A DNA stretch of 64,000 bases from the NCBI GenBank assembly GCA_021904315.1, contig CM038912.1, positions 3,807,061 to 3,871,060 of the forward strand. Direction: 5' to 3'. Source of the stretch: Sphagnum magellanicum (lineage: Eukaryota > Streptophyta > Sphagnopsida > Sphagnales > Sphagnaceae). The translations under genes were made by a program, and so were the position numbers. Each line of letters begins with the position of its first letter. Positions within the stretch are counted from its first letter, which is position 1. The notes beneath the pieces were generated by a model. The model saw only the letters and a program-made list of their open reading frames with translations. It had not been told where the DNA came from and ran no database searches. Positions 1-64,000 of the stretch are shown here, one piece after another.

Positions 1-2240
1 CACATTTCAAAGAAAAAGGTTACAATGCATCCATCCATCCCAAGCCTCTAATTCCTTTCTCTTCCTAACTCCTAACCCTATCTTTATGCTAGTTCATTTT
101 ACTAACAATCCTATCTCCTTACTACCTACACTTTAGGAGTTTTTTGCCACACCTCAAAATAGCCCTTGATGTTTTAATTTTGTAGGACAACCCCCTAGTT
201 TCCTCTTATCTTGCTTTCACAAGAGGGCAAACCTTTAATTTTCATTTTTAGGTTTAACAGCCCCTTTTTTAGGCTCTTTCCCCCTTTTCTACACCTACTT
301 CTTCTATCCAGTAGTGGGCCCATGTACCTCTACCTAATTTTCCACCATTCGCCTTGAATAACAACATGCATGAAGACTCCATTTGAACAATTTCCATCAT
401 TATCTTTTGATGATCCTACCTCCATCCTTTAGAAGGGGTTCTTGATTTGTTCATCCATGATGTTGTAGCCCATTTCACCTACCTCGCCTTTTCATGATGT
501 GTTAAGATCCCTTTTCAACCTTAAAGATCACAACAACATCATCACTTTTCCCTTTTCACACCCCTCATGTTCCACTTATTGCTTCAGGAGGGGAAGGAGA
601 GGTCAACGACTTCCCACCCTCTCAGCTTGATGAAAAAGTTGCTGTTATTGTCATGTCCTAACCCTAATTGCTAGAAGCTTTTGAAAAGCACCTTGCACCT
701 TGTTCATACCTTTTTATCCATTAGGTTTAGTCAATTTATGGCAAGGATAAAGTAACCCTATTATATCCTAATTCAGCTAGCCTATCACCCCTTTATCTTA
801 ACCAAGTTGTCCACCCCCCAAATCCAACTAGGATAAAGACAAACACCTTAACCTAGTCCTTTGGACCTAAGGTTACCCAAAACTTCCTTAACCATCTTAA
901 ATTCCTTTAATCAAGATTGAGTTAGGTTAATTTAAGCTCAACATTTCCTCTTAAGCTATAATTAAAGTGGAAAGATGGGTGAATGAAATGTAAAGCCAAA
1001 AGAGATTATGAATTGTTTTGGTCCATGTGACATCAAGCCCTTGTTATTAATACATAGACAATCAAGCTGAATCACGTAATTTAGCTTGATTGCCCCTAAC
1101 GTGACTCCTCAACACCTAAATCATTAGTGCATATGTTTTGGCAATGCCCTAGGGATAGAAAAGCTTGGGAGCTAATGTTTAGCTTCCTACATAGTCTCAA
1201 GTTGTCTCCTAGTACTACTTGGCATTTTGAAAGCCCTTAATGTAAAGCATTGCATGTTCAACAAAAGGTTGCCTAGTAGCCCTAGGAAGTTTAGCTTTAT
1301 TTGGACTTACTTTGCGGTATTGTTTTATGGTCCATATGGATCCAAAGAAAAGACATTGTTTTCAATAACAATAAGCGGTAGGATGTTAAGCTTGGGAAGG
1401 TTTTATTGGAGGGCCTTCTTGATTATGGTCTTCTTGAGTGGCATCACACATTACAATAGATTAAGTTAGATCTCGGGGAAGAAGAGGCTAGACTACTTGA
1501 GACCTTTATAAGACTTGGTGCTCTCATCATGCCATATATGCACAATTGTGACGGCAGGTAGAAAGGTCGGGTTGTGCTATCAACCACTCATACATGATAA
1601 CTTTATGTGGTAACTGATGTTCTTGGTTGGTTGGGGTTGGGTGTCCTCTTGGCCGACCCTTCCTTCTTCCTATCTGGGTTCCTTTTCTTCAAATGGATTC
1701 TTCCATTTGTGCTAATACATGTAAAGTAATGAAAGTATGTAATAGTGTTATCTTAAAAGTCACCCTTTGTTTCACCCCCTATCCCCTCTTTCAATGGTAT
1801 CCGCAAAGTAAGGAAATTTTATTAAATCTGGGTATGAAATGCATTTAATGCACAAGGTTCGAGAGCAATTATAGTAGTTGTGCAGGTATGAGTAGTGAAA
1901 ATATATGTAGTGGCAGTGCAAGTGCTCAAGAAAAAGGAAACATAGGATGAAACTTAGTTTACCACCAAAATTGGTGGAAAAACTAGTTTGGGTCTTAGTT
2001 ATTTCCTTTTGTAAAATTTTCATTCCCAATTAAGTGTTTGATGCCCTATTATGTTGAAATTGGCCGTTCTCGCCCCTTGATTACCTAACTTTGAGGATAA
2101 ATGTAATGTGTTCTTCTTTGTGTTTCCAATTTGCACTTTAACCAGATTTTTTTTTTTCTTATGTGTTTTTGCCATTCAAATATATATGAGAAATCAACAA
2201 TATCAATTTTTTTCACCATGATGTTATTATATATTTTCAA
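1..2240. other. Intergenic spacer, nothing recognised
   Basis: I find no gene, RNA or classed repeat here. The longest open frames (1227-1469, 1627-1848) are short and resemble no family I know. The first 900 bases are pyrimidine-rich and the rest is ordinary AT-rich spacer. A degraded transposon is possible but I cannot show one. Confidence 0.5.
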
Positions 2241-2248
2241 ATCATATC

Positions 2249-2800
2249 CAAAATGGAAAAGATTCCTTGGAATAAACATTCATAAAAATTTCTTAATCCA
2301 CCTTATATCCAAGGTTTTTGTTTTTCAATTTTGTGAAATATGTGGAATTGCCATTGGCAACAACATGACTTAGCCAATTTTGGATAGAGGTTCAAGAGAA
2401 AAGCTTTAAAAGATTCACATGGACATACAAGAACCCTAGTATAGTCTAAATATGATGAATTCAACTGTTTTTTTTTGCTCCTTGAAATACAGCGACTTTG
2501 GGCCTTTTTTTGCCCTAAAAAATCCTTCAAACAGTTGACAGCCCCTATTTCATTGTTGCCATGAAAAAGGATATCCCTCCTTTTGTCTAAGAGTTGGCCC
2601 CAAACGTAAGATGACATCTTGTCTAAGAGCCCACCCCAAACATAAGATGACATCTTGTCTAAAAACCCACCCCAAAGAATCGGCCCCAAATGTAAGATGA
2701 TGTCTTGTTTAAGAGCCCACCCCAAATGTAAGATGACGTCTTATCTAAGAGTCGACCCCAAATATAATATGGCATCTTGTTTAAAAGCTCGCCCTACAGA
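2249..2800. repeat. Dispersed repeat R1, left copy
   Basis: About 330 bp of unique-looking sequence followed by a short minisatellite. The same order of parts recurs at about 61767-62560. Shared stretches include 'agccaattttggatagagg' and a run ending in 'aaaagattcaca'. It matches no protein. The two copies are alike but clearly diverged, and the left array has fewer units than the right one. It may be the non-coding part of a larger transposon. Confidence 0.75.
2595..2792. repeat. 36-bp minisatellite, about 5 units (R1 left)
   Basis: About five imperfect units of 36 bp. Each carries a near-palindrome 'aagatgacatctt' followed by 'gtctaagagcccacc' and 'ccaaacat'. Because 36 is a multiple of three, every frame reads as a 12-residue repeat. 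The peptides seen in both strands are therefore by-products of the repeat and not evidence of a protein. Confidence 0.85.
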
Positions 2801-2802
2801 GC

Positions 2803-3240
2803 CGTGTCATGCCTGTATGCATGGCCTCATACATGACAGCCGATTACAGACATGTTAATCATGCCTTTTAGGGTTAATGTACATTCTTAGGTTACTGTAC
2901 ATTATTAGGTGTTTTAGGGTTATGGCTTGTTTAGGGTTTCAGCTTGTTGACGGATGTATAAAAGGCCAAATTCTTCCCTTCTCTAGTTAGTTTTTCTAGA
3001 ATTCCTTCGTCAGGACAGTTCCCTCCATAGATTAGATTTCTAGATGCTCATGGCGGCTATTACATAGCCATTGTTTACATACACTACGTTTTCTTTCCTT
3101 CTTTGCAATTTAATTCTAGAAAAACTACTTTTGATCACTTAATGTTGAAAGCAACAAATTTTTCTTGGCTTTGAGTTCTTAGGCTTCTTTTGCTGTTAGT
3201 GTTGTTGTTGTTGTTGTTATTGTTGTTGAAGGGAGCTTGT
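2803..3240 (+). promoter_or_regulatory. Candidate 5' LTR or promoter of the 2.8-9.6 kb element
   Basis: The stretch begins 'tgtcatgcctgtatgc', has a TATA-like 'tataaaagg' at about 2957, pyrimidine-rich sequence after it, and lies upstream of the gag-like frames of the Ty3/gypsy-type element. That is the layout of an LTR with its U3/R/U5 parts. No second copy is visible because the element is cut off on its right side, so the LTR cannot be confirmed by pairing. It could instead be an unrelated promoter. Confidence 0.3.
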
Positions 3241-3454
3241 GCTGTTACATTTCTGTTGCCAGCCAACAAAGCTGGGATTAGAGGAGCTGGGAAAAGCGAG
3301 ACCAAATGGGGGAGTGATGTATCTTGGAGAGGTTTTTTTTTTTTCTCTTTTTCTTCTCTCTCTCTCGCATAGAGGCTTTTGCTTCAAAGATTCTTGAAGC
3401 TATCGCAATTAAATAAGAAGTAAAAACAACAAAATATAAATTTTTTTTACTTTT

Positions 3455-3745
3455 GCAGTGCCATGTGCACCATCGCTATAGCACCGTGTTCGTTGTAAGT
3501 TGCAATGTCATGAGCTGCAATGTTGCGAGCTGCAGTGCGACGTTCGTCGCGTTGTCGCCCGCTAACACCGCAGAGCTCATGCACGCCTCACAACACCTCC
3601 CAACGCGATGTTCGTTGTGTTGCCACCCACCATCGCTATGGAGTTCATGCACGCCCCATAGTGTTGCCATGGAGCTCATGCACGCCGCATAGTGTCGCCA
3701 TGGTTGTTGCATTGCGTTTGCCATCACTATGGAGTGCATAGGCAC
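3455..3745. repeat. Degenerate minisatellite built on 'gagctcatgcacgcc'
   Basis: Several imperfect copies of a unit containing 'catcgctatggagctcatg' and 'cacgcc', mixed with repeats of 'tgcgagctgcagtgc'. It is richer in GC than the flanks. It lies in what would be the leader of the retroelement. The open frames in it are products of the repetition. Confidence 0.6.
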
Positions 3746-3789
3746 TTTAGAGTGCCATGGTGTTTGTAATGTTGTTTGTCGCGTTGTCA

Positions 3790-4215
3790 TTGTTAGACTT
3801 TCGTCCGACGTTTGTTGAACTTTCATCTGTTTTTCGTCAAATTTTTGTTCGACTTTCGTCTAATGTTCATCGAACTTCCATCTGATTTTCGTCGGACATT
3901 CGTCGAACTTTCATCCGATTTTCGTCGGATGTTCATTGAATTTTCGTTTGACTTTCATCGGACAAAACGTTAGACTTTCCTCCAACGTGTGTTCGACGTG
4001 CGTCCAACATGCATCGGATTTTCGTCAGACTTTCATTCGACGTTCATCGGATGTTCATCGGACTTTCATTTGACGTTTGTCGGATGTTCATCGGACTTTC
4101 GTTCGATGTTCGTCAAACTTCCATTGGACTTTCATTGGACTTCTGTCGGACGTTCGTTAGACTTCCGTTCAACTTTTGTTCGATGTTTGTTGGACTTTCG
4201 TCCACGACATCCGCA
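3790..4215. repeat. Degenerate minisatellite built on 'ttcgtcggactttcatt'
   Basis: About 420 bp of imperfect repeats of short blocks such as 'ttcgtcggactttc', 'gacgttcatcggatg' and 'ttcgttcgacg'. All three forward frames read as Ser/Phe/Asp-rich repeats. The array lies between the candidate LTR and the gag-like region of the retroelement. It looks like a locally expanded leader sequence. Confidence 0.75.
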
Positions 4216-4716
4216 TTGACACACCATATTCTTCAAATTGTATGTATTGCGTACATGCATATCCAATATTGTATTCTTCAAATCGTATCTAGTGCTCTAT
4301 ATTTTTACAAAATTTTGGGGTATGGGACAACACCATGTCCTTAAATGATGAGAGCATTACCGCTCAGCCAGAGCCAATGTATTAACTATGAAGTAACACA
4401 TAATCATTTGAGCTGATTTCTTTGAGCTCATGATCTTCACAATAGTACCATCAAATGTCTATAGCATTAACGTCATCTAGTATAGTTACTACCAAGAATT
4501 CAAGTTTAGGTTACATTACATCAACGGTACATCATAGTCCATTTGGAAGGGTTAATTAGTGGGGTACGTTTGTTGTTGCACCTACTTTCACACCATCATC
4601 GTATATTCCACTGTAAATCCTTAGCTCTACACCCATATACACCGTGGAGAATAGAGAAGTTCAGTGGAAGGTTAGGTACCATTTCTTTAAAGGAATTCAA
4701 GGTAACTTTTTGAACT

Positions 4717-5708
4717 GTGGTTTGTGAATTGGAGTTCAAGTATGATGCTAATTACATCGAGGCGTTTGCATTTAAACAACTGGCTCGTTATGTGCAGTAT
4801 GAGGCATTGGATGTCTACGAGCAACATTTTCCGAGGGTTTTGAGCGTCACCCAGATCTCCAATCTAACTTATGTCACAACCATCACCACCACCTCTCAAG
4901 CTGCACTGCGAGCTGCCATTGCACATCATGGGACTGTGCTGAATAATCCAGATCCGGTACCTACTTCAGTAAACCTTTTTTCTCAACAATTCATTGCTAC
5001 TACCGCAAACATTCCTCCCACCATCAATGCACTAGCTTTTGCTGATCTAGTGGGAGAATTCTTTCAAATTCTTGAGTTGAAATTTTTGGTCCAAAGTTCT
5101 GAAAAAATTCTGCAGCTCGCCATTTTCTCTCGGCAGAAAGATGAAACATTCAAGATGCTTTACAAGAGGCTTCTCAAAGTTAAAGAGGATACTCAAAGCA
5201 TCATAAACTTGGAAGCTGCCCATTGGTATCTTTGTTCGTTAGAAGGTACTCAGACACTCCATGCGTAGGTTTTACAATAGGTTTTTTTGCAGAATTTGGA
5301 GACTCGTACATTTTGTTGGATGTGTACAACATTTTTAAAAACCTAGAATTAATTCATGCACATCATGAGGCTAGTACTATGAGGCTTCCATCACGTTCAA
5401 AGCTTGAGCTTCCACCAGCTGTGCTAACCAAATCATCACATTCTTCTTCAAAGGCTAAAGCGGTGCACTCGGCTGCACCCATCCTACTTTCTTGTAACTA
5501 CTATGGCAATCCTGCCCACAAAGCTAGTGAGTGCAACATTCCTTTCAAGCTTTTCTTTTATGATTATTATGGGAAAAAGGGACATCAGGAAGCTATTTGT
5601 TTTGCCAAGTTCTTGGAACGGAAGCAATTCCAATTACCACAGCAAAATCTACCAGCATATTCCGTTGCCCTTCAACCAAAAGCCAAGGCACCTCAGCCTT
5701 CCACTTAG
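4717..5708 (+). mobile_element. gag-like region of the methyltransferase-bearing retroelement
   Basis: Frames here read as a retrotransposon capsid region. A helical segment around 5130-5260 contains 'QKDETFKMLYKRLLKVKED', as expected of a gag domain. Two zinc-knuckle-like motifs follow: 'CNYYGNPAHKASEC' at about 5493-5534 and 'YDYYGKKGHQEAIC' at about 5559-5600. Two knuckles after a capsid domain fit a Ty3/gypsy-type Gag. The region belongs to the decayed element and is itself broken. Confidence 0.65.
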
Positions 5709-6332
5709 GCTTTCCCCACCAAGGGTATTTCTAGTAGGAATGTTAAGAAGGAACATAATGTTGATAAAAGGGAGGTGCTTCAAGCCCATGCCATTCAAAT
5801 TCAAATTCTGCAAAATGAATTCATATCATTGAGGGCCTAATTTGCTAATCTAAAAGGCAAGTCTTCCCAACCAGCTAGTCATGCCCAACCTGTACAGGGT
5901 TCAAGATCATGAGAGGGAACTCCTAGGTCATTTTATGGCCTCCCACACGATGCCATGGTTGGGGAGTATGTTATTTCTAGTGCACACAATTTTAGTCTCA
6001 CACCAGAATTTTCCATTTCTTTTTTCCCTTCTTACTTTGTGGCACAAGAGGCTAGTGTGGCACCCAGAGTTTTTGCCACTAGGCAGGTAATTCAGACTGA
6101 TGGATTCGCATCTGGTTCAAGTCCTATTATTAGGGCTAGAGGAGCTCGAATAGTCATGCCATAATCTTTTCGTCTTTTCAACATGGAAGAAAAACGCACC
6201 TTGTTGGCGAAAGGGGAGGAGACTACTATACCACAAGTTGTTAGGGCATCAAATTCTCGTGTCCCAGGAGTACATGTACATGAGAAAAACACACAATTTT
6301 CTAATGATCAGCTTATGGAGTGCTAATTTCAA

Positions 6333-7055
6333 ATGCGTGAAACAGCACAAAAGCTTGTGAGTACACCATTGTTTAATTTTCAAGATTTGAAGTTAAGCAC
6401 CAGGGACATAATTGTAGTATTAGAAGATACCTTAAACACTACATTAGGTCCTTTACCAATCCTTAATCCACATGCTACAAGGGTCCCATCCAACACCTTG
6501 GAGAAACACTTGATTGACTCACGTGTTGTAGATGGCATTCGTAATCTGGTCATTAGTTCTAACATGGTTAAACTAGTGGGCTTTCCTACCTCTGATTCTA
6601 CATTCGCATATTACAAGGGAGCTAAGAACATTTCATTTATGGATTTGTTATTCAACAAAGTTGTTGTGGATAACTATTCTCTCCACAAAGTCTTTGACTC
6701 ATTTTCGAAGGTGGTGCCTAGTGAGAGAACTTCCATCGCCACCAAAGTTGCCATTGTTAACAACATTGAGTCAGCAATCCAAGTGGGAGGACATACACCC
6801 AGAGTGGTATTTTTTGATACATGTGCCCAACCAGTGATTCGTGGAGTTCAATTTGCCAAGAGGATGGGCATGCTCAACTCCAAATTACAAAAATCTATGT
6901 GGCAAATTTGCACCGCTAGTGGGAGTGTAGAGGAAGTACTTGGGGAGAGCTTGGATTTGATTGTGCTTAACTTCAATGAAGGTATAGATCAAGAGCTTTG
7001 CGTACAGGTTAAATGTTTATTCACTAATGCCATTAGTTATGATGTGCTCATTTGA
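6333..7055 (+). mobile_element. Protease region of the same retroelement
   Basis: A 240-codon stretch. Its central part, 'RVVFFDTCAQPVIRGVQFAK' (about 6801-6860), resembles the active-site strand of retropepsin-like aspartic proteases, where the pattern is hydrophobic-hydrophobic-D-T/S-G/C-A. The segment before it resembles no domain I can name. It lies between the gag-like and methyltransferase-like regions, where a protease is expected in Ty3/gypsy pol. Confidence 0.55.
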
Positions 7056-7479
7056 CAAGAAGCCCTGTTTCCACCAAGTTTCATAATTGACAATTGGTTC
7101 AAGCATGCTTACTATCGAGTGGATTGGGAGACTAATGGCCACCACCTGGGATACATACCCCTTGATTTACATGGGAACCATAGTCCTATGGCTCACCATT
7201 GTATGTTCAAGGAAGCACACACCATTTCCTACATCCAACAAGCTAACCATGAGTGGATAAAGGGAGATGAAGAGGAGACAATTTATGCCCAAGCTACTAA
7301 AAGCTTGAAGGTGGTTCCTTTTGACATTCAACACAGACTAGAGGTTTTACAAAGTTTCAAAGCAGCCCACGAGCCCTTGATCAAAGTTTTGTTTAGTTTT
7401 GAGAACATGGAGAACTATGGCGAACCGATTAAACCAATATTTCGTCAGCTAATCACTTGGACACCACTTAAGGAGGGGA

Positions 7480-8330
7480 TTACATTACTAGAGCTCTTTG
7501 GTGGTATTGGTATAGGTCTCGAAGCCCTACTATAGTAAAGGATGGTGGTTTGGAAGTATTTCTACGTAGACATTGATCCTATTGCAAGGCAAGTGGTGGC
7601 ATCGAGAATGATGGAACTCGTAGCCAGATTTTCACAACAGTTTCCAACCATCGCATGGAAGGCTAATTTCATTTTCTTGCCCTCTGACATGTAATTAATT
7701 TAGAAAAAACATATGGAATTGCTTGGCCCCGTGGACCTCATCATTTTAGGTTGGGAGTATCAAGAATTTTTAGTGGCTAGATTTGGAGAAGGTTTAAGTG
7801 ATACAAAATCCGGTCTCTTCACGGACATGGTATGATTGATCATCCGGGTTCAATCCATTTTTCCTATGTTTAGTTATGTAATTGAGAACACCCCTTTTCA
7901 GCTTGACCAGAGGGAAAAAGTCCAGGAGCATTACACGCTAGTCAAACATTACTCGATGTGGCACAATGCGATTCATATGCGCACTAGCTATGCAATTGGT
8001 GGACCAACCTTGCACCAATTTCAGTTTTACAGTTGGTTCTAAAATACACCATCAGAGACCCCAACCTATAGGTTTCTCACATATTGGATGATCAAAGCTC
8101 CTGCTAACCAGTTACAAGGTAAGAAAAACCTCCTTAGTTTCTTGTAAACATAATAGGAAAACTGAAAGGTGCTTGGCCCACCTTTATCTCCTTCTCAGGA
8201 ACACATGCCTTTTAGGGAGATGGACTAGGCCTGGTGTATCGTCATTCTTCAATCACTTGGGATGAACCAAGCCTTGAAGAAAGAAAAAGGGCTATGGGGT
8301 TCCAAACTGGCATTATTAGTCACTGAGGTG
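7480..8330 (+). mobile_element. C5 cytosine DNA methyltransferase-like domain within the retroelement
   Basis: Several blocks occur in the order expected for a C5-cytosine DNA methyltransferase. A motif I-like AdoMet-binding block is 'ITLLELFGGIGIGLEALL' (about 7479-7532; compare the family pattern DLFxGxGG). A motif II-like block is 'YVDIDPIARQVVASRM' (about 7564-7611). A motif IV-like region is 'GPVDLIILGW' followed by 'GEGLSDTKSGLF' (about 7725-7830). A motif VI-like block is 'YVIENTPF' (about 7873-7896). Near 8285-8315 there is 'RAMGF', like the late motif of these enzymes. The pieces lie between the protease-like and RT regions and share their orientation and decay. Such enzymes transfer a methyl group from AdoMet to cytosine C5. 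This copy is broken. Family membership is my inference from motif order and has not been searched. Confidence 0.75.
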
Positions 8331-8809
8331 ACTATATTGGAACATAATGCTTTACTAGGGAGAGGCATGGACCTGAACTCCCTTACATGGTTGTTGGTAA
8401 CTTGTGTACTCTTTTAAATGTACACAACACCAGCATTGATTTAATTAGCTTGTAGTTCTGGCGATGTGACTACATGGCACCCCAACCAAGTACACTTGCC
8501 TATCTTCAACACTCTACACTTCACTTTTAGTGTTGGGGGGAGGTGGTACCATGTAATTTGATTCAAGTTATTTTTGATACACTTGGAGGTACATCAGCTT
8601 CTGGAAAAACAATTACAACCTTCTACGAATTTGCGTAGTTGGATAGTGGAGAACCCAATACACCAAGTTTTTCAAACACACTTTCCAATTCCATTCCATG
8701 TGTTTCTAGCTACCCTTTTGTTATGGGGAAGCAGTTCACCAAGAAGGAGAAAGACTAGGTCATAGACTTGTTAATTAAGTATGAAAATGTGTTTGCATTC
8801 TCAATGAAA

Positions 8810-9570
8810 GATTTAGGTAGGTGTAAGACCATGCAATTCTCTATAGACCTTATAGATGAAACACCCATCTATCGGAGGAAGCATAGGTTGAGCAAACATG
8901 AGTGGGAACTGGTAGATGAAAGATGCAAATAGCTCCACGAGGTTGGTCTCATTGAGCCATCAAGTTTTGATTTCATAGCTACTACATTAATGCTAGTAAA
9001 GAAGGATTCAACTGGATTATGGATTGAGAAAAGGATGTGTAGGGATTATAGGCCTTTAAACCTAGTTACACCTCAGGACAGGTACCCCATGCCCATCCAT
9101 GAAGAACTGTTTGATAACATTGGAGACTCAAACATTTTCACAATTATGGATCTGAAGCAAGGCTTCAACCAGATTATGCTTGTTGTGAAGGATTATAAGA
9201 AAATGACATTCCATGGGAGCAATAAGTTGTGGGAATGGCTTGTGATGGCTTTTGGATTGAAAAATGCACCTATCTTCTTTAAGTGAGTCATGGACTAGGT
9301 TTTCGAAGGGGTAGATTTCTTGAAGTGCTACATAGATGACGTCCTAGTGCATAGCAAGGGACTCCTACAACACTTGGTTCATCTTGAGGAATTATGAAAG
9401 AAGTTCCACGAAGTTAATATGAAGATCCATCCTAAAAAGTGTGAGTTTGCTTTCACCTTAGTAGCCTTCCTTGGACACAAAATTTTGCCAAATGGTATTA
9501 TGGCTCATTGGGCCAAAGTAATAGCTAATTTGGAGATGCCCAATCCTATTGATGTTCACACTTTGAGGAG
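8810..9570 (+). mobile_element. Reverse transcriptase of the same retroelement (Ty3/gypsy type)
   Basis: Typical RT blocks are readable: 'CRDYRPLNLVTPQDRYPMP' (about 9038-9094), 'FTIMDLKQGFNQIML' (about 9138-9182), 'MAFGLKNAPIFF' (about 9246-9281), the catalytic 'YIDDVLVHSKG' (about 9328-9360), and 'KKCEFAF' with 'FLGHKILPNGI' (about 9435-9500). The order and spacing are those of a Ty3/gypsy RT. The sequence leaves the RT alignment near 9575, so RNase H and integrase are absent from this copy. Confidence 0.85.
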
Positions 9571-9579
9571 CCTCAACTT

Positions 9580-10080
9580 TGTGACAAGGACACAATGGAG
9601 AAATATGCAGATGGAGTTTTGAAACTCATGCACTAAATGCTGGAGATTTTTTCCACTCTTCTGGGTCTTCAGCCAAAGTACTTGGAAGAGAAATTTGGGA
9701 ACCCCATTATTAACACACAAACAAATTTCTACCCGCCATCTCCATAGCCAGATCTAATGTTAGGCCTGGCTGCAATATTGGACCCGAATAGCATGACAGT
9801 GCTGTTCCAGGATGACACTGGTGGCCTCCAAGTGAAGAAGGGAAACTGTTGGGTGTTGAATTAGGTGTTGAGCAATGGCATATTTCAAACTGTGGAGCAC
9901 AACGTGGTGACAAATACAAGCACAATTCATTTGTCTCTAGCCACTTTTTTTCATCCCAACATGGATGCCATTTTGGGCCTTGCAGTAGAGCTTGTTGATG
10001 CATCAAACCCAACTTGCTACCCATTCATGAAATATGGAGACTACCGTGCAGCTTTTCATACAAGGGGATGAAGCAGCAAG
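9580..10080 (+). pseudogene. 2-oxoglutarate/Fe(II)-dependent dioxygenase (2OGD) fragment, dead
   Basis: One frame from 9580 reads as the C-terminal part of a plant 2OGD (flavonol synthase/GA oxidase-like superfamily, an oxidase using 2-oxoglutarate and Fe(II)). Visible pieces are 'KYLEEKFGNP', 'NFYPPSP', 'LDPNSMTVLFQDDTGGLQV', 'VLSNGIFQTVEHNVVTNTST' and 'SLATFFHPNMDA', ending near 'KYGDYRAAF'. In-frame stops occur at 9634, 9745 and 9862. The first iron-binding His of the HxD motif is not there (Ile in its place). The segment normally lying between the 'GNCW' and 'LSNG' parts (with 'NIGD') is deleted. The last conserved His (VEH) remains. No intron interrupts the fragment. It abuts the truncated RT without a gap, so it was either captured by the element or joined to it by deletion. 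Confidence 0.85.
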
Positions 10081-10283
10081 ACTTTGGGAAAATTAGTTGT
10101 AACTTAAAATGGAATTAAAAGAAAGACACCATGCGATAGTGCCGATCCTTATCATATATATTCCCACAACATTACAATCTTCACCTTGCAACCTAGGAAC
10201 TCAGATTTTATGACATTGAAGCTCATTACATAACAATGTGGGTGTACCAACCACTTTGCCCAACAAGCTTTAAAGTGGTGCCT

Positions 10284-10880
10284 AGGTAGTGCACCATTTT
10301 AAAATTGAATTAGAACTTGAACCAAGCGTGCTTCCCCCATTTAAACAAGGTTTAGGTTCTCTAGTAGGTACATATACACAATTTGATTTTCAAAAGTATA
10401 ATGGTGCATGCACACTTGATGTTAAGTTTCAGTGTTAAATGAAATTTATATAGGTGGCATCCTAGGTGGCACCCAATGATAAATGGGCGATAGCTTAATG
10501 TTAAGTGAATGTTAGTTTAACATAAAAATTTCATGGTAATTAGGTTTAAGTCCTCAATGGCTAACATGATGTTAGGGGACTCAACCCTAAAGTGTTTAAC
10601 ACCAAGTGTGAATGTACTTTAAACTTGACACTTTAAGAAAGTTAGTGCATTTGATTGGTCATACATAATTGACGTTACATAATTTCTATCTTGATTATGT
10701 AATGTGTGTAATAGCTGAAGAAACTAATATTGCACATTGATTTTTTTTTATAAAAATTACATGTGATGGAGATGGAACCAAACCTCAAGTGTTAAATCAA
10801 AACGAGTTTAAATTTGTTGTGAAAATGAATGGAATTGAAAGCTCATAAAAATCCAAAGAATCGGTCTTAAGACTAGACCA
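10284..10880. repeat. Dispersed repeat R2, left copy
   Basis: About 600 bp closely matching 63407-64000. Both copies begin 'aggtagtgcaccattt' and stay alike through 'gtgctaaat'-type AT-rich sequence. The copies differ by a few per cent with small indels. The left copy may extend beyond 10880, because the right copy runs off the window. No coding potential is seen. It is probably part of a transposon or its LTR. Confidence 0.85.
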
Positions 10881-11839
10881 AAGATTTCATCCAAAACAAA
10901 AAGGAAGAGTTAGAAACAAGACCAAAGGTTCCTTTTGAAGTGAAGATCCAAACAACACTAAAACATTCAATAATTACGATTTTTGAAAAATCAAAAGATC
11001 CAATTTTAATACATAGCCAAAATTCCCAAATTTTAAATAAGATCAAATTACTAGCCATAGACTCACCAATTCATTGTTAGTGTTGTCATGAAAATCATCG
11101 ATTCTTTAAGGCTTTTGGAATAATTAAAACTAATGATACTTTGGTCCTAATTTGTTGAAAAAACTAAAACCAACAACTTTGTGATTTTGAAATTATTTAA
11201 AAATTGAAACTGGCAATTTTTTATAAATTGAAATAATCAGGCACAACATGGTACTCAACCTTGTGCATCATGCTCACATGGCATCGCCTTCACCTTACAC
11301 ACACTACCAACCTTGGTTTACTCTTTAGTTGTTCCTTACCTGCATTTTAATTGCAAAATCTTGCCCATTGCTATATAGTACCAACTATTGAGAGGAATTT
11401 TTTTCCATGGAACCAACCTTTTTTCGTTGGTGAAATTTCATTGAAAATAGAAATTAATTGAAAAAAAAAAATGATTTTGGAGGTTTTCAATAACCAAAAG
11501 TAAAGGGGGAAAAAAAAATCACAATTTTTTATATTTAATTTTCTCAAAAAATATAGAAAGGATGATTAAAAAAATTAATGTGGATGATTGGACTTACCAT
11601 TGATAATGTGCTTTGATAAATGTCATATAATTGATAGACATCAAGTAATGAAAAAAGTTAATAAAAATTCACTTAAAACAATATTTCTTATTGGAAAGGC
11701 AAGCCATTCATTCTATAATTTTTTTAATAGATTTCTATTCATTTTTTTGACCTTGCTTACCAAGGCAAGGATATTGTGTTAAATTTGTTATAGAATATAG
11801 TAGCTTAAGGGATTTTGGCCTACATGTAGTAGGTTTACT

Positions 11840-12215
11840 TTTATCTGAAGACTTTTGAAAGATGATATTTTGGCTTGTGTTCGAACTTGAGATTAGTTAT
11901 AAAGTTGTGATATCTTGAAGGATTTTGGATTTTTTAGAGGATTTTTTTTTAAGACTATATTTTGTATGGTGAAATATTGAAATATTCATGATTCTTCTTT
12001 TGCTTTATGATATTTTAAAATGTAAATTTTTATTTGAGGATTTTTGAAAGATGATATTTTGGCTTGTGTTCAAACTTGAAATTAATTATAAAGTTGTGAT
12101 ATCTTGAAGGATTTTGGTTTTTTTAGAGGATTTTTTTGAAGATTATATTTTGTATGGTGAAATAAGGAAATTTTCATAAATTTTCTTTTGTTTTATGATA
12201 TTTTAAAATGTAAAT
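11840..12215. repeat. Tandem duplication, about 190 bp x 2
   Basis: Copy 1 (about 11840-12029) and copy 2 (about 12030-12215) share 'gaaagatgatattttggctt', 'aagttgtgatatcttgaagg' and 'atattttgtatggtgaaata'. They differ at roughly one base in ten. There is no coding content. Confidence 0.8.
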
Positions 12216-12379
12216 CGCAAGGGCACAATGTGACACACCCCTTGTTTTCAATTGTGGGGACTTATATTGTACCCAAACTATGTTACATTTTTATAATTGA
12301 AATTATTTTTGAAAGTAAAAAATAAAAATAAATTATCCAATCTTTTTATAGCAAAAAAAATTTGAAATAACCAAAAAAC

Positions 12380-12650
12380 ATTGCATAACCAAAAATGTGA
12401 CAATTGAAATTTGGTGACCAAAAATGTGGTGATTGAAAGGTGGCAATTAAAAATAGGTGATTGAAAACATGGTAATCAAAAATTGGGATAATCGAAATGT
12501 GTGACAATTCAATTCTTGTGGCGACTCAAATTTGTGGCAACCAAATCCCTATGGTGATTGAAAACATGTGGCAACCGAAATGTGTGGTGACCAAATTCCT
12601 ATGGTGATTAAAATTTTGATGATTAAAAGGCTTTTCAATCATCGGAGGGT
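12380..12650. repeat. Diffuse short-word repeat
   Basis: The stretch is made of degenerate words such as 'aaaatgtggtgattgaaa', 'ggtgaccaaa' and 'gtggcaaccaaa', repeated about every 15-30 bases without a fixed period. It looks like a decayed minisatellite. Confidence 0.5.
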
Positions 12651-14086
12651 TTATGACAACAAAAATGGGTTTAGTTTTGGTCAGTTGTAAGCATGCTTCA
12701 AACAACTTAAGAGTGCTTTAAACTTAATCTAACCATAAGTTGATTTAGGTTGACCTTATATTGACATGACACAAGGGTGCATTTACGTTTAAATACATTC
12801 ATTGTGTCATCACAAATGCATAAACATGATAACAATTTTGAAAAAATTATTATTTTGACCTAAGTTGACCTTATGCTGACTTTAAATTAATGTGATGTTA
12901 GGTTATGTCGATTTTAAAGTTGACGTGATTAACTTGACATGACATGATATGACATTGATAACCTTGTGGATGTAGTCATAATAAAACAAGCCAAAAAGGA
13001 TGTCACATGGGCCTTAAAAATAGTTAAGATTGGAAAAATATTCATGTTTTACCATTTAAAACCATGGTAATCATGACAAGTTGGTTCGTTTTCATTCATA
13101 TGAATGTCAAAGAATTCAAACCAAAAATTCATTTGATAAAATTTTAAGTTTAAATTTTGATTTAGGACTTTTAAAAATGAACACCTATTGTGCCATATTG
13201 AATCAATTTTGCAAAGGACTATCAAAAGAATTCATATAATAAAAAAAATTGATGGGAATTTTTAAAAAAAAAAAACCTATTAACCACATTCAAAAAACAC
13301 TCATACCTTAAAATATGTGAAATTTTAAAACTTTAAAAATTCAAAGAACTTTCTAAAATTGATTCAAAATTTCTAAATTTCAAAAGTCCTTTATCACATA
13401 TAAATGGGATATAATGTACATGATGTTTTAAGAAAAGTTTTAGTTTATTATACAAGAAAGCATAAAATTTTTAAAAATCAATGTTTGGTTATGATTTGTA
13501 ATTGTTATCAATTTTAAAGAGAAAACAAAAAACTTACAAGGAATTGACACATTTTCAAAAATTCATTTGTGTGAAAAAGTTTTTTTTGGGGCAAAAGGAC
13601 ATGGAGCCCTTTTTTAAAGTAACACTGTTGGCTCGTTTTATTTCATTTGTGCCCTTGTTTGGAAGTTGAAAAATTAAATTTTTAAATTTTTTTGAGAATT
13701 GTTAAATAATTCATCAATATATATTAATAATGTTTTGTTTAGCTGCATGATTTGACAAATAGATGTTAACAATATTTTGTTTAAATTCAATTAAAATTTT
13801 TAATACCAACTATCAAGGTTAAAAAATTATTTAAATTAATAATTTAAGCTAAAATGAACTAAATACCCATTTTTTTCATTGGTTTCTTGAATGTGTCGAT
13901 AATAATAAATAGTAAAGACCTAATATTTATGTTTGTTTTGGTATATTTCTAGATCATTTGATGGCTTGTGCTAGTCTGGGACCATGCAATGGGCTCTGCT
14001 GGTGCAAATACTGCTAATCTTTGAAAGTGAAAAAAGATGACTGCTTCCATCACAACGTTTAACAAGTCTTCCATGCACTTCCACCT

Positions 14087-14157
14087 TCCAAGTTTTGGCG
14101 AATTAAAAGTCTTCTACATGTGATTAACGCAATACCGTGTAGCCAATGGCTTCCCAG
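14087..14157 (+). repeat. Segment F, RLK1 copy (paired with 47752-47830)
   Basis: This matches the sequence upstream of RLK2 in the same orientation ('ggcgaattaaaagtctt', 'ccgtgtagcca'). It marks the left limit of similarity between the RLK1 and RLK2 regions. A second shared segment (T) lies just to its right here, but just to its left and inverted at RLK2. Confidence 0.7.
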
Positions 14158-14164
14158 GCTGACT

Positions 14165-14493
14165 CTGGAGTCAGGAGTCCCAGTGTTTCTTTCTACTGGC
14201 GAATTTTCGCCAAATTTCAACCTAGACAAAATGGTTTCGACCTATACAAGGATTTTTCATGGGAAAAAAAAAACCCCCAAATTCGCCAGATTCTCAAGAT
14301 TTTTGTTTTTATCTTTTCCAAATTGTCAGATTTTTATTGTAAGTTCCAAATAGGTAGTCAAGAATATAGAAGGATTCTGTATCTTTTTCTACTTTCATAT
14401 TTAGTACGTAGCCAAATTTGGCTAAATTTATTTTGTGGATGACCAGCACTTTGGCTACATCATCACAAAGTCCTTAAAAGAAGAAACCCGGGT
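14165..14493 (+). repeat. Segment T upstream of RLK1 (inverted copy at 47425-47735)
   Basis: About 320 bp whose reverse complement matches the RLK2 upstream region with roughly 75% identity by eye. Shared blocks include 'tttcgacctatacaa', 'ggatttttcatg', 'aaattcgccagatt' and 'aaggattctgt'. In RLK1 the ends carry imperfect 'ggagtc'-type inverted words (14168-14185 and about 14494-14511). A non-autonomous DNA transposon or a local inversion would both explain this. Confidence 0.6.
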
Positions 14494-14494
14494 C

Positions 14495-15200
14495 TGGAGT
14501 CTGGACTCCGCGGCCAAAAAGAGCCAGCATCGGTGGAGCACGTAATTTCAAGGAAGATCCAAATTCCCAGAACAAGGGGATTCTAGCTCCTGACGCGCTT
14601 TCAAGAATCTGCACGAACTCTAGGGACCCAGGAAGAACCTTACTCGGAAAGACCTGCTCTGATCTTTTTTGTACTGGAGGAAAATAAGCGACGTGATCTC
14701 GCCGGCGTCCGGAAGCTCTGGAAATCCGACAAAGCCTCCTCTTCCTAAAAGATCGCTGGCCAGTCGACTAATGCTCACGATACTCCAAGTATTCCACTCC
14801 GGGTGGACCAGCGATTTCCCCTGACCAGGCATGCAGCAACTATCGCCGGTTAGCAACTTCTGCGAACAGCTGATGGGAGAAAAATTGCAGCCGTTTTCTG
14901 TTTCAATTTTGTCAAGTAGGTGGACCGGCGATGATGTCAAGAGAAATGACACAAATCTGGCTTCACGTCAGGCAGGAGAGTAGATTTTTTTCAGAATGCC
15001 GCTTTGTTCTAGCGACCTCATAAACTCAAGGTGGCGACTTTTGAAAAAACAAAAAAAAAAAATATTAAACCCTTTGTACAATTCGCACATGATGTCTTTT
15101 GTCGCCGCTGTGAGAAAATTCGCCCAGAAACAAAACACTGGAGACAAGGCTGACGCGCAAGGTTGCTCTTCTTCCTCCACTGCTCCATGACCAGGTATGT
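14495..15200. other. GC-richer region upstream of RLK1
   Basis: The base composition is clearly higher in GC than the surroundings, with words such as 'tctcgccggcgtccgg'. A minus-strand open frame (14620-14952, 110 codons) is present, but I recognise no family and do not call it. Near 15119-15190 the sequence 'gctgacgcgcaaggttgctc' matches the RLK2 upstream region, where it occurs twice. This is probably the RLK1 promoter and 5' leader area. Confidence 0.45.
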
Positions 15201-15201
15201 T

Positions 15202-15465
15202 TTTGGCCCTTCGGCAATGTTTGCCCCAAGAAGTGCTTTCCAACCAGGGAAAAATTACCAACTTCCCCCTTCGACATTCGTTTAAAGTACCTTTCTAGAG
15301 TCGATGGCAGAATTGAACTTCCCTTCATGTGAGGCTGCCTCCCTGGAAATGTTGCAAAACTTCCTGTATTGCACAATTTCCTGCTACTTGCGTTTTTAGT
15401 CTATTGTTGGAGCTGAAGGTAGACAATTTTCCCACAAGGGAAGGGGTCATCCAAGAGCTCCTTGT
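15202..15465 (-). mobile_element. MITE-like element S upstream of RLK1, minus orientation, partial
   Basis: Its reverse complement matches the element in intron 1 of RLK2 (48683-49020). Shared blocks include 'acaaggagctcttggatga', 'gaaaattgtcta', 'agttttgcaaca', 'agggaggcagcctc' and 'ccctggttggaaag'. The end at 15465 keeps the terminal word 'agctccttgt'. The other end is not clear, so this copy looks truncated near 15202. It lies about 50 bp upstream of the RLK1 start codon. Confidence 0.7.
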
Positions 15466-15516
15466 GCTAAAAAACTTATTGTGTACAGCCGGTCCTGCCG
15501 ATCGTCACTCCTCATC

Positions 15517-18500
15517 ATGCAGGCCCGCAATATGTCTGGGTCTATTGCTTGTGCGATGCAGCAGCTACTCATTGCGATGCTTATATTCCACCAGCAGCTC
15601 TCAGGCGTTCATCCCTACACCAACCAAGAAGACAGTAAGCCTCCTACCAAAGTGTCAACTAAGCACTAGTATCAACAATATCTGGACTGGGCTGGGCCCC
15701 GCTAGTTTCTTGCTTATAAGCATCGGTCTCCACCAGTATTCCTCTTCGTTTTGAACTCGTTTCTGTCAAATATTATTGTGCTTAAGATCAGTGCAAATGT
15801 TTGTGCAATATGGCGTAGGAGATGCTATACAAGACCTCTACTCTGCATGGAACAACACACGCAATATTGACTCCGTGCTCCGTGGCTGGAATTCGAGCGC
15901 CGAGGTTCAAACTAATATTACATGGGACCCGTGCATGGAGGGGTCCTTGTCTGGAGTCATCTGCGATGTCGACGAAGAGCAACAAATGTATAATGTCGTT
16001 GGATTGTGAGTTCTACGTGATTCGCAAACTCTGTCATGGCAGTACGATTTTTTTTGTACCAATTTCTGCATATGGCACTAGATGAGAAAGGTCGCTGACG
16101 AACACTAGATATAGTAGATCGAATGTTGGATGCTGTCGAAGTCGGTTTACTAATGTTTGGGTCTTGCAGGGAGCTGAATGGTCTGGATTTGCAAGGTCAA
16201 TTGTCCCCAGCGATTGGAAACCTCACCAGCCTCACATATTTGTAAGCTTTATACTATGCTTTAGTTTTCCCTGCTAGCTAGCTACTGGCGCAGACATTAA
16301 TCTCCTGTAGCAAACTACAAGATCATGTGTAAGTGAAGAAAATTATGTCTGACTAGGAGGATTAATCTAACTAGGATATTAGAAGAATGAACTGTTCTCC
16401 GGATATTGTTTCCATTGCGGCAACTTCTGACCTTAAATCATCCCCAGCGGATGATCAAGGAATTATCGCTGTATAATTAATGTAGAGCCTAATTCTTATT
16501 GGAATGTGCAGATCTATAACAGGAAACAAAGGACTCACTGGACCGATCCCATCCACGATTGGACAGCTAGTCGACTTGGTAGTCCTGTAAGATTAACAAT
16601 CATAACTCAATTTAAATTCATAGAAAATTCCTCTCTAAGTAATTACATTCTAGAATGATTCGCAACCTCCCTCAATTTTGTGGGGGCACATGATCATTTG
16701 CATGCTCAATTTTTGTTTTCCCCCACCCGCCTCCCCCCCAAAGAGGTCATACTATAAAACTTTGGACTAGTCGAGGTGCAATTATCGAGCTAATTATGAT
16801 TTAGTTTAAGCTGATCGTAACATTCTGAACTGGCGATGACAGGGATCTTCACGACAACAATTTCACTGGGCCTATACCAGACATATCAGCACTTCTCCAT
16901 TTGCACGAATTGTGAGCTACCAAACGCCCACCTGGGTCTCTCCCCCCGATATACCCTAGTACTCTTGGCAGCTTCAACACTAGTACTCAAATATTAATTT
17001 GTGTACAAATTTGTTGAAATTTTGGAAAAATAGTGAATCTTTTGGAATGTTGATCTCGAGAAATTTATTCTGTTTGTCCACATGAATTTTCAAAATTTAT
17101 TTATTATTTGGCACCTGTCCAAGCAGTGTGGAAGCTGCCCTCGCACTATATGGTCTGGTTGTGCAATTAGCATGGTTGTGTTGGCATCATCTTGAGCTGA
17201 AGTTCAAATTTTCCATATCTAGAGAGTTGCTCTAGTATGGTGATGATATCATTAAATTTTTTGGGATGATCGTGAGTGAAATTTCATTAATAATTTGTTG
17301 AATTTGTTTGGACCTGCAGGAACTTAAGCTCCAACTCGCTCATTGGAACAGTTGAAAACGTCTTCAATCTAAGTCAGAGTTACCTTTTTCTATTGGATTT
17401 GTCCTCAAATCAACTCAGCGGTGGCCTCCATTTAGCTTTACAATTTGGTGACAGCATTTTCGGAAATTTGGAGCAACTGTAAGTTTGCCCAGCACATTTT
17501 ATTTTATTTCATTTCATTGTTTTCCCCATTTTTTGATTTCACAAATAGTAGGGGAGTTTTTTTGCTGGGAAAAAGATCTTACACTACAAAAAAACACAGG
17601 TATTTCCAAGTGTTAAGGTTGAATGTTTGTGCCAAAATAACGAAAATCACCATATACAAAAACGCAGCATTATACTAAAAAATGAAGCTAGCGTGCTTGA
17701 AAAGATCTCTTTCAAATTATCTAGTTTGATTATTTGAATGAAACTTCAATTTGGATGTGCCAACCTTGAAACCTTCATGTACATATTAGCATAGGTGGCC
17801 TTTTTTCTACCAGTGAAAAAGAACATTAAAAAATGTGAGAACCAAGTGAATTTTGGGGTTTTCAATTGCCAGAATTTGAAAAATAAAAATTGCCAGACTT
17901 TTTTAAAAGCGACAATTTTTCCTGTGTCCATTGTTAATGTTAGACTTTAATATCGCTATAAACTATAAATTAAAAAAAAAAAGGATGTACATTTGAAAAA
18001 CTTAAAAGTAATATCAAACTTGAAATAAACAATATTATGGAACCTTGTGCCTACCTAGTGATCTGGGGATTTACACATCTCAATTTTGTATACTTAAGTC
18101 TATTTTGTTCAACTTCAGGTGTAACACCTGCCAGAGCTTGTTCACAATTATGGACCTGACCATTGAAGAAATATGAGCTGCAATATGATGGTTTATGTAC
18201 AACCTTAAAAAATTACTCTTCATGATCTTAATGTTTTTTGGAAATATTGATTGAGAGGGGCACAATACTTATTTTACAGCTACTTTATGACTCAGAAATG
18301 TTAGCCGAAATCAACTCAATGGAAGTTTGGATGACTTCTTTACATATATCTTCACCAATTCGCCAGGAAACACCATCGCACCTTATGTTTCAAGCATCGA
18401 CTTATCATATAATCAGTTTTCAGGGAATCTCGCGGGTCTAAATGGGTCCGGTGCATTTGAGACAGCCGTTTCTTTGGAGGTGTTGTAAGTGTTTCGATTC

Positions 18501-21500
18501 TTTGAACCAATTGCTCTTGACATAAATGGCAAATGCCTTTATTTCATCATTTGGAACAAACTTCGAATTTTTTTTAATAATTCTGAGAACTGAATGCAAT
18601 GCACAATCCCTAACTTTTATCCCTCCTCTCTCCTAGAGTTAAAGTCCTTTCATTTGATCTCCAACCTTCATGATTGCATGAAGCCAATTATATGCAAAGA
18701 AGACATTTTCTCAAGAACTTTAGATTCTAGTCATACCTTGAGATTATTATTTTCCTACACTATATGAATATATGTATGTGTACAACTTTGAGATTTTGTA
18801 TCGACCTAGTTGACATAAAATGAACTTGTATGAGTGTTGACTCTTGAGTATGAGTTTACCACATAATTGTGTTTGTTGATTTCAAATTGTAATATGTCAT
18901 TGCATTTTTTAAAAATTGGGCTAGATTAAAAATAGACTTGTTATATGTGTGTGTTCATAGACAGTTTCATTTTAGATTCTAAGTGATCATATTTGAAAAC
19001 TAGTACATAATACACCAACTTATGCAGAAATCAATGATTGGTTTGCCAATGGTTTTGGATAAAATTGTCATGATTTCGTTATAGGGTTTCTTGAGAAAAT
19101 TTTCCAATTTTATAGATGATATATGTTAACAATGTCAAGCAAAGTCTGACATGTGCTGCACATTGTGTACATATTGCAGGTTAATAAGCAATAATGAACT
19201 CAGTGGAGAACTCCCAGACCTTTCATCCTTTCCTGAACTCAAAACCTTGTGAGTACTTATTCAACATTCAAATAGCCAACAAGTTTCATGAGTTAGAATC
19301 TATATATATTGGATTCTAAATCGCATGAGAATATTTGGCCTTCAAAAATTATGGGTCACGGCCCAACTATATAGTATATATTCAAGTATGTATATTATAT
19401 AGTATGACCACCAATAATTTTTTATGGCCAAATATTCTCAAGCAACTATCTAGTATATTTATTACATTTTGACTATTCATAAGCACTTGAATCCAGTATG
19501 TTCAAAACCAAAACAATAGTAGAGATAATTCATAAGCAAAAAATGTTCAAATATTCAACGACATGCAAAAAATCTAAAGATATATGTAAAATACCAATGT
19601 CTATCATGATTCATAACTATGTACAATATTTTAAATAGCACATGCATTGTACATATTTTAGTCAAAGAATCATGGTCACAATGTAAGTAGCCTTAGAAAT
19701 GTTCTTAGTATGAATAAAGCTATGTTCATTGGTTGCTGAACAGGGATCTGAGTTTTAATCAACTCAATGGATCTCTCCCACCTTCAATATGGAGTATTGC
19801 AAACCTCAATGTGTTGGATCTATCTGAAAACAATTTCTCTAACAACTTGCCAATCATAGATGAAAGTATTGAACGCCAATGCCCCAAATCCTTGACATAC
19901 TTGTAAGTGGCATTTCTTGCCCAACCAGGCATGGTAGCATCAACATATTAGTTGAATTAAAGTATGCTAAACTAACCTTTGTCTAATCAACACATATCAT
20001 TATAATTAATCAGAAGAATACTAAATCAATTGCATCTAAATTCAAAGCTACTTCAATTTTTGGAAAAAAATTTATTAATTGGTTTTAAATTGCATAGAGA
20101 AATCTGTATGATTCCAATATTCTTATGAGCTTCATATGGGCTTTGGCATGCTTGGTCTACATAGGTACATGGCAGGAAACTCATTCAATGGTTCATTTCC
20201 ATCTCAACTATTCAATTGTCTCAAAAAACTACAAGTAATGTGAGTATGGAAACAAACCTCATCCATTTTTTCACATATTATATTTATACATCAGTTATCA
20301 CCAATGTTTTTTTCACTAGCAAATTTTGAACTTTTTTCTCCACAAAATTGGGGAATGTTTGGAATTTTTTTCTCCTAGTGTAAATTCTACTAAATTTTCT
20401 TTTCCTGTCAAATTTGCCAAATTTTCAATATCACAAAATTGAGGGGAGAAAAAACCTTGGTCATAACAAATTTCCAATTACAAATATATTTGGTTATTGG
20501 ATGCATCTTTCAAGAAATGGGAACTTGAACATGGAAACATTGCCATGAGGGATCATATATATTGGTCCATTTCTAACACATTCAAATGTCATCAAATTAG
20601 AAATTGTTAATTCTAATTGATAATTCAAAGCATGAAATGAAAGCTTCAAGGTTTCTTGATGGAACTTTTTTTCAATATGTGGTTATACATAGTTGTGAGT
20701 TCTTGACAATTTTGCATGACATATTTTAATTTCAAAGTCTATGTTGAACAAGAAAACATTTTCTTAATCTGTTGGTTATTTCTATGTAATGTACAATGTA
20801 CATTGGTAGATTGTACTTGAGTCTTATATAATTGACAAGTTACCAACAATTTGGCGTTGTTTTGTATGCAGAAACTTTGATCGTAATGCTTTTAATGGAG
20901 TTTTAAACATGACTATAAACACATTGCCAGCAACCATAGAATTCTCGATAGTGAGAAACAATATTAGCGAACTTATACCAACTTGGGATACTGGCATATA
21001 TACACCAGTTTTGTGAGTATTCAACTTAATTTTTCTTCAAATTGACACATGTGTGTGTGTGTGTGTGTTATATCTTTTTATAACTTATAAATTCCAAGTA
21101 TTTTCCAATCAACAAAATGTCTAAAAAATCAAAGGACTGTATAAAATAACTATTGTATTTATTAAAAAAAATGGAATGTATTCACATTTCCATGCAAGGA
21201 TTTGATATTAACATTGTCTTTGCAGGCTTGGAGGGAATCCATGTTGTAGCAAGATTGAAAATGGATCCCCAGAAAATGAGTTCAACATATATGGTGATTC
21301 ATCAAATCAAATTCAGAATGCAGAAATGAATTGTCGCTATAATTCATCTTCACCAATTATCCACGGTGAGTCTAAAAAAAGAATAAATTGCAATTTTACA
21401 TTCAATTATTTTCTTAGTACACAAATTTATTATGGACGAAAAATCTAGCTAAGAAGGATATTAACACATGCACATGATCAAAAGGGCCATGTGACTAACT

Positions 21501-24371
21501 ATCTATACACACAATGGGTTTAAACTATAATGCCAAAATACAATCCCATGAAAAATAGATAACTAAATGGCACATTATGAATTCACAAGCTTATGTTATA
21601 AATTGGAAATTTGATAGATAATATAAGTAATTAACATTGTAATATATTTTTCAGTATGACATTAAGGTGAATGTGAAGGGATCAAGAAGAATTCTTGAAA
21701 AAATATGTAGGGTATTGAAATTATTTATGTCGTTCTTTGAAATTTACTATTAAAACTATATATTATTACCTTGTGTGTTTTCACTTTTAAGAAATTGCAT
21801 AATTTCAAACTTCCATTGTAAAATTTACATTTTTGTCAATTATATTTTTTCATTAGTGTAGAAAATAATATAATAATTTTATTATTCCAAGATTCATTAC
21901 ATTGACCCTAGATATGCTATATTCAAATTATTTAATTCCTCCAATTAATTGTTTTCTTAATGAAGCTTGAAACTTATTAATCTTTAGATAGACATGGCAT
22001 GTTTGGGTGAACATGATCAAATTTTTTTTGGGGATGTGTGTGTTGACATTTTCAAAACAGCTATCAGTCGATCGAGCTTTTCTCGCAAACTACCTTTGAT
22101 ATTGTCAATAACATTGCCAAGTATTATTGCAATTATTGGTGGAATAATCTATTACACCACATTTCGGCAATATCGTGCACAAACATTAACTTTACGTAAC
22201 ATCCAAAAAGGTTTGCTTAGGCCCTTGAATCCTTGAAAATGAAATCATTTGTATCAAACACAAGGTTCAAATTTTGCAATGATAATTAATAGAATGAAAA
22301 AACACAAGATGTTCACACTAATCAATATGCATTAAATCAATTTTTCTTAAAAACTCAATAATCCTTTTGTTTTGAGGATTTTGCATGGATTCATTGATAT
22401 TCAATTCAAAAGACTTTATGGACAAAAAAAGTATTGAAAATAGGTATTAATATGTTTGCAGAAATGGCAAAACAATCAACATTATATTCATATCATGAGT
22501 TAAGGGTAGCCACTCGAGATTTCCATCTTGACAACAAGCTTGGAGAAGGTAACTTTGGTGTTGTTTACAAGGTGAGTAGTTTTTTTTATACCATGTACAC
22601 ACAATCATTTATGTATAATCTTATGCATGAATTCAAATCATTCAAATAGACTTTTAATTTTCATCTCCATTTATATTTACATATTGCATGGAACTTTACA
22701 ATTCAATTTTTTTTAAAATTTGATTTACTATGTTGAATATGTCACATCAAATTGTGCCACACAATTAACAAAGGTTTTCTAGAAAAAGATTTGTTGCATC
22801 AATTTTTTACAAATATATCTTCTATGAAAATATGTAAATTGAAAAAAATTGATGTTTGTTTGCAGGGAATTTTGTCAAATGGGACAGAATTAGCAATAAA
22901 ATGCTTGAAAAGTTCTGAACAAAATGATATTGGTGAATTTTTGAATGAAGTTGCACTCATCACTGGCATCAAACACAAGAACCTAGTGAAATTGATAGGG
23001 TACTGTGTGCGAGATGCACAACGACGCTTTCTTGTCTATGAATATGTGGAAAACAAAAATCTTGCTGAAGCTTTATGGGGTATGACACAATTTGCATCTA
23101 GGCCCAAAATAATCATTACAAATGATTCACAACATGCCATGTGATCATCAATCATTTGTCTTGATAATAATATTTGTTTGTGCAGGAAACCAAATGGAAG
23201 GTGATTTGTTTTTGGATTGGTCAAAAAGGTTTAAGATATGTGTGGGAATTGCTCATGGCCTTGCTTACCTTCATGAAGAGTTACAACCATGTATCATTCA
23301 TCGAGACATCAAAGCATCTAACATTCTTCTTGACAAGAATTTGAATGCTAAGATCGCAAACTTTGGAACAGCATGATTATTCCCTGATGATGTCACCCAA
23401 GTATTAACACAAAGAATTGTTGGAACAAGGTAAAAAAGGCAATGTTATTGATCCATGACCTTTTATTTTGATTACTTGACTTCACATACATGTCATTGAA
23501 TTAATATTGCAATGTACCACATGATTATAAGATTGAAATTTTCATATCGAAAGAAATTGATCATTTTTTGTGGTTTGTTTCTTGTTTGTTTGTTCAGAGG
23601 ATATTTATCTCCAGAATATGCCACTTGTGGCCACCTCACTCAAAAGTTAGATGTCTATAGCTTTGGGGTTCTTCTCCTTGAAATCGTAAGTGGTAGGAAG
23701 GTCATGGATTACAATCGTCCACCAAAAGAAATAAACCTTTGCAATTGGGTAAGTTTCCTAACATGCCTTTACCATTTGTTTTGCATTTAATGATAAGATC
23801 ATCGCGGTGTGCATTGAATGAATGTACATACATATATGACATGTTATTTGGTATGATGTTTGCGTCTTGTGATATTTTCTACACATTGACATATAGCATG
23901 AATACATGCATGTATAAATGTGCATTTAATCAAATCATATATTTAGATCATATATGTCAATGTGTACAATTTCCATTAGCATTCTAAATATTTCAATTAT
24001 TAAGCCTAAAATGACAACTTATCATGCAGGCAAGGTCTTTGGAGGAAAACAATATGTTGGCATATCTTGTTGATGAAAGGTTACACAACAATGGTGTTTT
24101 GGATATTCAAATGCAACGTGTGATTGATGTGGCATTCTTATGTATTCAAACCACACCTGATAACTGTCCATTGATGTCCCATGTTTTGGCCATGCTCTTG
24201 GGTGAAATGAAGATGCAATCAAAAGGAGAAAGGATGACACCCAATGAAACAAGCATAACAATTTTAAATGATTTCACTGAAAGTAATGTGTTTTCACATG
24301 AATTCAATAGTATTGACCAGAATAATGCTAATGTTGAAATTGAATTAAACATTTTACCTCATGCAAGATAA
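15517..24371 (+). pseudogene. LRR receptor-like kinase RLK1, disabled copy
   Basis: Eighteen exons: 15517-15634, 15819-16005, 16170-16241, 16512-16586, 16843-16911, 17320-17478, 18296-18484, 19180-19248, 19744-19902, 20165-20239, 20872-21012, 21226-21365, 22061-22210, 22462-22571, 22866-23079, 23186-23429, 23598-23748, 24030-24371. All borders are GT-AG and the frame holds over 888 codons. Parts: signal peptide ('QQLLIAMLIFHQQ'), LRR N-cap ('LYSAWNN...VLRGWNSS'), LRRs, one membrane span ('LILSITLPSIIAIIGGIIYY'), then kinase with GEGNFG, AIK and HRDIKASN. It is disabled: DFG reads NFG (23359-23361), the codon two after it in GTA-R is TGA at 23374-23376 (RLK2 has CGA), and the late conserved Arg is Cys ('DNCPLMSHV'). 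Translation would end at about residue 705, leaving receptor, membrane span and little more than the kinase N-lobe. It could act as a decoy receptor if expressed. That is inference. Confidence 0.85.
19327..19439. repeat. Fold-back hairpin in RLK1 intron 8
   Basis: Arms of about 32-35 bases pair: 'gagaatatttggcc' at 19327 onward against 'ggccaaatattctc' ending at 19439. The pairing continues inward through 'aattat' and 'tgacc'. The centre is itself a near-palindrome ('actatatagtatata' / 'tatattatatagt'). RLK2 intron 8 has only the first arm (about 54588-54612). It may be a small MITE or an unfinished inverted duplication. Confidence 0.7.
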
Positions 24372-25014
24372 ATGTTATTTTTTGATTTTTTAAACATTTA
24401 TTTCCATCAGCTTTAGATTATTAAAAATACAATGGAATTTCGTACATGTTTATATTTTCATCCATAAAGTAACTTTCATAGATATAAGGTTCAACTTAAC
24501 TTACTTTGGAACGTTCAACTTTCTATATTTGCCTATCTATTTTTTTCTTAACTAAATGAGACATATAATAGTTTGTAACAATTGATATATTTATGTATGT
24601 ATACTATGTTGGTTCTTATATAATCACATCAACTAGTTCAAGTTTTGTGATTATATAACCATAACTAAGTTTTCATTGACATCTTATATGTCTAGATTGA
24701 ATTGGAATTTAGTATTTGTGATATTCAAGTTTAGAATTTATTTGTTATAATAAGTTAAAATGTTGGGGTTCAGTTTACATAAAGCCAAAAATAGAAATAA
24801 AAAATTATTCTTGCCTCTAGCTTCAACAAAAATTGTGTATATTTAAAATCACATTTACATTTGTTGAGTATGGTTTACTGTTTTGGGCCTCAATCTTTGT
24901 TGTATAAGTTCCTAAATATTTGATTGCTTTTAGGTGGCTTGGTTCAAAAATTTCCTTGCATGCCCACCATTAAGTTCAAATGAAGACACTAAATATTTGA
25001 AAACCTCTTTTGGC

Positions 25015-26920
25015 TTAAGAAAGATTTGTCAATTACTATGTTAAGATGACCACCATACAACATGATGGATAACATAGCAATGACTTTGTTTCAACACTAA
25101 TCATTCATAATTTCAATAACAAAAGGAACAAGGAATTTATATATATCAATGATATTTCCAAATTTATCATGTGGTCATTTGTATGTAAATTTCAAAGACA
25201 CCTACCTATCTCATTTTCTAGCTTTCATTTTTTGATAATTATCTCCCATCTTAATGACTACTTATTATCTTAGTAATTATTTCATTCATTTCCCCTACCC
25301 ACCAACATGGATATGAAAAGTTAAATTAACATGTCCATTTTCGTGTCCTTGATATTTATATTAATTCAAATTAAATTAAATTTGAGATTAACTTAAATAA
25401 TGAAAAACTATTGGAAACCGTATGGGAATGTAAAACTAATTTAAATATAGTTGATTGTCATTGGTTTTGCAAAGTAGTGTGGAGCCCAAGTATATATTGG
25501 TTATAATTGTCTATCACCAAACAATATTCTATCAATAAACACTTACCACCTCTTGTTTATTTTTTGTCTTTTTTAAAAAGATTTTCATGGCCATGGGTGT
25601 GCTAATTGAAGCATTACAAAACATCTTTGAATGCTGGAACAAACATTTTCTTCCAAACCCTATACCTTTTTCATTTCTTGACATTTTTGAGTAATTTTAA
25701 AAGAGGTATGGGTGCACCAACAAAATCTTTACAAACTTTTTTGAACTCCATAAGCAGTAGGACAATGTCCAAAAATCATAATCTCCAAAACATAAATCGT
25801 TTTAACCACCCTATCATCTAATAATTACTCCCTTCACTTCCACATGGCATAGCTTGTTCATTTATTGATCATTTGAGTGATTTTTGTGGCATTGGATGCA
25901 TTAGGTGGAGGATTACAATATCTCTCTAAGCTCCAAAAGCAAAAAAAAAAGGATTTATGAATGCAAGCCTGCTAAAGTAGGCCAATCTATTAACCTTTTT
26001 TTTTAATGAAAGTAGTTATAAAATAAATTTTTAAAAAACTTGTAAATATTTTCTAATTTAACGGTCAATATGAGGACTTTCTTTCATTTTAATATAATAA
26101 TTTTGTGGGTTAGAGGGGGAATGAATGTTATGGGCATGAATTAGAAGGGGAACTTGGGAGGAGGAGGATCATTCTCAAGATAGCATGGTAAGAAGAGTGA
26201 TAGAGATATTGGGAGAGTTGGTAGGAAAACCATGTTGTAAAGGGTAGCTATTGGAAGGCAACAAACAAAAGGAGGAAAGTTGCATCAAAGAATTATTGCA
26301 CTATAATTCTAGAGTCTTTTTTTATGACTAAAAGGCATTACCTTCCAATCACCTAAATTATAAAAAAGATTTTTTTTGTAAGTTCTATGTCTGAAGGCAG
26401 ATTGCTTTCAAAACAACAATTTCTCCTTTTTCTTCTATTGATGATTTTAATTTCTTTTTTTTGTTTATTTTACCCCACTACCCTCCCATGATACCCAGGT
26501 TCACAGTTATACAATATTCTTGGTTGGTATCATTAAGAACATCACATTTTGATTTTACTAAATTCATTGAATTTTTTTAGTAAAAAATAATTAAATTAAA
26601 ATTTTCATTAGAATTTTTTAATGAATAGATTTACCAGCTTGTATAGACTTTCAAAATTGAATGATATCAAAAATATTTTATAATTCAATGTTTCAATGTT
26701 TCTAATCATTAGGTTTAGAAAAGCTTTCAAGAATGAAACATGTGTTTTCTTTCCTTGAACTTTTTTTGGTGAGGAACATAAGTTTGAAACATGGTCTTTT
26801 CTTGGAAAATATATTTTAAAATTATCTTTGATAGCATTATATTTGGTTATTTTTAGAAATAATATCCCAATTTGTGAATCAATGGTTGTTTTAGATACTA
26901 CATGATCATTGCAGAGTGCT
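25015..26920. other. AT-rich spacer downstream of RLK1
   Basis: The similarity to the RLK2 flank ends near 25013 (60170 at RLK2). Beyond this I see no gene. The frames at 25606-25821 and 26608-26925 (minus) are low-complexity and resemble nothing known. Confidence 0.5.
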
Positions 26921-27045
26921 ACCAAATACGTGATAATTGGTTATTATTGATGATTACACTAAATGGGCATTCTTTCTTATGTCAAGCAAATGGAGCTGAA
27001 TTTCACAAGGACCAGATGTATAATGATGCACATTCAATCACCAAA
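26920..27045 (+). mobile_element. Ty1/copia-like integrase scrap
   Basis: Two short pieces resemble the copia integrase core: 'VIIDDYTKWAFFL' (about 26940-26978, containing the first catalytic-type Asp) and 'NGAEFHKDQ' (about 26990-27016, compare DNGxEF). They are separate remnants of a broken copy. Nothing else of the element is certain here. The match is by eye and short. Confidence 0.4.
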
Positions 27046-27955
27046 ATGAAGCTCGATTTCATGTAGCAACTTTGGAAATGCAGATCAGAGGGTCCAACAG
27101 AAAGAGAGGAAAAAAATTCATGCAAGTAGAATGCAATTAGGAAATGTTTTGCAAACTTGGTGACAGAAAGTCTAGCAAGAGAGACAAGTGCAAGTTTTCT
27201 CAAGCCACCTCCTGATGGCCGAGAGAATTGAGTATGAATTTGTGATATATATGAAGCAGCAAAGTATGCATTTTCCTTCATTTTGTCTTGAGCAGAAGAG
27301 CCTTCAATTCATACATGATGCTGCATCCAAATCACCAAGGCGCTAAGTCTTGATGAGTTTAACTTTCTGTTGCACATGTGCTCTTCATCTCTTGATGCTT
27401 GCTTGTCTTTGAATGTTGCAGCACATATGGGTGGAAATGGCTATCAAGGTACTGGGTGTGAGAATGCATATGTAGATTATGAATGTCAGGCCTTTTGTGG
27501 GCGAACTCAACTATTTCCGGGATGCTGTCAGAGGCAGTAAGATCATGTGTGTGATTAAGATCATCAGAGAATGCAAAAAGTTTCAGTACTGGAGCAAAAC
27601 TGTCGAGCATGGACTGTTACATCATTTGACAGTGAGTGATATAGCTCTACCTGCAAGCCTGAATGAACCAAGTGCCTGTATCGTTGAACTTAGGACAGTA
27701 CTATCAGTAAGTTATGAAGCAACGAGGCTGAGATATGATCATATGGGAGCTTTATGATCTGTTTGAAGAATTCTTTAACGAAGAAGAAGCTGAAATTATG
27801 CTGAAATTTGGTGTGTGCATGTACTGAATGTGTGATTGTTCCTACAAGGAAGACCGTGAACGAGACGGTTGAAAGGGATATTAGGTTTGCAGATCGAATG
27901 AGATCGAGGAGAAGTTTCGTTCTTTCTTTCGTTCTTTTTTGTGTAGCAAGAAGTT

Positions 27956-29051
27956 ATGATGTTGGTTTTCTATCCAGAGTCTTGTAGAGCTCCTCTTTTG
28001 GCAAGCCTTACAACGACGACGGCCCCAGCCTCTTCCTGGGCGTCAACATCATCAGTACACAGAGGACGCCGATTGGCAGTGTTGTCTCCAGTTTTCCGAA
28101 TCAAGAGGTGAGCGATTACTTTTTCATTTGTTGATTGCTGTTAGGCGGAGTTTGCAAGCCATGTATCGATGGTACAGTTTCTCGTGATGTAATGGATTTG
28201 GATACTAGAACCTGTATACAGAAGACTGTCACCCATGGTTTCTTCACTTTCTTCCTAAATCTTCGCAAATTCTTCCATTCGAACCCAAACCCTAAATCTT
28301 GCTTGTCTCAAATTGTGCAAAAATGTAAGGACGTTGAGCTTTGAGAAGGCATTTCCATTCCACTCTGATGAGATCAGAACACACATAAGCCTTTGAAATG
28401 CATTTCACAAATTGTTCAGCTTCAGTAGTTTAAGGCTTAGGATGCCGTGTTCAAGATTTCTGTATTGCCAAGGTGCTTACAGGTTTGGGTCTTGGTTGAG
28501 TTGAGTTTTTGGTTTTTTGTTTTGTTGCAACTCCAAGACTTTTGTTAGGGAGACTTTTCTTGTTTTTGAGAAAACACCCTGATGAGACAGACACCATACA
28601 ATTTTGCAGATTGGAAAGAGGGAGGAGCAACATTGTGAGAAGCACACTAAATACAAGTGGAAGTCCAGGTGGTGGAGATGGTGCTGACAAATCAAGGAGA
28701 AGCGGCATTGGTCTAGGGAGCACTCGCATAGGAAGGCTGGTATCTGCTCGCCGTCAAGAACTATTGAAGAGGTGGAACACAGTTCGTCGGAACTTTCCAG
28801 CCAAAGTCTTTCTCCTTCTTTTTGGATTCTTTTGTTCAAATGCATTGGCGACGATTCTAGGGCAGACAGGTGACTGGGATGTATTGGCAGCCGGAGTCAT
28901 GGTTGCAGTTATTGAGGGCATAGGCTACCTGATGTATCGTATGCCCGTGTTTCTCAGCAGCAGGGGAAAGGTGGTCATTGAATTTGTTAATTACTGGAAA
29001 ACAGGATTCTCATTTGGTTTGTTTGTAGATGCATTTAAACTTGGGAGTTGA
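27956..29051 (+). CDS. Ycf20-like protein (DUF565), plastid-targeted
   Basis: Two exons, 27956-28107 and 28610-29051, joined by a GT-AG intron (gtgagc ... ttttgcag), give 197 aa. The first about 60 residues are rich in Ser, Thr, Ala and Arg with few acids, like a chloroplast transit peptide. The mature part carries the family signature: 'STRIGRL', 'FPAKVFLLLFGFFCSNALAT', 'GQTGDWDVLAAGVMVAVIEG', 'IGYLMYRMPVFLSS', 'NYWKTGFSFGLFVDAFKLGS'. Two or three hydrophobic membrane segments are visible. Plant homologues (the NPQ6/NPQ7 group) affect non-photochemical quenching in thylakoids, but the molecular role is poorly known. No break is seen. The start is the first ATG of a tandem ATG pair, and either could be used. 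Copia scraps lie on both sides. Confidence 0.85.
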
Positions 29052-30475
29052 ACCTATAGAATCTCTTGTAGTGAGCATCAGAAACACAGTTATCTTCAAT
29101 TCATTTATGCTTCAATGGTGGCATGGAAACTTGCTGGAGCCTTAAACCCTAGAACTCCATTTGAACCCCAAACTTTGTGTATATTTGGCAGAAAGTTCAC
29201 CAATGCTTTGAAATGATGTTCAAGGCCAACAGCCTTGGAATCCTGAGCATCACTCTTGGGGACTGGCATTAATTCAGCTTGCTCTCATGCATAATGTAAT
29301 GTCTGTCTATTGCATAGATGCCTGTGCTCTACCACTAACATACTGTGCATGGCCAATTCTGGAAGCTCCTGTCCTGGTTCAACTCAAAATGATGCTCTTG
29401 CAGTTTCTTTGTCTTGAAGCAGAACTTGTAGCACTATATGCTCTGATGCAAAGTACATAGCTGTAGGATGTGGCAAGCATGCGGTAGTTTCATTCCTGCT
29501 TCTGTGATTTGATTGGCATCCCTTGGCAATGCACCAATCTTCACTGCACCTGAAGAATAGAATTGCCAGTGAGTCTGCATAATTATAGTGTGCTAAAAAT
29601 CTTTGATACTGTGACCGGCAATTGTAGATTAACAAATGTCTTTTTTGGTGAGGCTGCAGTGTTTGATTTAATTCAAATAGAATTTATTTTTGAAGGATTC
29701 TTTGATTATATTTTGATTGGCAACAAACAATCAGATCTGGTGTGGTTTGGCAGGTCTCAGTGCAAGAGATGCAATCAGGAATCTTTTCCAAAGTTTCTTA
29801 CTATTGGCAAGTGTCAAAAATCTGATAGAGATCAACAAGTCACTGTTTGTTTTGTCAATCATTCAGATGGTTGCACAGTTGGGGTATGAAGGAAAGAAAA
29901 CTCATAACAGCAAGATCTGCAGGTGGAGTTTTAGGAAACATCGACACAAGTGGTAGGAGATGTAACACAAAATGGCCAATCCATCCCCTATTGCATCAGT
30001 TGTGGCAGATACAGCCATAACTCGAAATGCTGTCAGATCCCCACAAGAACTAGCTATCTGATGATATGTATCATATGAATCCAGGGTTCACTTATCTGTT
30101 AATTGATGGGTCCATCAACAAGTAAAAGTGCTACTTGGAACAAATGTGTCATTCATGGATGCTCATCCCCTGATTATTTGTAGAAATTCTCAAAACAGGA
30201 AGCAGTCAAACCTTTGCTTATTGTGAATCCTGGTTTCCATCTTGATTGATCCCATCTGCATGTGGGTATGTCATATCCTGTAGGATCCTGGTTTCATAAA
30301 GCAATCTAAGGGTTTTCTTTTGTATTTGAACACAACTCCCTGCCTGGAAGATCATTCGTCATTGAGGGAGCTTCCAGCTGATCATATGCAGACCTTCCAC
30401 CATTTGAATTTAAAAACCTTTTGCGCTTCATGCTGGGGAAGGCCTGCTCTCATGGGACTCCTCTAATTTGTGGGC
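29052..30475. other. Region downstream of the Ycf20-like gene, 3' UTR then repeat debris
   Basis: The first few hundred bases are probably 3' UTR. Further on are weak Ty1/copia traces (listed separately) and frames at 29563-29889 and 29717-29956 that I cannot assign. No intact gene is seen. Confidence 0.45.
29420..30060 (+). mobile_element. Weak Ty1/copia traces
   Basis: Near 29440-29490 one frame reads 'DAKYIAVGCGKHAVV', like the 'STEAEYIA' block of copia RNase H. Near 30000-30045 another reads 'CISCGRYSHNSKCC', a CX2CX4HX4C zinc-knuckle pattern as in retrotransposon Gag. The order is not that of an intact element, so these are scattered remnants. Confidence is low because both are short. 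Confidence 0.35.
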
Positions 30476-30845
30476 CTACATCCTTGAGACTACGTCCCTC
30501 AAATTAGGGCAGGGCCTGGTGAGCATACCTTCCCCTATACTTAACGCTTTCACAATGATGTTTGACTGCAGATGTATGTGAACGTACCGGTTTGTTTCAC
30601 TATCTTCAATCGCCTTACATCTGATCTGACCGTCTGAGTTGATTGCATCTGATTTCACCATCTGAATTGATTGCACTGGGTCACCGACCCAGCATGGGTG
30701 TAGTAATGCTAATAATGCACACCAAAACTGAACAGTTTCTAAAAGCCAGAAACTTGTAGACTTAGCAGGACGAGGACTTCTGGGGATCAGGTAGAGTTTC
30801 CCCTCCCACACACACAAACTGTATAGGTTAAGGAATAGCTTTGAG

Positions 30846-30908
30846 GCTCTTCCTGGATTTCATGGAGCAGCCCAAGGCTGGGCTTGAGAATCCAGGAAGA
30901 GCGTCAAA
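30846..30908. repeat. Perfect-stem inverted repeat
   Basis: 'gctcttcctggatt' (about 30845-30858) is exactly complementary to 'aatccaggaagagc' about 30 bases on. An inner pair 'cagcc'/'ggctg' lies in the loop. The whole could fold into a cruciform or hairpin of about 60 bp. Confidence 0.8.
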
Positions 30909-30921
30909 GCTGTAAGGCAAA

Positions 30922-31082
30922 GAACTTTTTTTTAATTTGAGGGACCTTAAAAAAGTGAAAGGATACCTTACAAGACTGAAAGGATTTTGGGATCCTATCA
31001 TTTTTGTAAGGATACCTTACAAAAGTGTAAGGATCTTTTGTAGGGTCCCTCCAACCCTTTCACTTTTCAAATTTAAAGTAAG
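30922..31082. mobile_element. MITE-like fold-back element
   Basis: The two halves are imperfect inverted copies. The left half begins 'tttaatttgagggacc' and contains 'aagtgaaagg' and 'gataccttacaa'. The reverse complement of the right half reads 'tttaaatttgaaaagtgaaa' and then 'ggagggacc'. The inner part holds 'aaggataccttacaa' twice. Length is about 160 bp with no coding content, as in small non-autonomous DNA transposons. No target duplication was identified. Confidence 0.5.
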
Positions 31083-32758
31083 GATCAATAGTAGATTGTA
31101 TGATAATGACTTATCTACCACAATTTCCCCATTGATTTCATTAACTCTAATGAAATGGACTAACTTGTAGACCAAGTTTCATTAATAAAAGTCAGCCAAA
31201 ATGTAATCACTTCATTTATGGCTACATGTGATTTGTAGTCATTTGCAACTAGATTTGGGAGTATTTGCAACTACAAGATCAAATTTCAACTATTTTGGTC
31301 ATTATCACAACTATGATGCAATTATTTGAAATTTCATCCTAATTGGTTGGATGGATTTTAGGTCTATTTTCAATCATTAATAACTTGATATGTGCCATTA
31401 GTCATAATAGTCACTAAATTAATCATATCCTAAAAGTATTCTATAATCGCATAGCGGTGTATTTTTATGTATTTATTAAAATTATGTGTGTGTGTGTGTG
31501 TGTGTGTGCACATTAAATATGCATATGTATGCATATTGCTCACATAATGAATCTGAAAATTAATATTTCAATTCAAAAAATTATATTTGAGTCCAAAAAT
31601 CAACATTTGGATTTTAAATATTTTTGTTTCAATATGAAAATTGATATTTCAATTTAGAAATTCTTAATTTAAAATTAAAAAATTTATTTGACTTGAAAAT
31701 TGAACTTTGAATTCAAATTAATATGAAAATTGACATTTCAATTCAGAATTTTTATTTACATTCAATAAAAGTATTTGATCTGAAAATTGATATTTGAATT
31801 CTGAATTACTATTTGGAACTTAAAATATAATTTTTCATTCAGAAAATTAAAATATAAAGGTTTTTTCTATTAATTTTATCCAAAAAAAATCACTTTTATA
31901 AATAATCATAAATGATTTTTTTATTCACTATTAGTTAAACTAAATAATTATTGATAGAACATTCATTTTATATTATATAATTTATATTCTTATGGTAAAA
32001 GAAATTAATTACTGTAAATAATGTTACATCATTTCAAAATCATCGCAATTACTTTAGATAAGAATTAATTAGTTAATTATTTAACTAATTAATCATGCAT
32101 AATTATTTTACATATAACCTTATAACATAATTATTCACAATCTATAATTTATAATCTTAAATCTGAATTAAGATTTTGGGAAAAATATAATGTAATTAAA
32201 ATAATTATTTTAATGATTTTAATCTGAAAACTAATTATACATCACTTTCATTTTAAAATCATGTAATTAATCATCTATGATGAATATTTTTATAGTAATT
32301 TTAAAGTAATTATAAAAATTAATGTTATGTTTAGCAAACTTATTGTATTTATAATTAATAATTACCAATAGAAAAAAATTACTTGACATATAAATTATTT
32401 TTCAAGAAGAAATGTAATTATATAGTAATTAATTAATTAATTTAATGTTAATTTTTTTTTAATCCATGTAAGAATTTAATTTCTAATAGGAATTGTTCGT
32501 TCATTATTCATTATTTATTATTTATTATTTTTAAAAAATCTTCTAAAATTTTCAAAAAATTATAGTAAATAAAATATTTTTCCATAATTATATTACTTAA
32601 AACTCAACCGTAGCTTATAAAGTAATACAATATTTTTAAATATTTTAGTTATTAGTTATTTAAGTAATTGATAATGAGTATTTAATGTTTATAATGTATA
32701 GTTTATAGTTTAAATATATGTAAATTTAATCATTATTAATTAAATGATTATCTAATTA
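31083..32758. other. Very AT-rich spacer with a (TG)n tract
   Basis: No gene is seen. A (TG)n microsatellite lies at about 31484-31508. Words such as 'gaaaattgatatttgaatt' recur loosely at 31550-31830. After 31860 the sequence is mostly A and T. The 5' end of the chromovirus begins at 32759. Confidence 0.6.
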
Positions 32759-33570
32759 TGTCGCAACCCCACTTTGAGGAAAGTCTGAGGTCGCCGTTCA
32801 CACTCCCGAAAATGGGACTTGGGAGTCCTTTAGGGATTCTAAAATATTTAGAACATGATTACAGGGGTCAAAACACCTCGCATTGAGATGTTCTTTATAC
32901 CGTTGGAAAGGTCTTGAAGTGTAGATGTCCAAAATGGCCTCATATGAACCATTTTGACATTTGTAGCACGAGTTATGGTCGAAAGAAGGGTCAGGAGTTA
33001 AACTCGCAATTTGATTCCCGACCATTAAAAGTCGGGAATCGACCCGATCGCGTTGTGTGCAGGTGGAGTGCGACACACCGTTGAAAAGCTCTCAAGGAAA
33101 GCTACAACTTTGCTTGAGACCTTGTCCCAATCGAAGGTCGGAACGAGAAATTATGAATGCCCAAAGTCCCGAAAGTCCACACCGGGACAGTTTCAAGACT
33201 CCACTTTGGGAGTCTCAGGAAAAAGTGTCATTTGGATGCAAGTGTGGCGATGAAACACAAAGAATACTATATGGGGGAAGGTGGTAGTTTCCCCTGAATC
33301 TGGGCCGTGGTGAGTCAAGTGGGTCCAAAGTCGCCCGTGACTTGTCCCAACACTAAGAGTGTTCTGAATGAATATTAACCAACTTGTTCGTTGGTTTTGG
33401 ATGCAGGACCAAGTAACTAAGTAGCTTGTCCCTCTTCTTAGTCGAATCCCGAAACTTTCAGCATGCCCCTCTTAACCCCCTTTAGTGCTGGAAATTGGGA
33501 GCATGCCCCGAGTCCTTCCCAATTTTGCAACTTGAGCAAGTTAGTCCCAATTTGGGACTGACCAAGGACT
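32759..33570 (+). mobile_element. Chromovirus outer 5' LTR (LTR-A)
   Basis: About 812 bp starting 'tgtcgcaaccccacttt' and ending near 'gactgaccaaggact'. Two further copies lie at 33711 and 39705. It is followed at 33571 by 'tggtatttaagctccgg', which resembles a primer-binding site for initiator tRNA-Met (TGGTATCAGAGC), so it reads as a genuine 5' LTR. Compared with the 3' LTR, roughly one base in five to six differs over the first 140 bases, implying an old insertion or a mosaic origin. Confidence 0.8.
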
Positions 33571-33710
33571 TGGTATTTAAGCTCCGGTTGAGCTCGGTTT
33601 CACTTCTTGGGAGTTTTGGATGGCACCCAAGAACAATCATAAGCAAACATAAGACACCATGTTAAAAGAACCCATCGAAGACCGAATAGTCCCGCCAGAA
33701 TCAATTGGGA
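33571..33710 (+). mobile_element. Primer-binding site and leader between LTR-A and LTR-B
   Basis: Starts 'tggtatttaagctccgg', similar to the tRNA-Met primer site of many plant Ty3/gypsy elements, followed by a 'gagctcggtttcacttcttgg' style leader. It is interrupted after about 140 bp by another LTR copy, so the internal region does not continue directly from here. Confidence 0.65.
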
Positions 33711-34527
33711 TGTTGCAACCCCACTTTGAAGGAAGTGCGAGGTCACCAATCACACTCCCGAAAATGGAACTTGGGAGTCCTCCGGGACTCCCAAAAACTC
33801 AGAGCACGATTGTAGGGGTCAAAACACCTTGTATTGAGGCGTTCTTTATACCGTTGAAAAGGTCTTGAAGTTTAGATGTCCAAAATGGCCTTGCATGAGC
33901 CATTTGGACATCTGCAGCACGAATTATGGTCGAAAGAATAATCGAAAGTCAAACTGGCAATTTGACTCCTGACCACTAAAAGTCGGGAGTTGACCCGATT
34001 CCGGTGCGTGTAAATGAAGTGCAACACACCGTTGAAAAGCTCTCCAGGAGAGCTACAACTTTGGTTGAGATCTTGTCCCGATCCGAGTTCGGGGCGAGAA
34101 ATTATGAACGCCCAAAGTCTCGGGAGTCCAAACTGGGACAGTTTTGGGACTCCACTTTGGGAGTCCCGGGAAAAAGAGCCATTTGGATGCAAGTGCAATG
34201 GAGAGCTGCAGAGAATACTATATGGGGGAAGGTGGTGGCTTCCCCTGAGTCCGGGCCTTGGTGAATCAAGTGAGTCCAAGGTAGCCCGTGGCTTGTCCCA
34301 ACACCAAAAGGGTGCAAAATGAGTTCTAACCAACTTGTTGGTTGGATTTGGATTTGGATGCAGGACCGTATAATTGAGTAAGCTTGTCCCTCTTCCTAGT
34401 CAAATCCCGGAGCTTTCAGCACGCCCCTCTCATCCCCCCTTTAGTGCTGGAAACTGGGAGCGTGCCCCAAGTCCCAGAAAATTCCGCAATTTGAATGACA
34501 TAGCCTCAACTTGGGGCTAACTTGGGA
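33711..34527 (+). mobile_element. Chromovirus inner LTR copy (LTR-B)
   Basis: About 816 bp starting 'tgttgcaaccccacttt'. Its last about 60 bases ('gaatgacatagcctcaactt') differ from those of LTR-A and LTR-C, which resemble each other more. No primer-binding site follows it and the gag-like frame starts almost at once. It may derive from a second family member by recombination or nested insertion followed by loss. Confidence 0.75.
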
Positions 34528-35480
34528 CTTGGGAGCGCGTCATGGGGAGGAGGAACCAAAAACCCGAGAGGACCAAGATGAGCCTGAAAGTGAAGAGGAG
34601 CAACGGAGCTCGGTCCTATTCACCCAAGAACAATTGGAAGTCCTCCTCAAGATGAATAGGCTCGACTTCAGTGAGCTGGTTGTAGCCTTCAAAGGAAGAA
34701 CATCCAAGGATGCAAGGTTCCAACCAGCTAAACCTCGAAACTTCAATGGTGCCCATGACCGAAAGGTTGTGGATGTTTGGCTTGCAGAAATGGAGGATTA
34801 TTTACATGCCGCCAAGGTTGGACAGCACTCGACCGTGGAGCTTGCCTAGTCCTACCTGAAAGGCTATGTCACCACATGGTGATAGACAGTGAGATAAAGG
34901 AAGAACCATGGCTACACTTGGGAGTTCTTCAAGGAACGCGTTGAGACCGAATTTGTCCCAAGGAACTCCGACTACATCTCAAGGTGCAAACTTCGTGACC
35001 TGGTGAATGCCACAAATGAAAACTTGAGGCAATATGTGAAGGCTTACTCCGAACTAATGCTTGAAATCCGGCACATGCATGAGCTGGACCATGTGTGCCA
35101 ATCCGTGATGGGACTTCCAACTTGGGCCAAGCGAAAGCTTAAGGAAAATTGGCCCTCCTCACTATCCAAAGCCATCACGAAAGTGGAGGGCTTCTCGGAT
35201 GTGGGGCGGAATGAAAGATCCGGGCTCAAAAAGGATAACAAGTTCTTTCACAAGAAGCCAAGGCATGATGGAGAATGGAACTGTGGGCAAGGAAGCCCAA
35301 CAAAAGATAAGCCTAAACAATTCCAAGGCATGGGGTTTAAACCCAAGGGGAACTTTGTGAAAAAGGGGGCTCCTTTCAAAGGGAGCCAACCCAGGGGGGA
35401 CGTTGGGGTGAAACCCAAAGGAGTGTGTTTTAACTACAACGAGATGGGGTATTACTCCAAGGATTGTCCCAAGTCCAAAA
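34528..35480 (+). mobile_element. Chromovirus gag region
   Basis: Frames read 'FTQEQLEVLLKMNRLDF', 'RNFNGAHDRKVVDVWLAEME' and, further on, 'RQYVKAYSELMLEIRHMHEL', as in plant Ty3/gypsy Gag. A basic Lys/Gly-rich stretch follows, then a CCHC-type motif 'CFNYNEMGYYSKDC' (about 35428-35469). It is a structural nucleocapsid-capsid precursor. Broken. Confidence 0.8.
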
Positions 35481-35559
35481 TGGGGAATGGGGGCTCTAAG
35501 GTAATTGCCCTTAATGCCAACCTAGCCCAAGCTGAATGCAATCGACTTATCTTCTTGAA

Positions 35560-38480
35560 GGGGAAGATTGTTAAACGGGATGTGTTATGTCTTTTGGACA
35601 TAGGGGCTTCTCACAACTTCATAACCCGAGAAAGCGCCGAAAGGATGGAACTCCACTTGGAGGAACTTAAGGCACCCATCAAGGTGCATTTCGCGGATGG
35701 GGTTCCCCATCCCACTATGTTACAAGCAAAAGAAGTGCCTCTCTAACTAGGAAATTGGAGAGGGAAGGTGGACTTGTTGGTTTCCACCTTGGGTGGAATG
35801 GATTGCGTTTTGGGAATGGAGTTCATTACCTAAAACATTGTGCTCATAGAAGGGCATAATAGACTAGTTAGGATTCCTTCCAAAAGTGAGATCGTGAAAG
35901 TGAAGGCGCACGAGATGCCTTGTGTGGGTGGGCCAACCATCCACTTTATGTTAGGAAAAACTTGGGAAAGAGAATGTGTGGGAGGTTATGGCATGATGTG
36001 TGTTATGCGGGTGTTGGATGAATATGAGCCCAAGGAAGTCACCAAGTTGGTGACTTCCGCTAAGTGCATAAAGCAAGTTTTGAAAGAGTTCCCGAATGTG
36101 ATGCCTGAAGAGTTGCCCGAAGACCTGCCCCCGAGAAGACGAGTTGATCATGCAATCGAGGTGGTACCGAAAGTGGCACCTCCCGCCAAGGCCCCATATA
36201 GAATGAGCCATGAAGAGTTGAAGAGCTTGAAGAACTCCTCGCAAAAGATTATATCAAACCAAACAAATCACCATATGGGGCACCCATCCTTTTTGTTCAC
36301 AAGAAGGATGGGACGTTGAGAATGTGTGTTGATTATAGAGCGCTCAACAAGGCAACGGTGAAAAACCAATATCCTTTGCCTTGGATCGATGATCTATTTG
36401 ATCGTCTCTCGGGAGCCAAGGTGTTTAGTAGGGTCGACCTACGTTCGGGATATTACCAAATTCGGATTGCAAAAGGGGAGGAAAAAAAAACCGTTTGCCG
36501 CACAAGGTATGGCTCATACGAGTTATTGGTGATGCCTTTTGGGTTCACCAATGCACTCGCCACATTTTGCACTCTCATGAATGACATTTTTCAATAATGG
36601 CTCAATGATTTTGTCATCGTCTACATAGACGACATTTTGATCTATAGTGGCTCCTTGGAGGAACATGAAGAACACCTTTGGAAGGTGTTCCAAAGGCTAA
36701 GGGAAAACAAGTTGTATGCCAAGCTCGAGAAATGCGAATTTGGGGTGACAAAAGTGGACTTCCTTGGGCATAGGATAATTCAAGAAGGTTTGAAGATGGA
36801 TGATCACAAGGTCAAGGCAATTGTGGATTGGGAACCACCCAAGTCGATGTCGGCCTTAAGATCCTTTTTGGGTTTGGCCTCCTATTATCACAAGTTCATC
36901 AAGAACTTTACAAAGATAGCCACGCCTTTGACAAACCTCTTGAAGAAGTCCGCCGTCACTTACGAATGGGAAGGAGCATAGGACGAAGCCTTTGAAACCT
37001 TGAAAGGTATTTTGGTGAAGGTGCTAATGTTGAAGTTGCCCGACTTTGACAAAGACTTTGAGATCCATTCCGATGCCTCCGACTTTGTAATTGGAGGAAT
37101 CTTAGTGCAAGAAGGAAAACCAGTGGCATTTTAGAGCAAAAAGTTGAGTGAGACGGAACGAAGGTGGCCAACACACGAGAAGGAAATGTGGGCAGTCATA
37201 CATTGTTTCAAAACTTGGGGCCATTACATAGGCTCCAAAGATGTGGTGATGTGGACCGACAATGTGACCTTGAAGTACTTTGCCACTCAACCCAAGTTTT
37301 CCTCCAAGCAAGTGAGATGGCAAGACACATTGGCCTTGTTCAATGTGGATATTTGACACAAGCCTGGGAAGGATAATGTGGTGCCCGATGCGCTAAGCCG
37401 GAAACACCAACTTAGAGTGGTGTATGTGGGAGAGACAGAACTCTAAAAGGAGATTCGATTAGCAAGCTGCCAAGATGCATTTGTCAAAGAGGTAAGGCAA
37501 AACATTCAAAATGGAGGCAAGTCCCATTTCCATTTGCAAAATGGATTATTATGGTACAAACAAAAACGACTCTATGTGCCGGAAAAAAGAGTAAGAGAGT
37601 TGCTCTTGAAGGAATGTCATGATGGACCACTTGCGGGCCATGGTGGTGCAAAGCACACCACAATATTCCTTAAGAAGCCCTACTATTGGCCCAACTTGAA
37701 GGACGATGCAAAAGAGTATGTGAAAACTTGTTTGACATGCCAACAAAATCAGACCCTCAACAAGAAGCAAGTGGGCTTATTACAACCTTTGCCAATCCCC
37801 GAAGGGCCGTGGGAAAGTGTGTCCATGGACTTCATGGTCAGCTTGCCCCCGTCAAAGGGTTTCGATGCCATCATGATAGTGGTTGATCGATTTAGTAAGA
37901 TGGCACATTTCATTTCCATAAAGGATGAGGCCACGGCCCAAGAGACGGGAAGGTTGTTCTTCACACATGTTTTCAAGCATCATGGTCTTCCAAAGGACAT
38001 AGTTTCGGATCAAGACCCAAAGTTCACAAGCAAGTTTTGGCGAGCCTTATGGAAGCGAATGGGGTCGAAGCTCAAGATGAACACTTCCTTCCGCCCTCAA
38101 ACCGATGGACAAACCACGAAGGTGAACTTGATCATCTAATAATTCCTTAGGACTTATGTGGCAGCGGATCAACAAGATTAGGTGGACCACTTAAAGTTAG
38201 CCGAGTTTTGTTACAACAACTCAGGTCATTCCACGACTGGGTCCACCCCCTTCCAAATGGTGACAGGCAAATCACCAATTGTGCCCATGACTTGGGCAGC
38301 ACATGGACAAACCCCAAGTGATGCAAGTGAGGAAGTGCCAATGGTCACACAACTTGATGAGGAAAGGCGACACCTTTAGGAGTTGGCAAAGGCCAACTTG
38401 GAAAAGGCGCACAAAAGGTACAAGGATTTTGCGGACAAGTCCCAACAAGAGGTGAAATTTCAAGAAAGAGATGAAGTGTG
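35560..38480 (+). mobile_element. Chromovirus pol: protease, RT, RNase H, integrase
   Basis: Protease 'LLDIGASHNFITRESAERM' (about 35590-35646). RT with '[19 protein letters not shown]' (about 36322-36378), '[12 protein letters not shown]', 'MPFGFTNA' and 'VYIDDILIYSG' (about 36619-36651). RNase H with 'EIHSDASDFVIGGIL' (about 37061-37105) and 'TDNVTLKYF'. Integrase with an HHCC-type zinc region ('HDGPLAGHGGAKH ... CLTCQQNQ', about 37618-37752) and core motifs 'VDRFSKMAHFI' and 'SDQDPKF' (about 37880-38026). The order is that of Ty3/gypsy elements. Broken in several places. Confidence 0.9.
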
Positions 38481-38707
38481 GTTGAACATCAAGAATTTCT
38501 GATTACCTAAAAGTTTAAACCATAAGTTCTTGGGCCCATATGTGGGCCCATTCAAAGTGTTGGAAAAAAAAACTTTCCGACACTTATAAGTTAGAACTAT
38601 CGGAAAACCTTAGAGTTCATCCCACATTTCATGTTTCCTTTTTGAAGCCGGTCACCCGCAATGCCTCAAGGCCTAATTAAGAGCACAACTCAAGGCCCCC
38701 ACCAGAT

Positions 38708-38911
38708 TTGGTTCATAATGAACCAGAGTTTGAGGTGGAGGGCGTGTTCCAGTCAAGGCAGCTAAGAGGACGAGAGCGGGAATACTTAGTGAAGTGGAAA
38801 AGATACCATCTTATAGAGGCATCTTGGGTGAATGAATCCGACATGGAACATGCCCAAGAAGCTATAGAAGTATTTCACACAAAACCGGCAAAGAAAAGAT
38901 GTAGAACGTGA
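38708..38911 (+). mobile_element. Chromodomain at the chromovirus integrase C-terminus
   Basis: A 67-codon frame with 'FEVEGVFQSRQLRGREREYL', then 'VKWKRYHLIEASWVNESDM' and a C-terminal helix 'AQEAIEVFH'. The three-strand plus helix pattern with aromatic positions is typical of chromodomains. In chromoviruses this domain is thought to steer integration towards particular histone marks. Confidence 0.85.
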
Positions 38912-39704
38912 TGAGGACATCACCTTTCTTTTAGTGGGGTAGGGTGCCACATAAAATGTACCACATCAAGTTGCAAGTGAAATAAAGGCTTAAGAACTTC
39001 CAAAAGATTGTATCACGAAAATAATGTATAAGTGCAAAAAGGGTTGTCAAGTTTGACATGGGACAAATGGAACTTCTTGCGTAAGCCCAAATCAAAATCG
39101 AACTCCTACTTTGGGGTGAAGAGAAATCTTGACCCCAAAAGAGGAGGCAAGCAAGGTGAACTTGCGAGGACATGCGTCAGCTTTAAGTGCATCCCAAAAG
39201 GTTGGTTGGTAGTGGCGACCAACGTGGGAAGTCATGACCCCGTTCGCGTACTTTAATCGTGTAGTTTGGGACTTGGGTCTTGGCAAAACCCAAATGTCGC
39301 TTCTCATACTTTCATAAACAAACCTTTTAATCAAGGCTTGATTGTTGTGATCAAGGCGCAAGGTTCGGAAAGGAGTCATGTCAAGTAGCTTAAGTCAAGA
39401 TTAGACTTGACTTGAGTTCCTCATGAGGGGAAGGTTGAAAGAATGGCCTCCCAAATGAGGGGTTCCGTCAATTAGGCTAGTTTAGTCTTTTGACGAAGCA
39501 AAAGTTAAGGGTTTTCTATGAGATACCCTTGGACTTGCCAAGAAAGTGTTGGAAACTTGGGGACGCCTAAGATAGCTTGAAGCAAGGTCTTGTCGCAAAA
39601 ATCGGCATTTGATGGCCAAGGATCCAAGGAAAGTGATTGCAATTGCGAAGAGAAATTTCTAGGTGTCAATGAGGACATTGACCTCTTCTTCTAGTGGGGG
39701 AGAG

Positions 39705-40521
39705 TGTCGTAACCCCACTTTGCGGGAAGTGTGAGGTCGCCACTCACACTTTTGAAAATGGGACTTGGGAGTCCTTCCGGGACTCTTGAAAACTCAGAAC
39801 ACGATTGTAAGTGTCAAAACACCTTGCATTGAAATGTTACTTATACCGTTGAAAAGGTCTTGAAGTGTAGATGTCGAAAATGGCCTCGCATGAGCCATTT
39901 GGACATCTGCAACACGAGTTATGGTCAAAAGAAGGGCCGAGAGTTAAATTGACAATTTGACTCCTGACCACTAAAAGTCGTGAATCGACCCGATCCTGGT
40001 GTGTGTAGGTAAATTGTGACACACTGTTGGAAAGCTCTCAAGGAGAACTACAACTTTGTTTTAAACCTCATCCCAATCGGAGGTTAGAGCGAAAAGTTAT
40101 GAACGCCCAAAGTCCCGGGAGTCCAAACCGGGACAATTACGGGACTCCACTTTGGGAGTCCCGGGAAAAAGTGCCATTTGGATGTAAGTGTGGCGGTGAG
40201 ACGCATAGAATATTATATGGGGGAAGGTGGTGGCTTCCCCCGAGTCCGGGCCGTGGTGAGTCAAGTGAGTCCAAGGTCGCCCGTGGCTTGTCCCAACACT
40301 AAGAGTGTTCCGAATGAGTACTAACCAACTTGTTCATTGGTTTTGGATGCAAGACCGAGTAATTAAGTAGCTTGTCCCTCTTCCTAGTCAAGTCCCGGAG
40401 CTTTCAGCACGCCCCTCTTACCCCCCCTTTAAGTGTTGGAAGCTGGGAGCATGCCTCGATTCCTTCCCAATTTCGTAACTTGAGCAAGTTAGTCCCAATT
40501 TGGGACTAACCAAGGACTTAG
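39705..40521 (+). mobile_element. Chromovirus 3' LTR (LTR-C)
   Basis: About 817 bp beginning 'tgtcgtaaccccacttt' right after the purine tract 'agtgggggagag', ending near 'accaaggactta'. It is the partner of LTR-A by the sequence of its last 60 bases. The exact 3' end is uncertain by a dozen bases. Confidence 0.85.
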
Positions 40522-42317
40522 GAACACATAAAATTATCTAATGAACCATGCACTTGAATTGTTTAGAAATCGAAAAACTAAAAAAAGTAACCATGAAAAA
40601 AAGTTTGGAACTATAAGTTGCAATTTCAAAACTTATCCCATATTGTTTATACTCCATTTTTATTTTGAACATTATATAAACAAGGAATGTGGTTTCACAC
40701 ATATTATATTATTTCAAAATAGTAATAAAATATATATTTCAAATAATTAAATATTAGGACACGTGGCAACACATCATTTGCCTTTAATTGTGACCAAATA
40801 GTTGCATCTCAATCACATGTGATAATATATATAGAATAAAATCAAAGGATGAACTTGTATTTGTTGACTTTTGCTTTCATGCAATACACTTTGTTGTTTG
40901 CAATTAATATCATCACATGCAATTTGTCTAAGGCAACTAAAAATATTTTAGTCGCAAATGTTGCTTGTGATTAAAATTTAATCGCAAAAACCAGTCGAAA
41001 ATACTTCTTCTATTGTTTTTCTTTCAAATCCAAAAGTAACAAGAAAATTAAACCATGTTGTTATTGAATAACAAACCACAACATAATGACATGATGCAAA
41101 ACAAATTGACAAAAAAGGAAAAGCAAAACCTAAAAAAAAGGACAACAATGAAAAATAATCAACAAGTGGGCTTACAAAAAGTTTCACACTCACAAGACTT
41201 TAAACAAAATCATTTTGAAAACTCCTAAAACTAAAATTCCAAAAAGGAATTATTTTTTTTATTAAATAATCCTTTAGTTCTTTTAAGAAGAATCCTTAAA
41301 GGGTAACCTTTTATCTTCACAAAAACAATAAAACTAACCATCTAAAATACATAAAACTTCTTACAATTACAAAGCTTCAAGAATATGTAAAATTAATTAT
41401 TGATAACCCTTAGCTTTACAATAATTGACATATTGGAGTGAACATGAAGTATATGAATCCATTCAATATCTGCATATTCTAGTTGAAAATGTTTATCTAA
41501 TATATCATAGGATATACCTTGAGGACCCTGGCCAAAACTATATTATATTTTGCTTGACAATTATGGAGAATTTCAAAAACTACTCAACTATGCATCCAAA
41601 GAACATAAACAAACACATCACCTTGTTATTATAGGTTAGGGTTGAGCTTCTAGGGTTCCAAAAATCACCGAAAAAAATTTACATTGCTCCATGTGATGCT
41701 TTCATCTTCAAGGAGATAAATGAAAAACCTTTATTTTTACTCATTAAAAGAAAAATGCCAATTTGCAACTTTAATTTGCATTATAAAACAATTGATGCCA
41801 ACATTTACAAGTAAAATTGCCTTAATTGCATACATGAAGTTGCATTCAACATGTAGTTGCAAATCATGATTTAGCATGACCTCACCAAATGGACTATGGA
41901 GAATGTATATGGTCAACAATACATGTTCATCCTTTGAACATTCATATAACATTTACAACTAGGTCTTGTTTTTACAACTATTTTTACAACTATTAAATAT
42001 CCACACATTATTTGCCACATGTTTTGAATTAAGAAAAATAAATTAAATGATTTTAATGTTGAAACAACCCATGCCATCAAATTCCAATGACCTATGATGG
42101 TGCCACTTGGCAATACCAAAATCCATTATGAAAAAAATTGGTGGATTTTTTATTATTATTCAAACATTAATCTTGGCCATCCATTATGAACATTCATTTT
42201 GGATGGTCTTAAATTGTGACATTTGGCGCAATAAAAAATTTCCACTTTACATATTAATTATATTTTGGAAGAAAAACCAAATGAATATTTATTTGAATAA
42301 GTAAGAAGGTAAGACAT

Positions 42318-42374
42318 ACCTACCTACCTAGATTACATACCTATTCAAGTAGATAGCTAGGTAGGAAGGTAGGT
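42318..42374. repeat. Short inverted repeat of 'acctacct' words
   Basis: 'acctacctacctag' is followed about 30 bases later by 'ctaggtaggaaggtaggt'. The two can pair into a hairpin. A further 'cacctacctacctaccc' lies at 42654. Confidence 0.75.
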
Positions 42375-45300
42375 GGACTAAATAATAACCATATAAATAT
42401 TGCTTTAAGGTTAAGTCTTTTTGAATTCATCCCCACATGTTTTTTAATGTGAAACCACTTCTATATAGTTTACAAGATGAAATTGGAAGATAAAACATAT
42501 ATGCTAAATTTTCTAATTGCACCTTAATTGCAAATTCATTTGCAACTAGAAATATTTTCCCATATGTTTTGTGTTTATTTTTTCTTTTGTAAATTATATA
42601 ATTAAATTAGTAAATAAAATATTATTTATTTATTTATTTAACTAATAATTAATCACCTACCTACCTACCCACATACAAACCTATTTATAATTACCTACTA
42701 TTTTATAATTATTTAATTTTAAAACTTAGTTTTAACATTCATTTTCACTTCATACTTTTTACTGGCTCATCAATTTTTATTCATAATCATAATTCATCAA
42801 CAATACATAATTAATTTTATAACTTAATCATTTAATATATAATTCAATAATCAAATTAAAAAAATTTAATTATTTTTTAATGAAATTAACTACTTGCTTA
42901 TTATTTTTGTTTCTGAATTTAATCCAAATTAATTATAAATGATAATAAATTTAAATTTAACCTTCTAAATGTTGGTTATCCACTAAATAATTATTTGATT
43001 GAATATCTAATTAAATTAATTACTAGAAAAAAAACCAAATATTTGATATTAACTATTAAATTATGAACTTATTCACTTATTTAGTTGCTAACTATCATTC
43101 GAAAAGATAATTAATTTGCATTAATCATAAATATTAAGCATATCATTTAAGTCATGAATATTTAATTAGTTACTATTTAATAATTAAGTAACTAATTAAC
43201 TTATTAAATATAATTATTGATTAGTAAATTTCAATTATTAGATAATTAATTTAATATAAGTAGAATATAAATTAAATTTTTAATTAATTTTAAATAAATT
43301 CTGAAATTTTATTTAATGTTTTTATAAGCTACAAAACTATTAATTATTTAATCCTTTTTGGCTTTGTACCAGAATTCTTGATTAATAATTATTAATGATC
43401 AAATGATTAAATGGAAATTAAATAATTAATAATTAATTTATTCATTAATTGATATTAATAATTTATAGACTGAGTTATATGTTGAATTGAAAAAAATTAT
43501 CAAATAAAACAGTAAATATTGAATAATAGTTTTAAAATATTGAATTGATTATATATTGAAATGAACTTATTAATTAATATATTGTAAATTATTTATTGAT
43601 TATTTAGCATTAAATATAATATATGTTTGATTAACTTATCAAATAATAAATAAATAAATAAATAAAATTATTTTTTTAGTATGCTATAATTTACAGTATT
43701 TAACACATATTTAATTAATTTAGGACTTTGGACAACCTATTGGATGGGATGAACTCCTTTTAAACATGGCCATCTAAGTTAACAAATTTGTGATCATTTT
43801 ATACATGAATGTTTTTTAAATGCATGTTTGAATAAGCTTATTGTTAAATAAACATGAGAATGTCATTGAAAATTTTCAAAAACTAACATCAACATGTACA
43901 TATTGTGTCCAATGAAGGAGGGGAATGATGGTGGATATATTGTGCAAAAACCAAAAGCTTGAGAGATGCTCCAAAATTGAAGACTTCTCAAAAAAATTCA
44001 TATCAATTTGATGCGACAATAACAATGCATTTCTAATCCATCTAAGGTGATTCAACCCTTCAATTATCACTATTTTCAACTCTATAATTAGCACATGTTA
44101 ATACTTTCCAAAAAATATTTCAAACCAAAGATTAATGCTCTCATTAATGACAATGAGAAATTCAATTCTTTGAGTTTTAGACAAGGGACATCATGCCAAT
44201 CCAACAATGTTTATGGATCCAAAGAAGATGTTCATTAAAATAAATACATTAATAGATTCAAATTTTATATGCTATGAAAGGAGTAATCCGCCTAGTGGCC
44301 ACAAGTGATTTATATAATAATAACAATATATTATAGTATTGATAATGAAAACCACAGGTTCATTCTACCACTAATGATGCAATAAAGGCCACCATGCCAA
44401 TCTTACAATGGTTATAGTCACATCTATAAATTAAAAAATGGTGCTCATAGTAAAACAAATTTTTAGTAGTTAAAAATTTTATATACCATTTTTCCTTGTG
44501 GCCACTAAGTGCAACATGAAAAGCCAAGAATGAAAGGCCCAAAATTTAGCATCAATTAGAAACACAATTATCAAAATTTCACACATTGAAAAACACCAAT
44601 GCCAATAATGAATAAAAATAATAGATTAGTATTTATTATGAATACTAAAAAAAAATCATGAATAATTTGTTGTATAAGTAAATTCCTTAAATAACACAAC
44701 ATGTGAATGACAATAAATGTACTTAGAACATTTTTAAAAAGTGAAATAAATTGAATGATTAAAAAAGACATTGACAAAAAACGAATATTTTATCAACATA
44801 CTTCATAAATTACTAGATGCATTAACAACCTTAAGATTCACTTTTGCTCAAAAAACACAACTATCAAAAATAGTGAATTGACTTTTGTTTGTTGTATTTT
44901 TTCAAGCAAGAAAAAAAATAAAATAAAAATCTTGAGCACTATTTTCGATTTGTTAAATTACATTTCCACTTGCCATTCCAACAATCTTCATACAAATGTC
45001 ATTCGTCCGAATTTGACCTTTTTCATTGGACCCACCACTAAACCTTCACCATTTTGAAAAATTCATTGTGGTCATCCTTGACAACATCATTTTGTGTTTT
45101 TCCCATCTATATAGGGACAAGGAGAAGATCATGAAGCTTCATGAGTATGCCAAAGCAAGCTTCAAATTCTTCTGCTCTCAATAAAGACAAATGATTGGAT
45201 CTTTTAAATCAATAACCTAAATTGTGGATGGCAACCCGATCCTTGCATAATTAAACCTCCAATTGCTTGAAGGCCAAAAACCTTCTAGAAGAGTGGAACT

Positions 45301-47081
45301 TTGAACAAGCAACGACTTTGACAAATGCAACAAATTATCCTCACAATATTCCACATACAAACTCATCTTCATGGCTTAAGTTGCACTTTGCTCAATGCCT
45401 TACTTTCAAGATTCCACATCTTTGGATAGTTTAACATTGATAAAATTTTCTTTTTCCACGGACCTCAACACATCATGGCCCCAAATTGGGTGATATGGGA
45501 ATAAGGTTTGGGACTTTAATAGGCAATTTTGGAAATCCATTGAAATTAGCCTTCCATAATTTGATTGGAGGCCCGTTTGTGGGACTCCAAACGCTATCTA
45601 TGGGGGAAACAAGCCAACGAGACAAATCAACAAAAAATTTAAAAAGATGCATATAAATATGCCCTACCAAAGTTTATGGGCCATCTTTTAACAACCAAAG
45701 GCGATATTGGTATTGACTATTCCAAGATGTTCATAGAAATCATTCAATATGCAATTAAAACAATTGCAAAATCTAGTCATAAATCTAATGTGTGTGAAAC
45801 AATAATTTGTTAAAAGAGGTTAAATTTTTTATCATATAATCAAGTTGCATCCTGTTAGATTTTCTAGATTCATGCCCCTTGTTCTTATTTTACTTCGGAC
45901 CCTATTAATGATGACACATTTCATTAATCACATACCTATCATTAATAATTAATCTGACAATGGGTAGTAACCATTGAGAATTGTCACACGTGGACATGGC
46001 AATGGGTAGTGAATTCCACATGGGCACATTGATGATGTGGCAAAATATTTTTTCACATTAACAAAATCAGTCAAAAAAATCGTTCTTTAACATGGATGAA
46101 ACATATCTAAAATATTCTTTCTTGTTCACATTTATGGACTTGCGAAATAAAACATTGGGTTCTCTAGCCAACACAACTAACTACATACAACTTTATCAAA
46201 ATCACAAGAAAACAATGATGATGTATTTTCACATTTCATTCAAAAGAATTTAGGTCCCATTAAAAGAATAACTTTGATTTCTTTCAAAGTTAGTTTATTA
46301 ATATCATGATACATAAAAGTTGACATTGAATAGATATAAATATGATGGTACTTCAAAAAATTTAATGTATATTTAAATAAATTTGTGTACTTAATGTGTC
46401 AATGATAGGTTTAAATTAAACTTTCAAATACATCATTTAAGTTGAGACAAAAACTTTTGCTTACCATCATACAAGCCTCTATAAATTAGTTAGATCACAA
46501 TCTATGTCTAAATTTCAAAAATGCATAATTTATTCATTGAAGCCCCAAAAATTCTGAAACAATTCACAAAATATTTTTTTGTGCAATTCGCTCCAACTTC
46601 AAATTACTTACATTTTTATTTTTACTTTTGACAAAATGACAACTACATTTAAACTTAAAGCTACATTCATAAGGCATGTACCTTACATCCATATTTTTCC
46701 ATCATACTTGCACTTAATAGTGGTTGTTTAAATACACTACCAAAATTAAGACAAGTTTTTTTGTGTTGTTAAGACATGTAGATTAAAATGATTCAACCCT
46801 GCAAAAATTTATTTATAAACACACGGTAGATTTGGAAAAATGTACAAAAGAATAAAAAAAGGAAAAGAGAGAACTTACATCAAGTTTGCTAAGTGTCAAA
46901 AATTATCCATGTCAAAAATCGATCACTTGTAATAGATCGATCGTATTTTTTCATGTAAAAAATGACCACTTGGAATAAGTTGACTATAATGATAGAAAAT
47001 GTATTATGAAAGGGTAGAAGTTGAGAAGTAGCTAAGCCTACCACTATCACTCTTGACTTAAGATGAAGGATGCTTACAACC

Positions 47082-47153
47082 TTTGCAATGTGATTGAAAA
47101 GTCAATTATTAACTACTTTTGCAATGTGATTGAAAAGTCAATTATTAACTACT
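47082..47153. repeat. Perfect 36-bp tandem duplication
   Basis: The unit beginning 'tttgcaatgtgattgaaaag' and ending 'ttattaactact' occurs twice in a row without mismatch (47082 and 47118). Perfect identity points to a recent slip. Confidence 0.9.
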
Positions 47154-47424
47154 TAAGACTAAGTATGACAACACCATATTGAAAAAGGAATCAGAAGAGT
47201 ACCTCTAGACTCCAGCATGTGAGGGATAGAGTACAATTAGCCCTTTCGATTTGTAGTCACTATCTCAAAATGGGTTTCACCTTGGACCTCATTATGAGGT
47301 GGATTTGATTTTCTTAGACGTGCGGTCACTCTGAATTCACTGTTTACTTCAGCCAACACGTTCTGTATGAGCTCTTCACGGAACAATCACGTTGTGAACA
47401 AGTCCATCAAGGGGTTATAAAAAG

Positions 47425-47735
47425 TCCATAGGATGGATCAGGGTTTCTTTTTAAAGGTTTTGTGATGTATCCAAAGTGGCAGATCATCTAGAAAATAGTT
47501 TAGTCCTATATGGTTACATACTAGAACCTATGAAAGTATAAAAAAATAACAGAATCCTTCAGTAGTCTTGGCTACTTACTGGAAGGTAACATAAAATCTA
47601 ACGATTTGGGAAAAAGAATTCTTTCAAATCTGGCGAATTTGGGCCACTTTTTTCATGAAAAATCCTTTGTATAGGTCGAAATCATATTCTTCGGGTCGTA
47701 ATTTGACGGAAATTTGCCAGTAAACACAAACGTTG
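47425..47735 (-). repeat. Segment T upstream of RLK2, inverted relative to RLK1
   Basis: The reverse complement of 14165-14493, with shared blocks such as 'aatttgggccac', 'catgaaaaatcctttgtata' and 'acagaatcctt'. Here it lies directly left of segment F, whereas at RLK1 it lies directly right of F and in the other orientation. Confidence 0.6.
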
Positions 47736-47944
47736 AGAATCGGGATGGATGGCCTTCCAACTACCAAGTTCTGGCGAATTAAAAGTCTTGTACACCTGTG
47801 ACTAATTAATTCAATGCCGTGTAGCCAGAGGTAATTACCTCTGCAATGATCGCCGGCCACGTGAGTTACACAAATGTTGTAGGCGCGTGAATTCTGCGGC
47901 GTGTGCGCGACTGATTTCCCTGCCGCAGAGCTCGCCGGCCAGCG

Positions 47945-48165
47945 GCTTCTGCGAAGAGACAAGACAAGACTGACGCGCGCAAGCTTGCTCTCCTTCCTCC
48001 CACTACATTCAGTTCTTCACGGGCTCCGACTACATTTCGTTCGTGAGCGAGCCGAACAGAGTTGCCTTCTGCTAAAAAGACAAGACTGAGGCGCAAGCTT
48101 GCTCTCCTTCTTCCCACCACAATCTGTTCTTGAGGGAGCGGAACAGAGTTGCCCAGCGGGGCGGC
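47945..48165. repeat. Tandem duplication in the RLK2 upstream region
   Basis: Two copies about 119 bp apart, starting 47945 and 48064, share 'gacaagactgacgcgc'-like sequence, 'aagcttgctctccttc' and 'gaacagagttgcc'. RLK1 has a single copy (about 15119-15190). The region is GC-rich relative to the spacer and is probably promoter or 5' leader. An effect on expression is possible but not shown. Confidence 0.7.
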
Positions 48166-48420
48166 TATGGAAGTCGGCCCACGAAAAGACGTCTGAGCGG
48201 AGCTATAAAGGCTAATTTCTCAGACAGCCGTTGTTGCCTGGTTGAGTGGACGTTTTCCTGTGCATATGTGCATGCCTTGTATTATAGGCCGCGGGTATAT
48301 TGATCGACAAGAGGAAAGCTGCAAGAGGCCTTGATAAATCGTCGATGCTTTCCTGGGCTGATAACTCATTGCAGCTGCAAACAAATTTCTTACATTTCGT
48401 GCTTCTCATCACTCCTAATC

Positions 48421-59534
<11,114 letters not shown>

Positions 59535-60304
59535 ATGTTATTTTTTAATTTCTTAAACAGTTATTTCCATCAGCTTTAAATTATTTAAAATACAATGGAA
59601 TTTCGTACATGTTTATATTTTCATCCATGAAGTAACTTTCATAGATATAAGGTTCAACTTAACTTACTTTGGAACTTTCAACTTTTTATATTTGCCTATC
59701 TAATTTTTTCTTAACTAAATGAGACATATAATAGTTTGTAACAATTGATATATTTATGTATGTATACAATGTTGGTTCTTCTATAATCACATCAACTAGT
59801 TCAAGTTTTGTGATTATATAAACATAACTAAGTTTTCATTGACATCTTATATTTCTAGATTGAATTGGAATTTAGTATTTGTGATATTCAAGTTTAGAAT
59901 TTGTTTGTTATAAATAAGTTAAAAATGTTGGGGTTCAGTTTACATAAAGCCAAAAAGAGAAATAAAAAATTATTCTTGCCTCTAGCTTCAACAAAAATTG
60001 TGTATATTTAAAATCACACTTACATTTGGTGATTATGGTTTAATGTTTTGGGCCTCAATCTTTGTTATATAAGTTTCTAAATATTTGATCGCTTTTAGGT
60101 GGCTTGGTTCAAAAATTTCCTTGCATGCCCACCATTAACTTCAAGTGAAGACCAAATATTTAAAAACCTCCTTATGTGAAACAAATTTTGGTGACATTTC
60201 ATATTGATCAAATAAAATTAACTAAATTTTATTTGAAGAAACTAACGTGATCCATTAAGAACTCTACTGTACGAGATTATCTCCAGCACTGTTGCACAAC
60301 GGTT

Positions 60305-61530
60305 TCAAGTTGCCCTAGTATCCCTACTGCTCCGTTGCAAGACTCGAATTGGCACACCACCTAGACCAAAATCCTCACGAAGGCTAGAAGCAAAGAATCG
60401 AAGTTCAGTATCATCAATCTTGCCAGCCCCACTGACAAAAACCACAAAAGTGGGTGGCCGGGCCTTCACTTGAGTGATGTATCGAACTTTTGCTCCATAG
60501 CCCTTATCTCCTCTTCTTGGGTGGCGACTCATGACCTACAAGAACACAACATGGATGATCAAAAAGTGCAGGCCTTCTGCAATTGTAGAGTCAGGAACAT
60601 GAAAACTCTATGAGAAGAGGGAAAGCTAAAAACGCAACCTGGCCTCCTATTGTATATCAATCCCAATTTTTGTAGGCCAGAAAGTGAGCAAATCAATCAA
60701 CTACTCAGATGTTGAGGAGGATCTGAACCTTAGCAAGCCAGCGATTCAGCTTAGCAGTGGACAACCTTGCACACCACCTTTTATAACTTTCATTAACATT
60801 GTGCATGACAGCTCCCCGGCCTTTCCCCTCAAGCGCAGAAACAAAGACTACTGGCACTCCAGTGACCTGCCAAACAAAAAGTCAGTCATGGATGCTGTTT
60901 TAATTGGTTGGGGATGTCCTCAAAATAATGAATGGATTAGTAAAACCTCTGCATCACTGTAGTGATTACAACATGCTGGCATGGCTGAAAAAAATAACAT
61001 GAAAAAAATAATGGAAAACCTGAGGGAGAAGCTTTTGGACCTCTTCAGGCACAGCACGCATGACCAGTGATCGTAAGTGGGCATTCTCCCTTCCAGACAG
61101 CAAATCCATCTTGTTGACCACAACCACTAGGCCTCGACCCTCCTGTATCACCCACTGAGCAAGAGATGCTTCTGCATGCCGCATACTCTTCTTTGTCTGT
61201 GCTATCTGTGACCACATACATTCCTGATACTTAGATTACCAATCATGAGTAGTTATTTCACACCGCACCCTTCTTGCTAGCAAATGGTAGAGTTACCTGT
61301 GCAAAACTCTCTGGAAAAATGCATACACACACTAAAGAGGCACAATTTTCTAGTCTGCACCAAAATCCACCAATCAGTTTTGTTCAGCATGAAGGACTTC
61401 ATACCTCCTCTGCATCAAGAACAAGCGCAACCGCATGGGCACGTTGGATATTGTGGCGTGCATGCATGGGACTTAGAGCAGCTGGACCCTCCTTCACCGT
61501 CACTCTTTGTATTCAGCCAGCTGTGTCTAC
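60305..61530 (-). pseudogene. Der/EngA-type double GTPase, C-terminal gene fragment
   Basis: Four exons on the minus strand: 61530-61405, 61205-61020, 60866-60729, 60535-60305, with GT-AG introns and a steady frame. They read the second G domain and KH-like C-terminus of the bacterial-type ribosome-assembly GTPase Der/EngA, plastid-located in plants: G3 region 'VDTAG', 'HAVALVLDAEE', 'EGRGLVVVVNKMD' (G4), 'TGVPVVFVSALEGKGRGAVM' (G5), 'RLSTAKLNRWLAK', 'QVKARPPTFVVFVSG' and 'LREDFGLGGVPIRVLQRSS'. The codon after VDTAG, normally Trp, is TGA (61515-61513 on the minus strand). No upstream exons (first G domain, P-loops, transit peptide) are seen before repeat R1 begins at about 61767. It looks like a truncated duplicate that kept its introns, so it arose by DNA duplication and not by retrocopy. 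Confidence 0.85.
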
Positions 61531-61766
61531 CTGCCAAATGGCCTCCCACAGTGTTCAATTTGCCAGGACACCATTTAATCTCTGGTAGTCCTCCTTTGGC
61601 ATGTATTGTTCGTCGCTTTGAATAGCAGTTGCCTACAATTTATCCATTCCTTGTCAAAGATCTCATCTAATTCTGCAAAGACAAGTGTTTCCATCCCACT
61701 AAGTGGACTTAGATTTTACTTTGAAATAGATTTTGTCTCTGGAGGCAAGTCCACAGAATTCCTTGC

Positions 61767-62560
61767 AAATTGGAGAAGAGTCCTTGCAATAAGCACTCAT
61801 AGAAATTTCCTAGTGCACCTTACATCCAGGGTTCTTTTTTTTTCAATTTTGTGAAGTATGTGGAACCGCCATTGTCAACAACAAGACTTAGCCAATTTTG
61901 GATAGAGGTTCGAGAGAAAAGTTTTAAAAGATTCACAAGGACATACAAAAACCTTAGTATGCCGTAAGTCTAAATATGATGAGTTCAACTTTTTTCTTGT
62001 CCTCCTTGAAATACGGCAACTTTGGGCCTTTTTCCCCCCTAAAAACTCCTTCGAATAGGTGACAGCCCCAGTTTCATTGTTGCCATGAAAAAAGATATCC
62101 CTCCTCTTGTCTAAGAGTTGGGCCCAAACATAAGATGATGTCTTGTCTAAAAGCTGGCCCCAAACATAAGATGGTGTCTTGTCTAAGAGCTGATCCCAAA
62201 CTTAAGATGGCATCTTGTAAGAGCCCACCCCAGAGAGCTGGCCCCAAACATAAGATGAAATCTTGTCTAAGAGCCCACCCCAAATGTAAGATGATGTCTT
62301 GTCTAAAAGCCCACCGCAAACATAAGATGGAATCTGGTCTAAGAGCCCACCGCAAACATAAGATGACATCTTGTCTAAGAGCTGCCCCAACAGTAAGATG
62401 ACATCTTATCTAAGAGCCCACTCCAAACGTAAGATGACGTCTTGTCTAAGAGCTGACCCCAAACATAAGATGGCATCTTGTCTAAGAGCTGACCCCAAAC
62501 ATAAGATGGCATCTTGTCTAAGAACCCAACCCAAACGTAAGATGATGTCTTCTGTTAGGA
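61767..62560. repeat. Dispersed repeat R1, right copy, with long minisatellite
   Basis: Matches 2249-2800 in the same orientation. The non-repeated part (about 61767-62110) is followed by about twelve 36-bp units (62120-62550), against about five in the left copy. It begins close to where the upstream exons of the Der fragment would be expected, so its insertion or a linked rearrangement may mark the truncation point. Confidence 0.8.
62120..62550. repeat. 36-bp minisatellite, about 12 units (R1 right)
   Basis: Units of the form 'aagatgacatcttgtctaag' plus 'agcccaccccaaacat'. Each contains a palindromic 'aagatgncatctt' core, and some have 'tgacgtctt'. Several units are shortened or spliced together (for example near 62215-62245). 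There are no unique spacers between units. Confidence 0.9.
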
Positions 62561-62569
62561 AGGAATATT

Positions 62570-63406
62570 ATGGATGTAAAGAGCACCGTGGAAACACATT
62601 GGGAAATCTCTGAAAGGGCCACATGGTGCATTAGACGTGGCACCCACCCAACTCTAGAAAAGTTGAGAGAGAGAGAGAGATCCTGATTTTCTGGGTGAGT
62701 TGAGTTTAGAAGAGTTGGAAAAGGGGTGTTTAAACCCTATGAAAGTTCTTGGCTACTTATTATTACATAGGAAAGTCCCCAATTGGAGGTCCTGGTGAAA
62801 AGCTTGGAAAACAAACAAGGGGTATGTCACACTGTGACGTTGCCATTTACATTTAAAAGTATCTTATGGCAAGTGAAGAATTACGGAAACTCAAATTTGT
62901 CACCATGCAAAAATATAATCTTCCAAAAATCCTCTAAAAGAAACCAAAATCCTTCAAGATATGAAAACTCTATAATGAATCTCAAGTTTAACACAAGCCA
63001 AAATATCATCTTTCAAAAATCCTCAGATAAAAATAGACCTATTATTATTTACTAGGGGCCTATAAAAATCCCTGAACCTACTATACTCTATAATGAATCT
63101 AAACACAATGTCCTTGCCTTGGTAGGCAAAGGCCAACAAACAAACAAAAAGACTAGGCCACAAAAAATACCAGCACGGTCCCACAGAAATCACCCACCTA
63201 CATTTACAGTAGTAGATTGCATCCGGATTGCGTCTAAAGGTCTGATTTTGGGATTCTTTTGTTCAGCAGTTTGTGAAGTACTACCAGCAGTTGTTGTAGC
63301 TGACAATCTCAGTTTGATGCAAAGTATAAAAGAGAAAAAGAGAGAGATTCATTCCATCGACAATCAAGAGAGAGATTTGAGAGAGAACTTGAGAGGGAGA
63401 GAGAGG
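62570..63406. other. Spacer with GA-rich tracts
   Basis: No gene is assigned. GA microsatellites lie at 62665-62682 and 63335-63408. A TATA-like 'tataaaag' at about 63327 precedes the GA-rich part and would fit a promoter or LTR fragment. The frame 63119-63412 is partly simple repeat. Nothing else is recognised. Confidence 0.5.
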
Positions 63407-64000
63407 AGGTAGTGCACCATTTCAAAATTGAATTAGAACTTGAACCAAGCGTGCTTCCCCCATTTAAACAAGGTTTAGGTTCTCTAGTAGGTACATATAC
63501 ACAATTTGAGTTTCAAAAGTATAATGGTGCATGCACACTTGATGTTAAGTTTCAATGTTAAATGAAAATTATATAGGTGGCATCCTAGGTGGCACCCAAT
63601 GATAAATGGGCGATAGCTTAATGTTAAGTGAATGTTAGTTTAACAAAAAAAATTCATGGTAACTAGGTTTAAGTCCTCAATGGCTAGCATGGTGTTAGGG
63701 GACTCAACCCTAAAGTCCCTAACACCAAGTGTGAATGTACCTTAAACTTGACACTTTAAGAAAGTTAGTGCATTTGATTGGTCATACATAATTGACATTA
63801 CATAATCTCTATCTTGATTATGTAATGTGTGTAATAGTTTAAGAAACTAGTATTGCACATTGATTTTTTTTTAATAAAAATTACATGTGATGGAGATGGA
63901 ACCAAACCTCAAGTGTTAAATCAAAACGAGTTTAAATTTGTTGTGAAAATGAATGGAATTGAAAACTTATAAAAATCCAAAGAATCGGTCTCAAGACTAG
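63407..64000. repeat. Dispersed repeat R2, right copy (runs off the window)
   Basis: Closely matches 10284-10880 from 'aggtagtgcaccattt' to the last base. It starts abruptly after a GA-rich tract, which locates one true end of the repeat. The other end is outside the window. Confidence 0.85.

Follow-up and report, generated by a model that had tools for sequence, protein, structure and literature searches.

The window under study is a stretch of 64,000 nucleotides from Sphagnum magellanicum (contig CM038912.1, positions 3,807,061 to 3,871,060). Within it lies the remnant, inactive and cut short at its 3' end, of a member of a Ty3/Gypsy-like retrotransposon family whose Gag-Pol includes a DNMT3-like C5-cytosine methyltransferase (MT; Table 1), an identification that we regard as very nearly certain. 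A first-pass annotation had placed an MT between a protease-like stretch and a reverse transcriptase (RT), and all three are found in this order on the plus strand. Translated searches (tblastn) with two relatives, P0122 (gag-PR-MT, 1214 aa) and P0125 (MT-RT-RNase H, 820 aa), span positions 4648-9574. The protease models PF13975/PF13650 are also matched in P0122, in P0124 and in the genomic copy c17. The label gag rests on position and on the CCHC knuckles, and no Pfam gag model matched in the window copy, in the relatives scanned or in c17. An in-frame TGA at 5910 separates gag from pol, and the same TGA occurs in the young copy c8b. Elsewhere this codon reads CGA in four copies (a fifth reading is probably c2) and CAA in two, changes expected of a methylated CpG. 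A search of the window's first 30 kb for direct and inverted repeats revealed no terminal pair; the copy is truncated, and its left repeat and leader (2805-3213) share only 72-74% nucleotide identity with those of copies c17, c8b, c14, c20 and c2.

Table 1. Features of the methyltransferase-bearing element (positions within the window).
Feature	Position	Strand	Evidence and remarks
Left terminal repeat A (left element end) and start of 5' leader, decayed	2805-3213 (A: 2805-3116)	+	nucleotide comparison
Internal region gag-PR-MT-RT	4290-9575	+	85.6% nucleotide identity to copy c17; ends inside RT
gag	4648-5910	+	tblastn of P0122; two decayed CCHC knuckles (5493-5600)
Retropepsin-like protease	6777-6935	+	PF13650, E 0.046; DTG decayed to DTC
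DNMT3-like C5-methyltransferase domain, inactivated	7470-8470	+	translation, similarity search, tblastn, fold of relative P0121
Motif I, LLELFGGIGIGLEALL	7485-7532	+	window translation, frame 3
Motif II, YVDIDPIARQ	7563-7592	+	window translation, frame 3
Motif IV, GPVDLIILGWEYQEF	7725-7769	+	window translation, frame 3
Motif VI, YVIENTPF	7875-7898	+	window translation, frame 3
Motif VIII	7973-8011	+	frame 2, CDSYAH*LCNWWTNL at about 7970-8011
Late RAMGF block	8288-8302	+	window translation, frame 2, other than the frame of motifs I-VI
Reverse transcriptase, truncated	8690-9574	+	RVT_1 at about 9032-9484, PF00078, E 4.8e-23; tblastn of P0125

Several further features share the window. A second, ordinary-looking Gypsy element occupies 33711-40454; its gag, RT and integrase frames (34499-38139) are flanked by repeats at 33711-34542 and 39705-40454, and copy c20 contains a repeat related to these. 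Two near-identical sets of exon frames, receptor-kinase-like by eye, are found about 35 kb apart (22737-24371 and 57556-59534). Tandem repeats occur at 2553-2796, with a unit of about 36 bp, and at 62063-62401, and both show similar translated units. A frame at 28500-29051 resembles what we take to be Ycf20-like chloroplast proteins. Neither Rfam, at gathering scores, nor a tRNA scan yielded a match in the window, and no stretch passed in tblastn over collections of genome contigs and viral contigs.

The annotation had listed five C5-methyltransferase blocks in the right order, and all of them are present at the places claimed. Two features had been overlooked. The catalytic Cys of motif IV is lost, its codon (7758-7760) reading TAT for Tyr, and motif VIII, which is SYAHRLRNWWTNL in relatives, is still recognisable with a stop in place of Arg. 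Twelve stops in one frame accumulate across 7455-8442, and tblastn with relatives places frame shifts near 7950 and 8320. Since, besides this damage, RNase H, integrase, the PHD finger and the right repeats at the 3' end are absent, the copy has rightly been called a fossil. The proposed check against the profile PF00145 came out divided: the decayed window copy does not match, its MT region yielding only CoaE (E 0.035) in the Pfam scan, and all six relatives scanned pass the Pfam cut-off. A PDB sequence search with the window copy likewise returned no C5-methyltransferase, only an EspG2 glycosyltransferase at E 2.1.

With stops written as X, the MT residues of the window match 290 protein clusters at E<=0.01, the best at 1.1e-77 with 78% identity over 72% of the query, which rules out a chance resemblance of the blocks. 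PF00145 is present in 90 of the 120 protein clusters listed. In P0030 a part of the protease runs directly into the MT, and in P0001 and P0068 the sequence just downstream of the protease does so. Many close relatives are metagenome proteins, which would fit peat samples.

The host genome (438,994,042 bp in 31 contigs) was searched for further copies. P0002 gives at least 130 MT matches, as 130 of 968 candidates were scored; 13 of these 130 are free of internal stops, and the worst has 13. Some family copies still look intact. In copy c17 a single open frame, 2379 codons long, extends from gag through a C-terminal PHD finger. Its Pfam matches are, in order, gag-asp_proteas (4.1e-7), RVT_1 (5e-29), RNaseH (2.3e-38), Integrase_H2C2 (2.5e-15) and rve (2e-11). 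They include no tyrosine recombinase domain, rve and H2C2 being present instead. PF00145 is matched at 1.1e-8 within this frame, so that the MT shares the Pol frame, and the domain order of the family is gag-protease-methyltransferase-RT-RNase H-integrase-PHD finger.

Starting from the RT side, the best 100 of 5020 candidates from an RT-RNase H search were scored, and their neighbourhood was compared with the 130 MT matches and 61 further MT places. In 73 of the 100, a same-strand MT match is found no more than 3 kb upstream, the most common spacing being 637 bp. For the other 27, 1.7 kb of upstream sequence was read: 23 carry at least 100 MT residues, one carries 48 and three carry none. The MT hence stands directly upstream in 96 of the best 100 RT copies, all copies in this study having been found via MT or RT similarity. 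One of the three copies without MT (L056) has an opposite-strand MT match close by and looks rearranged. The independent copies asked for by the annotation exist, with the protease-methyltransferase-RT order seen in c17 and the MT upstream of nearly all of the best RT copies. Members devoid of the domain, which it had named as evidence to the contrary, amount to three, plus one with a fragment. The MT belongs to the standard make-up of the family.

A second Gypsy family with an MT, diverged from the first, was observed in the same genome, represented by L025, L027 and L028 on C14, C18 and C8. The order is PR-MT-RT in L025 and L027, and MT-RT in L028 (other strand, protease unmatched). Its MT is about 41% identical to P0122, and the RT of L027 is 48% identical to P0125. 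In L025 and L027, motif IV reads GWPCQG and motif VI LENV, nearer to textbook C5-methyltransferases. Another match, L026 (C17:13029985-13030332), is a host methyltransferase exon with GGSPCNNLSG, which we take to be of the DRM type from its motif.

Relatives outside the moss were found in a liverwort and in algal-like elements. P0124, an unnamed protein product of Calypogeia fissa on a 66.6-Mb contig, comprises protease and MT at 62% identity and ends before the RT. Together with the open frame of c17 and the RT neighbourhoods, it bears out the earlier proposal that a retroelement family encoding its own methyltransferase is present in a land-plant lineage. P0126-P0135, of which P0135 is from Haematococcus lacustris, contain an MT with the same G-W/F-E/P-CQ motif IV, and integrase plus PHD finger are found in eight of the ten (not in P0133 and P0135) by precomputed Pfam matches or our own scans. 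In our Pfam scans of nine of them (all but P0129), PF00145 scores above cut-off in P0127, P0131, P0133 and P0134; in P0126, P0128, P0130, P0132 and P0135, which stay below it, the MT was recognised by alignment. By eye, P0134 at about 1600-1746 (ITNDVNP, ITSPKE) and the C-terminus of P0128 resemble a second, different methyltransferase beyond the PHD finger, a stretch in which Pfam gave no match.

The algal-like pols differ from the moss family in architecture as well as in sequence. In P0126-P0134 the MT is located between RNase H and integrase (7 out of 7 scanned with both), whereas it follows the protease in the moss family; the identity of P0126-P0135 to the latter is 33-39%. In an MT tree of 15 rows, the five MT-after-protease rows (c17, P0122, Calypogeia, L025 and L027, with the RT unseen for P0122 and Calypogeia) split from the nine MT-after-RNase H rows with a support of 98/97. 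An RT tree of ten rows keeps the same two sides apart, but the other Gypsy element of the window falls on the moss side with a long branch, and the trees thus fall short of demonstrating a single capture.

Motif order is unpermuted in the window, the relatives and the copies. Motif IV reads ECQ rather than PCQ/PCN in 112 of the 135 relatives fetched, and activity is therefore not assured. Of 11 copies read, two have SSWECQ instead of SGWECQ, and in two no late ERAMGF block could be identified. Across an alignment of 11 diverged MTs, the motif IV Cys, the Glu-Asn of motif VI and both Arg residues of motif VIII are invariant. PCQ occurs in P0127, P0133 and the second moss family, so that this position varies between E and P while the rest of the active site is conserved.

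Selection was estimated by the pairwise Nei-Gojobori method as mean Ka over mean Ks. For eight copies (28 pairs, which are not independent and to which post-insertion decay adds noise), Ka/Ks is 0.307 in protease plus linker, 0.167 in the MT, 0.360 in the spacer, 0.256 in the RT and 0.257 in RH-IN-PHD. With 11 copies and 55 pairs the MT value is 0.203. For the window copy against the eight, the values are 0.502, 0.309, 0.575 and 0.254 for protease plus linker, MT, spacer and RT, the MT not being lowest. The margin of the MT over the RT is therefore modest. The MT is under purifying selection in the multiplying lineages, and the enzyme is probably active in intact copies.

The window copy has decayed like a host-silenced element. 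At sites defined by young copies, C to T changes on either strand affect 31-36% of CG, 28-32% of CHG and 12-13% of CHH positions, as against 5-7% for A/T transitions in the same eight comparisons. The reverse control, with the context taken from the window copy and the change from c17 or c8b, gives 20% for CG, 16-19% for CHG, 6% for CHH and 13% for A/T, so part of the excess reflects a mutability of CG and CHG that the multiplying lineage shares. The ratio of observed to expected CpG is 0.31 for the element in the window, 0.36-0.41 for the eight copies, and 0.46 for positions 10001-64000 of the window. The pattern speaks of CG and CHG methylation, as is normal for a silenced plant element; the enzymes of the host would also cause such decay, and it has no bearing on the enzyme of the element.

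The ends of the copies have an unusual anatomy. Copies c8b, c20 and c6 are built as A1-coding-B1-A2-B2, with A of about 310 bp and B of 178 bp, and c17, c8a, c2 and c14 as A-coding-B only. Right ends were read in 22 copies, 14 of them chosen among high-scoring copies: ten end in B alone and eight in B-A-B, two are rearranged (c10, L036) and two lack B where expected (L034, L046). B-A followed by flank was seen in none of the 20 resolved right ends. L037, L040, L041 and L042 were read at the right end only. Both ends were read in 16 copies, 14 of which show perfect 4-bp duplications beside the left TGTCATG and the right B end, that of c10 being judged at inverted ends; one copy has a mismatch (AAAT/AAAC), and L036 is outside the judged set. 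L036 shows B-A and then inverted RT. Copy c10 carries fragments of A and B in inverted orientation, together with an inner 4-bp TACA/TGTA duplication, as expected for a self-integrated two-LTR circle.

At the B/A junction, GC lies between the ends in nine of nine cases. Immediately before B stands TCTGGGGGGGG, or TCTGGGGGGGA in c14 (8/8 copies). A TATA-like box (TATATAAA or TGTATAAA) occurs at 147 of A in all seven copies read, c10 being left out, and AGTTTTTCTAGA at 180-181 of A in six of the seven (not in c2). In c8b, c20, c6, c8a and c14, AGTTTTTCTAGA can pair over 12 nt with TCTAGAAAAACT, which immediately follows A; the primer site of c17 has one extra A. Given the usual logic of LTR elements, the placement of promoter, self-priming site and polypurine tract indicates that the LTR would be B+A and that the integrated ends would lie in its middle. 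As copies end at the B/A junction with 4-bp target duplications, the DDE integrase appears to attach there. No report of mid-LTR attachment came up in searches of the PMC open-licence library, which covers few subscription journals.

Taken together, the observations are probably best explained by a Gypsy element with a DNMT3-like MT whose self-primed B+A cDNA is methylated and then integrated in mid-LTR. Transcription would begin at AGTTTTTCTAGA in repeat A, about 33 nt past the TATA-like box, and the RNA would prime itself in the manner of Tf1, its 5' end folding back on the complementary site that follows A. Reverse transcription would yield cDNA with an LTR of B+A. The MT may enter the particle within Pol and carry out de novo methylation, most likely at CG, on the freshly made double-stranded DNA. 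Once methylated, this DNA, partly in the form of two-LTR circles, would be joined to the target by the DDE integrase in mid-LTR, at the near-palindromic CACGACA/GC/TGTCATG, leaving the 4-bp target duplication, and the PHD finger may steer integration through histone H3 reading. The likeliest benefit would be that a new copy is not recognised as foreign but passes for resident chromatin that is already methylated, with later silencing as the price. The function of the MT is deduced from its position, its conservation and a result obtained in yeast with another element. Its likeliest role is to methylate the cDNA of the element, and we give about even chances that this cDNA is the main substrate. 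That the integrase ignores the cDNA ends and attaches in mid-LTR, with methylation before integration and target chromatin read by the PHD finger, is a tentative combination, somewhat more apt to fail in a part than to hold as a whole.

Other readings of these data have to be weighed. Conventional LTR copies rearranged after insertion could in principle leave permuted ends, and two rearranged copies as well as two without the expected B would agree with this. Perfect duplications at the start of A and the end of B in 14 of 16 copies (one more with a mismatch), the lack of B-A followed by flank in all 20 resolved right ends, and the inner duplication of c10, which fits a self-integrated circle, make this account unlikely compared with integration at the B/A junction. 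That a host methyltransferase gene or pseudogene was struck by a retroelement, or that the likeness is fortuitous, would suit the failure of the decayed window copy, taken by itself, to match PF00145. The uninterrupted frame of c17 and the MT upstream of 96 of the best 100 RT copies refute the pseudogene reading, and with the recurrent spacing and a second family of the same order they reduce this whole explanation to a negligible probability.

Two further alternatives concern the function of the MT. In Gypsy elements, Pol is the part that enters the particle, and the location of the MT between protease and RT in Pol would speak for a substrate inside the particle rather than for host chromatin or RNA. 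A PHD finger in the same polyprotein would nevertheless suit action on host chromatin, and at least 130 MT matches, 13 of them stop-free over the matched stretch, would mean many sources of enzyme. RNA methylation and self-restraint of the element are possible roles raised by de Mendoza et al. (PMC5890265). We consider this group of roles a minority possibility. It is rather improbable that the MT has lost its catalytic activity and persists in Pol for structural reasons such as folding or DNA binding. ECQ for PCQ in motif IV and ENT for ENV in motif VI would agree with such a loss, as would the MT of KnitGypsy-Dnmt3, which gave no methylation in yeast, a result its authors judge inconclusive (PMC5890265). 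The invariant catalytic residues in 11 diverged MTs, a Ka/Ks of the MT below that of the RT among eight copies, and the exchange of E and P in a conserved site argue against this.

MT-bearing retroelements are said to be missing from land plants; here, a moss contains at least 130 MT matches and a liverwort has a relative. With long open frames and near-identical repeats in some copies, an algal curiosity becomes testable in an accessible plant. This opens the question of an element that methylates its own DNA before integration, and of who benefits. If the mechanism is true, an element can itself bring de novo methylation, which is then not solely imposed by the host. The end anatomy suggests how a DDE integrase might give rise to DIRS-like repeats: mid-LTR attachment, if true, would produce circularly permuted genomic copies, many without any terminal repeat, and DIRS-like split repeats would need no tyrosine recombinase.

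Among known enzymes, plant DRM proteins are set apart by circularly permuted motifs, in contrast to the unpermuted order observed here; the MT is of the DNMT3 type without a DRM-like rearrangement. MET1, CMT and DRM are absent among the 50 fold matches listed for P0121, an absence which is uninformative by itself. The catalytic domains of vertebrate DNMT3A/DNMT3B share 22-25% identity with the family MT in the best structural alignments. Their PCN and ENV correspond to ECQ and ENT in the moss family, where, unlike in DNMT3A/DNMT3B, no ADD or PWWP domain was found and a PHD finger lies far downstream in the same polyprotein. Gypsy elements of the Tf1/sushi type self-prime by an RNA 5' end complementary to the primer site, and the 12 nt found here resemble this arrangement. 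Tf1 has ordinary LTR ends, in contrast to the mid-LTR ends of the moss family. DIRS elements are defined by a tyrosine recombinase instead of a DDE integrase, whereas the moss family has rve and H2C2 and makes 4-bp target duplications.

The paper on methyltransferase capture by retrotransposons to which the annotation had referred, de Mendoza et al. 2018 (PMC5890265), could be confirmed, as could the content ascribed to it, capture in dinoflagellates and a charophyte alga. SymbioDIRS-Dnmt3 and SymbioLINE-Dnmt of Symbiodinium are likewise retroelements with a captured DNMT, the DIRS type sharing the A-coding-B-A-B structure, but they carry a tyrosine recombinase and an endonuclease, respectively, where the moss family has a DDE integrase (PMC5890265). 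The closest parallel is KnitGypsy-Dnmt3 of the charophyte Klebsormidium nitens, likened here on its published description; a search by name retrieved no K. nitens sequence. Both combine Gypsy domains with an unrearranged DNMT3-type MT in the Pol frame, and the repeats of KnitGypsy-Dnmt3 are DIRS-like on a Gypsy body according to the legend, in good agreement with A-coding-B-A-B in 8 of 22 copies here (PMC5890265). Purifying selection on the MT is common to both, with Ka/Ks < 0.2 there and 0.167-0.203 here (PMC5890265). KnitGypsy-Dnmt3 is described as having 'fewer copies' than the elements of Symbiodinium, as compared with at least 130 MT matches in the moss (PMC5890265). Searches of the PMC open-licence library brought up no report of an MT-bearing retrotransposon in a moss or liverwort. 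Relative to the available description of the charophyte element, the PHD finger, the 4-bp target duplications, the repeat-less copies and the mid-LTR ends are additional features of the family described here. What is new compared with KnitGypsy-Dnmt3 is the occurrence in land-plant hosts, a moss with a liverwort relative, together with the abundance, the intact copies and the end anatomy.
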